This document shows, in pieces, positions 1-64,000 of a stretch of DNA of 64,000 bases. Position numbers and translations under genes: made by a program. The DNA comes from Theocolax elegans (taxonomy: Eukaryota; Arthropoda; Insecta; Hymenoptera; Cerocephalidae). Below the pieces are notes generated by a model. It was not told the DNA's origin. It worked only from the letters and a program-made list of their open reading frames with translations, and did not search any database. The stretch is from assembly GCA_026168455.1 (NCBI GenBank), contig CM047431.1, positions 12,078,183 through 12,142,182 of the forward strand. The letters run 5' to 3'. Every line of letters begins with the position of its first letter. Within the stretch, counting starts at the first letter, position 1.

Positions 1-281
1 GTGCAAATAATGTGCACTTTGTAAACAGTAAAAGACTGTAAATGTTTAAATTTACAATTGATTTTTTTATAAAAACACTGAATAATTAGAGCGCGAACAG
101 CGGACTCACGCGATATAAACAAGTTGTAAAAACAAAAGAAGACGTTATTTCTTGGCGCGTAAATCATTTCAAATTATGACGTTGATAAACTGAATAAATA
201 AAACTTCTTTAGTAAAATTAATTTGTTGTAAAACAGTAAATTTTAAACCTTTACTTACCTGTATTTTAAGTATTGAATACA
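1..281. other. AT-rich DNA, no gene seen
   Basis: AT-rich sequence ahead of a TA microsatellite. The short open frames have low-complexity composition and no recognisable domain. I see nothing that supports a gene or RNA here. Confidence 0.6.
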
Positions 282-282
282 G

Positions 283-311
<29 letters not shown>
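282..311. repeat. TA microsatellite
   Basis: Uninterrupted run of TA dinucleotides directly abutting the left end of the long palindrome. It is probably the preferred insertion target, because a shorter TA run also follows the right end. Confidence 0.85.
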
Positions 312-313
<2 letters not shown>

Positions 314-1307
314 GGTATTCCACGTGAAGTGGTCCGATCAAAATTTGAAAATGCACCAAATTTTGGGTACACTTTGCAAATGTTTTTCAGAATACAGAAA
401 AAAATTTTTAGGTACTGGAATCTATTTGCTCAAAAGTTATTCTAACCTCAAAAAGTGAATTTTTCCATATTTTTTTCAACACCAGCTGGGTTTACCGCTA
501 TATAACTCAAAATCTATCAACTTTTACTATAGAACATTATATGTAACATTCGTTGCTAATTATATCTAGAATTTATTCTTCTGGGTTAGAATTTCTAATC
601 TCAAGGTCAATGTTACATAAACTACATGTCAATATTCAACTTGAAAAAAGTGCAAGTGCGCCACCTTTGATTTTTTCATCCAAAAGTCTAAAAGAAAGTT
701 TGGAGCAATACCTTTCAAAAGGTCTGTAGCATTTTTATGGCCTCTAATTCTGTAAAAAGTTATGACAATTTAAAGAAAGAGAAAAAATTCACAAAAATTA
801 ACATGGTAATTTCCATTTAAATTTTTAAAAAAATTTCGTGTTTCTTTAAATTGTCATAACTTTTTACAGAATTGGAGGCCATAAAAATGCTACAGACCAT
901 TTGAAAGGTATTGCTCCAAGCTTTCTTTTAGACTTTTGGATGAAAAAATCAAAGGTGGCGCACTTGCACTTTTTTCAAGTTGAATATTGACATGTAGTTT
1001 ATGTAACATTGACCTTGAGATTAGAAATTCTAACCCAGAAGAATAAATTCTAGATATAATTAGCAACGAATGTTACATATAATGTTCTATAGTAAAAGTT
1101 GATAGATTTTGAGTTATATAGCGGTAAACCCAGCTGGTGTTGAAAAAAATATGGAAAAATTCACTTTTTGAGGTTAGAATAACTTTTGAGCAAATAGATT
1201 CCAGTACCTAAAAATTTTTTTCTGTATTCTGAAAAACATTTGCAAAGTATACCCAAAATTTGGTGCATTTTCAAATTTTGATCGGACCACTTCACGTGGA
1301 ATACCCC
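312..1307. mobile_element. Long palindromic (foldback) element P1
   Basis: The sequence starts GGGGTATTCCACGTGAAGTG and ends with its reverse complement. The two arms, about 470 bp each (roughly 312-780 and 840-1307), mirror each other almost base for base around a spacer of about 60 bp centred near 809. The element is flanked by TA repeats on both sides. There is no long ORF. This is the structure of a non-autonomous foldback or giant MITE. The superfamily is unknown; a TA target fits several DNA transposon groups. Single-stranded, it would form one very long hairpin. Confidence 0.85.
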
Positions 1308-1641
1308 ATATATATATAAAAATATTATCATATTTTAAAAATATTATAATAAATAATATAATAAATATAATAAATAAACTGATAAATTTTAAACGGATTT
1401 TATTAAAATATTGCCATAAATATTTTAATAATTTATTCAATATATAAATTATTTTTACTTATTTTTCTAATAAATTATTTTTTTAATATATTTAACAATT
1501 TTATATTTTATTTATACTTATATAATTAAAATAATATTAGTGATTGTTAATTTTTTAATAAAATAAAAATAATAACAAATTAAAAAAAATAAGAATTATA
1601 TATTATTAAATTATTTTATAAATTTATTAAATATAATATTT
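1308..1641. other. Very AT-rich spacer
   Basis: Nearly pure A/T with short homopolymer runs. No ORF, hairpin or RNA signature was seen. Confidence 0.6.
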
Positions 1642-1727
1642 CGATAGAGTATCCGTAAAGTACGACTTTACGTACTGTTTTGCGGACGTAAAGTGCGACT
1701 TTACGAACACGTGTACAGTCTTTACGG
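1642..1727. repeat. Left half of a small TIR repeat split by element A
   Basis: The left part reads TTTCGATAGAGTATCCGTAAAGT and its near reverse complement (ACTTTACGGATACTCTCTCGAAA) occurs at about 15451-15473, just outside the other end of element A (both quoted in parts: TCGATAGAGTATCCG / CGGATACTCTCTCGA). Internal repeats of the type GTAAAGTNCGACTTTAC add further palindromes. This looks like a short foldback element into which element A inserted. Ends are approximate. Confidence 0.45.
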
Positions 1728-3127
1728 TGTGACATTGTAGTTACACTACATGTCACTTAGAAATAACTAGCGAGACAAGGTATAGTATAGCACCTGTCAA
1801 GCTTACTATGCGAAGTAAGCGTGCTATACATACCAATTAAGTCCTATTAGACACACATATGCGAATGTGTGCAACCGATATAGGCTTACAGTGCGCAGTA
1901 AGCAGGAGAACTCGAAGCAAAGGAGATGCGACTCCTGACTGCGCACAATTGCACACACACACATACACTGCTCCGTTGATCCAGCATCCTTATGTCTTCT
2001 CCAGCACCAGTAATGACCCGTACCATATCCCCAGGTCCCATCCAGCCTTGATTGCCCTCTCCAGCACCCAAGAGAAGCCTCCGAGGTTGAGCAGCCCAGG
2101 TGAAGACTCCAGGCCTTGGAATGAGGTAGCGCCCTTGCGCTCAAGCCACGGTGTACTGCCAATCAGAGTACCTGAAACGGTAATTAATTAATAAGTTGGT
2201 CGACTACTAAGGAACGAGGATGGAGAAGCTATAACCAGGCATAGCTTCTCCCAGGTATGTCAGCAGGACCAAAAGGAAAGGAGATGACATGACTAGTTGA
2301 GGTTATGGCAGACACAAACAAACATCTAGATAGAGCCCGTGGAAAGTAGGAAAATTACCTCGGCGGCACTCCATAGGACGACGACGATTCACCGCTGCCT
2401 GGCTCCGCTCACTGAGGGCTGTTATGAGACGCCGATGTGCTCCAGCTGTCCGGACACTCCGAGCCAAAGATCCCGTATTGATAACATACGGCACCTGCAA
2501 TAAAGAAACTCGAGGGGCTCGAATTAGCTTAAAATCGAGGTAAAAAGGAACGATTTAAGAGCTTACCTCGCAGATAGTATTCTCAGCAGGGCCGCAGTTA
2601 CTCAATCGCCATCCAGCACCACGAAGTCAACGTCGTCGACGACATCTCCGTCGAGGCAGCGAAATCACGGCCCGAGCGGCCAGTACGAACTGAGCCGAGC
2701 GCGCACAACTCGAGACGCGAGAGTAGGCGCGCCTGCGCAATACGCCGAGGAAAAACTCTCTCTCTTCGTACGTGCCGATACTCGACAGACTGCGACCCGA
2801 AATACCGCAATTTTACAAACCACGTGTGTGTCCGAGGGACCCAGGAGACGAGCGTCTAGGTGAGCCGTGCTCCTTCCTCCCAAATCCAGCTTCCTTTAAG
2901 TGTGTGTGCGCGACGCGTGGTTAGGTGCGGGACGGCCCGCAATCGCGCGAACGCGAGCGACCGCGGCCAACGTGACTGGCAACTTTGAACAGCAAAGCCG
3001 CTGCTTTGCCGTGTAACACTTGGAAGCACAGTAAGTGCATTAAACCTGCAATCTCGTTTAACTAAGTTGTTTTGATTTTTTGTGTTTAAACCGTGACTCC
3101 ACCCTAATCCCCAGTGGACACGTCACA
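1728..3127 (+). repeat. 5' LTR of element A
   Basis: 1400 bp, TG...CA ended. Matches 13997-15411 along its whole length. Contains an AATAAA polyadenylation signal near 2500 and several copies of the CCAGCACC motif. GC-rich central part, unlike the flanking DNA. Confidence 0.95.
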
Positions 3128-3140
3128 TGGCGACCGTGAC
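3128..3140 (+). promoter_or_regulatory. Primer-binding site of element A
   Basis: TGGCGACCGTGAC begins at the first base after the LTR. This matches the tRNA-Arg type primer site described for 412/mdg1-type insect elements (family knowledge; not checked against a tRNA here). Confidence 0.8.
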
Positions 3141-4619
3141 TTTTTGATCCGAAAAAAATTGTGATCGTGGACTTCGGGATTTCTTCAAGTATTAATCCGC
3201 CATATTGCGCACACACAAAGGAAGCGTCGAAAGTGGTTTTGGACGGCCATTTTGTTTCGACCACGTGTAACCAGATTTTGATTTTTGCAATAAATTCAAG
3301 TTTGGTTAATAGAAATTGTTGTTATTAGTGAATTATCTACAAAATTCGGTGAGTCTATTCCATATTATTTGGTTTGAAATTTTTTTCTGCATATTGTACT
3401 TTTTTGCATATAACAGCAATAATTTTATTTTTCTCTTTAAAAATATAAATTTTACAATTAGTTTATTCCCTTCTAGCTCCAACATATTTGATTTTGTTAA
3501 AGGCTTTTTGAAGTTTGTGAAATTAAATTATATTAAAATTTATATGAGTAAGAGAATTTTGGAGTACGAGTAAGTACTTAGTAAATTTTCATTTCAAGCT
3601 ACGTTCTCAACTTAGAAAAAGAAAAGTAAGGAAAATGTTTTTTTTTAAGTTTATTACAATTAATTATTGTTAAAAATTAGCAGTCAAAGTTAATATTGTA
3701 CTCTGTAGTTATAAATTCAAGGGACAAATAGCAAATATCGCAGTTACTTGATTTACTCAACAAGTAATTTTTGTGAAAATTTTTGTTTACAATTAAATTG
3801 AGATTTTTATTATAAATAACCATTCTTTGAGTTAATTAGAACCTTTAACCACCAAAATTATATTCAATTTAATTTATTTTTGAACAAAATTCGACCCTTC
3901 AAATATTGAGAACGATAGCCAACCAAGTGTATATACAGTTATACAGTGTTAAGATAGTAATATTTAATTGCTGTACGCTTATTAATTTTGAAATTGCATT
4001 AACAAGTAACATTTCACTATTTATTTACTATCTTTTTAAGAGTCGTAACCCATCTAGCACCATTGTAACCCAATCCAGCACCATGTATACCCATATATAC
4101 CCAATACGCTTAAATATTTCAAGCTTGGCTTGTAAATTATTCACTTATACGCTTGCCTTTCACTCAAGTTAGTTGTTGTGAATTCTTGCGTAGGTACTTA
4201 ATTAGTTTTTGTTCATAAATTTGGTCATAGCAGTATCGACAAAAATAATTTAACAATTTTTTTTGCTTTTGGCATTTTGTGCGCTTAAATTAACAATACT
4301 GACTTGTTAGTGTGTTATATAATTTTAATTGCTTAATAACTAAAATTTAGTTTTGTTATTATTTTTATTTGCTTGCTTATAAACTGGTTTGCTTAAAATT
4401 AAAGCAATTTGATAATTTTATGCTTGCATAATTTTAATTAATTATTAAGTCAAAATTTTGTTTTTTTTAAGAAATTAAGCTACAATTGAGCTGTTTATAA
4501 ATAAATTTAATTTTTTTTTTGATTGACTACAAGTTGTATTGAGCTGCACTTAGTATTAAAATTTTTTTTTTTTTACGAAATAGCGTGAATTAACTTACAT
4601 GTCCTAAGAAATCCTCAAA
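3141..4619 (+). other. 5' leader of element A
   Basis: About 1.5 kb of AT-rich sequence between the primer site and gag. Short ORFs have no recognisable domain. Two TCCAGCACC/TCTAGCACC copies occur near 4050-4082. No intron or structured element was recognised. Confidence 0.6.
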
Positions 4620-7079
4620 ATGTCAGAACTAAATGGAAGTTTGACTCTGCATACGTTGGCAGAGGAGGATTATACTAGGTTAACGTTGGAAGAGGGCATC
4701 CAGCGGATACGGCAAAATGTTTTTCATTGTAGTAATCAAGAAATACTACAATATGCCGATCTAAAAAATTTAAACGCCACAGATTTCATGTATAATATAA
4801 GAAATCGAGTTGAAAGATATGAAACACGGAAATGTTTCGGGTTAGCGGCGGCATATTGGGATCCTGAAGTAGACGAGGCGAATTTCGTTCCATTGGATAT
4901 ACCCGGTAATAGAAATTTGAATTTAACCTCGGAAGGGGAAAATTACTTAGCTGGCACATGGAGGAATCCGTCCATCATGAGGCCAGTAAATAGGGGAATT
5001 ACAGCGGGAAATCCTACGGTACCAATGGATAACATGGAAGTGCACAGTGGTGCTTACCCACGTATTCATGGGCAATTGCCGACAGGTCAAACATTGGGAC
5101 CATATGCAGATCCGTTAACTTTCAGCAATTCGCGGAATTCGACAGCACTGATTGGCGGAGAAAATGTGGTAACGACTAATGCTAATGTTAGATTACATTT
5201 GAACTTCCCATTGCCCACTTCAACGTCAGAACCCCTCCAGCACCCAGATAATAATTATAATTTACATAGTAATAGTATTAATCTCCCATGCGCACAATCC
5301 ACCCAACATCCAACACACGTAAATGTGATAGAACATAGACAAAATGAACAAAACGCGGCAGATCAGGTTCAATTTAGATTTCAAGATAGGCAATTTTTAA
5401 GTGCGAGTTTTAATTCGGGAAATGCAGGCGGATATGATCAAACATCGTATTTGCAAATTAGACAGTTTGTGGCAACTAACACAAACACAGATAACATGAG
5501 ATCACCACCAACCCCGAGGCCGAGAAATCCACATACAATCAATCTTCCGCGAAATGTTCAAAGCCATGAATCACATGTTCCACAGATAACGGAGGAAGAT
5601 CTGGAGAATAGAACATTTCCAATCTACACTCAGGCGGGTAATAGGACACAAGGAGTGAGATTTAGTGATGAATTCACGAGAAATTGTGAAAGACCAATAC
5701 CTGCAACGAGTAGTTCGAACGAAACGAGGTACCGAATAGGAAATGAACGACAGTATTACGATCAGCGTGAACCGATCCAGCAGCCTTCTTACACCCAAAA
5801 CAATTCCTTCCAGCAACAGGAAAATCCTAGAACCGTCCAGCAATTCCCACGAAATTATACTAGTTCATCTAATCCTAATCTCGAACGACAGCCTCCAGTT
5901 ATGCCACAATCCCAATATAATATCCCTCCAGCACCATCACAAAATAATTTTAGACAATATCCCTACAATTATTCCCAACCCTACCCCCAGTCAAGCACCA
6001 GGCGAGAAGGATCACTTTTGGATAATTCGACCTTCCAAAGAGAAAAACGTGTCAGCGAAATTCTAAAACAATGGCATATTGAATTTAAAGGTGATAAAAG
6101 AAACGATCCAGAGTCATTCCTAGTAAATTTGACGGAATGTGCACGCTCATACCAATTGACTATAGATGACATCACTACGTCATTGCCAGTAGTACTGGAT
6201 GAAGATGTCTGGTGTTGGTTTCGCAGAGAACATCGCAATTGGTTGATATTGGAAGACTTTCAACAAGCATTCAGACTCCAATATTGCAAAGAAGACTTAC
6301 AATATCAAGTAAGAAAAAGGATAATGGTAAGAACACAGGGACCGCAAGAAGATATTTCGACATATCTTTCGAAATTCCGCAACTTATTGGATTAGTTGAA
6401 GCCTCCAATGCCCCTTGGCGAACAATTAGCGATCACATACGATAATCTACATCCAGATTATAGGCAAAGAATCGACATAGACCAATTTTTATCGTTTTTG
6501 GAATTGCAGCTGCTAGGAAAGAAGGAAGAAGCACGCAAACGCCAAGACACACTCTACCGTCCTCCGCCAGTAGAAGACGACGAGCAACTCTTCAACTCCG
6601 CGTACGAACCAATAAAAGTGAAAAAGTCTGGTAAAACTGCTGCAATCGCTGGGAATGCCAGTGATGCAGGCACTACGCACGAAGAGGCACCTACTGCCGC
6701 CTTACAGCAACCTCCAGCACCCTCAAACCCCCCGTCGTATAACCCCAAAGGAAATAATAGAAAATCTTACAATAAAAAGCGAAACGGAACAAATCAAAAT
6801 GGAAAAGGGCCAAATGAGAAGAACAAACAGGCCCCAGCTGGAAATGGTAATAATGGAGAACAGAAAACCGGGACAGATAGCCCCACTACTGAAAATAATG
6901 GCAAAACAAGGAATAAGGAAACAGACACTTGCCACACATGCGGCATCACAGGTCATTGGTCCTATGATTGCCCAGACAATTCTTGCAGAGGGTGTGGTAG
7001 GAAAAACACACTGAAGCGGAATTGTCCCGCATGTAAAGTTCCTAGACCGGCGGGAAACGACTCGCGGAGGAACCAGTAG
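4620..7079 (+). pseudogene. gag: gag of element A, interrupted by an in-frame TAG
   Basis: Structural polyprotein that would form the retrotransposon particle. The first open part (591 codons) has a long Gln/Asn/Pro-rich N-terminal half, then a retrotransposon capsid-type region from about residue 480 (WHIEFKGDKRND onward). It stops at TAG 6393-6395 and continues in the same frame to 7079. The second part carries nucleocapsid zinc fingers: CHTCGITGHWSYDC is a perfect CX2CX4HX4C knuckle, followed by CRGCGRKNTLKRNC in which the His is replaced by Thr. The lone TAG may be a recent nonsense mutation; regulated readthrough is less likely because it lies inside the capsid region. The start was chosen as the first ATG of the long frame. 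Confidence 0.85.
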
Positions 7080-7173
7080 GAGTCGATGTGTCCTCCTTGG
7101 TAGAAAACATTATAGTAGACTCAAAACTACCAAACTTCCAGCAAACCCAAATAAGAGAAAGAAAACAGGTTCC

Positions 7174-9288
7174 ATGAATCCAAAAAGATTAAAAATTTCC
7201 TCTCCAGCACCAATTATGAATACCGGAAAAGCCCATCCAGCACCATACAAAAAACAAGAAAATTCCCATCCAGCACCCAAAAAGAAAAGAAAAAATTCCT
7301 CTCTAGCACCCTCCACAACCCAAAAAAATTCCCATCCAGCACCCAAAAAGAAAAGGAAAAATTCCTCTCCAGCACCAACGGTAAAAATAATTAAACTGTC
7401 GGATGAATCGGGAGATAAGTCGAATAACAGCGTAGTAGAAAATATGTTTTCAACCGCTGTCTTATCACCAGATTCACTCATCCAAAGGCATCCGTTAGGT
7501 AAGCTTGAGCCTAGGTTGTTTTTCTCGATAGAACTAAACGGAAGAAAGATGATAGGACTTTTAGACGCCGGATCTGTTTATTCCTATATAGGAAAAGGTT
7601 TAGGAAAACAGTTTAGCGGGAAATTTAAACCTTGCAAGGGCGCCGTAAGCGTAGCCAATGGGATATCAGTTCCTGTGGAAGGAAAATTAGACGTACCGGT
7701 TAGTATCGATGGAATTGAGAAAACCTTACCTTTCCGAGTAGCAGACGGACTGCAGTACGAGTGTATCTTGGGAATTGATTTCAAACGTTTATTTGAACTC
7801 AAGATAGACTTCGGAAACGACACATGGTGGACACCAGCAGGGGAAGTTCATCAGTTTTATCCCTATGGGCAAGATCCCAGCTACCTTCCAGCACTAGCTA
7901 GTATAGATGGCCTTCGTCAAGCGTCAGAAGAAGAGAAAAAAGAAATAAAAAAGGTCCTAGACAGTCTTATCCCGAAAACCCCGAAAACACTTGGTGCGAC
8001 AACTTTGGCTTACCACAAAATAGATGTCCAGGGTCACGAGCCTATAAGACAAAGGATGAGGAAGTACTCAGCAAAGATGTTGAAAGCAGGGCAAGAAGAG
8101 GTAGACCGTATGTTAAAAGAAGACATAATAGAACCATCAGAGAGTCCTTGGTGTAGTTGCCCAGTAATAGTCCCAAAAGCTGACGGCAAATACCGATTTT
8201 GTATTGACTATCGGCAGGTCAATAAAGTAACAAAAAGATTTGCTTATCCATTAAAAAATATGGATGATATACTAGATAAGTTAAGAGGAGCAAAGTATAT
8301 CTCAAAATTAGATTTGTCGCAAGCTTATCATCAGATTTTACTGGAAGAAGGCAGTAAAGAAATAACTGCATTTGGCATACCGGGACGAGGCCTACACCAC
8401 TTCAAGAGAATGCCCTACGGCTTAACAAACGCTCCAGCTACTTTTCAGAAGATCATGGAAAAACTAATCAAACCAGATTGGGAACCACATGTTTTCGTGT
8501 ACTTAGACGATATAATTATTGTGACCCAAACGTTTAAAGATCATGTTTTCTGGTTAAGTAAAGTACTGAAGGCGTTAAAAGAAGTGAATTTACAACTTAA
8601 TCGAGATAAGTCAGAATTTTGCTGTGCCGAAGTAAAATATCTTGGTTATGTTGTAAATGAACATGGTCTGTGTACTGATCCCGACAAAACTAAACCCGTA
8701 ATCGAATAACCAGCACCCAAAAACCTCAAGCAACTCCGCAGATTCCTAGGGATGATCGGATGGTATTCCCGGTTTATTCCGAATCTATCCGAAATAAAAA
8801 ATCCCCTTACTCAGTTAACTAGAAAAGGTGTTCGTTGGCACTGGGATGCAGAGCCACAGACAGCCTTTGAAAAACTGAAAATATCCCTTACTCAAGCACC
8901 CATTCTAGCACGACCCAATCTCACCTTACCCTTTGCGTTGCAGACGGACGCAAGCAATTACGCGATAGCAGGTGTGCTTACGCAGGTAATTGATGGGGAG
9001 GAACATCCAATCTACTATGTGAGTAGAACAATGACCAAAACAGAACGCAATTACACTGTAACTGAAAAAGAGTGTTTAGCGGTTCTGTGTTCAGCAGATA
9101 GGCTTAAAGGGTATCTTCAAGGAGAACAGTTTACCGTAATAACAGACCATTTCAGTCTTTTATGGTTAAATAATCTCAAAGACCCTGCAGGCCGACTGTC
9201 ACGATGGAATACAGCGCTACAAAATTACTTTATCAAGAGCGTGGGAAGAGTCAGAAGTAGCAGCTGTAGTTCCGACTCACATAGATGA
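7174..9288 (+). pseudogene. pol: pol of element A: protease, reverse transcriptase, RNase H
   Basis: The frame is +1 relative to gag and is open back into the gag end, so it is probably expressed by frameshifting. The ATG at 7174 is only the first Met. Order: lysine-rich PAP repeats, protease (LLDAGSVYSYIG, DAGS in place of the usual DTG/DSG), RT with motif A KLDLSQAYHQI, PYGLTNAPATFQ and catalytic FVYLDDIIIV, then an in-frame TAA at 8707-8709, then the thumb region and RNase H (QTDASNYAIAGVL, TEKECLAVL, VITDHFSLLWL). The RNase H tail, which normally ends in an ADALSR-like motif, is missing. The frame then changes before integrase, so a deletion has removed that segment. Catalytic residues of RT look intact. 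Confidence 0.9.
7195..7382 (+). repeat. PAP / PKKKRK tandem repeat at start of pol
   Basis: Imperfect repeats built around (C/T)CCAGCACC alternate with A-rich stretches. In the pol frame they read as repeated HPAP or SPAP separated by lysine clusters, including two copies of APKKKRKNS. PKKKRK fits the classical monopartite nuclear localisation consensus. Confidence 0.8.
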
Positions 9289-9307
9289 TCCATGGTACAT
9301 ACGAAAA

Positions 9308-11701
9308 ATGGAGAACGTACGGAAATTTCCAGCTAAGTATCCCGATTTTAAAATCGAGAGTGGTTTTCTTTACGCACATCGTCCAAACCCATTAGTCGAT
9401 CCATTGTTCCCTGATTTGGATGCGTGGAAATTAGTTCTTCCAGCATCAAACAGACCCCAAGCTCTTTTCGAAGCCCATAATACTCCTCAATCAGGACATT
9501 TAGGCATAGAAAAAACTTACGCACGTCTTGCGACTTATTATTATTGGCCAGGTTATTTTTACGATACCTCTTGTTATGTCCGATCGTGTCATGAATGTCA
9601 AATCCACAAAAGTTGCCAATTGCCCCCGGCAGGGCTAATGGGCGAAAGAAATATCGAGGGATCATGGAAAGTTGTGGCTGCCGATATTATGGGCCCGAAG
9701 CCAAAATCTAAACGAGGTTTCAGATACGTAATTGTTTTTGAAGATTTATTCACTCGTTACGTAGAAATTCAGCCACTTAGGAAAGCAGACGCTAAAAGTG
9801 TATGGCAAGCTTTTGAAGATTTGATCATAAACCGATGGGGATGTCCTAAGTTTTTGTTGACAGATAATAGGACTGAATTTGCCAATAAATTAATGTCTGA
9901 ACGCTTAGATGCTTACGGTATTAAGCAAACTACCACACCGCCTTATAGACCCCAAGCGAATCCTGTAGAGCGAGTAAACCGTAATTTAAAGCCTATGATT
10001 AACAGCTTTTTAGCTGAAGATCATAAAGAGTGGGATCTGCATTTAAAGGAATTTTGTTTCGCTTTAAATACAACGATTCACTCGTCGCTTAAAACAACAC
10101 CAGCGTTTATGAATTTGGGTAGAAATCCGGAACCATCCATCCTAATCCGAAAGCACCTCGAAAATCCCATTCCTATCCTTCCTGAAGACTCAGAAAAGTG
10201 GTCAGATCGTATGAAGAGACTTCCAGCTCTTCACGATTTAGTTAAACATCATATGGATAAAGCCACTGCTAGGCAAGCCAAATATTATAACAGGAATAGA
10301 AGGGATATTACTTACCAGATAGGAGATAAAATAGTTAGATTAAATCGTGTCCAATATTCTGCAGAAGAAAATTTTGCAGCCAAACAGGCTCCAAAATTTG
10401 TAGGTCCAGCAACAGTAGTCGAAATTAAATCCCCTACTGTTTATATCGTAGAAGATGACGATACAAAGAAAAGAACTGAAATATCCATAGAGGATATTAA
10501 GCGATACATTCCGCCCCGAAAGGTAAATATCAATCCCATTTCTATTCCAGATGTTACAACGGCGAAGCAGCCTACGAGGAAGGGGAGGATGAGGCGGAAC
10601 GTCGGCAGTTCGACGACCTCTGATGGGCGAGGCGCCGATCTACCTACCTCCCCAAAACGTAGCAGCGCTACCCACTCCAGCAACACCTCCAGCACCACCG
10701 TCCCCGGTGCCTCAACGGACGCTTCCGAAGAGGGAGAAGAGTCCGGAGGGGTATCGGTACCGGGGTTACGTGCCGTACCGGGCGGATGTGACGGAGACGC
10801 CGAGCCACTACGGCGAAAGCGTCCCGCGGCACAGGCCCCCGCAACCACGGGGAAGAGGAAGGAGCCAGACGAGGGAGCCGGTGGCGAGAGACCTCCAAGG
10901 CGCCGAGGTCGGCCACGGAAAGCCGCCTGCGCAATGCGAGCGACCGCAGGTCCCGGTGAATCCACCGCCTCCTCCAGCACCAGTCCCTCAACCCCAACCC
11001 CATCCAGCACCACAGCCCCCTCCAGCACCATCTCACCAACCCCATCCAGCACCATCTCACCAACCCCATCCAGCACCACTTCCCAGTCCCATTCCCATCT
11101 AGCACCATTCCCTGTGACCCGTCCCCAACCCCTTGCGCCGCAATCTCCCGACCCCCTTCCCGCATTCCCCAGACCCATTACCCAAGTATACCACGACCCC
11201 TCCCAAGACCATGCAATGCGCATCGTGCATTTTGTCCCTATCCCTATCCCGTATACCCCTTCCCTTACCCTTTCCGGATTGCCCCCACCCCTATTGGCCC
11301 CTATCCAAAACGCCCCTCCAGCACCCCGTCAAACCACCCCACCTCCCGAAGAACGCCGTACGGGACCGGTTTCCCCACCTATCCCATCCCTGTTGTCCCT
11401 GAAAATTTCCCCACCACCCCAATTACCCTCACCATTCAGCACCAGATCCCCAACACCCCCCAGACGATCCCAGCGAACCTGGATGCTTCCGGCCCAGAAC
11501 CTCGCCGTGTCCAGCACCCTGGCCCCACGTCCAACGGCATACAGTGGCCGTAGAAGGCAGGGATGCTGGAACTGTGGAGCAGGAACCACAGTTGGCAGAG
11601 GTGTCCGGAGGCAAGGATCAAGTTTTGCCGCGGATGTGGCAGGACCGGGGACGACCATTGAGGCCTGTCCGGAATGCCAGGAAGATGGGTACAAGCCCTG
11701 A
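9308..11701 (+). pseudogene. pol: Integrase of element A with long Pro/Ser/Thr tail
   Basis: The frame is open slightly upstream of 9308. Zinc-binding HHCC region: HNTPQSGHLG ... CHECQIHK. Catalytic DDE core: AADIMGP, LLTDNRTEF and NPVERVNRNLK, all three acidic residues present. C-terminal GPY-like region: APKFVGPATVVEI, ending near DIKRYIPPRK. After that the same frame runs on for about 370 residues of low-complexity sequence with an AT-hook (RRRGRPRK, near 10893-10922) and SST repeats encoded by the CCAGCACC motif. In this copy the frame slips into that of the downstream zinc-knuckle ORF through a 1-base difference near 11072 compared with the duplicate at 12455. The knuckle itself is destroyed by a second indel near 11578. 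Confidence 0.85.
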
Positions 11702-11730
11702 GGATTCACCCTAAATAGGGAAATGTAGAA
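10350..11730 (+). repeat. Tandem duplication in element A, copy 1
   Basis: This stretch starts inside the integrase C-terminal domain and ends at AAATGTAGAA. It is repeated directly head to tail at 11731-13114. The copies differ by only a few single-base indels. Confidence 0.9.
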
Positions 11731-13114
11731 TCCAATATTCTGCAGAAGAAAATTTTGCAGCCAAACAGGCTCCAAAATTTGTAGGTCCAGCAACAGTAGT
11801 CGAAATTAAATCCCCTACTGTTTATATCGTAGAAGATGACGATACAAAGAAAAGAACTGAAATATCCATAGAGGATATTAAGCGATACATTCCGCCCCGA
11901 AAGGTAAATATCAATCCCATTTCTATTCCAGATGTTACAACGGCGAAGCAGCCTACGAGGAAGGGGAGGATGAGGCGGAACGTCGGCAGTTCGACGACCT
12001 CTGATGGGCGAGGCGCCGATCTACCTACCTCCCCAAAACGTAGCAGCGCTACCCACTCCAGCAACACCTCCAGCACCACCGTCCCCGGTGCCTCAACGGA
12101 CGCTTCCGAAGAGGGAGAAGAGTCCGGAGGGGTATCGGTACCGGGGTTACGTGCCGTACCGGGCGGATGTGACGGAGACGCCGAGCCACTACGGCGAAAG
12201 CGTCCCGCGGCACAGGCCCCCGCAACCACGGGGAAGAGGAAGGAGCCAGACGAGGGAGCCGGTGGCGAGAGACCTCCAAGGCGCCGAGGTCGGCCACGGA
12301 AAGCCGCCTGCGCAATGCGAGCGACCGCAGGTCCCGGTGAATCCACCGCCTCCTCCAGCACCAGTCCCTCAACCCCAACCCCATCCAGCACCACAGCCCC
12401 CTCCAGCACCATCTCACCAACCCCATCCAGCACCATCTCACCAACCCCATCCAGCACCAACTTCCCAGTCCCATTCCCATCTAGCACCATTCCCTGTGAC
12501 CCGTCCCCAACCCCTTGCGCCGCAATCTCCCGACCCCCTTCCCGCATTCCCCAGACCCATTACCCAAGTATACCACGACCCCTCCCAAGACCATGCAATG
12601 CGCATCGTGCATTTTGTCCCTATCCCTATCCCGTATACCCCTTCCCTTACCCTTTCCGGATTGCCCCCACCCCTATTGGCCCCTATCCAAAACGCCCCTC
12701 CAGCACCCCGTCAAACCACCCCACCTCCCGAAGAACGCCGTACGGGACCGGTTTCCCCACCTATCCCATCCCTGTTGTCCCTGAAAATTTCCCCACCACC
12801 CCAATTACCCTCACCATTCAGCACCAGATCCCCAACACCCCCCAGACGATCCCAGCGAACCTGGATGCTTCCGGCCCAGAACCTCGCCGTGTCCAGCACC
12901 CTGGCCCCACGTCCAACGGCATACAGTGGCCGTAGAAGGCAGGGATGCTGGAACTGTGGAAGCAGGAACCACAGTTGGCAGAGGTGTCCGGAGGCAAGGA
13001 TCAAGTTTTGCCGCGGATGTGGCAGGACCGGGACGACCATTGAGGCCTGTCCGGAATGCCAGGAAGAATGGGTACAAGCCCTGAGGATTCACCCTAAATA
13101 GGGAAATGTAGAAT
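11731..13114 (+). repeat. Tandem duplication in element A, copy 2
   Basis: Begins TCCAATATTCTGCAG exactly as at 10350, so the integrase C-terminal segment is present twice. Slippage or unequal exchange is the simplest cause. Copy 2 keeps the zinc knuckle that copy 1 has lost. Confidence 0.9.
12004..13101 (+). CDS. Pro-rich zinc-knuckle ORF downstream of integrase
   Basis: 365 codons starting at ATG 12004, in a different frame from the integrase tail that it overlaps. The body is Pro/Gln-rich low complexity. The C-terminus carries CWNCGSRNHSWQRC, a perfect CX2CX4HX4C knuckle, then CRGCGRTGTTIEACPEC, the same two-part pattern as the nucleocapsid end of insect gypsy Gag proteins. Its equivalent in copy 1 is open only from 10623 to 11102. 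In an intact element this could be a separate 3' gene or a frameshift extension of pol. It ends 16 bases before the end of the repeat unit. Function is unknown; nucleic-acid binding is inferred from the knuckle. Confidence 0.6.
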   Translation: MGEAPIYLPPQNVAALPTPATPPAPPSPVPQRTLPKREKSPEGYRYRGYVPYRADVTETPSHYGESVPRHRPPQPRGRGRSQTREPVARDLQGAEVGHGKPPAQCERPQVPVNPPPPPAPVPQPQPHPAPQPPPAPSHQPHPAPSHQPHPAPTSQSHSHLAPFPVTRPQPLAPQSPDPLPAFPRPITQVYHDPSQDHAMRIVHFVPIPIPYTPSLTLSGLPPPLLAPIQNAPPAPRQTTPPPEERRTGPVSPPIPSLLSLKISPPPQLPSPFSTRSPTPPRRSQRTWMLPAQNLAVSSTLAPRPTAYSGRRRQGCWNCGSRNHSWQRCPEARIKFCRGCGRTGTTIEACPECQEEWVQALRIHPK

Positions 13115-13983
13115 TTTTTTTTATAATCTTATTAAATAGATAAAACTTTTGAAATGTGACTTGTATTTTACTCCCTTCAGACCCACACCATTCCCAAAAA
13201 TAGAGAAAAATATACACACAATGTTAGTTTAGTACAATAGTTAATTGATAATTTCGAATTGCATACAAACTTCACAAAGTATAATGAATAAATTTTTAAT
13301 TGTTAAAGAATGAATTAATAAAGAAAACCAAATAATGTGTTTGATTCACTATAGTTATTCATAATAGTTTCATTATTATAGCTAAATTCATGTCATTATT
13401 TAATCTCGATGTAAAGCCACTTTCGACGGAGGAAAGCAACTCACCAGGTTAGTAATGAATGAAAGTTTTCTATTCTAATACATTTTTTTTGGGATGATTG
13501 TTTCACGTTAGTTTGGGTTATGAATGTCGCGAATTTCGGAATTGGTCGGAAAGCGAGCGTGATAAGAGTTGTAAGCCAGTCACACGTAATTCGAATCGAA
13601 TAAAGTAATTTAGTTATCGGAAAAGTAATAATTACACACTCAGCGTGTTACACGGTTACACAGATTAACTCTAAAGAACAGCTGTTCCAGATTCCAGTGT
13701 TCCAGAATTCAAGAAACCCATTACACTAATCAATTGGAAAATTTTTTTTTGTTATTCTGTTGAAGTTTAATAGTAAGATTTGCGAAAACAAAAATGTAAT
13801 TTATTTTACGACACAAACAACACAGACAGTTACACTTTACACCGCTGTAGATAGCACCGGCTATCTTAAGTTAAGTTTTTACGTACTAGGATCGTTTTGA
13901 TAGCTAGTATTGTATTCATACTTCTGTGTGCATTATGCATCCCCTTGCGTATTCTAAATCGAAGTAAGGTATAACTTCGGTTT
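13115..13983 (+). other. 3' untranslated region of element A
   Basis: AT-rich, no convincing ORF. Leads into the polypurine tract. Contains scattered AATAAA-like strings. Confidence 0.6.
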
Positions 13984-13996
13984 GGGAGGGGGGAGT
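13984..13996 (+). promoter_or_regulatory. Polypurine tract of element A
   Basis: GGGAGGGGGGAG immediately upstream of the TGTGACATTG start of the 3' LTR; primes plus-strand DNA synthesis in LTR elements. Confidence 0.9.
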
Positions 13997-15411
13997 TGTG
14001 ACATTGTAGTTACACTACATGTCACTTAGAAATAACTAGCGAGACAAGGTATAGTATAGCACCTGTCAAGCTTACTATGCGAAGTAAGCGTGCTATACAT
14101 ACCAATTAAGTCCTATTAGACACACATATGCGAATGTGTGCAACCGATATAGGCTTACAGTGCGTAGTAAGCAGGAGAACTCGAAGCAAAGGAGATGCGA
14201 CTCCTGACTGCGCACAATTGCACACACACACACTGCTCCGTTGATCCAGCATCCTTATGTCTTCTCCAGCACCAGTAATGACCCGTACCATATCCCCAGG
14301 TCCCATCCAGCCTTGATTGCCCTCTCCAGCACCCAAGAGAAGCCTCCGAGGTTGAGTAGCCCAGGTGAAGACTCCAGGCCTTGGAATGAGGTAGCGCCCT
14401 TGCGCTCAAGCCACGGTGTACTGCCAATCAGAGTACCTGAAACGGTAATTAATTAATAAGTTGGTCGACTACTAAGGAACGAGGATGGAGAAGCTATAAC
14501 CAGGCATAGCTTCTCCCACGTATGCCAGCAGGACCAAAAGGAAAGGAGATGACATGACTAGTTGAGGTTATGGCAGACACAAACAAACATCTAGATAGAG
14601 CCCGAGGAAAGTAGGAAAATTACCTCGGCGGCACTCCATAGGACGACGACGATTCACCGCTGCCTGGCTCCGCTCACTGAGGGCTGTTATGAGACGCCGA
14701 TGTGCTCCAGCTGTCCGGACACTCCGAGCCGAAGATCCCGTATTGATAACATACGGCACCTGCAATAAAGAAACTCGAGGGGCTCGAATTAGCTTAAAAT
14801 CGAGGTAAAAAGGAACGATTTAAGAGCTTACCTCGCAGATAGTATTCTCAGCAGGGCCGCAGTTACTCAATCGCCATCCAGCACCACGAAGTCAACGTCG
14901 TCGACGACATCTCCGTCGAGGCAGCGAAATCACGGCCCGAGCGGCCAGTACGAACTGAGCCGAGCGCGCACGACTCGAGACGCGAGAGTAGGCGCGCCTG
15001 CGCAATACGCCGAGGAAAAACTCTCTCGCTTCGTGCGTGCCGATACTCGACAGACTGCGACCGACCACCGATCGTGCGACCCGAAATACCGCAATTTTAC
15101 AAACCACGTGTGTGTCCGAGGGACCCAGGAGACGAGCGTCCAGGTGAGCCGTGCTCCTTCCTCCCAAATCCAGCTTCCTTTAAGTGTGTGTGCGCGACGC
15201 GTGGTTAGGTGCGGGACGGCCCGCAATCGCGCGAACGCGAGCGACCGCGGCCAACGTAACTGGCAACTTTGAACGGTAAAGCCGCTGCTTTGCCGTGTAA
15301 CACTTGGAAGCACAGTAAGTGCATTAAACCTGCAATCTCGTTTAACTAAGTTGTTTTGATTTTTTGTGTTTAAACCGTGACTCCACCCTAATCCCCAGTG
15401 GACACGTCACA
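13997..15411 (+). repeat. 3' LTR of element A
   Basis: Matches the 5' LTR throughout. The main difference is a 19-bp insertion near 15060 (around GACCACCGATCG). Followed by the target duplication ACGG. Confidence 0.95.
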
Positions 15412-15415
15412 ACGG

Positions 15416-15475
15416 ACACGTGTACAAAAAAAAATATTGTATTGAAATTGCTAAGAACTTTACGGATACTCTCTC
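15416..15475. repeat. Right half of the small TIR repeat split by element A
   Basis: Ends CTTTACGGATACTCTCTCGA, the near reverse complement of the sequence at 1642. See the left half for the argument. Confidence 0.4.
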
Positions 15476-15484
15476 GAAAAGTAA

Positions 15485-15614
15485 TGTTCGCGCCTCGGCC
15501 GTAAACTTTTTCAGCCTCGCATGTAAAGTAGCGATACTCGGACCTGCTTCGCAGGTCCTCGGACGCTGCTTTCCACACTCGGCTGAAAAAGTTCTACTTT
15601 ACGGCATGGCACGA
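15485..15614. repeat. Foldback hairpin repeat
   Basis: Outer inverted repeat CTTTTTCAGCC ... GGCTGAAAAAG extended by GCCGTAAA ... TTTACGGC, with an inner perfect hairpin GGACCTGC-TTC-GCAGGTCC at about 15540-15558. It resembles a short MITE or foldback unit. No ORF. Confidence 0.6.
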
Positions 15615-15684
15615 AAACTACTATTTCCAAAATATCGCTTTTAAAGGAAATAAAACGAATTTATTTATAAAAAAAAAAAAAATC

Positions 15685-15770
15685 CTGAGTCGGGATTTGA
15701 ACTCGTGATTGCAAAATTTCATAATGGATGAAAGACGCAATCCACTCGACCAACGATCATCTTAAGAATT
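15685..15770 (-). tRNA. tRNA-like sequence (tRNA pseudogene or SINE head)
   Basis: On the minus strand there is a box A (TGGTCGAGTGG), a TTTCA/TGAAA anticodon-like stem with a 7-base loop, and a box B (GTTCAAATC) followed by a T-run that could terminate Pol III. The acceptor and T stems do not pair well, so a functional tRNA is unlikely. A tRNA-derived SINE head or a degenerate tRNA is the better reading. Confidence 0.45.
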
Positions 15771-15779
15771 TGTTAACAA

Positions 15780-16775
15780 AAGTTGCACATGGTCATAGAG
15801 GGTTTCTAGGGTTAAAATTATTATTGTATTTATTCATTATTATTTTATATAGAACATTATAAAAGAAAAAGGTTAAATAATCGTGCATGTATCTTTTGTT
15901 TTCTGCCCCAATTACTCTATTTTTCATTTTCTCTTTCTCTTCTTCTCTCTACCCCCTCCATCTCTTTTACAAAGTGCGTCAGGTTCGGTGTTTCACCGCG
16001 CCGCGACGCCACTTTCCGGGACACATCTAGCGGCTCGCCTTCGCCCATGCTCATCGGCAATCTCTTTATACTAATCTCTGCGGTCCCAACGTCGACATGA
16101 ATCGGAGCGGTGAGCGGAGACTCCGAGAGTTCAACGTTTCTCGGGATTGATTCGTGCCGTATTTAGAAGCGCGCTGCTTATATTTTCGTCATGGTTTGTT
16201 TTGAATATGAATTGAACTCCGACGGTACCATCATGGTAACGAAACATTACATTTCTTGTAATGCACCAGTTCAATTCATTTCGGGAATCATTCAGAACGA
16301 GATTTTGGTACTCCCCGGTTACTAAATTTTTTTGTGTGTAGTTTATTTAAAAAAAGAATTAGTTTTAATTAATTATTAGTCTTGTAGAAACTAATGTATT
16401 TAACCCGATAAAAAATGTAATTTAATTAGATACATATAATCAATCGCATGTATAATTTTTTATATTATTAAATAAAATTTAAGAATGTCTCAAGTAACCG
16501 TATTATTTATTTTAACTTTTATTAATATTATATTTCTGTTAAAGTTTTATTCAGCAAAAATAAATTTTCCCAAGCTTCGTATATATATATAAAAAACAGT
16601 CTATCACAACAAAATTTTAGATTGGTGGAATCACTAGAAAAAAAAGATATATGGCCGTAGACAGTTATTTAATATTTTTATAAATATGATGAGCGCTCTC
16701 CATGGTAATTAGTAGGAAAATTTGTCGATCTGACGGAGGCGAAGGAAAAGAAAAAACAAAAACTTTTTGTTTTTA
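15780..16775. other. Unassigned DNA with one hairpin
   Basis: No ORF with recognisable content. An inverted repeat TGAATTGAACT ... AGTTCAATTCA (about 16208-16290) encloses a second stem CATTACA-TTTCT-TGTAATG. This may be a small foldback element. The rest is AT-rich. Confidence 0.4.
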
Positions 16776-16815
16776 GCGACGTTTCGTTGGCGTGGTCTGC
16801 CAACCTCTTCAGGCT
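16776..16815 (-). ncRNA. Hammerhead ribozyme motif (PLE 1)
   Basis: On the minus strand: CTGAAGA core, a perfect stem II (GTTGGC ... GCCAAC), then GAAAC and GTCG. Hammerheads are known in the terminal repeats of Penelope-like elements, which fits the GIY-YIG fragment upstream on the same strand. Confidence 0.75.
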
Positions 16816-17148
16816 ATTTATTGATAACACACAAATAATAAATTAAAAGAACGCACAAACAATATTGAAAAACTTAGATATAAGGTCAAAATAATATACC
16901 TTTTTTATAATCGGATAACCGATACGTCGAGCGGTTAGATAAGCAGTCAACCAAGCAAAACTCAGTGTATTTATATATATATATCGCCAAAGGTAATATA
17001 ACGTAAACACTGTACAACTGTCAAATCAGGCATTTAAATTTCTGAGAACCGGGAAATAAGAACTATTTAAAAATCTTTTTTTTTTTTTTTTATTATTTTA
17101 ACGTTGCTCTTTTTATGCTCCCAAACCGGTGCTAATCAGCGACGGAGG

Positions 17149-17289
17149 TCATACGATGTCTTGGTGAAGAAAGCACTTGTTGAAAATACATTCGCCAGTG
17201 GTGCTTGTATCAATCGGCCGGGGCCGGGAATCGAAATTTAAAAATCTAATATCGTCTTTCTTATTAATATTATTTACATCAAGTTTAAT
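17149..17289 (-). pseudogene. PLE 1 coding 3' end
   Basis: Continuation of the GIY-YIG ORF past the TIR element: LDVNNINKKDDIRFLN, ending at TGA 17149-17151. Typical short C-terminal tail of PLE proteins. Confidence 0.6.
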
Positions 17290-19408
17290 GAGTCCGTGTC
17301 AGCGCCGCGCCAGAGTGTCATTGCGCCAGAGACGGTGAAAGCCCGATTTACATTTTTTGGAGGGGGGCTGCGGCAAGTAAAATTTGTCCAAACATTCGCG
17401 GGCAATTTGAATTTGATTACCAATAAATATAAATTTGTAGCAATGCTAAATTTAATATAACGGTTCATTAATTTTTTATTCTATCACAAAATTTTGAATC
17501 ATAAATATTACTATTATTAGTATTAGTATTATTATTATTATTAATATTATTATTATTATTATTATTATTATACTGTTATATTATACTGTGAGTATTGCAA
17601 AGTACGTGAAAAAAAAACAATATTAATAGATTTAAAATGAAAATAAATTTTTATTAAATATTAATATAAATTTTTATTGGTGTTGCATAACGATACACTC
17701 CACCACATCGGTCAACAATACATGTACTTACCCCTTTTTCTCTAATTACGTGCTCAATTTCGCGCAGTGGATGCGCACAAGGTTGTTGACATGCGCTACC
17801 GTTAAATCTCCGTAGAATACGGAGAGGTGCGCAGTAGATGCGTAAAACATTGACTTATTTAAATTAATTTGCCCGCTTAGACTGATGTAACTTTAAAAAA
17901 TATTTATTGTCGCAGAGTGTACAAATTTTCTATTATATAAGCCAATAATTTAAATTATATTTATTTTATGAAAAATCTCGTGATAATCACGTGAGATTTT
18001 CGACCATTTTTTCACGTGATTATCACGTGGATATCTACGTGATAATCACGTGATATATGAAAATTTTTGTTTTTTTATAAATGTAATCTTAGACACGGAG
18101 TTGATGGGATTCAATTTCACAGAAACTAAACTGGCCATTTGGTTTTGACAAAAAAAATCCTTTATTCGCCACGTTATTAATATACGAGGCAAAGTAAAGG
18201 CATAGAATATGATCGAAGTCGCTTTTACCTTCCTACTTTACCTCCATATAAGCCCTACGCGCACGCTAATCTACAGCGGGTAACTGGCAGCCACCTATCG
18301 GTCGAAACAGTTTTGAAATATGACTACTGCACTTGCTCACGGTAGTACCAGTTACGACCGATAGGTGGCTGCCAGTTACCCGCTATAGATTAGCGTGCGC
18401 GTAGGGCTTATATGGAGGCAAAGTAGGAAGGTAAAAGCGACTTTGATCATATACTATGCCTTTACTTTGCCTCGTATATTAATAATGTGGCATATAAAGG
18501 ATTTTTTTGTCAAAACTGAATTGCCGGTTCGGTTTCTGTGAAATTGCATCCCATCAACTCCGTGTCTAAGATTACATTTTTAAAAAAATAAAAATTTTCA
18601 TATATCACGTGATTATCACGTGGATATCTACTTGATAATCACGTGAAAAAATGGTCGAAAATCTCACGTGATTATCACGTAGATATCCACGTGATAATCA
18701 CGTAGTTATTCACGTGATGATCACGTGATAATTTTTAGTAGGGTTAATATTATAATACTTATATTTTTTTTGTCTGGTAATTGCTCCTTACAAAAAAAAA
18801 TTATATTTAAAATATTTAATTAAAAATTTGAAATAATTCATACGGATACTTTGATACACATAAGCGAAGACATATCGTTTCATTAAAAAAAATAATTTTT
18901 TGATAATAATTGCATAAACAATTTTTGGTCGGTAATTATTAGTAAAAAAAATAAACTTTTAACGCAAAAATCATAATTAAATTATCGATTTAAAAATGTG
19001 GAAAAATTTGGGTATATTGGTTACAACTTTGCAATACTTTTCTTTTGCAATACTCGCAGTATAATAAAACTACCCATAATTTTTGGAAAATAAAGGTTAT
19101 AATAATAAATGATAATAATAATTATAATGATAATGATGTTAATAATACTAATAATAATAATAATAATACTAATACTAATACTAATAATAGTAATAATTAT
19201 GATTCAAAATTTTGTGATAGAATAAAAAATTAATGAACCGTTATATTAAATTTAGCATTGCTACAAATTTATATCTATTGGTAATCAAATTCAAATTGCC
19301 CGCGAATGTTTGGACAAATTTTACTTGCCGCAGCCCCCCTCCAAAAAATGTAAATCGGGATTTCACCGTCTCTGGCGCAATGACACTCTGGCGCGCTGAC
19401 ACGGACTC
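17290..19408. mobile_element. TIR DNA transposon with 8-bp target duplication (hAT-like)
   Basis: Ends are GAGTCCGTGTCAGCGC in inverted orientation, with long imperfect TIRs (about 200-300 bp each, including a shared run encoding no real protein). Flanked by perfect 8-bp duplications AGTTTAAT at 17282-17289 and 19409-19416, and excising it restores the PLE reading frame. 8-bp duplications are typical of hAT elements, but the CAG-type hAT end is not obvious. No transposase ORF, so non-autonomous. TTA/ATA microsatellite arrays lie inside both ends (about 17511-17575 and 19096-19200). Confidence 0.8.
17965..18735. repeat. Inner palindrome with CACGTG clusters
   Basis: A second, nested palindrome inside the TIR transposon, centred near 18333. 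Arms match from ACGTGATAATCACGTG through the GC-rich core (GATAGGTGGCTGCCAGTTAC and its complement at about 18290 and 18365). Both outer flanks carry repeated TCACGTGATTATCACGTG units, giving roughly ten or more CACGTG sites. No ORF. Confidence 0.8.
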
Positions 19409-21125
19409 AGTTTAATATGTAACATTTCTGAAATAAGACGCTTTGTATAATTGATCTCCCTATTGACAATTTTAACACCATCCCAATCAAATTCATGTTT
19501 ATTTAAAACCATATGTTGATTAATAACTGATTCAGTATTGTTATTCTTGTTGTGTTCATTGATCCACGTCTTAAGTAAACGTTTAGTTTCACCGACGTAA
19601 GATGCAGGACAGTCTTTACAATTTAATTTATAAACAACATTCATCTGTTCAAACTTTTATGTACCATCTTTACCCAGTTTAATAATTGAATTCAAACTTT
19701 CTTGAACTAATGGTAGAGTTTGAATATTAAAAGACCTTAATATGCGAGATAATTTATCAAAATTCTGAGAAAAACGTAATGGTAAATAGGCAAGCCGACT
19801 AATTCTAGAAGTAGATAGAATATTACTTTAAATTTTAACTTATATAGTCGGAATTAATAAATTTGATATTGTAGTCATTGTCGATAAGTAGATTATGTAA
19901 CGGTAAGCGAGTTACCGATCAGGTAAGCAACGCGAAAGAGGATATACAGCGCGGCGCGCGCACGAACGCGCGAGAATCGTGCGCGCCCAGCTGGGAGTAC
20001 CGAGATAGAGTTCGCGCGCGATCGGCAACAACATCGTGTTGACAACGGCCGAGAGATTTTTAACAGGAAATTAGAGATTAAAGACTGGTGCATTTGGTCT
20101 GTGGGTGTGAGGTTTTCTCCCCACCAACCTCCACGTCGGCGTGCAGAGCAGCACGTCTCACGGGCACTGAGAAAAGGAAGCCAAGAGTCGACCGCCTTCC
20201 CGACAGTTGGAGTGAAAGAGAGAGAGATAAGCACGAGGACAAGCTATCTCTCCTTTGCCCAGTCGATTCCCGCCGAGGCGCGATATTTAGACAAGCGGTA
20301 AGTGGTGCCCCACGTTTAGACCCGCGTGTCTACTTAATATTTTGCGTCCCGATTTACCTGGTATACGATCCAGGTGAGGAAGCGTTCCTCCTTTCCCCCT
20401 CTCGTGACAATACCCGCACGGATAGACAGGTCGGTGGTTCGCGGGAGCCACTTCACGAGAGAAGGCGCGCGTGAGGTAGGAAGCTTATACGTCAAAGCTC
20501 TCTACGTCAGAGATCCATACGTCACACAGTGTGACGTATGCCATCAGGTTAAACAGCACATCATATCCGGATCGGTTGCTCGTAATCTACAGTTAAATAG
20601 ATTTTAACTAACTGATTTCGCGCTGATCTCGGGGGTAGTCATCGGTACGACTCCCCGTAAATTGTTAACGTTAATTTATTCTTAATTTATTATTATTTAA
20701 TTGGTAATTTAATAAATCGACTCGGCGAGACGATCTTTCTCGCCGATTAACGTAAAATATCGATTGATGATAGTGTTTTACCGGTTACAGTCCTATCCCA
20801 CGAATACCGCCCTCTCCGGTGTTTATCCTAGTTGGCAATTTTGGGCACAGGGCCCAACACACGGTATCTAAGTCAAACAAGGTGTTTGACGTTGTTAACG
20901 GCATTCGGCAAGCGGTTCCCGGCCGCATCGTGAGACTGCATACTTAAGGTTGGTAAGTTGGGACAAATTGGGCCTAACCGTGGGCCTTACATTTCCCCAG
21001 TACCCACCCCGTTACAATTTTTTACAATATTTAAATTTGTTGTGTGATATCGTACATCTGATAATAAAAAAGCTTTCTCTACTAAATTATATATAACATT
21101 TTTTTTTTGTTGAGTTGGATGATTT
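19409..21125 (-). pseudogene. PLE 1 RT-endonuclease remnant (GIY-YIG end)
   Basis: Minus-strand coding remains. From 21125 down: NYFSNHPTQQKKN, VEKAFLLSD, then the solo LTR, then RLAYLPLRFSQNFDKLSRIL, an in-frame stop before EQMNVVYKLNCKDC, and the GIY-YIG endonuclease core NVVYKLNCKDCPASYVGETK with the downstream Arg/Glu region. The GIY-YIG domain nicks target DNA in PLEs. The RT domain is absent, so this is a 5'-truncated, dead copy. Confidence 0.75.
19895..21016 (+). repeat. Solo LTR in PLE 1
   Basis: Begins TGTAACGG and ends CCGTTACA, 1122 bp, GC-rich against an AT-rich background. Flanks read ATTA on the left and ATTT on the right, consistent with a 4-bp duplication with one later change; removing it restores the PLE sequence (VKN joined to LLIDNDYN). 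No internal region, so solo. The 3' end (CCCCAGT ... TTACA) resembles those of LTRs A and C. Confidence 0.75.
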
Positions 21126-21385
21126 GAAAAATAATTAATCAATCGACCAAGTATTTAGGAGAAAAGTTTCCCGCAATAAGCGACGCTAAATTGAAAGAAG
21201 GTATTTTTGATGGTCCTCAAATTCGTGCTCTATTAGAAGACAAAAATTTCAACACAAAAATGACTGCCATTGAGAAAACTGCATGGCAAAGTTTCAAATC
21301 TGTATGTGAGAACTTCTTAGGGAATAAAAAGAGTGAGAACTATGTGGAACTTGACGAAGAAATGTTGACAAATTTCAAAAATTTA

Positions 21386-21388
<3 letters not shown>

Positions 21389-21430
<42 letters not shown>

Positions 21431-22189
21431 ACAGCTTCAGGCCGTTATCTTAATTTTCATTCACACCACCCACAATCTCAAAAAATAGCTATGGTTTACA
21501 ACTTAGTGGATAAGGCGATTTCACTATCGGATTCTACTTTTCACAAAGAAAATGTTAAAATAATAACGAATTTTTTATTGAATAATAATTATCCGCTTGC
21601 ATTTATTAAAAAATATATTAATAAAAGAATGTTATTCTTAAATAATAATGTAAACACTAATATTAACGAGAATCTATTAAATAGAAATCAAATCCGGAGA
21701 CCAAGGGTTGTTTTGCCATTCATAAAGGGATTGACTCCGAAACTAAACGTATTTATAAAAAAGCATGATTTTCTATTGATTAATCGCACTATAAATAAGT
21801 TTAATAAGATTATAAAATTGGGTAAAGATATAACAGTAAAAAATGAAATTTGTAATATTGTATATAAGATACCATGTGGTAATTGCCCAGCGTTATACAT
21901 AGGCACGAGTAAGCGTAAACTCAAAACCCGCATAAGAGAACATAAATATGACGTAAAAAATAAAAATGACAGATCCGCATTAGCGGTCCACACTATCAAA
22001 ACAGGACATAGCATTGATTTTAATAAAACTTGTATTATGGACATCGAAAATAATTTTAAAAAACGTATGTTCTCTGAAATGATGAATATTTATATACATG
22101 ACGAAACATTAAACCGTATTGAAGACGTGAATTTTCTAAAAAACATATATAAACTTACGCTTGACAGTGTGAAAATGTTATGTGCGTAG
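21389..22189 (+). pseudogene. PLE 2 C-terminal part with GIY-YIG endonuclease
   Basis: After the A-run (read as lysines) the frame gives NFHSHHPQSQKIAMVYNL, the region following RT in PLEs, then IIKLGKD and the GIY-YIG core CNIVYKIPCGNCPALYIGTS with KLKTRIREHK. It ends at TAG 22187-22189. The RT domain is missing. By chance the frame is continuous with the upstream transposase-like gene, so 21191-22189 is one 332-codon open chimera. Confidence 0.75.
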
Positions 22190-22910
22190 GCGGTATTTAT
22201 TCATCGATATTTGTTAACTCTTTCGCTTGGCCGTCCACTGGATGTGTTCAGTCTCTGGGTATGGGGGGATTACGCGGCGCATGGAGGTGGCACATCTTAC
22301 GAGCCGCTGGGGGGAATCCTAGCAAGCTTGGGTTCAACAGGCCGAGTGTGTTACTTCTTCGCGGCGCGTGATCGCCTAATACATGAGAGAAGTTTCAGTT
22401 CGTTTGGCCCGCAATATATGAGCTCTTTTATTATTTTGATACGGTTTGCAGGTGTGTACTTACTGGTATACACGTTATACATATACTATATGTGTATATG
22501 TACACATTGGTATATGTATATGCTGAAATGTATTGTAAGCGGTTAGACGATGCTATAATTAGTATATAAGTCTCACTACTGTACAGGACTCCCTTCGGGG
22601 AGGTCCTCGTTTTTTCTTCTTAGCATGTAGAGTGGAGGGTTGTGCGAAGGTAACAAGACCTTTTAATTTTAATTGTATAATATAATATCTCTTCTTCTTT
22701 AGTTTGTATTCGGCTTAAGGTTTTCAATATTAATTTTAATTTAATTAATTTGATAGTTGTGCGATAGCGATGGAAGATTGTGGTGTAACTAATATGAAAA
22801 CTTAACATCTCTGCGTCTTTTTTATTGGTAAGAGTGTACTAAATGTGTTATTATTGTTGCTTTATCAATTTGTGCGAAATTGTAAATTTTAACGAGTATA
22901 TTTTTTGTAT
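22190..22910 (+). other. PLE 2 3' untranslated region
   Basis: No ORF with a domain. Contains a hairpin CTCCC-TTCG-GGGAG near 22590. Moderately GC-rich at first, then AT-rich. Confidence 0.5.
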
Positions 22911-22953
22911 AGCCTTGAAAAGGGACGGTCAAAGAAACGTCCGAAACGTAGGC
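22911..22953 (+). ncRNA. Hammerhead-like motif (PLE 2)
   Basis: GCC-TTGAAAAG, stem II GGGACG ... CGTCC, then GAAACGT and GGC. The CTGANGA box is degenerate (extra T), so activity is doubtful, but position and layout match the other PLE hammerheads. Confidence 0.55.
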
Positions 22954-23879
22954 ACAAAATAAAAAGCTGAGTTCGCAGAGATCAATCGAAGTTTTATTTC
23001 ATTAAAAATTTAGGTTGCTTGATGAACTATAAAATGCATTTCTTACATTCTCATCTCGACTACTTCCCTTTTAATCTTGGAGACTTTAGTGAAGAACAAG
23101 GAGAACGATTTCATCAAGATATAAGTGTAATGGAGACACGATACCAAGGAAAATGGGATGTCAACATGATGTCAGACTTTTGCTGGATGCTTAAAAGAGA
23201 CACTTTAAGTAACAGCAAAAAAAGAAAAAGAAATCCCTTACATAGGTCATTTGAAAAAAAAAGAGTTCGTCATAAGAGAACAAGGGAGCAGAGGAAACAG
23301 AGTTGACGTTATAAATATAAAATAGGAAAAAAAAACAAAAATCATGATTCTTGAATGACACTTACGTTTTTTCCTTTGGAAAGGTTGGGAGGATATAAAA
23401 GTCAACTACTCACCAGATCTCATTTAGACATCTATAATAAACGTGAACCATACATGATACATTCACAAAAAAATGTATTGCAACAAAATTATGCTCTTAA
23501 ATGCAAATTTTCAGGATTTTTCGTAGGTTTTCTCGATTTTGCATAGGTTTTCACCATTTTTTCACACTTTCAAGGGCGTACGGGTACAATAAACCCTGAA
23601 TTCAAATTCAGCGCATCAAAATATATAATAATCGTGTATAATACTCTCATACAAATTTTTTTGTCTTTAATCCACGCACTTAAATACGATTTTCAGTGAT
23701 TTTTCAGTTTTTCGCGATTTAAAAAAAATTTTGGGGGTGTTTGAGTAAAACCAACCTCGGATTCGGATTTAGCGGATCAAAATGCATAAGGGTAGCTAGG
23801 TCTGGTTGCTTGAACAGACCACTTATTTTGTGTGCCGGTGTAATCTATTTAAGCAATCATATTCCAAATCGTCCGTTAC

Positions 23880-24160
23880 GATATCAGCAAATAACTGAGA
23901 AATCGGATAACCCATGGGAGTACCATGAATTTGTTGATAATAGATATTGTTCAAAATAAAAAAATGTATTATTGTAAAGAAATTTTGTACATACTAAAAT
24001 ATCATTGAAAGGAATGCGACATTTATTATTAATAGAAGAAAATCGTCTTTCTAAACTGTCTAATACTAAATTAGAAGGGATGTTAGTAAAATGTGAAACA
24101 ACATCCAATGAAAGTAAAACATGATCATCGTCTAAAGTGACTTTAGATTAATTGATTAAA
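23880..24160 (-). pseudogene. PLE RT fragment (PLE 5)
   Basis: Minus strand: LDVVSHFTNIPSNLVLDSLE matches RT motif A of PLEs (compare SLDVVSLFTNVP at 54110), followed by FLYNNTFFYFEQ and, after a frameshift, HGTPMGYPIS (motif B). The rest of RT and the endonuclease are absent. Confidence 0.7.
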
Positions 24161-24578
24161 TGAAGTTTTATTTCAAACATTTAATACTTCTTGTTACTCT
24201 TATATCTTTATATTATTTTGTTGCGTCTTGTTTAAAAAGATTTAATTCATTTAAAATGTAGCTTATTATTGTTAAATAATATTTCAGTAATTCTCTAAAG
24301 GTTAAAATAAAAGTAAATTAAGTTACGATAATAGCATATGCAACTATATATTTAATATGCCGGAGTTTTTTTTATTATTATACGTTTTATTTATTTATTA
24401 ATAATTATTAATTTACTTTTCAGACAATCTTAATCATAGATATATTTTAAAAATTTATCAAACTAAAATTTTTTTTATATTAGATCAGCAGATTTTAAAG
24501 AATACATCTAAATATATTCCAATTAGTGATTCAACATGGCTGATATATCTATATATATGTATATATATATATATATAT
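24161..24578. other. AT-rich spacer ending in TA repeats
   Basis: No ORF or structured RNA seen. The last 35 bases are a TA-rich microsatellite that abuts element P3. Confidence 0.6.
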
Positions 24579-25143
24579 GAGCAAATCCACGGAACCTTTG
24601 ATTTTCATTAGAAAATTTTTTTTTTTTTTTTTTGGGAGGCACATTGATTTTAATGGACATTTCTACTTCTTTAGAGGTTAAATAGTAGGAAAATATGAGG
24701 GCCCCTATTTATTTTCAAGACTTATCTAAGAAATTGACGATTAAAATATTGATGAAGGGTATCATAGGGTAAATTATAAAAAATCACTTCGTAGATAAAC
24801 AGAACATTTTTTATTCTATAATTTATGAATATAACAACATAATTAAGTCTCTTATTTAACAAAAATTGAAATATCTAACAACAATTTTTCATATAAAAGG
24901 ATGTTTTCAAGTGCCGTTACAGTACTGTAATTTTCTTTTCCTAGTAACAATGGTTTTTGTTGTTTAAGTACTTGTAAGAGGAATTTCATTTTTTGCTCCA
25001 TAAATCTTCCAACTTGAAGGTTTCAATTGGTAATGAGTACATGGCAAATTATTTGAAACATTCATTACATGATAAATAATTTTCTTTTCGTATACTTCTC
25101 TTTAATGGTAAACAAACTACTTGCGTAAGGCTGACTGAATGAT

Positions 25144-25152
25144 ATGTGTGTG

Positions 25153-25167
<15 letters not shown>
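25144..25167. repeat. TG microsatellite at 3' junction of the Waldo-like element
   Basis: TG repeat touching the poly-T (poly-A tail of the minus-strand element). The other junction at 30221-30240 is the same repeat. Confidence 0.85.
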
Positions 25168-25183
<16 letters not shown>

Positions 25184-25374
25184 TTTTTTCCGAAGAGGTG
25201 GAGAAATGCTTAATGCACCGTGACTGGAGCCATGCGAGACTCCCCGTGTGTGGGACTCTCCTACCGAAGGATGTCGATAGGCATACCCACTAAAACTCCA
25301 CCTCTTTTCTGACCTTTATTCCCCCGCGGAAACGGCCGCAAGGCATTACTTCGCGGGGGGAGGCAACGGCTAGA

Positions 25375-28300
25375 TTAGCCCACTACTGTTGCTATCGCAA
25401 ATCTTCTCTCCTCGTCTCTTCTGATGAGACCCAACCTGTCCACTACGGACGTACAGAGGGTCACTACCGCGTTCCATCCCTCCTGGGAGCCAAGCAGGCA
25501 CGCCCCAATGCCCTCAGAGGTGAGGTGACCGCTCCAAGTGATTTGAAATTGGTCCCGTTCCTCCCTGAAACGAGGACACCGTAGGAGGACGTGTTCCACG
25601 TCTTCGTCCACCCCTGGACAAGCCGGGCACTCTGCGCTGCCGTAGACCCCTATACGAAATAGGTAGCTACGGAATCATCCGTGCCCGGTCAACACCTGGG
25701 TAAGCTGGAAACTGACGAAGCCGTGTTTCCTGCTCGCCCACTCCCGGATCCGCGGGATGATGCGGTAGGTCCAGCGGCCGTCACTGGCTGAGTGCCATCT
25801 CCGCTGCCACCCCTCTACGGTCCGCAATGACCATCGGTTGTGGCAGCGGTTCTCTTCTAGACGTCGCCCACCCTCACGGTGTCTTTCAGCTCTCTCGGCT
25901 GCCAGGAGGTCGAAAGGGGCGGTCCCCGAGACCACCGAGAGCGCAATGTCAGATACGGTTCGGTACGCCCGGGCCACCCTTAGCGCAGCTATCCTGTAGG
26001 CTCTCTGGCACGGAGCACCAAAGCTCTTGTGCCTGTTCAGGGCATCAGCCCAGATAGGAGCTCCGTATAAAATTACGGAGCTCACCACCGAGGCAAGGAG
26101 AGACCTTCGCGGTTGCTGGGGTCCCCCGATGTTGGGCATGATGCCCGCCAGCGCACGGGCCACCTTTGCCGCCTTTGAGCCTACGTTCGCGAGATGGTGT
26201 TTGAACGATAGCCGCGCGTCTAGTGTGACCCCTAAATACTTCAACGTTTTCACCGACCGTATCCGTTTTTTACCTACCGTGAAGGTGGCGGTCTTCTCCT
26301 TTTTTGTGCGAGAGATGAGCACCGCCTCCGTTTTTTCCGCCGCCAGACTAAGTCCGTGGTCTCTCAACCAAGTTGCGACCACTTCTATAGAGACGTCTCC
26401 GAGATATTCGATCTCTTCGACACTCTTTGCGACCACCACTAGCGCCACGTCGTCCGCGAAAGCCACCATCGAGACACCCTCCGGAAGTTGCTGCCTAAGC
26501 AGGCCGTCATAGACAGCGTTCCAGAGTAGGGGCCCAATGACCGAACCCTGCGGCACGCCTCCCGTGATGTTGTGGGAGTGCACACCGTCGTCGGTGTCGT
26601 AGAGCAGAGTACGGTCAGTCAGGTAACTCAAGGTGACCTCCCTGAGATAGAGTGGCACTTGGAAGTGCTGCAGGGACAGCATGATGTCGTCCCATCTGGC
26701 AGAGTTGAAGGCATTCCGGATGTCCAAGGTGATGATGGCACACATCCGCCTTGCACTACGACCAGCATTGATGGCGTTTGTGGTTATACCAACAACTCTG
26801 CCTACAGCGTCCATGGCCGATCGACCCTTTCGGAAGCCGAACTGGTTGTCGGAGAGGTCTCCGGCCCGACCGATGGCCGCTGCGAGCCTGGCGCAGATCA
26901 GCCGCTCCAGAAGCTTCCCAACTATATCCAGTAGACAGAGCGGGCGGTAAGATGATGGCTCCTCCGGGGGTTTGTTTCCCTTTGGTAGGAGTACCAGCCT
27001 CTGCGTCTTCCACTGGGCCGGGAAGCAACCTTCTCTCAGGCATGCGTTGAATGCGTCCAGGAACAAGCCCGGAGCACTCATCGCCGCTGTCTTGCCGGCC
27101 AGGCCAGGTATTCCGTCCGGCCCTGGGGCTTTACGTACGGAAATACCTTTAGCGGCCCTCCTCAGTTCGGCTTCACTAATGTCTGGCGACTCGGCTGCAC
27201 CAATGGTGGCCATCAGGCCCGTCTCTGTTGCCCTTTTCCGATGTTCTGGAAACAGGTGGCGGACTACACCGTCCAGAAAAATTGGGTCGGTGGGTGCAAC
27301 AGCGCCCCCGGGGTTGATCTTATTCATAACCGTTTTATACGGTCTGCTCCAGGGGTCGTAGTCCACCTCCTCACATAGCTCCCGCCAACACCTTCTCTTA
27401 GCAGCCTTGATGGCCACCTTGAGATGCCTCCGCTTTTGTTCGTATTCTGCGGAACGATCTTGGAACCGCGTTGTTCCCCTCGCTCTTTGGTGCAGCCTTC
27501 TGGCACGCAGGCACTCACGTCTCTTTTCTGCGATGTCCTCACTCCACCAGATTATTGGTGGGCGGCCGCGAGGGTTGAACTTCACGGCCATAGAGGCATC
27601 GCAAGCCGCTGTTAAGGCATTCGTGAGACCTCGTGCTTTTTCTTCGGCGGTTCCCTCCACTTTTGCCCCCTCAAGGGAGCAAAGGAACGTCTCACGATCA
27701 AACGTGGCTGGTGCCCATCTCTCTCTTGCTCCTCTTCCTGCTCTCTTTGTCCTCCCGCTGGTCAGCTGGAGCTGGTACACGAGTGCTTGGTGGTCACTAC
27801 CCGTGTAACGGTCGCTAACTTTCCAGCCGAGTCCCCCTCCCCTCATCAATCTAGGATCGACGAAAGTGAGGTCGACTATGGACGACTTGCCGGCTTTGGT
27901 GAAAGTCGGGGTTGTCCCTGTGTTAGCGATCTCCAGCCCCAGTAGAGCGAACGCCTCGAGAAGTGCGCGACCACGCGCGTTGGTCTTGGCGCTGCCCCAG
28001 TCCGTCGCCCAAGCATTAAAGTCCCCACCGATTGCGACCGGTAGCCGTGAGGACCGAGCACTGGTGACGACTGCATCCAGAGATCTCGCAAAGTCCTCGG
28101 TGGAATCGCTGGGCGGGAAGTAGCAGCTGTACATGCGTACCCCCGCCACCTCCACCCAGGTGAAGCTGGGAAGGGGGCGACCATCCTTCTGGAGATGTGT
28201 ATATTTCCACATACCCAGATGGCCGCCTTGCCCGTGGCATCCCTTACCCAGTTCGACTTCTCGAGATCCCGGAACTCCTCGCTGATGATCGCTACGTCCG

Positions 28301-28382
28301 CTCTCTCCTCTCTGACCAACTGGGACAGCAGGTCCTGGGCGACAGCGCAGTAGTTGTGGTTTATTTGGAGCACCTTAATCAT
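25375..28382 (-). pseudogene. ORF2 of Waldo-like element: endonuclease-RT
   Basis: Start ATG at 28382-28380 overlaps the ORF1 stop (ATGATTAA). Order: APE endonuclease (MIKVLQINHN start, then IGGDFNAWATDWGS, SIVDLTFVDP, GSDHQAL), RT (KAPGPDGIPG, LLPKGNKPPEEPSSYRPLCL, LDIRNAFNSARW, GGVPQGSVIGPLLWN, catalytic MVAFADDVALVV), and a C-terminal CPACPGVDEDVEHVLLRC (CX2CX8HX4C). A frameshift lies within the endonuclease around 28140-28200, and an in-frame TGA near 25673 separates the CCHC end (25375-25674) from the RT. The encoded enzyme nicks the target and reverse transcribes the element RNA at the nick. The catalytic residues themselves look intact. Confidence 0.9.
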
Positions 28383-30147
28383 TTTTGATGTGTGCTCCTT
28401 CCTCATGCGAGGTCTTTGCTTTGGCCTCGCAGTCCACTGCTTTGTGGCCCTCTTGGCCGCACCGATAGCATTGCGCTGACCGGTCGACTGCGCTCTTGCA
28501 CTCCCTCGCAATGTGTCCCGATTCGTGGCATCGGTAGCAGCGCGAGGATACCTCTCGCAGTCGAACTCTGCAATTGACCCATCTAGGGTCTTTAATTCCG
28601 GTGCAGCCTTGACCTTCCGGAGAATGTCAGCGTAGGAAGAGCCCCCGCTAGATGTCTTGATCTTGATGGCATCTGGGCGTGGGGGTCTTACTCCGGCCTT
28701 AGGCTCTGCCGTGCCTTTAACCGGTTTGCTGGCACGTTTCTGCTGTTCTTGCTGCTTCGGCTGGCTGTCCTTTATCTTCTTCTTCTTTTTGCCCTTCTTC
28801 ACTACCGTGGCCCAGTCAGGGACCTTTGACTGGTTCCCACCGGTCTCAGGAACGGATAGCGAAGCATTTGCTGGCCCACCTTTGTTAGTGGGCTGCTTTG
28901 ACCCCTTCTTCCTTTTCTCCGGGGGTTGCTGTGGTGGTGAGGGCCTATCCCTTTCCACCGGCCTCCTTTGACGTTCTTCAGCGCGGAAGATGGGCGACGT
29001 TTGGCACGTACCATCCTTACGCGCATCCGCCATTTTAGTTTTTAGCGCTGTCGAACACACAGCACTGTTCACCCGCGCGTATTCATTGAGAGCTCTGCTG
29101 GTTGCTCTCGCCATACTCTTCTGTTACGTCATAAGACGTATACTTTTAATTTTGTAATTTTTAATCGACAACAAGTCGTAACTAACAACTGCAGCTTAAA
29201 GAATGCGAACGTAGAGTTTCGTAAATGACCTGGATATTAGCAATGAATCGAAGAGTCAAAATGCAAACTCAGCGATTTGTTAAATGAGATCATGGTAATA
29301 TTCGAATAAAATTTGTAAATTAATTTACAATAAATTGAAGATGTTGACCTACAATTAGGCAGTTCGAAACACGCGTCGGCTCGTCTCTCAAGTGTTTAAG
29401 ACTGAGAGTACTAATTATAAAGAAATCAAGAATATTGTAAAAGTGCAAAATTAATAAATTATATAATATATTTAAATCAATTATAAACAAAGTGTTAATT
29501 ATTCATTTACTTAAAATACAAGGAAGCAAAGATCTTCAAGAGAAGAAATACTGAGTAAGTACTCAATTTATATAAAAATAATTAATTAATACTAGTGTGG
29601 AAAGAGCTCTCCTTCTTTCCTGCCACTAGATAATACGTTTATGTCCTGTAAAACATACTCTTAGTTTACCTAAACATTCCCTAGGTTCGAGTCCTGGCTA
29701 AGCGACAGGCGTCATTGTTTAGATTAAACTTTTAGTATTCAGGACATAACACTTCAGCTCTTGGTGGATGTTGTTCTTGTTAAGAACAAACTCCACCAGG
29801 GTGCCTATTTTCTCACGCAGACGGAGAAGAGCTCTGTCAGCGTCACTCGACATCCCAGTCGAGGGCAGGTCACACGTAGCATTAGATGCTTCAGAGGCCG
29901 AGTGACCAACCTCCGCAGCACTTACCATTTTCACGGTGTGAGTTTGGTCCCCCCCAAAATCCGTGGGACCAGCACTGACCACCGGGGCTTTCACCCGATC
30001 GGAATCAGTGGCGGGATTTGACAGGATTGCCATGCCCGCTTGGGGTAGTGTTGTTTTCAGCTCACTATCCATACTTGGTTTAATTTCGGGGTGCCTTCCC
30101 CTATCTGGTTTTGGTTCGCCCCGAATATTTGATTTTTTCGGTACCAT
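28375..30147 (-). pseudogene. ORF1 (gag-like) of Waldo-like element, split by a solo LTR
   Basis: RNA-binding ORF1 protein. N-terminal part 30147-29752 ends with a predicted helical region (ALLRLREKIGTLVEFVLN). The solo LTR at 29122-29751 interrupts it; the downstream part resumes at 29117 in the same frame (SMARATSRALNEYARVN). A lysine-rich middle follows (KKGKKKKKIKD). A frameshift near 28565-28600 separates this from the zinc knuckles CYRCHESGHIAREC and CYRCGQEGHKAVDC. Stop TAA at 28377-28375 overlaps the ORF2 start by the ATGATTAA arrangement, which suggests coupled re-initiation. Confidence 0.85.
29122..29751 (-). repeat. Solo LTR inserted in Waldo ORF1
   Basis: On the minus strand it starts TGTTATGTCC and ends GACGTAACA, 630 bp. 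Flanked by a perfect 4-bp duplication (CTTC on the plus strand, 29118-29121 and 29752-29755). AT-rich, no ORF. Removing it together with one CTTC copy restores the ORF1 frame exactly. Strand assignment is tentative. Confidence 0.85.
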
Positions 30148-31234
30148 CCATATCTGGAAAGCATTCCCCTATCCACCACCTGGGGAGGCGCCACGATGCG
30201 GGACCAGCAAACCCGGCACGGGTGTGTGTGTGTGTGTGTGTATTTATATTAGCTTTTCTGTTGAAATAACCTATTTCGTATAGTCAATTTGGACTTCAGT
30301 TCAATGGTATAAAATGTTTATACTTTTATACAGCGTATATTATCTAAATTAACAAAAAATTCAATTGAGGTTTTACGTAGATGACTCAATAATCTACTAA
30401 AAAGTAGAGAGATATAGTTTATATATGCTTTTTTTGTGAATGTCGAGTGTGCCATGCAAAAATGAAAATTTGGAAGACTAGGGGCCCGAGATTTTGAAAA
30501 GTTTAAGGTAGAATTGCTTGTAAAGAAAAAGAGGCACAGCTAAGCACAAGAAAGAATAAGAATCCTTATTGCAAATCGAAAAAAGCAATATTAGTCACAA
30601 TAGCTATAAAAAAAACTTATCTTTGTATAATATCAAAATTCTAAAATTTCCTAAATTTACAAAAACTGACTTCCTCAAGAGTTGCGATTTTTATTTTTCT
30701 GTATCATGAAGGCACATTATTCTAACACTTTTAGTTTAATAGGGTAGATGGTGTAGGTTGTCAAAAAAAATTTCTGTAACATTTGGTGAAGAATTATAAT
30801 TTCTATAAGCTTAAAAAATAGAAGATGAGTACTACTTCCATCGTCAAATTTGCAAAAATGCAACTTTATGAAGCCTCTAACAAAAAGCTAATGAAAACAA
30901 CTTTAAAAAAATGATAAGGACCCTTCATCGAATTACTTTTTTTACCAGAAACCGTTGTTATAATGTTGCTAAGTCTGCTTATTTACTACTATATTACGCG
31001 CTTCCCCAAAATTAAAGGTTCTGTGGATTTGCTCATATATATACTATTTCACTTTTTAATTTAAACTAGCAAATATAATTATTTATAGAGTTACGTATGA
31101 CCCCTCACAAAATGAGGAACGTAACAATAGTTTACCGTGGAACGGATGTAGGTGCGGGAATATCGTTTGCTGCCGTTTGACGGGCAAGCACTATTGAGTA
31201 AACCGGGGGTATACCTTAATACTAATTATTGTAA

Positions 31235-31768
31235 GGCATGTCTGCTAAACTGGCACCAAAGTATGACAGACCCTTTGATGTTAAAGAAGTACTATCTCCA
31301 GTAGTTCTGAGACTAGAAGAGTATGGTCGGAAACGGACCGAGGTACACATATCCGATGTGAAGAGATATGTACCACCTCGGGTTGCCATGTAAAGCGGTA
31401 GGGAAAACGTATCGGCGTACGTGAGAACAGTCAGTGAAGGCTAGGCCTGTGACTGTATGCCCGTCAATATCATCCGAAGCACGAAGAATCATTGAAGCAG
31501 CCCCCAATTGAAGAAAAGAAGAGAAGCGTACAGCGCGCAGTCGTGGATAGATTGTGCCTTTCTTTCGACTCGGCCTTCCCGAGGGAAGTGGAGTCTAGGG
31601 GGGGGGCTTTGTGACGGAAATCGTCACACAATCTATTCACGACGAATAGAGTATTTAAATTGTCGAATTGTAAGTCGTCGGAGCCTTTCGTATGTCAAGG
31701 CCAACCGACGACATTTGTTTACGTCGATCAAGTATACAATTACGCGCGCAATAGTACGTAGGGATGAG
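31235..31768 (+). mobile_element. 3' end of a gypsy-type element (D), cut by the assembly gap
   Basis: 31240-31392 encodes the integrase C-terminal end: LAPKYDRPFDVKEVLSPVVL and HISDVKRYVPPRVAM then stop. Next comes a polypurine tract (CTAGGGGGGGGG, about 31595-31606) and an LTR start TGTGACGGAAATCGTCACA at 31610. The LTR runs into the N gap. The integrase tail is similar in layout to element A (DIKRYIPPRK) but the LTR sequence differs from A and C. Confidence 0.7.
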
Positions 31769-31868
31769 NNNNNNNNNNNNNNNNNNNNNNNNNNNNNNNN
31801 NNNNNNNNNNNNNNNNNNNNNNNNNNNNNNNNNNNNNNNNNNNNNNNNNNNNNNNNNNNNNNNNNNNN
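31769..31868. other. Assembly gap (100 N)
   Basis: Exactly 100 unknown bases, the usual placeholder for a gap of unknown size. Any ORF crossing it is not real evidence. Confidence 0.98.
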
Positions 31869-32048
31869 GGTCAGGTCAAGGTCAAATTTACAAAATTAAC
31901 GGCAACCAAGGTTTAACAGTATACATATATGTTTTTGGGGTCGCCGAATCCGAATCCGTGGTCCGTTTGACTCCATCACCTCATAGTAAAGGTTATTTGA
32001 AGGTAAAATCGACAAAATTCTTGTAAAACAAACCAAACTTCATGCCAT

Positions 32049-33386
32049 TTATTTTTTCTTACTATACCTTACACGTTTCTCATCAAATGATCGGTGCAAA
32101 GGTTTCTTTTTACGTTTTTTCCCAGTAGTTTCACAATCTCTTTTCAACATCCAGCAGTAGTCTTGGTGAAAACGCTCTTCCTGTTCTTCGCTATAATAGC
32201 CACAGTTTTCAGGAAAACTATCCAAGTGATTGTGCAGCAAATGTAGTTTGTAATTCATTAGGCAACCCATATTCCCATAGTTCTCAACCATTTTAGATAC
32301 AATTACTTTGTAATTTGGGCTTCTGCGATTACCCAAAAAGTTTTCAGTAACTTACTTAAAGCTAAGTCATGCAGCTTTCTCAATGTTTGTCATGGAACTA
32401 ATAAACTGGTCATCAGCCATCATTTTTCTAATTTCTGGACTGTCAAAAATACCTTCCTTCAATTTTGCATCTGATTTACTTGCAAATTTACTTTCAAAGT
32501 ATTTGAAGCACTGGCTATCTATATCTAAAGCTTTAACGAATTGTTTCATCACACCAAGTTTTATGTGTAATGGAGGAATGAGAACTCTTTTCGGATCAAC
32601 CAATGGAGTAGCTATAACGTTACTCTTTCCGATTTCGAGAGATTTTCTTTCAGGCCATTTATGATTTGTATAGTGCTTTGCACGGTTTCTACTATCCCAT
32701 AAGCACACGAAACATGGCGTCTTTGTAAATCCAGACTGCTGTCCTAACAATATTCCAGAAACTTTCAAATCACCACATATCCGCCATTTATGCTTATCAT
32801 ACTAAATATTTTGTATTATAATTTTGAGATTATCGTATGTTTCCTTCACTGTAGTGGAGTGCGCTATAGGAACTGAGGCATAGTGGTTGCTATTGTGTAG
32901 TAATACGACTTTTAAACTTCTTTTTGATGAATCTATGAACAATCTCCATTCTTCGTCTTTATACACATTAGGTTTAATTTTATTCATTAAACCTTTTACG
33001 TCTGTACAATATACTATTTTATCACCATCATGATTCATTTCTTCAAAGTATGGTTCGAAACTTTTGCTGCTTGTTCTGTAAAAAGATACTTTAGTAGATT
33101 TTGCCAACAGATTCATGCTATTTAAAGCTGAAGATCAATGTTCTGCTCCATCATTAGGTAAGTTAAGCTCTCTAACTAGGTCGTTTAGTTTATGTTGAGT
33201 CCATAACTTTACGCTTTTGTCTTTTTGGCCTGTCGGAAGAAAAATATTGTCATCGTCATCATCTGTAATTTCTTCATTACTACCACTTTCATAGGACTTG
33301 CTACATTGAGTATAGGTAATTTCAAGGTGAAATGTGCTAGATTCATGCAAAACAAACCTAAACCACGGTATCTGCGAATCTTCAAA
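32049..33386 (-). pseudogene. Transposase-like gene, copy b (most complete)
   Basis: One reading frame on the minus strand broken only by stop codons: TGA near 33132, TAG near 32804, then TGA and TAA near 32340-32366. Order: acidic N-terminal part (EEITDDDDDN), WRLFIDSSKRSLKVVLLHN, KWRICGDLKVSGILLGQQSG with a CFVCLW pair, PPLHIKLGVMKQFVKAL, KLKEGIFDSPEIRKMM, FLGNRRSPNY, LLHNHLDSFPE, EERFHQDYCWML and a basic tail. Asp in FIDS, Asp in CGDLK and an acidic residue near FHQD could form a DDE/D triad (inference). The family is very common in arthropod genomes, but I cannot give a name. The N-terminus is truncated at the junction with copy c. Confidence 0.65.
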
Positions 33387-33606
33387 TATTTTCAAAGTAA
33401 ATTTCCAAGTAAATCAGATGCAAAATTGAAGGAAGGTATTTTTAACGGTCCAGAAATTAGAAAAATGATGGCTGATGACCAGTTTATTAGTTCCATGACA
33501 AACATTGAGAAAGCTGCCTGGCTTAGCTTTAAGGAAGTTACTGAAAACTTTTTGGGTAATCGCAGAAGCCCAAATTACAAAGTAATTGTATCTAAAATGT
33601 TTTATT
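33385..33606 (+). pseudogene. Transposase-like gene, fragment c (inverted)
   Basis: Plus strand: FKYFQSKFPSKSDAKLKEG, NGPEIRKMMADDQFISSMTN and FLGNRRSPNYKVIVSKM, nearly identical to the matching part of copy b and without its stop codons. Ends where PLE 3 begins. Head-to-head with copy b. Confidence 0.7.
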
Positions 33607-33685
33607 TTGGTTTTTTAAGCGATCTTGTAGGGCAATTCACAGGATGTTGAATAAATTTAACACCTTTTTCTTTTAATTAAAAATT

Positions 33686-33727
33686 GCGACGTTTCGTCTG
33701 ATTATCTTTTCAGACCTCTTCTGGCAC
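33686..33727 (-). ncRNA. Hammerhead-like motif (PLE 3)
   Basis: Minus strand: CAGAAGA box (one base off CTGANGA), stem II GGTCTGA ... TCAGAC, then GAAAC and GTCGC. Sits at the 3' end of PLE 3. Confidence 0.6.
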
Positions 33728-34008
33728 TAATTTATTAACAGAAACACAAATATTAACAATTTTCCAAATTGAACATGAACAACAAGAAATAATTTTTTAT
33801 ATAAATACACAAAAAACACAATAATTACCAATATTGAAAATAAGTTTAGCTCAACATCGAGCCATGTCAAATCGGACTAACCATTATAACAAGAAATAAA
33901 CATATAGAGTATCTAACACTCTTACAATTTTCCAAGAAATTCACAGATGATTAGTATATATATACGTATATACCTATATATACTGATTGTGAGTAATTTT
34001 AACAGTCG

Positions 34009-34865
34009 TTACAGTATGTTCTTATACAAGTAATTAAAACCCATTATGTCTTCTTTTTTATTTAGTGTGTTTTTATGACTATTTATAAAAATCATTTCAG
34101 AAATTAACCGTTTTTTACGTACATTTTCTTTGTCTAATATTTGGACATTTTCAAAATCAAATTGATGGTTTTTATTCTTCATGTGTATAGCTACTACTGA
34201 TTCAGTATTGTGTGATTTTTTATGTTCAGAAATTCTATCTTTTAACATTCGCTTTGTTTCGCCTATGTAAATCGATTAACAATTTTTACAGTTAAATTTA
34301 TATACTACACCACATGTATTTAACTTGCTAGTAGAATCTTTACCTAATTTTATTACGGAATTTAACCTATTTTCGATTCTTGGGATAATTGCTATGTTGT
34401 ACTTTATTAACAATCTACTAATTTTTTTGTGAAAATCTGTATGATATGGTAAGGGTAAGACTGAAATTACTTGTTTTTTATTTTGTTTAACAACGTTGGT
34501 CAATCTTATATTTCGTAACCTGGTGTTAATAGCATTATTAATAAAACATTTTGGATACTTGTTGTTTTGTAAGATTTTTTTGACAGTGTTTAAATTATCT
34601 TGGTGAAAAGTTGAATCTGATAGTAGATTGCTCGATCTATTAAATTATATATAATGTTCTTTTTTTGACGATCTGTATGATGAGAGTTGAAGTTTAAAAC
34701 TCTGTCAGAATTCAATTCTGTACGATACCAGTTAGTTACAATTTTGTTGTTTATTTTCATTAAACTTAAGTCTAAGAAGTTAATTTTATTATTTGTTTCC
34801 AAATCATGTGTGAATTTTAAATGTTCATTTTGATTGTTAAAAACACTAATAACTAAATCTATTTC
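34009..34865 (-). pseudogene. PLE 3 post-RT and GIY-YIG region
   Basis: Minus strand, several frames: KINFLDLSLMKINNKIVTNW, FNSHHTDRQKKNIIYNLIDR, then VISVLPLPYHTDFHKKISRL and KLGKDSTSKLNTCGVVYKFN, then a stop inside the GIY-YIG core and RISEHKKSHNTESVVAIHMK, ending KEDIMGFNYLYKNIL. A full endonuclease region with stops and a frameshift. Confidence 0.75.
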
Positions 34866-34990
34866 GTGTTCTTAAAAAAGACGTAATTTCCATAGTTAAA
34901 AACGTTGAAACAAATTTAGATAAATTAGAAATAAACAATGAAGCCAAAAATGAGATACGAGAAGTCCTTGTAAAAAGTATAAAAAAGGAA

Positions 34991-35862
34991 ATGAAAATAA
35001 CATCACATATTTCTCTTAAAGAAAAACAGTTCATCAGTAAACTTAGTAGCACAAAAAAATTTCTAAAAGAAAATACAGATCTGTTTTTTACACACGCTGA
35101 TAAAGGTAATATTACAGTTTGTTTAAATAAATCATTATATTTAGAAAAAATGACAGCACTATTAAATGATAAAAAAGTTTATAAAATAGGCAATGAGAAT
35201 TCGATTAAAAAATTACAATCTAATGTACATACAATTTTAAAAAAACTGAATGACAACGATTTACTTCTAAAAAATTATCACAATAATGAGTTAACACAAA
35301 CTAATACATCTTTAGCAAAAGCGTATGGATTACCAAAAATCCATAAAAAGGATATTCCTTTTAGACCAATTGGATCAACCATAAACAGCCCAACTTATTT
35401 TTTATCAAAACTAATATGTAATGAATTAAAAACTGCGTTACCTCCGCCGAAGTCTCATATTGACAATAATTTAAAACATAAGAACTAGTTGGTAAAAAAA
35501 TCGCTACCTGAAGATTATATCTTCCTGTCACTGGACGTAGTCTCTTTATACACAAATGTTTCCTGTAAAGATGTTTTAGATAGTTTAGACAGACGTTATT
35601 CAACTATAAATAGTACTTGTACGATCCCGTTCCATGAAATTCGCAATATTGCAGAATTTGTATTTAACAATACGTTTTTTACATTTAATGGTGTATATTA
35701 TCATCAAATTTTTGGAACACCGATGGGATCAAATATCTCACCTATTCTAGCAGACATTGTAATGGAGGACCTTGAAAAAGCTTGCTTACTAAAATTAAAA
35801 AACTCATACAATTGTATACCACTGTTTTATTACAGATATGTGGACGATACTACGGCACTGGG
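34991..35862 (+). pseudogene. PLE 3 reverse transcriptase (inverted segment)
   Basis: Plus strand: THADKGNITVCLN, YGLPKIHKKDIPFRPIGS, an in-frame TAG near 35486, then FLSLDVVSLYTNVS (motif A), QIFGTPMGSNISPILADIVM (motif B) and FYYRYVDDTTAL (motif C YVDD), where the element ends abruptly. These are the RT motifs of Penelope-like elements. Confidence 0.85.
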
Positions 35863-35869
35863 GCGGCAG

Positions 35870-37135
35870 ACCATTCACTTGCACTCGGTTCAATTATTCC
35901 TCTCTCAAACATTTTCCTGACTTCTTGCTGGGCGAATTCGAGGACTTTAAGCGACATACGTCTTGGTTTATGACGTATTGGTTCGTGCACCTGGCTCTAC
36001 TTCTACGTGATGTTCGATCAACGTAGTAAAGCCATGCACATCGCCTGGTGGTGGTAATAAGTTCTCTACTAACATTGTTACCCTCTCTCGCTGGTCATCG
36101 TTAATCTCGATTATACCTGCACACTCTGCGAGAATCCTTGTGTCTCTCGGATTCCATCCTTGACAAAAGACTGCAATTTTACGGCGCCAACGCGCCAGAG
36201 GGCATCGCCAATTTTAACCTCGATGTTCCAGTGTTGGAGGAAGTCCATACCGAGAATCATCGAGTGTTCCATACTCTCGACTATTCTCAGTTGGATGTTC
36301 TATCTATGGGATTATCTCTAGGTAATCCCTCAATTCCAAATAGAACATCTAACAAACCTAGGCCTTTCAGTGCCGGTCCTGCGACACCTCGCACGACTAC
36401 CTTGGCCGGTTTCCACTTATCCCTGTAGCATTCCGCTACGTCAACGCGTATAAGTGAAACCATTGCTCCTGGGTCGAACAATGCTTTAAAGTCCTTGCCA
36501 CCAAGTCTTACCGAGAAGAACAAACGGTTTTCGGATTGCACTCCCGCAACCATGTCTTCGGCTTGACTGTCAAGTAGAGTTGGAGTCGAACTTGTTTCTC
36601 TGGACGTCTTCGGGACGGCTCCTGCCCCCCCCCCCCCCTGAACTGTTCTAATCGGCAACGATTTTGAACTGTTCACCACCTGATCAAGAGAGACAGTCAT
36701 TTTACTCTCATTAGACTGTTTTAAACTCTTTTCGTTGATCGTAGGTTGGGGTGACAATGAGTAACGAATATCGTCGTTCTCATTGGTGGGGTTACATAGA
36801 TTTAGAGTTTTTCTCTCGTTCTCTATTTCCTTGAGTAACCGTTTGTGTTGGTTAACGGCCTGCCTACGGAGTACTTCAGACCAGAAAGACTCTTTGTTTT
36901 TCTTGATCTCTAGAAGTTCTAAATCTGCTTTGTTCGGTGCTTCGAACGTTGGAGTTAGCTTGGAAGGAATCTCAGCTTTAACCATAGGTAACTCAGCAGA
37001 TTTCGGCAAATTCAGATGTTTAGAAGTATTCTCTCTTACCTTCTGAACGTTTGTTTGCTCTCCGTTAAGCAGTTCAGCAAAGTCAGTAAGGTGTTTGTCC
37101 TTCTTAACAAACAACCTCGCGGGTTCACCAACCCG
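35870..37135 (-). pseudogene. pol: Element C pol start: protease
   Basis: The open part 37114-36287 has a Lys/Glu-rich N-terminal region and then an aspartic protease: ENRLFFSVRLGGKDFKALFD, with DPGA at the active site in place of DTGA, and VVVRGVAGPALKG. Downstream, in other frames, ILGMDFLQHWNIEVKIGD completes the protease and RKMFERGIIEPSASEW is the usual start of RT. A C-run near 36627-36641 is a likely frameshift or sequencing trouble spot. Confidence 0.75.
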
Positions 37136-37167
37136 TATTTCTTGCCGCCTAGAGCTCTTACGCTCTT

Positions 37168-38935
37168 TTAATTGCGTGCAGGGCCCAGGGGGCGATTCTG
37201 GTAACCTGCTGCTAGGTTTCCCAGATATTGCCGTACATGTTCACACTTAGGACAATTATCTAGAATTACCCCGGTTGTGTGGCACACCTGACACTCGATG
37301 GGTGCTGCCACATTCGGGCACTGGTCCGCTGTATGTCCCATACTTGCGCAGTGTAGGCAAGTTTGATTGGGACAATCAGAATATCGATGTCCTACCTTGT
37401 GGCATGTAAAACATATGCCAAAGAAGGGACTATTCGGATTCCTTTGCATACCAGCGTCTTGGGTCTGCCTCTGCGTAGTACGATCATATATCGTGCTTTG
37501 TCTACGTTGAGGCGTGTAGACCGGTGTCGTCTGTGCTTGAGCAACGTATTGTTTCGACCTTGCACCGTTATATTGCTGCTGCTTTGACCCTGTCTGTCTA
37601 TTTCCCGAAGATTGTGTGTGCACCCACAAAATTTTTACTTTGTTGCAAGTACTGACGTTGACCTGTGTTGCATGTACCATACACATTGGCTACTTCACAA
37701 TCACTTGAAGATGGGCTAGAAGAATCTTTATTATTTTTCTTGCTCCTTTTCTTTCCCCGAAACTTTGGACGAACTCCGTTTTGGGAAAGCTTGTGGAATA
37801 TGAACTTGTTCTCTTGGTGTGGGTTCTGCAATTTCTTGTCCCATATCAAGTGTTGTTCATATTCTTTGCCGTACTTCATTATGTCTTCGAAATTATTTAT
37901 GGATCTCGAGGACATAAATTTACGATACTCCGGTGTCAATTGAGAATATGCCATCTCTACTTGTTGGCGCAGCGGAAGAGGTCGGCGGAATTTCCGCACA
38001 ATAGCCTTAAAGCAATTCAGGTATTTTACGACCTTCTCTCCTTTGCCTTGCGTGCGGCGTTGTAGATCCTCGGACAAATCTTGATCTCGTAACTCCTGAC
38101 CGTATTCATTCAAAAATTCATTTTCGAAGTCATACCAGTTACGTAAGGAAGATTGGACGGCCCTATACCAAAATAGGGCTGTCTTCTTAAACACGCAAGG
38201 CAATGCGCTCAGAATACGCCGGTCAGAGAACTGGTCGTCATTCCTGAAGTCTTGTAAACTATCTAGGAATTCTTCGAACGATAGACCCCAGTTTCTGAGG
38301 GCTCTTGCACAACCAGGCCGATCCTTTCTATCTCTCACTGGTGGCTGGTTGTATCCCAAAGGGACTAATGCACCCATGTCCTCACTTTGGTTATTCCTAT
38401 CACGCCGGTGGACATCTCGACTCGACGATGGTACTCTACTACGTCTGTCAGGGAGGCGCTCCTTGCGATATTTTCTCGCATAGTAAGCGATTGCATCCTT
38501 CCTATTTGCAGCGTAATATTCGTCCGAATCTAAGTTGCTAACATTAGAATCGGTTTGAGTAACTTGATCGCGTCTAGCGACAGCTTGCTCGTGCTCGACG
38601 GGATCGTTATTCATTTCGCGGGATCTGTTGTAACCATTGTCACATTGTGTAGAGGCTTCCCTCCTAGTGTAAGTACTTTGGCTACGATCGGACGTGCGAG
38701 ACTTACGATTCCCTTCCGTCGGTAACCGTCTAGAAGTGGACGTTTCACTCCTGTGATAGCGCTCACCTTCCGAGAACGATTCATCATCTGCTTCTTCTGG
38801 TGCTGGTGCATATCTGTATGAGGAGGTCCTGTTGTTATGCTTGTCATAACTAACCTTCCTCTGACAGGTACCGTATTGATCACGACTATGTGAACGATAA
38901 TCTGGAGCTTCCCTCCGATTATCAGTCGACTACCT
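37168..38935 (-). pseudogene. gag: gag of element C
   Basis: Minus strand. 38614-37598 holds the capsid region: GCARALRNWGLSFEEFLDSL, ALFWYRAVQSSLRNWYDFEN, YLNCFKAIVRKFRRPLPLRQ. The frame is open back to about 38930 with Arg/Ser-rich sequence, and more N-terminal coding remains (39365-39072) lie in another frame. Past a frameshift near 37640 come three knuckles: CFTCHKVGHRYSDC, CLHCASMGHTADQC and CQVCHTTGVILDNC; in the last the His is replaced by Val. Confidence 0.8.
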
Positions 38936-39454
38936 GCGATCGTTGGAGGTGAGTTCATAATCCCTGCTCGTCTGTTGTCGCGACTTATTTGACTGAATCT
39001 CCGAAACGCGCTTTTTAATACTCCAGAACTACTAAATTGTTTGGGAGTGGACCGACCATGTGTATCGGAGTTCAGTCCAAAATCGTTACGACGAATGGCG
39101 CCCTTTTCCACTGGATTGTGGTTACCAACGAACGAGTCACCGTCAATTGTCTCGAAGGTGGTGCATTAGCCGTCGGAATCGCCGCTTCTGTGTTAATGCC
39201 TGCTGCATTATCAGAAAGCGGTCTCGATTCACCCGTCGGCGTGGGCACTCTACTATGTGTAGTCACATTTCCCTCTTCTTCCTGAATGGGGGTTATGTGC
39301 TCACTTGTTGGTCTATCGTCAGACAACTCAGACTCTATAGACCTGTCGGTACCAGAAAGTATCACACTACCTCTTCTGGAACGCTTTTGGTGCTTCCCCT
39401 TTTGATTATTCGACGTATATTCAAATTATAATGCATCTTCCTTTTAACTATTGT

Positions 39455-40936
39455 GACGCTGCACTGGGGATCAGGGTGCAGGTCAATTAAGATGGGCAAT
39501 TGATTAAAATAATAAACGTATTTATTAGTGAGATAATAATGATCGGGGTGGGCGCCAGCCGCGTTGATTCGCGACACTACCGATTACTCGCGGGTAATCG
39601 TAACAAACAATTGATATACGGCAGTACACTCGCCGTGTCGAACCGTAGCCGAGTTTCTGCTGCTCCGGGATACGCTGTAAGGAGGGAAAGGGGAAGGACG
39701 GGAAAGCACGGGAGGCTCGCACGCACTTATTACGGTACACGGCGGTACTCAGCAGAGAGAAGAACAATCACCAACCTTTATGGAGGATCCGGGACGCTTA
39801 ACCAGGACTGTGTCTCTCTCTCTCTCTTTCTCCCTCACTCTTTATGGCACTCGCACGATTTCTTAGGGAGTCGTCAGGTCGGGCCGACTGTCCGTAGAGC
39901 TCTGGCTCTCGGCGTGCTCGAGAGCCCCGTGTTCGTACCGCGCGCCTGCGCAGTACGTACTCGTGCGCGGCACCTCGATCTCGCGTCGTGCGAGCGTGTC
40001 GAGTGTCACAGTGTTCAGGCTGTATCGTTACAAGTCAGATGTATGGCGTTGTTGACCTAGTGCAGTGTACCTCTCGGCGATGCTGTAGGACTTCCTTCTG
40101 GGTAATTATTACGTCGTTCCGTCTTGCTTATCTCAACTAATTGGTACGGCGTGAGTTTCAGGTATGAAGCTCACCCGCCGCTGCATTGCTGCCCGACGCC
40201 GCCTCGACCATCTCTCCACGACGACGACGTACCAGCACGACCGGTCCCAGGTCTTCAACTACTCCAGGTAATTCATTCAGTGTTGGGGTCACGGTAGTGT
40301 GCGTGTTCAGGTGTATAGTATTTTACAAGGTCTGCTGTACACGTTGTTTGTGTACAGCAACCTAACCTCTTTGTCCTATACTGTTCCTTGTACAGCTGTA
40401 GTAATTATATACAGCTGTACATATCTTCCCTTGTCTTGTGTCTTCTTGGCTATGGCAATTTATCCTCTTCCTTGCTCCTTACCCTATTGCTGTGTTTTTG
40501 TTCTTATAAACATCTCTTTTACAGCTGTATCTTGCTTGGCGTTGGAGGTTCTTCGGCTTCCTGCCTGGGTACCATCTCATCGCCCTGACTGCTGCACTGT
40601 AGAGCTGAGGAGTGTCCTCTAGGCTCATTCATCGACAGCCTCCCTTGATCCATCTATGCTGTTGAGTTAGACCCGAAGGAGCCCTCCTGATTTCTATGCT
40701 CGCCCAGGACTTCCTCGCCAGGATCACCTAGTGCTTCGGCTGCATGTGTGTGTTGCGCTTGGGTGGGGTTATAAGACTGTGAGGGTAGGTAGGATGTAGC
40801 TGATGTGCGGGTAGGTAGCTAGGGAAGAGTATATGGGTAGGTAGTATAGCTAGGGACTCGTTTAGCTTATCCGGGTAGGTAGGTGTTTGTCATGGGTCAG
40901 TCGCTCGCTCTTGACATGTGCAAAGCACATTGTCAC
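39455..40936 (-). repeat. 5' LTR of element C
   Basis: On the minus strand it starts TGTGACAATGTGCTTTGCAC at 40936 and ends CCCAGTGCAGCGTCACA at 39455. GC-rich. It has about five CTACCTACC-type repeats near its start (40780-40890 on the plus strand as GGTAGGTAG). No canonical TGG primer site follows; coding-like sequence starts almost at once, so part of the leader is probably deleted. Related in start and end to the solo LTR at 52210-53436. Confidence 0.7.
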
Positions 40937-42204
40937 ACTATAATTATTACTCCATTTCTGTTATTTTGACATATTTATACATTGATTCAATTTTGAAATT
41001 GTTTCATTTGAATAAGGATATCCCTTTTTTTTCTTTTATAAAATGTAAAACAATAAATTGAAAAATTATGTGTTATAACTATTGCTTTAATATTCTAATA
41101 TTTATAAATTTATATTGAAAGTTGTTATCTGAATCCTTATTAAAAGAAATAACAAGTTTATATAAATCTACTGCTATCAACATTGTTAAATATCGTCGTT
41201 TATTGATTATAAAAAGGAAATCTTATTTTGCTATATATATATTCTTTCTTGGGAAATTATTGAATTATTTTATCCTTTTACAATTTTATATTTTGTCAAG
41301 TTAATATAAGAATTGAAATTAATATATAATAAATTAGTGTTTGCCAATATATCTTATTGTATAATTTTAAATTGTATTTATCATTTGAACTATTATGTAT
41401 TTTATACAAGGAAAATTTATTTAATTCCCAAAAAAATTAAATGAATTGTAGAATTAGTTAACCATTGAATATAACATATTACCTTTATTCCTTGTATAAA
41501 TTATCAAATTTATTATTTATAATATAAACCTATTTTATCTATTTATTTAAGACATAACACAATTTTATTAATTATCATAAAGTCGGCAATACTGAAGAGT
41601 AATTGAATTAAACATATACAAATGTATACGTACACTCATACACGTATACATATATACACGTATATACGTTCAATTATTATATATTGCTTTTTTTTTAAAT
41701 AATATTTAATTGAATCAATGATTACATATTTAATTTTTATTTATTCAATCACTCTTTACAGTATAATGGTACTACAAAATACTTTATGTAACTTAATGGT
41801 TAAATACGGAAAAATAAGAAATATAAATGTAATAATGCATAATTAAAAGTTAACTTAAATATTTTAAAAGAGTGTAAGCAACTTCCAAATTAGAAAGAGT
41901 GTATATGTTTCTTTTAAACTGTGAATGCTAAGTTATGACATCTTAGCTGAATATTTACATTTCGAAGATACGCGCGTAACTAAACTGAGAGACTCTGTGA
42001 TTATAATTTTCTTCTGTAAAGATACAACAGATTGATTTTTTTTTGTAACAGTTTCATTTAAAATTTATAGAAACAAAGTATATCTATTTTACAATTGTAT
42101 TATAGTTATAAAATAATAATAAAATTTTTCTATTCCTTACATGACCCTCCTAATTTGGAAAGTTGCCGTACGGTAACTCTTCCAAAGAGAGAAAAAAAAA
42201 TGCA
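40937..42204. other. AT-rich region between elements C and B
   Basis: No recognisable ORF. A near-perfect hairpin AGTTGCCGTACGGTAACT sits at about 42162-42179. The purine run GGAGGGTC (minus strand, near 42145) could be a polypurine tract of element B with an LTR starting around TGTAAGGAATAG, but I found no second copy of that LTR to confirm it. Confidence 0.5.
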
Positions 42205-42906
42205 TTAAAATAATACTGCTTGCGTTTGTCCTGGTGGTCCTGGATTAAAGGTCTTGGTTTTCGAAATTTTGAAGGGTTTTGGCTCATTTTTCTTATAATG
42301 TTGTTCAGGATTCCTTTTCTTTAGTTTGTATTCTCGTGTTTTCTTTTTATCTCTTTTGTGTTTTCTATGTTTTTTTGTTCGCTTTTCCTTTTTATTTTTC
42401 GTCTGTTTGATATCGCGTGGAGGAGAGTAGCGAGGTGTTGGTGGTCTATAGTCCGGGGAATATGTTTCTTCTTCTATTAATGAGATAGGGCTAAGTCTTT
42501 GCACAATTTGATGTTTGGTAGGTGGTTTTTCCAGTGTTCTGTCGGTATTTATGATTTCTCGATCTGAATGACTTTCATCGTCTTTGTTATCCTGCTTGTG
42601 AATTTTTTCTAATGTTTCTGGATTTATAAATAGTGGATCCTTTTCTTGAGTTTCTATAGGTGTCGTGTAATAATTTTTCGAATCTGCATCAACTTTAACT
42701 GTTTCATGTACAAGAAATATATTTGACAATTCTACATTGTTTTGTTCTAAATATTCTTTAAAATCTGTAGGACCCATATTTGCGTTTGCAGCATTGGAAG
42801 CCATCATGAATCTTTTATATTCCCAACGTAGACGTGTATTTTTGCCTCCTCGCTTTCGTTTCCTCTTGGCAGAAGTGAGCAAAATATTATTACATGGAAT
42901 TTTCAT
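42205..42906 (-). CDS. Lys/Arg-rich accessory ORF downstream of env (element B)
   Basis: Intact 233-codon ORF at the 3' end of element B, after env. Starts MKIPCNNILLTSAKRKRKRG with a clear basic nuclear-localisation-like stretch, an acidic middle, a PPTPRYSPPR segment and a very basic C-terminal third (KNKKEKRTKKHRKHKRDKKK). No known domain recognised. Position and composition recall small regulatory RNA-binding proteins of complex retroviruses, but this is analogy only. Being open for 233 codons in a damaged element, it deserves attention. Confidence 0.65.
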   Translation of the reverse strand: MKIPCNNILLTSAKRKRKRGGKNTRLRWEYKRFMMASNAANANMGPTDFKEYLEQNNVELSNIFLVHETVKVDADSKNYYTTPIETQEKDPLFINPETLEKIHKQDNKDDESHSDREIINTDRTLEKPPTKHQIVQRLSPISLIEEETYSPDYRPPTPRYSPPRDIKQTKNKKEKRTKKHRKHKRDKKKTREYKLKKRNPEQHYKKNEPKPFKISKTKTFNPGPPGQTQAVLF

Positions 42907-43178
42907 ATTTATGCAAATGTGTTAAAGTTACAGCAGTTCTGTAGCTGAAATTATAATTACGTATAAGAAGATTATTTTATTTTTGTATTTATTTATCTAT
43001 TTTTTTTTTGTTACAATAAAATAGTCTATTAAATCTATTTAGTTTGGTTAGTTGTTCTAACTACTTTTATCTAATTACAATTTTACTATTTAACTACAGC
43101 ATAAGTTATATAAATGTATATAATTTTTATTTTGTGATACATGTTTTTGAAGAAATATCTGACAGAAAGTTATTCTCA

Positions 43179-45113
43179 TTACGGTATTTCTGAGGATAGG
43201 GCACGAATAGGATTAGTTTTAGTTTCTTTCTGTCCTTCTGTTGCTATAATTTCCGCGGGTTCTGTAGGTCCTATATCTGGTTGTTGACGCATTCTATGAG
43301 CAGAATGTAGTAATAATTGAGTTAGTGAATTCCATACAGCAGCTAACAATCTTATAGAGCAGCCATATGCTTGATGTAAAGGGTAACCATGCAAAACTGT
43401 ATCTGCAGTTGCCTTGATGATTTTGATTATTAAATAAACTCCGAGTATTCCAGAAATTGCGTTACCGAAGATGGAAAATTTATTCCATAATCCATACCAA
43501 AATAATGTAGTCATGCGTTCGATTGTTTCTTCGTTCAGGAGATTGTGGATTGAAATGCCCTGTTCTTCTATTGGTTGTCCAGTTATTCCACGTGTAAGTG
43601 TATTTAAAACGGCAGGTTGTTCCATTGGGAACATAATTCTTTCTTGAAGGTTATTGAGTTCTTGCATGGTATAAATTCCGCTTGTTGCTAATGCTCCGGG
43701 ATCTTCATAATTCCAATTAAAAGGTACATTTGGTTCTAGAATCTCTGGTAATGTAGTTTTTCTGGGATTAGGCAGGAATTCGTACCAGTGATCATTTATT
43801 TTATAAGTGGACGGTATAGCTGCATCACATGGTATTTCGGTTCCTTTTCGTAATAATATATGTGTTTTCGGCGTGAGGAAATAGGTTTTGTTTGATTTCC
43901 AAACTGGTAATTCAATAAAACAATTTTCGGGGCGTCTGATGGTTACTTGCATTGGTAAGCATTTTATTAATCTAATAACTTCTCCTGTAATGACTGCAAT
44001 ATATCCTGATTCTCCCATTAGGTTATAAGCAAATTCATCTGGTTTGATAGTGGAAAGGGAAAGGAGATTTTTAAGAATTTTTCTTTCTGACAGATACCTC
44101 TGCATCAAAATGTCACGATATAAACGATCCATTTGCCTACGAACATGACGTTCTACATAAACAAATTTGGAATTAACATATGTGAACATATCAATATTTT
44201 CAGGTAGAGATTTTTTTGTTTGCGCAAAAGGGGCTTCATTATCGCTTGATTCTGATATAAATAATTTAGGGTGCTCGGTTTTAAGAAACACGTAACCACA
44301 GACTTGGGTTCTTCCAGTACTGATCAAAGAAAAGGTATAATCCCGATTTATAACGGTAAATAAAGGTTTAGGTACGTGTTCATCCAAGTTGGTGGTTACG
44401 TGTGCCATTCCTTCACATGAAACTTGATAATCTTCAAAATGACAGTTTGTTGATGGTGTATTTTTCCAAAAGGTTTGTCCTCCAATGTTGTCCATGCAGG
44501 TTTCCTTAGATAATTTACAAACAGTGCCAGATTTTAATCGGATTTGATTATTATTAGTGTTTGTGCTTGCAGTATATGAGATTAATGTTATTTTGACACT
44601 AGCTTGCACTACAACATTGTCCCATGTTCCATGCATTTCGGAGTATTGAGTGCCTTTGCAAGTGCCATCGGGCTTCAGTGATCCTGCTAATGTGACTGGT
44701 CGAACAGTGGTAGTGTTGGGTTGTAATCCTGATATAATTGTATTATATCATAGTTTCATAATACCTGTGGTGTGTAATTCTTCGTAACTTTCCCTGGAAA
44801 CTTCTTGAATATATTCCAGTTGACCTCCTGATACTATTGACATATGTGAATACATCCCACAATGATAGATGATTCGCGATATTTCTATTTTACATTGTTT
44901 TACTTCGGTGATACCATACTTTGATGTTTGTAAAAGGCGTATAAATTTCTGTGTAATTTGTGTTCGAGGTAGTGTTATGTCGCATTCCTTTACGCTTAAA
45001 GTTGAAATTCTAGTTATATTTAATCCGTGGCCTCCGCAATTATACCCAATAATTGATTCTGTGGAAGTCAATCGTAGGGTTGCAAATAGAATGAACCAAA
45101 TCCGCATGTTCAT
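43179..45113 (-). pseudogene. env: Envelope glycoprotein gene of element B, one in-frame TGA
   Basis: A single frame of about 644 codons with TGA at 44748-44750. Hydrophobic signal peptide at the start (IWFILFATLRLTS), Cys-rich ectodomain, N-glycosylation sequons (NITR, NTTT), and a C-terminal membrane segment around residues 540-562 (ISGILGVYLIIKIIK) followed by a cytoplasmic tail of about 70 residues. The role would be membrane entry between cells. Cys pattern and segments such as YHCGMYSHMS look to me like glycoproteins of negative-strand RNA viruses (chuvirus/mononegavirus-like) seen captured in arthropod retroelements, rather than the baculovirus-F-like env of gypsy. That assignment is from memory of the family and needs a search. 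Confidence 0.7.
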
Positions 45114-45152
45114 TTTTTCCGTTTTAGCCTTTGATTAAATCTGCAAAAAGTT

Positions 45153-48100
45153 TCAACTATTGAATATCTTGAGCTTATTTGGATGTTTTAGAAAACGTTT
45201 ACCGTTTTCATCTTCTAGTATAATAATGTTTTTTTCAGTTATTTCTACTATTTTGTATGGACCGTGATATTGGCTATCTAGTTTGTTTCTCTTGGGTTCT
45301 CGGAGGACTAAAACTTCATCTCCCTCATTAAAATCTACCTTTGTGGCATTTTGATCATAGTAATATTTTTCTTTTAATTTGGCTTTATTTAAATTTTGAG
45401 CTCCTTGCAAATGGATTTCATTCAACCTCGTAACTAGTTCAGAAACATAATCGGAATATGTAGACGTATCATTGCCAAGAAAAATAGATGATGGAGATCT
45501 AGCTGGTCTTCCGAATACCATCTCATAAGGAGTAAATTTAGTTGCGGCATGTTCGGAAGTATTATATGAGAACATGGCAAACGATACCAAATTGTCCCAA
45601 TCTTCATAATATTCAATGTTATTTTTCAGATATTCTGATAGGACAATATGACTTCTCTCAAGTGATCCGTTGCTTTGAGCCATGTAACCGGAAGTAGTAA
45701 CGTAATCAATCTTAAATATTTTTGCTAGATCTCTAAATATTTTATTTAAAAAACTTGTTCCTCTATCTGTAAGTATTATCGAGGGTGCTCCATAAATTGA
45801 GATAAAATGAGTGGCGAATGCATGTACGATTGTTGTAGCTTTTATATCTGATACTGGAACAGCTATGCAATATTTAGTTAATAAACATTGCATTGTTAAA
45901 ATATGTTTATTTCCGTTTGGTGTTGTGGGTAATGGCCCGACTGTATCTAGCGCAATTTTCGAAAAAGGTTCAATTGGGGTATCTGTAATTATTATCGGCA
46001 TTTTAGTTTTTATTCTTGTTAGTTTTTGGGTTTGACAGGTGTGACAAGTCCTAACATATTCAGTGATTTCGTTTTTCATATTGGGCCAATAAAATTTTTC
46101 TCTGATGCGTTTGTATGTTTTAGTGATTCCTTTGTGTCCTCCTATTAGACTATCGTGGCCTTCCTTTAATATTATCTCTCTTGTTTCTTCAGGTGCAAAA
46201 ATGCTTTGACCATAACAAAGCGTTATTTTTATTGAACTATTTTCGAATACATCTGTTAATATATTTAATAAACCATTACTTGGGAGAGAATCGGTTTCAT
46301 CGTGTATTCTTGAGATTCTAAATTCGTTGACTTTAACCTTGGGTAATATTGTTTTAAGCTTCTCTAGACCGCTTTTAATGTCGTTTGAATCGATTCTATC
46401 GAAATGTTTGGATTTACAGATTATATGGAATGTTTTAAACTTTCCTTTTTGTGTGATAATAATTTGTCCTTTTAGAGGATGCTTGTCTCTAATTGCTTCT
46501 AGATTAAGTGCTCTGATCTCATATAGCAATTTTCCAATTGGTTTAGTTAATTTACAATCAGCAGACATAAAGTGAACATAATTCATTTTTCTAAAGGTTA
46601 GTGATTCGCTTGTACCAATAATTGTGGCTCTTTCGGGTGAAGTGCTATCTTTTATCTCTATTTCGTCTGGTATATTTCGCGATAGTAGATCCCTAGGTTC
46701 TAGATTATCTAGTTCCCTATTTTCTTCTTGTGAGTTATGATTATCTTCATCACTATCGTAATCTTCTTCGTCTTCTTTTTGCGGTACGGTTAATTCGTGT
46801 AAGGGAGTATAACGGGGTAGGTTAGGTCGGATGTGGAGAGGTGTAGAGTGAGACAAAGGTTTAGGTTGGTCAGTCTGGTTTGGATTATCAGAATTACTAA
46901 GGTTCTTGGAAGTAGGGAGATTGGAAGAGGAAGTTGAAGGGTAAGATTGATTGTTATTTTTATGAATCTGATCAATATTTGTTTCGTCATCTAGGAGTGA
47001 ATTCATCATCCTTATATCTTCAGCAATGGATTTGATTCTATCAATAGCATTTTCTAAATCTGAAAATGAAGAATCAGATTCATGATGTTGTAATTCCTTT
47101 GCAATATCTTCTAGCTTTGAAGATGTTTCTTCATCACTTGAATCATCTTCATCATTGTTAACGTGAAATAGGTCTGATATATTCTCGTCATTTGTTAAAA
47201 TTTCCTGTTCTTTCGGGGGTAGGTAGGGAGGTGGTGTTATTAAACTAGGTAACATACTGCGATGTATTGAAGGGGCGGGTGATTCTTCCTTATTTGGTAC
47301 AACTATTTCATTCAGGTTTTCTTCTTCGCTTTCATCTGAAGATTCGTCATAATTTGGCAAGGTTGGTGGTTGAACTTTTAATGAATCCTTTGATCTTAAA
47401 CGGTGAGCAATGGGTGTTGAGGTCCTGGGCGGTGGAAAAGGTTTAACTGATGTAGGGTCTTTTCGAGGCCTTCCTCTTTTTCGATTTTTATGTTCTGAAT
47501 TTTCTTCAGTGATCGGATAGGCATTTGCTTCGGGTGAATTACGCGATAGGGCATCAGCATTAAGATTTACTTTTCCTGGTTTATGGACTATTTTGTACTG
47601 GTATTCTGCTAATCTCAGTCTCCATCGAACTAATCGAGAACTTGGATCTTTCACAGAATGTAACCAAACTAGTGGTCTGTGGTCTGTCACGAGAACAAAT
47701 TCGCGACCAAACAAATAGGGTCTAAAATGATTTACAGCATATACAAATGCAAGACATTCTTTTTCGGTTGTTGAATAATTTCTCTCGGCATTGTTGAGTA
47801 CTCGAGAGGTATATGCGATGGGTAAATCTTTTCCTATTGGTCCTTGGCTAAGTACTGCACCAATAGCTACGTTAGAAGAATCGGTGGTTAAAACAAATGG
47901 CTTAGTAAAATCAGGATATTGTAAAATTGGTTCTCTACAGAGGGTCTCCTTTAAGTCTTGAAAACTATCTTCTTGTTTGGTAGTCCAAACAAAGTCTGCG
48001 TCTTTTTTTAATAAATCTGAGAGTGGTTTTGCTCGTTTAGAAAAATTTTCAATGAATCTGCGATAATATCCAGCTAAACCAAGAAACTCTCTAACGTTTT

Positions 48101-49685
48101 TATGGGTTTTAGGTCTTGGAAAATTTTGTACATCTTTAATTTTATCGGGGTTTGGTTTGACTCCTTTATCAGAAATAATATGTCCTAAATAACACACTTC
48201 TTTTCTTAGGAATTCGCATTTATCAGGTTGTAGACGTAGATTTGCTGATCTTAATAATTTAAATAGTTTTTTCAATTTGTTTTGATGTTCTTGTAATGAA
48301 CTTGCATATACAACTATGTCGTCAATATAAATAAATACTTCTATTTCGACGAGGCCGGAAAGCGCGATTTCCATTGCACGTTGGAATTGTGCGGGTGCAT
48401 TTTTCAAGCCAAAGGGCATTCGAACGTATTCGTAATGACCACCTGGTGTACTGAATGCAGTTTTACACTTATCTTTTTTGTCCATTAATATTTGATGAAA
48501 CCCACTTGATAAATAAAAAATACTAAAGAATTTTGCTGATCCTAACCGATCCAATATCTCACTGATGTTGGGTAGTGGATAGGCATCTCGTATTGTTTTT
48601 TCATTTAATTTTCTAAAATCAATCACCAATCTCCATCGTTTATTACCCTTAGAGTCTGGTTTTTTGGGCACTATCCATAGTGGAGAATTGTATGGGGAAC
48701 TAGATGGTTCAATTTTTCCCTGTTCAAGCATTTGATTAATTTGTTTATTTATTTCCTCTTTGTGGATTGGTGGATATCGGTATTGCCATGTATTTATAGG
48801 TTCTTCATCTATTGTTGGATTTTTATGTGTGCAAATGTTGGTGGCAGGTAAAGTCTCGTTCGGTAAATGAAAACTATCTTGGTATTCTTCGATTAAAGGC
48901 ATTATGCTATTTATTTCTTCGTCAGTCAAATGTTGAAGATGTAAGTTGTTTTTTAATTCTTCAAGTCGTGTATAGGAATTTTGACCTGGACCAGTAGGGA
49001 TAGGAAAATCTCTGAAATCGTCTACTATGTCGTTTATTTCAAATGGTTCTATAATCTGTGGAGGTATATATACTTTCGTGTCTCTATTGTGAGTATTTAC
49101 TATAAAAGCATAACATTTTTTTCCATGATTTTTAACAGCTGCGTTACCTAAATATATTCCTTCAGGTAGTTTAACTCGTTCAATATATCCTTCAGGTAAA
49201 TCATTTTTTACCGGAATAGAAATTGCTTGTCTGGTTTGAGCTTTGATGACATAATATTGTCCACTTATTTCATTTTGAAAATTGGTTTCCTTTTGGTTTT
49301 GCATAATGAATGGTATAGGCGTGATAGGTGCGTTCGTTGTTATTAAAGTTTTATTATAAATGGAAATTTCGGCTTCTTCCTTTGCTAGAAATTCAGTACC
49401 TAATATTCCGTCACAATTATCCGGTAAGAAGCTGTCACTTAAACGAAAATTTATGGGCCTTCCTTGGATATGAAGGTCACAAGATCCAAGAGTAGATACT
49501 CTACTTCCGGAAATTCCAAAAAGGTTAATTGTATCTTCGTATTCTATTTCTACGGTTTGTCTTAAAGCGGTTGACTTAATTAAATTTAGGTCCGAGCCAG
49601 TGTTGATTAAAAAATTTCCGTATGTCTTTTTGAGTTCTGGAATTTTAAGGGTTACTATTGGGGTGAATTTAACTAATTTGGCGAG
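45153..49685 (-). pseudogene. pol: pro-pol of element B with macrodomain and AT-hook
   Basis: Open from 49685 to 45153 (first ATG 49304; residues counted from it). Overlaps the gag end by about a dozen bases in the -1 frame. Order: protease before the ATG (FLINTGSDLNLI, Asn replacing the catalytic Asp), RT (LVIDFRKLNEKT, SIFYLSSGFHQI where the motif A Asp is Tyr, EYVRMPFGLKNAPAQFQ, IYIDDIVVY at about 325), RNase H about 470-600 (TTDSSNVAIGAVL ... NLNADALSR), AT-hook KRGRPRK at about 610, acidic linker, macrodomain about 905-1031, integrase (HDSLIGGHKG, CHTCQTQK, ALDTVGPL, ILTDRGTSF, SLERSHIVLSEYL) to residue 1383. No stop codons despite the two active-site losses. Confidence 0.9.
46210..46590 (-). 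other. TARG1/ALC1-type macrodomain inside pol
   Basis: Residues about 905-1031 of the pol frame read as a small macrodomain: start strand MNYVHFMSADCKLTKPIGK, GQIIITQKGKFKTFHIICKS, the helix DIKSGLEKLKTILPKV, FRISRIHDETDSL, and the end VFENSSIKITLCYG. Order and spacing match TARG1/OARD1-like macrodomains (known family: bind ADP-ribose and remove it from acidic residues, using a Lys and an Asp). The Lys-containing CKSK segment and an Asp in HDETD are in the right places, but the usual glycine-rich GxGLD loop is altered, so hydrolase activity is uncertain. Confidence 0.8.
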
Positions 49686-50750
49686 TCAGATTTCTTTGGT
49701 TGGTCGCTGAATCGTACATTGCGCGGTTTGTTTTGGTTGGGGTTCGGAGACGCGCTGTTTTGCCGAACCATGTTGAAGTTTAAATGAGGTGAAGGTGATC
49801 TTGATTGTCTGTTGAATCCGTTTTCTTCTTGACGATGGAAAGAATTTCTTTCGCGTCTAGATTCGCGCCAATTTGAATCATAAGATGCGTTAGTTCGTCT
49901 ATCTTGTAAACTTGGACTAAGACAACGATTTGGATAATTGTCATAGTTAGATTCCCTTTGATATGGGCTTCCTTCGCGTTGTAGAATTCGTCTTGGCATT
50001 TCATAATCTTGTCTATAATTGTATAAACGTTTATCTTTTTGATAAGTGTCATGGTATTTAGAATCGTCTAACCGTATGGGTGATTCACGACGAGGTGATC
50101 TTGGTTGGTATTCTTCGTGTTTAAAATACTCTGAGCGTCTTGGAGATTCATTACGGGTCATTCTTGTTTGGTATGCATTTTCTAAAGGATGTGATCTAAC
50201 CATAGACTGTTGTTCTAGTCTAATTGCGGTGTTATATGCAGCTTGTAAACTCGTCTCTTAATCCTTTCGAAAATCCTTTTATAGCCATATCTTTTATGAT
50301 CGGTGAATTTGCATTGTTCTCTGCGCCGTATTCGTTAATTAGAGCGGCTTCAGTTGACCCTTGCAATTTTTTTACTCTAAGGAAAAATTCTGTTACAGTT
50401 TTGGAGCGGTACATCCGAATATTTTGTAATACTGTGCAGAAATCCGTATAACTTCGGCGAGGGGCAAAATATTTTTTTAATTCGTTAGTTAATTCTTTAA
50501 CAGTCTGTATTTTTATTCCATCAAGACAGTCTCGTGCTAAGCCTCTAAGTTTAGATTTAACAGCATTTATAAAAACTGCTTCTTGATCTCCTGCTATTGC
50601 ACTGCCATTTTCAACATCTTGAATAAAACTTTTCAAAGGCATAATTTTACCATCATAGCACGGTATATGCATCGTAGCAGATTGAATCGTCATGTTCAAA
50701 GACATGCTATGCATAGAGGTGATAAATTGTCTCGTTTGATCAGCGTCCAT
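49673..50750 (-). pseudogene. gag: gag of element B, one frameshift
   Basis: 50750-50232 is the capsid-type part: ATMHIPCYDGKIMPLKSFIQ, ARDCLDGIKIQTVKELTNEL, MYRSKTVTEFFLRVKKLQGS, FSKGLRDEFTS. A 1-base shift near 50250 moves to the frame of 50203-49673, an Arg/Ser-rich basic C-terminus (RREREN-like and RSPSP repeats) with no zinc knuckle, as in errantivirus Gag proteins. The end overlaps the start of the pol frame. Confidence 0.8.
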
Positions 50751-51013
50751 TTTGATTTTTTTATTTGGATTTGTTATGGAATATTATATATATAGTATAT
50801 GGGCACTTAATTATATAATTTAAGTAATAATTGTTAGGTAAAGTTTTTAGAAAAATTTTATGTACAGGGAAATTTTTCCCTTTTTTTTCAATTTTATAAC
50901 GAATAAATATTATTTAGTTAGTTATTATAATTAATTTTAATATATATATGTTAAATTATTAATAATAAATGTATAATTGGTTTGTTATATTAAACGATAG
51001 GTTTTAAATGAAG
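50751..51013 (-). other. Upstream region of element B gag
   Basis: AT-rich, no ORF. Ends at the 13-bp target duplication of PLE 4 and continues on the other side of it at 59491. Confidence 0.6.
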
Positions 51014-51117
51014 GGTGCTTATTCTGATATAAATTTGTTCTATTCGTCCACGCAGTTGGTTCAAAAGGAGGCGTTTTTATCGATTTTAAGTGAACTAACC
51101 ATTTAATTTATTTAATT

Positions 51118-51158
51118 GGCGACGTTTCGATGGAAGTCCTCCATCCTCATCAGGCTAT
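51118..51158 (-). ncRNA. Hammerhead ribozyme (left, inverted repeat of PLE 4)
   Basis: Minus strand: CTGATGAG, stem II GATGGAGGACTTCCATC, GAAAC, GTCGCC. The core bases all match the consensus. Confidence 0.85.
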
Positions 51159-51424
51159 ACCTTTATTGAAACAATCATTTGTTACACCAGCATTTTACAA
51201 TTTTGCATATATATATCTAAATATAATTACTCACTATTTGGTCAAATTAATGCACAAATGTGGCTTTTCTCATAATTTCCATAGTATCTCTAATGTGTCG
51301 CTCTATAATCAAAAGCAAAAGCAAGTAGCAAAACATCAGTGTTAAAATTTGCACAAAGATTGAGGTTATGTAACTTATTTTACCTTTCTTCTCTGAATCG
51401 TACTTATATAACATCATAGAATTT

Positions 51425-51430
51425 ATTTAA

Positions 51431-51478
<48 letters not shown>
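51425..51478. repeat. AAAT microsatellite
   Basis: About a dozen AAAT units; the mirror TTTA array is at 59101-59147 in the right inverted copy. Confidence 0.9.
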
Positions 51479-51481
<3 letters not shown>

Positions 51482-51995
51482 ATAGAACACACAACACCAA
51501 TTAAGCAAAAAGCAGTCAATATCAATAAAATTTATCAGAAAACAAAATTTGCTAGTCATTATCACAGATAGTTGGTAAAGCTATAATTCAAATTTTTGCG
51601 ACCCGTCATTATACACTTGTAGTGTGTGTCAATTTGACCGTATTCATGACATAGACGTGTAGCAAAAATTTGAATATTAATAAATCCTATACGAAATGTA
51701 ATATCATTAATTAACATCAAACTTAAGTCAATAATATTAAAAAAATTCTTTTATAAATACCACTAAAAAAACAATTAATGAACACGTAACCATATAAATA
51801 TTATTATTTGTACTTTAATATTTCTATAATTTAAAGTTATATTAACATTGATTCATTCATTATTGTCAATTACTGTTAAAAATTTTTTCTTAAAAATTAA
51901 TAATAATTCAGTCTATATTTATTGCACTTTGTTAAAATATATTTACCATTTACAAATTAAAAATTAAATTTTGATTTTTTCCCAATTTCAAATTT

Positions 51996-52209
51996 ATGCG
52001 CGTATTAATCATTAATCGATTACAGCGCAGAAAATTTGATAAATTAACTTATTGTACAATTAAGAGCAGAAGTAGTAGCAATGCATATGTGTCGAATAAT
52101 TGTTCCACAAATACAAATAGTTACAAAAAGAAATGGTTTATCAACCTAACTAATGTTAATATTCCTGATGAAGTTCAAGATACAGTATCCTTAGGCCAAA
52201 AATATAGTT
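51996..52209 (+). pseudogene. PLE 4 ORF start, cut by solo LTR
   Basis: MRVLIINRLQRRKFDKL ... KKWFINLTNVNIPDEVQDTV resembles the N-terminal region of PLE proteins and continues after the LTR (53441 onward, with a stop soon after). The start codon choice is tentative because it lies at the edge of the inverted repeat. Confidence 0.55.
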
Positions 52210-53436
52210 TGTGACAATGCATTTAATGCATGTCAAGTTAAGCGAGCTTATACCCTACCTAAAGCCTTACCGAACCCTAACTAAGCCTTATCGTACCCTA
52301 CCTAAGCCTCACCGAACCCTACTAGCCTACACACACACAGGGAAGCTGCATCACCGAGCACAAAGCAACAGCTCAGGAGTCTCCAGGAAGATCCAGAGGA
52401 AGCCCGAGTTGAAGTAATGCCAGGAAGTGGTGAGGAGAAGTCCTTCGCATCACACCTGAAGAAGCAGCGTAGCCAATCACCTCCCACAGCAGCCATCCAA
52501 TTCAGCAAATAAACCTGTAAGATTACTGCTTACAGTGTGCACCTTACAAAGGAAAAGGACAGGATCACAGCAGTTAAACAGCTATGTATAGGATGGGTGC
52601 AGAGGAGAGGTTAGGTGAGACAACAATACATAAACCGAGTAGCCGTACGGTTTATAACTCACCCAGGTAAAACGCTGACTGCATTCCCGAGTCCTCGAGC
52701 CAGTGATCGCAAGAGAGAAGAAGGAGGCAGCCAAGAGCACCACGAAGAAGGCCGAACAGCTACGTCGTCGTCGCCACCAACTCGCCGTCGTTGTTTACGT
52801 TCGTGCGCGGCGGACATCTTCGTTAAGCCGCACGCGGCATAAGGCCGCGTACGCACGAAGTAGTCACGGCGCATGCGCGCAGCGACTCTCTCGCGTCGAC
52901 GACGACGAGAGCTCAGAGCTCGTCCGACCGCCGATTCGGAACAATCGATCTACGCGTTGACGACGTCCGTGAGAGAGCGATCGAGAAAGAGATAGCGAAG
53001 AGTGTGTGCCGCACGTGTGACAGCATCGCCAAAGGTTTGTGCAACCTAGTGCCAAAGTCATAGCCGTTTCCTTGCCTGTGTGTGTGTCGCGAACTCCCGT
53101 GTATCCTAGCTTCTTCCCTGTTATTATTACAATAGCCTTGCTCGCCGCGTAAAATAGTGTACCCCAGCTTCTTCTCCTCCTCCCTTCGCGCGCGAAGTAG
53201 CCGGCTTACAAGACGCGTGTTACAGCCGTGCCGTTCGCTTCTTATTTCGAATATTACGATATATAACCGCGTATATCCAATTGAACTTCCGTTTTAAGCG
53301 AATAGCGAATCGCTATAATTACTTGAACGTACGCGACTGGCACCCGCTGTGATTATTATAATATATTAATAAATTAATAATTTATCATTAAACCTAATTT
53401 GATCACTCGCACCCTGATCCCCAGTGCGACGTGACA
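52210..53436 (+). repeat. Solo LTR in PLE 4 (related to LTR of element C)
   Basis: Starts TGTGACAATGCATTTAATGC and ends CCCAGTGCGACGTGACA; 1227 bp; perfect 4-bp duplication AGTT (52206-52209, 53437-53440). Repeated CCCTACC/CCTTACCGAACCC motifs near the start. GC-rich. Confidence 0.9.
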
Positions 53437-54432
53437 AGTTCTAGTAATTTTTTAGAGTAAAATAGTATAATAGAAACCATAAAGAATGTGAAACAATTAT
53501 TTATACACACAGAAATTGCAAAAGAATCAATGAATCTTATTAGGAAAAATATTACTAATTATATGGAAGGAAATATAAAAAGAACTACACATATAAACAT
53601 TGAAGACAGATTATTTGCACAAAGATTGAAACAAACAAAGTTGTTTTTAAAAAATAATACCAATGTATTTTTTACTTTAGCTGACAAAGGTAACGTCACA
53701 GTTGCTATTCAAAGAGATTCATATGAACTCAAAATGCACAATCTTTTATCAGATAGTAAAACATATATTCGAATAAATAGAAATCCACTAATAAAATTAC
53801 AAAAAGATACACAAAAGATTATGCAAAAGTGGAATAAATTAGAACTCTTGGGTAAAAAATGCCATAATAATGAATTAACCCAAACAGATACAGTACTGCC
53901 GAGAATTTATGGATTACCAAAAGTACATAAAAAAGAATATCCACTTAGGCCTATTGTTTCATGTATTGGCAGTCCCACATACAAGCTATCTAAAATAATA
54001 GACAAAATGCTTTCGAATTGCATAAAGAGACCTAAATCTTATGTTAAAAATAGTGTAGATTTAATAAATGAAATTAGCAACTGTGATATTCCTGAAAATT
54101 ATGTTTTGATTTCTTTAGATGTAGTGTCCTTATTTACCAACGTACCCGAAAATTTAGTGATTGAGAGTATTGAAAAAAGGTATCACCTTATAAGAAAAAT
54201 TTACAATATCTCATTAAATGATCTTCTAGAAGGTGTAAAATTTTTGCTACGTAATACGTATTTTTCTTGGGATAAAAAATATTATAGACAAATTTTTGGC
54301 TTTCCCATGGGTAGTCCGATAAGCCCAACTTTTGCAGATTTGGTAATGACAGATTTAGAACAGGAGTGCTTAAATAATTTAGATTTTATACCGGTGTTTT
54401 ACTACAGATATGTAGATGACACAATAATGTGC
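52541..54432 (+). repeat. 1892-bp tandem duplication, copy 1
   Basis: Covers the last 900 bp of the solo LTR and the first part of the PLE 4 RT ORF to just past the YVDD motif. Repeats directly at 54433-56324 with no difference noticed. The junction has TGTGCA microhomology. Confidence 0.9.
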
Positions 54433-54483
54433 ACCTTACAAAGGAAAAGGACAGGATCACAGCAGTTAAACAGCTATGTATAG
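53488..54483 (+). pseudogene. PLE 4 RT, truncated copy 1
   Basis: Identical to the first 310 or so residues of the ORF at 55380, through motif C (YYRYVDDTIMC), then runs into LTR sequence (TLQRKRTGSQQ) because of the tandem duplication. It lacks the thumb and endonuclease. Confidence 0.85.
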
Positions 54484-56324
54484 GATGGGTGCAGAGGAGA
54501 GGTTAGGTGAGACAACAATACATAAACCGAGTAGCCGTACGGTTTATAACTCACCCAGGTAAAACGCTGACTGCATTCCCGAGTCCTCGAGCCAGTGATC
54601 GCAAGAGAGAAGAAGGAGGCAGCCAAGAGCACCACGAAGAAGGCCGAACAGCTACGTCGTCGTCGCCACCAACTCGCCGTCGTTGTTTACGTTCGTGCGC
54701 GGCGGACATCTTCGTTAAGCCGCACGCGGCATAAGGCCGCGTACGCACGAAGTAGTCACGGCGCATGCGCGCAGCGACTCTCTCGCGTCGACGACGACGA
54801 GAGCTCAGAGCTCGTCCGACCGCCGATTCGGAACAATCGATCTACGCGTTGACGACGTCCGTGAGAGAGCGATCGAGAAAGAGATAGCGAAGAGTGTGTG
54901 CCGCACGTGTGACAGCATCGCCAAAGGTTTGTGCAACCTAGTGCCAAAGTCATAGCCGTTTCCTTGCCTGTGTGTGTGTCGCGAACTCCCGTGTATCCTA
55001 GCTTCTTCCCTGTTATTATTACAATAGCCTTGCTCGCCGCGTAAAATAGTGTACCCCAGCTTCTTCTCCTCCTCCCTTCGCGCGCGAAGTAGCCGGCTTA
55101 CAAGACGCGTGTTACAGCCGTGCCGTTCGCTTCTTATTTCGAATATTACGATATATAACCGCGTATATCCAATTGAACTTCCGTTTTAAGCGAATAGCGA
55201 ATCGCTATAATTACTTGAACGTACGCGACTGGCACCCGCTGTGATTATTATAATATATTAATAAATTAATAATTTATCATTAAACCTAATTTGATCACTC
55301 GCACCCTGATCCCCAGTGCGACGTGACAAGTTCTAGTAATTTTTTAGAGTAAAATAGTATAATAGAAACCATAAAGAATGTGAAACAATTATTTATACAC
55401 ACAGAAATTGCAAAAGAATCAATGAATCTTATTAGGAAAAATATTACTAATTATATGGAAGGAAATATAAAAAGAACTACACATATAAACATTGAAGACA
55501 GATTATTTGCACAAAGATTGAAACAAACAAAGTTGTTTTTAAAAAATAATACCAATGTATTTTTTACTTTAGCTGACAAAGGTAACGTCACAGTTGCTAT
55601 TCAAAGAGATTCATATGAACTCAAAATGCACAATCTTTTATCAGATAGTAAAACATATATTCGAATAAATAGAAATCCACTAATAAAATTACAAAAAGAT
55701 ACACAAAAGATTATGCAAAAGTGGAATAAATTAGAACTCTTGGGTAAAAAATGCCATAATAATGAATTAACCCAAACAGATACAGTACTGCCGAGAATTT
55801 ATGGATTACCAAAAGTACATAAAAAAGAATATCCACTTAGGCCTATTGTTTCATGTATTGGCAGTCCCACATACAAGCTATCTAAAATAATAGACAAAAT
55901 GCTTTCGAATTGCATAAAGAGACCTAAATCTTATGTTAAAAATAGTGTAGATTTAATAAATGAAATTAGCAACTGTGATATTCCTGAAAATTATGTTTTG
56001 ATTTCTTTAGATGTAGTGTCCTTATTTACCAACGTACCCGAAAATTTAGTGATTGAGAGTATTGAAAAAAGGTATCACCTTATAAGAAAAATTTACAATA
56101 TCTCATTAAATGATCTTCTAGAAGGTGTAAAATTTTTGCTACGTAATACGTATTTTTCTTGGGATAAAAAATATTATAGACAAATTTTTGGCTTTCCCAT
56201 GGGTAGTCCGATAAGCCCAACTTTTGCAGATTTGGTAATGACAGATTTAGAACAGGAGTGCTTAAATAATTTAGATTTTATACCGGTGTTTTACTACAGA
56301 TATGTAGATGACACAATAATGTGC
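54433..56324 (+). repeat. 1892-bp tandem duplication, copy 2
   Basis: Second copy; includes a second partial LTR (54433-55328) and its AGTT flank. Runs into the intact remainder of the PLE ORF. Confidence 0.9.
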
Positions 56325-57249
56325 ATTCCTGAAAATAAGATAACTAAAGTATTAGAGGTATTCAATAATTATAACGCACGATTACAATTTACTCATGAAA
56401 AAGAAAAAAATGGTGCTATAAACTTTTTAGAGTTATCTTTAATTAGAAATAATCATAGTAAAAAAATAATCACGAATTGGTATAGGAAAGAAACATTTTC
56501 AGGTAGATTTTTACATTTTTTATCCAGTCACCCTATTGAACAAAAACGAGCTATGATATATACGTTGGTAGATAAGGCAATCTTATTGTCAAACCAGAAG
56601 TTTCATAACACCAACTTAAAAATAGTTAAAGAGTTTTTAGTTAATAATGAGTACCCAATTAAATTTATTAATCATAATATAAGAAAAAGAATGGAAAAAA
56701 TAAAATATAGAACTAATAGCAATAATATTCAACAAAATAAACAAAATAGATACTTTGCAACTTTAAGCGTTCCATATGTTCCAAATTTTTATAATAATGA
56801 GTCTGGTTTTATGAAACAGAAGGGTATTAGGGTTGTTCCTAAAATTTGTAATGGATTAAGTAATGTTATTGTTAGAGGCAAGGAAAAATTAGACAAACTT
56901 TGTGAAACAAATTTAGTATACAGAATTAAGTGTAATGATTGTGACGCAGCATATATAGGAGAGACAAAAAGGCAATTAAATTGGAGAATAAAAGAACACG
57001 AATCTAATAGTAAAAAGTCGGGTGTGCAATATGTTATAAATGACCATATAACAAAATATGACCATACATTTAATTTTAAAGATGTAGACGTGTTAGATAG
57101 AGAAAAAATTTAGGGGAAAAGACTGATATCAGAGATGACCCATATTAAATTAGAGAAGAATGCCATTAACGTAAAAGATGATACAAAAAATCTTAGCCAA
57201 TTTTACAATAACATTGTTAATCAACTCAAATTACGGTCCAAATTGTAAT
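55380..57249 (+). pseudogene. PLE 4 reverse transcriptase / GIY-YIG endonuclease
   Basis: 577 codons to TAG 57111-57113, then the same frame continues (GKRLISEMTHIKLEKNAINV) to TAA at 57249. RT motifs: FFTLADKGNVTVAIQ, YGLPKVHKKEYPLRPIVS, VLISLDVVSLFTNVP (A), QIFGFPMGSPISPTFADLVM (B), FYYRYVDDTIMC (C). Then WYRKETFSGRFLHFLSSHP and the endonuclease NLVYRIKCNDCDAAYIGETK with QLNWRIKEHE. PLE proteins use the endonuclease to open the target and RT to copy the RNA. The TAG falls late, is present in the downstream partial copy too, and removes about 45 residues. Confidence 0.9.
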
Positions 57250-57917
57250 AATTTCCTTTCTTTCTTGAACGTAATTAAAAAATAATGCTAGTTATCTACA
57301 GATGGTAGATCAATTAGTTCAAATTTAATTACAAGTATTATAATCAGCGCTGTAATCGATTACTGATTAATACGCGCATAAATTTGAAATTGGGAAAAAA
57401 ATCAAAATTTATTTTTAATTTGTAAATGGTAAGTATATTTTAACAAAGTGCAATAAATATAGACTGAATTATTATTAATTTTTAAGAAAAAATTTTTAAC
57501 AGTAATTGACAATAATGAATGAATCAATGTTAATATAACTTTAAATTATAGAAATATTAAAGTACAAATAATAATATTTATATGGTTACGTGTTCATTAA
57601 CTATTTTTTTAGTGGTATTTATAAAAGAATTTTTTTAATATTATTGACTTAAGTTTGATGTTAATTAATGATATTACATTTCGTATAGGATTTATTAATA
57701 TTCAAATTTTTGCTACACGTCTATGTGATGAATACGGTCAAAATTGACACACACTACAGTGTATAATGACGGGTCGCAAAAATTTGAATTATAGCTTTAC
57801 CAACTATCTGTGATAATGACTAGCAAATTTTGTTTTCTGATAAATTTTATTGATATTGACTGTTTTTGCTTAATTGGTGTTTGTAAAATTAATTATATCA
57901 TATATAAGTAAAAAAAA
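57250..57917 (+). other. PLE 4 3' UTR, first copy
   Basis: AT-rich non-coding sequence repeated at 58460-59095 and, inverted, at 51495-52026. It stops before the hammerhead, where the second copy begins. Confidence 0.7.
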
Positions 57918-59099
57918 AAAATAAAATATAGAATAATAGCAATATATTCAACAAATAATACAAATGATACTTTGAACTTAAGGTTCATATGTAAATTTTA
58001 TTAAAGAGTCTGGTTTTATGAAACAGAAGGGTATTAGGGTTGTTCCTAAAATTTGTAATGGATTAAGTAATGTTATTGTTAGAGGCAAGGAAAAATTAGA
58101 CAAACTTTGTGAAACAAATTTAGTATACAGAATTAAGTGTATGATTGTGACGCAGCATATATAGGAGAGACAAAAAGGCAATTAAATTGTAGAATAAAAG
58201 AACACGAATCTAATAGTAAAAAGTCGGGTGTGCAATATGTTATAAATGACCATATAACAAAATATGACCATACATTTAATTTTAAAGATGTAGACGTGTT
58301 AGATAGAGAAAAAATTTAGGGGAAAAGACTGATATCAGAGATGACCCATATTAAATTAGAGAAGAATGCCATTAACGTAAAAGATGATACAAAAAATCTT
58401 AGCCAATTTTACAATAACATTGTTAATCAACTCAAATTACGGTCCAAATTGTAATAATTTCCTTTCTTTCTTGAACGTAATTCAAAAATAATGCTAGTTA
58501 TCTACAGATGGTAGATCAATTAGTTCAAATTTAATTACAAGTATTATAATCAGCGCTGTAATCGATTACTGATTAATACGCGCATAAATTTGAAATTGGG
58601 AAAAAATCAAAATTTAATTTTTAATTTGTAAATGGTAAGTATATTTTAACAAAGTGCAATAAATATAGACTGAATTATTATTAATTTTTAAGAAAAAATT
58701 TTTAACAGTAATTGACAATAATGAATGAATCAATGTTAATATAACTTTAAATTATAGAAATATTAAAGTACAAATAATAATATTTATATGGTTACGTGTT
58801 CATTAACTATTTTTTTAGTGGTATTTATAAAAGAATTTTTTTAATATTATTGACTTAAGTTTGATGTTAATTAATGATATTACATTTCGTATAGGATTTA
58901 TTAATATTCAAATTTTTGCTACACGTCTATGTGATGAATACGGTCAAATTGACACACACTACAAGTGTATAATGACGGGTCGCAAAAATTTGAATTATAG
59001 CTTTACCAACTATCTGTGATAATGACTAGCAAATTTTGTTTTCTGATAAATTTTATTGATATTGACTGTTTTTTGCTTAATTGGTGTTCTGTGTTCTAT

Positions 59100-59142
<43 letters not shown>

Positions 59143-59477
59143 TTAAATAAATTCTATGATGTTATATAAGTACGATTCAGAGAAGAAAGGTAAAATAAGT
59201 TAAATAACCTCAATCTTTGTGCAAATTTTAACACTGATGTTTTGCTACTTGCTTTTGCTTTTGATTATAGAGCGACACATTAGAGATACTATGGAAATTA
59301 TGAGAAAAGCCACATATGTGCATTAATTTGACCAAATAGTGAGTAATTATATTTAGATATATATATGCAAAATTGTAAAATGCTGGTGTAACAAATGATT
59401 GTTTCAATAAAGGTATAGCCTGATGAGGATGGAGGACTTCCACCGAAACGTCGCCAATTAAATAAATTAAATGGTTA
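57918..59477 (+). repeat. Second, 5'-truncated PLE 4 copy in tandem
   Basis: Repeats 56700-57880: degenerate start, then CDAAYIGETKRQLN (58140-58190, with one frameshift), the same late TAG, the same 3' UTR, and then the complete 3' end with TTTA repeats and hammerhead that the first copy lacks. Confidence 0.85.
59414..59455 (+). ncRNA. Hammerhead ribozyme (right end of PLE 4)
   Basis: CTGATGAG, stem II GGATGGAGGACTTCCACC, GAAAC, GTCGCC. Consensus core intact. Same motif, inverted, at 51118-51158. Confidence 0.85.
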
Positions 59478-59499
59478 GGTGCTTATTCTGGTTTATTAA

Positions 59500-59856
59500 T
59501 TATTTATTCAATTGCAATCTGGCAAATGCTTTCTCTAATTTATTAATTTCTGTGTCAATATTTTCGGGGTTTTTATTTCGGAATAGATGTAAAGTGGCTT
59601 TTGTTATGCTAGTTAAGAGTCCTTTCAAAATATTAACTTCTTTTTGTAGTTTGTTTATTTTATGATGAGCGTCACCTGCTATTCTACCGATAATTCTATC
59701 TGCGTGTTGCAACTGATCAAGCTCTACTCGTCTTACGTTTGAAACTTGGGAATGCAACCATAACCGATTAGATAGAGCCACGAGATTGCTTTCAATATGA
59801 TGTACTCTATAAAATAAGGATTCTTCGTTTCCAAAAATTTCTATCAGTGGAGGCAT
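59500..59856 (-). CDS. Small coiled-coil-like ORF upstream of element B gag
   Basis: 118 codons, intact. Sequence is strongly helical with heptad-like Leu/Ile spacing (KINKLQKEVNILKGLLTSIT, INKLEKAFARLQLNK). No known domain recognised. If PLE 4 is removed, its stop lies only about 280 bases upstream of gag on the same strand, so it probably belongs to element B as an extra 5' ORF or as a displaced Gag N-terminus. Confidence 0.55.
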   Translation of the reverse strand: MPPLIEIFGNEESLFYRVHHIESNLVALSNRLWLHSQVSNVRRVELDQLQHADRIIGRIAGDAHHKINKLQKEVNILKGLLTSITKATLHLFRNKNPENIDTEINKLEKAFARLQLNK

Positions 59857-59917
59857 TAAAAATTTAAATTTATTTTATGTGTCGTAAATCGAAACAGTTT
59901 ATTTTGAAATTTTTAAG

Positions 59918-59959
<42 letters not shown>
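59918..59959. repeat. TA microsatellite
   Basis: TA repeat at the left end of palindrome P2. Confidence 0.9.
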
Positions 59960-59961
<2 letters not shown>

Positions 59962-61613
59962 GTGGTTCTCTGTGACATCGAAAATGAAAAAAATAAATAT
60001 TGCTATAACTGTGGGAATATGTTTTAGAGGTATCCAGTAGTTCTCCTGAATTTTTTCAGATTTTTTCTGGGCCATTATTTTAAGTTACAGAGAGTCAAAG
60101 TGGACATTTTAGCACTTTTTTGCATTATATGCCCATTTTCATGAATTTTTAGCTCCCAGGGGATGCATTTTTCACTAAAAACATAAGTATGACTTTTTTT
60201 GTAAAATTTTCCGAACTTTTCATTAAAAATACTTTTAAAGACATAAATGTATGCTGTCACACTCTTGTAAGCCTTTTAAACCTTAAATAGTGAAAATCAG
60301 CAATTCTGCTCCGGACTCTGGTAACCTAATACTGTCTAAAAGATGTCTTTTTATAGTCAGAAACTGCCTAAAAATTTCCAGAGTGGGTCTAAATCATTAA
60401 GATCACTTATGATCAAAATATCCGGGAAAAGTGCCCGAAATATTAATAGAAATGTATATTTGTTGCCTTATAACGATGAATCTAGTAGCATGATCATTGA
60501 AAAAAAATTTATGCACTTACCTTGGAATGGTAGAAAAGTATCTCCACTTGTTTCAGTATCCATCTAATCCCCTGTAAGCTGCTAAAAATACAAATATTAT
60601 TATAAAATTATAAAAAATTATTTTTTAAACATTTATAATGCTGGATTTTTAGTTTTACATCCCTTACAAGAATTATAATACTAATCTGAAGGATTACTAT
60701 AAAAGTATCAACATTATTATTATTATTATTCAGCAATACATTGTTTAGATTTCACAAACTGGTCACTGTCATGTTATCCTATTATTCATTATAATTATAT
60801 ATCCGATTTATTTATATATCTTTTGTATTAAATACGTATATTCAGTTATTGTAATAATGATGTTTATATATTTATAGTAATCCTTCAGATTAGTATTATA
60901 ATTCTTGTAAGGGATGTAAAACTAAAAATTCAGCATTATAAATGTTTAAAAATTAATTTTTTACATTTGTATAATAATATTTGTATTTTTAGCAGCTTAC
61001 AGGGGATTAGATGGATACTGAAACAATTGAAGATACTTTTCTACCATTCCAAGGTAAGAGCATAAATTTTTTTGCAATGATCATGCTAATAGATTCATCG
61101 TTATAAGGCAACAAATATACATTTCTATTAATATTTCGGGCACTTTTCCCGGATATTTTGACCATAAGTGATCTTAATGATTTAGACCCACTCTGGAAAT
61201 TTTTAGGCAGTTTCTGACTATAAAAAGACATCTTTTAGACAGCATTAGGTTACCAGAGTCCGGAGCAGAATTGCTCATTTTCACTATTAAGGTTTAAATG
61301 GCTTACAAGAGTGTGACAGCATACATTTATGTCTTTAAAAGTATTTTTAATGAAAAGTTCGGAAAATTTTACAAAAAAAGTCATACTTATGTTTTTAGTG
61401 AAAAATGCATCCGCTGGGAGCTAAAAATTCATGAAAATGGGCATATAATGCAAAAAAGTGCTAAAATGTCCACTATGACTCTCTGTAACTTAAAATAATG
61501 GCCCAGAAAAAATCTGAAAAAATTCAGGAGAACTACTGGATACCTCTAAAACATATTCCCACAGTTATAGCAATATTTATTTTTTTCATCTACGATGTCA
61601 CAGAGAACCACCC
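59960..61613. mobile_element. Long palindromic element P2
   Basis: Starts GGGTGGTTCTCTGTGACATC and ends with its reverse complement. Arms of about 740 bp mirror each other (for example the same stretch beginning near 60343 on plus and 61231 on minus), with a spacer of about 165 bp centred near 60787. Flanked by TA repeats. The mirrored short ORFs are a by-product of the symmetry and show no domain. Same architecture as P1 but unrelated ends. Confidence 0.85.
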
Positions 61614-61619
61614 ATATAT

Positions 61620-61808
61620 ATATTTATCCCAATAGGGGTTTATGCAGCCCAAGAAAGAGAGGGAAGATGCTTACTTTAGCACGTGCGAGAGAGACCTTCG
61701 GGGTTATGCAGCCCGGGCTGCATAAACCTGCCATACCCCCTGTGGGTGTAAGGGAGATAGGGTTATTGGACAGTAACACGTCGGGCTGCATAACACCCGG
61801 TGGGGAAA
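61620..61808. mobile_element. Short TIR element (MITE) in TA repeats
   Basis: Left end ATCCCAATAGGGGTTTATGC, right end roughly its reverse complement (GCATAACACCCGGTGGGGA), both next to TA-rich sequence. The centre is a perfect palindrome GCAGCCCGGGCTGC at about 61707-61720. About 190 bp, no ORF. Confidence 0.65.
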
Positions 61809-62060
61809 TATATATATATATATATAAAAAGGTTATTTATTCATTAATTTTTATAAATTTTTTTTTTTTTTTTTAACTTACATTTAAATACTTAAAAATA
61901 ATTAATATTTTTAATAATCAATAAAATTTTAATATATATTTCCTAAACTTCTATTTTATGTATTTCGAACGGTTTATCTGGTGATGTATATTATTTTATT
62001 ATTTTGTATATATGTATGTTTTAAATTATATGAATATTTTGAATTGACGGATTAATTTTT
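61809..62060. other. AT-rich spacer
   Basis: TA repeats and poly-T followed by AT-rich sequence; nothing recognised. Confidence 0.6.
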
Positions 62061-62495
62061 CTAGATCCATTCCTCGATTTCAAATGGTCTATTAAAATTA
62101 CTCTCGTTGCAGTGACAACAATGATATCTCATCCAATAGAAAATATCGTCGTCCGACTGTTCGTCTAGTACGTAACGGTCTTTTATTTTTCTCGAATATC
62201 TACTTAAATTGCAACGTTTAGATATAATTTGAGATAAATCGCCGATAAATGAGTATATATACTGTGGAAAACCATGGAAGGTAGTTGCACAAATTGACTC
62301 TGCGTCTAGTTTTAGATATTCATAATTTTTACCTAAATATTCAAAACTTTCAACTGTTCCTTTTGATATACCAGTATCACGATATAAATAAACCGTATAC
62401 GGTAGATCCAATTTTAATGAAATGTGATTTAAAATAGATGTAGTTTGAAAATGGTTATCGAACACGGTTTTTTCAGTTAATTCAGATAAACGCAT
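62061..62495 (-). CDS. Hypothetical 144-residue protein with Cys/His cluster
   Basis: Intact ORF MRLSELTEKTVFDNHF ... FEIEEWI on the minus strand in AT-rich DNA. Composition is that of a folded protein, with aromatic-rich segments (FHGFPQYIYSFIGDLSQIIS) and a short Cys/His cluster near the end (WMRYHCCHCNES). I do not recognise the family. Location between a possible element B primer site (62990) and the small ORF at 59500 on the same strand makes an element B accessory gene possible. A virus-derived gene or a single exon of a host gene are the alternatives. Confidence 0.55.
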   Translation of the reverse strand: MRLSELTEKTVFDNHFQTTSILNHISLKLDLPYTVYLYRDTGISKGTVESFEYLGKNYEYLKLDAESICATTFHGFPQYIYSFIGDLSQIISKRCNLSRYSRKIKDRYVLDEQSDDDIFYWMRYHCCHCNESNFNRPFEIEEWI

Positions 62496-62989
62496 TTAGA
62501 TACTATTATTATTTAATTCTATATCAATTAGATTTAATTTATAAGATTATTAAGAAAGTAAGATGCAACTAAGTTAATTATTAAATTCTATATTTTTTTA
62601 TTTTACAAGTTTTTAATATGTAAGGTTATATATATGTATATATATATAAATTTTTATAAAATCAATTTAAAAAAAAATAAAATGGGAAAAATAGTTTATT
62701 GTATACAAAAGATATATATTGCAAATAGTCAAGTTTTTGAAGATTGGAACAATTTTTTTTTTGTTTACCTAACGTTGATTAAACCTAAAAATTCTAGCTA
62801 AGAAAATTCTATTTAAACAGTTATGTGATGAAAATAAAACTATTTCAAGTTATAGTACTTCGCATTTAAAATATCACATAAATGTTTAAGGGTTAATAAA
62901 AGGCGCATGCAACTAGCTTATATATAAAAATAATATATAAAGAGTTTTGTTCAATAAAAGGGTTTATTTGACATAAATAAATTTGTATA
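62496..62989. other. AT-rich region without genes
   Basis: No ORF, hairpin or repeat of note apart from TA-rich runs near 62630-62650. Confidence 0.6.
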
Positions 62990-63013
62990 TCCCACCGCTG
63001 TCACCAAAAATCG
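62990..63013 (-). promoter_or_regulatory. Possible primer-binding site of element B
   Basis: Minus strand reads TGGTGACAGCGGTGGGATA. The TGG start and the overall form resemble insect gypsy/errantivirus primer sites. It lies upstream of gag on the correct strand, but no paired LTR was identified, so this is tentative. Confidence 0.4.
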
Positions 63014-63085
63014 ACTGTGACATTTGTATAATTGCAAACGTCGAGATCTTCTCTTTTCTATCTAATTTAAATACAGAAGTTATTG

Positions 63086-63117
<32 letters not shown>

Positions 63118-63122
63118 ATATA
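63086..63122. repeat. TA microsatellite
   Basis: TA run with one phase break. Confidence 0.85.
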
Positions 63123-63383
63123 TCGCGATAGAAAAATAGTTTTAACAATATCGAGCGGCTAATATCGTTAAAATGGTGGGTTCTTGTCTACGTTAAACCG
63201 TTGAAACGGACCCCATTTATTGAAAACTCTTTATTTTAATCTTCTCTTTTATTTATATATTTTTTTATTTTAAATGGGTATATAATTTCCTCGGATTTAT
63301 TTTGATTATTGAAATATGATTATTTTATTGGAGAAAACTCTGTTCGCAATTTTACTAATATTATGTCGTGTAATTGGATTAAT

Positions 63384-63927
63384 GCTTAGCAGCTCAAAAG
63401 CTAAGCTTTGGATAATGTATTTGGATTTTGGATAAATTATCCCACAATCACAGTTCAACAGCGATTTGTGATTTAATTTATCCTTTTTGCGTTGATTCAA
63501 ATTTTACATAAATATCAAGCAGTTCAACAGCTCCAAATTTATGCAATATTTGATAGCGGATTATTAGCTTTGAATGAAGGAAAGAACCGCAGCTCTGCAG
63601 CGTTTCTATTTGGATTTCTTATTCTAATTTTTCGCAGTGCTACAGCGAAAAATTAAAGAAAGGTAAGGATATGTAATAAAAGATGGAGCCTACGGGCCAC
63701 GACAACCAGATATAATAAATATATATATGTATATATAGATATATGAGATTTGATTAGCATGCAATTAGAGAACGTATGTGCGACTATACAGTCATACATG
63801 CATATGTGCATATATACGTATATACTCACACGAACGTTTAAATACTCGAAACGCAGCACTACAGCGTTATCAAGTAAGAAAAGAGAGAGAGAGAGAGTTA
63901 GTTAGATCCGCAGTTCTACAGCGAATC
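63384..63927. repeat. Array of seven hairpins with a shared 9-base loop
   Basis: Loops (plus strand): AGCTCAAAA 63391, AGTTCAACA 63452, AGTTCAACA 63521, AGCTCTGCA 63591, AGTGCTACA 63636, AGCACTACA 63855, AGTTCTACA 63912. Consensus AGNNCWRMA. Each is enclosed by a different inverted repeat, e.g. GCTTAGC/GCTAAGC (63384), TAATTTTTCGC/GCGAAAAATTA (63625), CATAAATATCAAGC with GCTCCAAATTTATG (63507). Stems differ in sequence yet pair, so this is structure rather than simple repetition. It may continue past the window end. Function unknown. Confidence 0.75.
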
Positions 63928-64000
63928 CTTTTTAGTAAGTTTTAACAAATAATTAATATGCATATAGGTATACATATAACTATTAGATACAAATAAAAAT

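What the first reader, a model, noticed from the sequence alone, without database searches (positions are those of the whole stretch)
46210..46590. TARG1-like macrodomain embedded in the pol polyprotein of an env-containing gypsy element
Seen: a segment of about 125 residues between RNase H and integrase has the start, order and end expected of a small macrodomain (FMSADCKL, FHIICKSKHF, RISRIHDETDS, KITLCYG). Known: TARG1/OARD1-type macrodomains bind ADP-ribose and reverse ADP-ribosylation; some RNA viruses use macrodomains against host ADP-ribosylation responses. Inference: the element may carry a counter-defence or chromatin-targeting module. I do not know whether such a fusion has been described. 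The usual glycine-rich loop is altered, so binding without hydrolysis is possible.
Basis: partly seen in the sequence, partly recalled or inferred. Interest (0 to 1): 0.88.

Follow-up and report, generated by a model that had tools for sequence, protein, structure and literature searches.

The report
TARG1-type macrodomain inside gypsy pol
An insect virus-like jumping gene carries, built into its replication polyprotein just before the integrase, a worn-down copy of the cellular domain that recognises or removes ADP-ribose, and the same domain sits at the same place in many related elements, although a standard domain scan does not flag it here.

Summary

It is not a one-off: 112 of 120 listed relatives carry it. 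In this genome an integrase-only search gave 40 of 40 sampled copies with it, some partial or frame-broken. It abuts integrase at near-constant distance, while the RNase H side varies by hundreds of residues. Purifying selection acts on it.

The window copy keeps TARG1's catalytic Lys84 and Asp125 but lacks the adenine clamp and GxG loop. Other elements carry near-canonical forms (P0105, unnamed source: TARG1 E 2.5e-36). Best reading: a captured ADP-ribosylhydrolase turned into an integrase-linked binding module, probably not an efficient hydrolase here. Counter-defence is untested. The only retroelement precedent found is macro-domain ORFs in fish endogenous retroviruses.

The parts
46197..46604 (-). 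TARG1-type macrodomain, pol residues 1028-1163
   Evidence: PDB profile search, AlphaFold model and fold matches, HMM family
46413..46415 (-). Lys1091, equivalent of TARG1 catalytic Lys84
   Evidence: alignment to TARG1, coordinates
46290..46313 (-). loop 3 (SRIHDETD): GxG lost, Asp1132 at the TARG1 Asp125 position (46290-46292)
45153..49685 (-). pol frame, 1510 codons, open, stop to stop
48174..48668 (-). reverse transcriptase (PF00078)
47601..47912 (-). RNase H-like domain (PF17917)
46605..47543 (-). charged linker, low complexity by eye, between RNase H and the macrodomain
   Evidence: sequence; spacer length varies widely in relatives; fast evolving
46023..46193 (-). integrase zinc-binding domain (PF17921), directly after the macrodomain
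   Evidence: near-constant distance to the macrodomain in relatives
45693..45968 (-). integrase core (PF00665, 31.9 bits, just under cut-off 32.6)
44751..45134 (-). env, first piece (PF24664 positions 1-120)
43179..44747 (-). env, second piece (PF24664 positions 125-627); an in-frame TGA lies between the pieces
50235..50783 (-). gag-like ORF (PF03732, E 3e-4, 21.4 bits, below cut-off 24.1)

Best explanation
The segment is a macrodomain descended from the TARG1 (OARD1/C6orf130) type of ADP-ribosylhydrolase. It is fixed in pol as an N-terminal extension of integrase in a broad set of insect Ty3/gypsy elements. Shown: fold, sequence homology, fixed place, purifying selection, co-inheritance with RT and integrase, near-canonical forms in some relatives. 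Inferred: processing separates RNase H from a macrodomain-integrase unit within the long variable linker, so that the domain travels with integrase. Inferred: the ancestor bound and hydrolysed ADP-ribose on proteins. In the window lineage the lost adenine clamp and GxG loop, with Lys84 and Asp125 kept, point to weak or altered ligand binding, or to protein binding, rather than efficient hydrolysis. Its likeliest use is to steer or protect the integrase complex in the nucleus.
Against: Link to integrase function is inferred from spacing only; the model of macrodomain plus zinc finger has pTM 0.76 and does not prove a fixed interface. Three elements (two bee, P0031 and P0033; one unnamed, P0035) keep the linker without a detectable macrodomain, so it is dispensable at least there. 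Asp125 is only 51st of 129 in conservation. Ten of 98 rows still have both glycines of GxG, so the pocket is not uniformly lost across the family. Near-identical copy pairs give noisy ratios (integrase 1.08, linker 0.39, domain 0.33 for window vs L010); many distant pairs have saturated dS, and the pairs quoted have dS near 1 or above.
Confidence: 0.6

Rival explanations
1. Active counter-defence enzyme: the domain removes ADP-ribose that host PARP-type enzymes put on element or host proteins, as RNA-virus macrodomains do (recalled).
For: Lys84 and Asp125 are kept in the window copy; the two co-occur over 98 rows (46/22/4/26, Fisher p 6e-7); 10 of 98 rows have both GxG glycines, among them P0032 and P0063 with Lys84 and Asp125 as well; near-canonical forms exist (P0105, P0103 of unnamed source), among them five listed rows named Uroleucon formosanum, one standing for 27 member sequences; insect RNA viruses have domains of matching fold.
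Against: 0 of 98 pol segments meet the TARG1 pattern; the GxxF clamp is kept in 9 of 98 and both glycines in 10 of 98, never together; with phylogeny allowed for, the Lys/Asp link is not significant (8 pairs, median p 0.25).
Confidence: 0.2
2. Pure structural module: a macrodomain fold kept only as a folded spacer or integrase scaffold, with no ligand.
For: The two most conserved positions are derived letters: Cys at Y150 (84 of 98) and Phe at C33 (81 of 98), both lining the TARG1 ligand site by the description in PMC6397177; core hydrophobics follow; pocket loops vary widely.
Against: Lys84 stays among the better conserved positions (17th of 129); a spacer need not be this conserved (macrodomain dN/dS 0.15 against linker 0.27 for window vs L014).
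Confidence: 0.18
3. Chance or unrelated alpha/beta domain that merely resembles a macrodomain.
For: No Macro hit in Pfam, NCBIfam or PHROGs for the window segment itself; only 18% identity to TARG1.
Confidence: 0.01
4. Recent capture or assembly chimera private to this copy.
For: None found.
Against: 27 matches in the genome, the window's own included, and relatives named from bees, wasps, ants and an aphid.
Confidence: 0.01

Closest known systems
TARG1 / OARD1 / C6orf130 (human; PDB 4J5R, 4J5S, 2EEE, 2L8R)
   Same: Whole fold, order of elements, catalytic Lys and Asp positions
   Different: Stand-alone cellular enzyme; has GDLF clamp and GxG loop that the window copy lacks; about 18% identity
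Macro-domain ORFs in fish endogenous retroviruses (Basta et al. 2009, as cited in PMC4977317; passage seen, the original not read)
   Same: A macrodomain carried by a retroelement
   Different: Described there as additional ORFs in vertebrate retroviruses, not a fixed segment of gypsy pol before integrase; macro type not stated in the passage
Macrodomain-like folds in insect-associated RNA viruses (best match Frankliniella occidentalis flavi-like virus 1; [quoted passage not shown]
   Same: Matching fold inside a viral polyprotein
   Different: RNA viruses with RdRp; no integrase neighbour; TARG1 type not tested here for MpFV
dUTPase between RNase H and integrase in non-primate lentiviruses (recalled, no call)
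   Same: A captured nucleotide-related domain at the same pol junction
   Different: Unrelated fold and chemistry
Env-containing Ty3/gypsy elements (errantivirus-like; class recalled)
   Same: gag-like ORF, pol with RT, RNase H, integrase; an env
   Different: Env here is of Monjiviricetes fusion type; pol carries the macrodomain

Membership tests
Macrodomain fold, TARG1-type descent | Macro fold | tested here: met
Macrodomain fold, TARG1-type descent | Significant sequence homology to TARG1 over full length | tested here: met
   E 5.5e-4 single, 7e-21 profile
Macrodomain fold, TARG1-type descent | Pfam Macro PF01661 above gathering score | tested here: not met
   Window segment: no Macro hit at E<=1. 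Two near-canonical pol relatives pass with 27.2 and 24.0 bits, cut-off 22
TARG1 enzyme | Catalytic Lys84 | tested here: met
   Lys1091; 68 of 98 rows
TARG1 enzyme | Catalytic Asp125 | tested here: met
   Asp1132 in the window; 50 of 98 Asp, 13 Glu, 12 Asn
TARG1 enzyme | Pattern TKx(30,35)Px[IL]GxGxD (PMC6397177) | tested here: not met
   0 of 98 pol rows; human TARG1 matches
TARG1 enzyme | Adenine clamp D20-L21-F22 | tested here: not met
   Window has S-L-gap; D20 in 1 and F22 in 9 of 98 rows
TARG1 enzyme | Hydrolysis of protein-linked ADP-ribose | not testable with these tools
   Needs an assay
Env-containing Ty3/gypsy element | RT, RNase H, integrase in Ty3/gypsy order | tested here: met
   (rve core 31.9 bits, cut-off 32.6)
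Env-containing Ty3/gypsy element | env gene downstream of pol | tested here: met
   PF24664 in two pieces with an in-frame TGA between
Env-containing Ty3/gypsy element | Flanking LTR pair | tested here: inconclusive
   No direct repeat pair found at the two flanks

The most novel reading that the evidence does not exclude
A TARG1-derived macrodomain is an unrecognised standard part of pol in a large clade of insect gypsy elements and works as an ADP-ribose-sensing arm of integrase: it reads or clears ADP-ribose at damaged or PARP-marked chromatin, so that ADP-ribosylation steers or permits insertion. The near-canonical forms would still be hydrolases; the others would be readers.
Probability: 0.25. 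Interest if true: 0.9.

Novelty: new variant of a known kind. Interest (0 to 1): 0.72.

Why it matters
It links ADP-ribosylation biology to LTR-retroelement integration in insects, gives a name to what has looked like an anonymous RNase H-integrase spacer in these elements, and offers a natural series from near-canonical to worn-down macrodomains in one fixed protein position. That series makes it testable whether retroelements exploit or counter host ADP-ribosylation.

Tried and rejected
Direct protein searches with the segment alone, or scored alone in a pol-length window, found nothing (3 and 120 candidates, none at E<=10); relatives appeared only when macrodomain and integrase were searched together. 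Phage and plasmid records and viral contigs gave no relatives. A host TARG1 gene as source: a near-canonical query found only six weak matches in this genome (E 3.0e-3 to 5.5e-3), all six on the same strand as an integrase match; PF01661 found three exon matches at two places, and a tblastn of TARG1 against the three loci gave nothing convincing (best E 2.5). A host TARG1 split by introns is not excluded. One capture or several: the 8 near-canonical rows form one side of a fully supported RT branch (SH-aLRT 100), but the family profile scores P0105 (78.7 bits) no better than a similar profile scores human TARG1 (77.8), so independent capture of that form is possible. Dating by LTR pair: no pair found. 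YN00 failed for many pairs and NG86 saturated for distant ones.

Print: nine searches of the open PMC library bear on a macrodomain in retroelements; a tenth was on TARG1 residues. Among the titles listed I saw none on a macrodomain in gypsy pol, but I opened only two of those papers; subscription papers and preprints are not held, so absence is only of what was seen there. Papers: passages only of PMC4977317, PMC6397177, PMC11642819; the rest as search listings.

Bias to tell: one search listed 120 of 323 matches and its query contained the macrodomain, so 112 of 120 is not a fair census; E-values are for those 120 sequences. Of the 112, 15 partial segments were dropped before the residue counts (97 kept, plus the window: 98 rows). 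The fairer census is: 150 scored of 6507 candidates; 40 chosen by me by eye for spread from the 123 below the best 27. Of the 40, some matches are partial (for example L065, L087, L092, L093), six lie in another frame than integrase (L069, L074, L080, L087, L088, L093) and five hold one stop (L067, L074, L075, L078, L103). One search examined the first 30 loci and all 20 loci, all with the domain; the two sets overlap each other, and three of the 30 are places of the 40. Of the 8 relatives without a profile hit, P0031, P0033, P0035, P0096, P0104, P0111 and P0119 show to my eye no such domain in the spacer; P0077 looks like a divergent copy. PHROGs gave one hit without known function at E 0.1, Pfam one at 0.028 below cut-off (Spectrin_Dys-1); both taken as chance.

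Full report
What is there. The window lies in a 658-megabase genome. On its minus strand an open pol frame of 1510 codons (45153-49685) has RT, RNase H and integrase domains in Ty3/gypsy order. A gag-like ORF lies upstream and an env of Monjiviricetes fusion type downstream; in this copy env is split by an in-frame TGA. No LTR pair was found near the copy. Between RNase H and integrase lie about 310 charged residues, low in complexity by eye, and then a compact segment, residues 1028-1163 (46197-46604).

It recurs. A search with macrodomain plus integrase gave 323 proteins, 120 listed, among them proteins named from bees, wasps, ants and an aphid. The window segment alone matches 48 of the 120 over most of its length at E below 1e-6. 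A profile from these and the window matches 112 of 120, 97 of them over nearly full length. A search of the window's own genome with the 381-base segment gave 27 matches, the window's own included; in 20 of 22 copies fetched the segment has no stop. A search that knows nothing of the domain, the integrase zinc finger alone, scored 150 of 6507 candidates. In 40 of 40 stretches sampled by eye from the 123 below the best 27, the profile finds the domain before integrase (weakest E 9e-8); some are partial, six are in another frame than integrase, five hold a stop. The 30 best-scoring loci all have it too. More distant integrase families stayed unexamined.

Near-canonical forms. Eight listed rows (P0102, P0103, P0105-P0109, P0113), five of them named Uroleucon formosanum, keep a G-D/N-x-F clamp, the T-K of loop 2 and the Asp of loop 3. 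P0105, of unnamed source, matches TARG1 at E 2.5e-36 and passes Pfam Macro, as does P0103. The eight form one side of a fully supported branch in the RT tree. Whether they keep the ancestral state or mark a second capture is open.

Residues. By the TARG1 study PMC6397177 (passages), D20, L21 and F22 hold adenine, the GxG loop holds the diphosphate, and Lys84 and Asp125 are catalytic. The window segment keeps Lys84, Asp125, Ser35 and His32 but has S at D20, a gap at F22, and H-D-E in place of G-C-G. Over 98 rows Lys84 is kept in 68, Asp125 in 50 (Glu 13, Asn 12), both in 46, Gly121 in 41, Gly123 in 16, both glycines in 10, D20 in 1 and F22 in 9. Two positions have a new prevailing letter: Phe at C33 in 81 of 98 and Cys at Y150 in 84 of 98. 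Lys and Asp co-occur (p 6e-7), but not significantly once phylogeny is allowed for. No row meets the published TARG1 pattern. So the segment descends from the TARG1 type but should not be filed as a TARG1 enzyme.

Coupling and selection. Of 100 proteins with RNase H and integrase both measured, 92 have a macrodomain hit; in all 92 the domain, extrapolated to the profile end, stops -7 to +1 residues from the integrase alignment start, while their RNase H-to-integrase spacers run from 165 to 893 residues. Its divergence follows integrase (rho 0.67, 90 rows) and RT (0.55, 62 rows), 0 of 500 permutations as high. Between own-genome subfamilies (window vs L014) dN/dS is 0.15 for the domain, 0.067 for integrase and 0.27 for the linker; other diverged pairs range from 0.066 to 0.21 for the domain where dS could be computed, with dS from 0.8 to 1.8, so these are rough; near-identical pairs are noisy. 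P0031 and P0033 (bees) and P0035 (unnamed) keep the linker without a detectable domain; P0031 and P0033 group with domain-bearing P0003 and P0015 in the RT tree, which reads as local loss. P0096, P0104, P0111 and P0119 have spacers of 15-124 residues and no domain.

How it most likely works. Shown: fold, descent, fixed place, recurrence, constraint. Inferred: the domain stays with integrase after processing and adds a binding function, from a hydrolase ancestor. In the window lineage efficient hydrolysis is unlikely because two of three ligand-holding parts are gone, yet the kept Lys and Asp leave weak catalysis possible. The model of macrodomain plus integrase zinc finger folds both (pLDDT 89.4, pTM 0.76), but gives no proof of a fixed interface.

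What is known. The retroelement precedent found in print is macro-domain ORFs in fish endogenous retroviruses, mentioned in PMC4977317 (passage; the original not read). Insect-associated RNA viruses carry domains of matching fold, and one aphid virus paper names a macro-domain-like region (PMC11642819, passages). Nine library searches listed no paper that I could see to describe a macrodomain in gypsy pol (see Tried and rejected for the limits). I rate it a new variant of a known kind: known domain, known element class, a combination that I found undescribed and that is widespread in what was sampled.

Noticed in passing
43179-44747 and 44751-45134 (-): Env of this gypsy element matches PF24664 Monjiviricetes_fusion (E 7e-182 and 1e-34), by its name an RNA-virus type of fusion glycoprotein; one in-frame TGA separates the pieces in this copy.
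   Followed up: partly
42205-42921 (-): A 238-residue lysine-rich ORF downstream of env with no Pfam match at E<=0.1; possibly an extra ORF of the element.
   Followed up: no
52536-54433 and 54428-56325: Two head-to-tail copies of 1898 bases, 100% identical.
   Followed up: no
10350-11731 and 11731-13114: Two head-to-tail copies of about 1385 bases, 99.7% identical.
   Followed up: no
51095-52031 and 58550-59478: Inverted near-identical repeat (98%) starting about 300 bases beyond the gag end of the element, where its 5' flank would be.
   Followed up: no
own genome, one search list: Further integrase families, 38-49% identical to a query from a macrodomain-free relative, some with long open frames, not examined for the macrodomain.
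   Followed up: no
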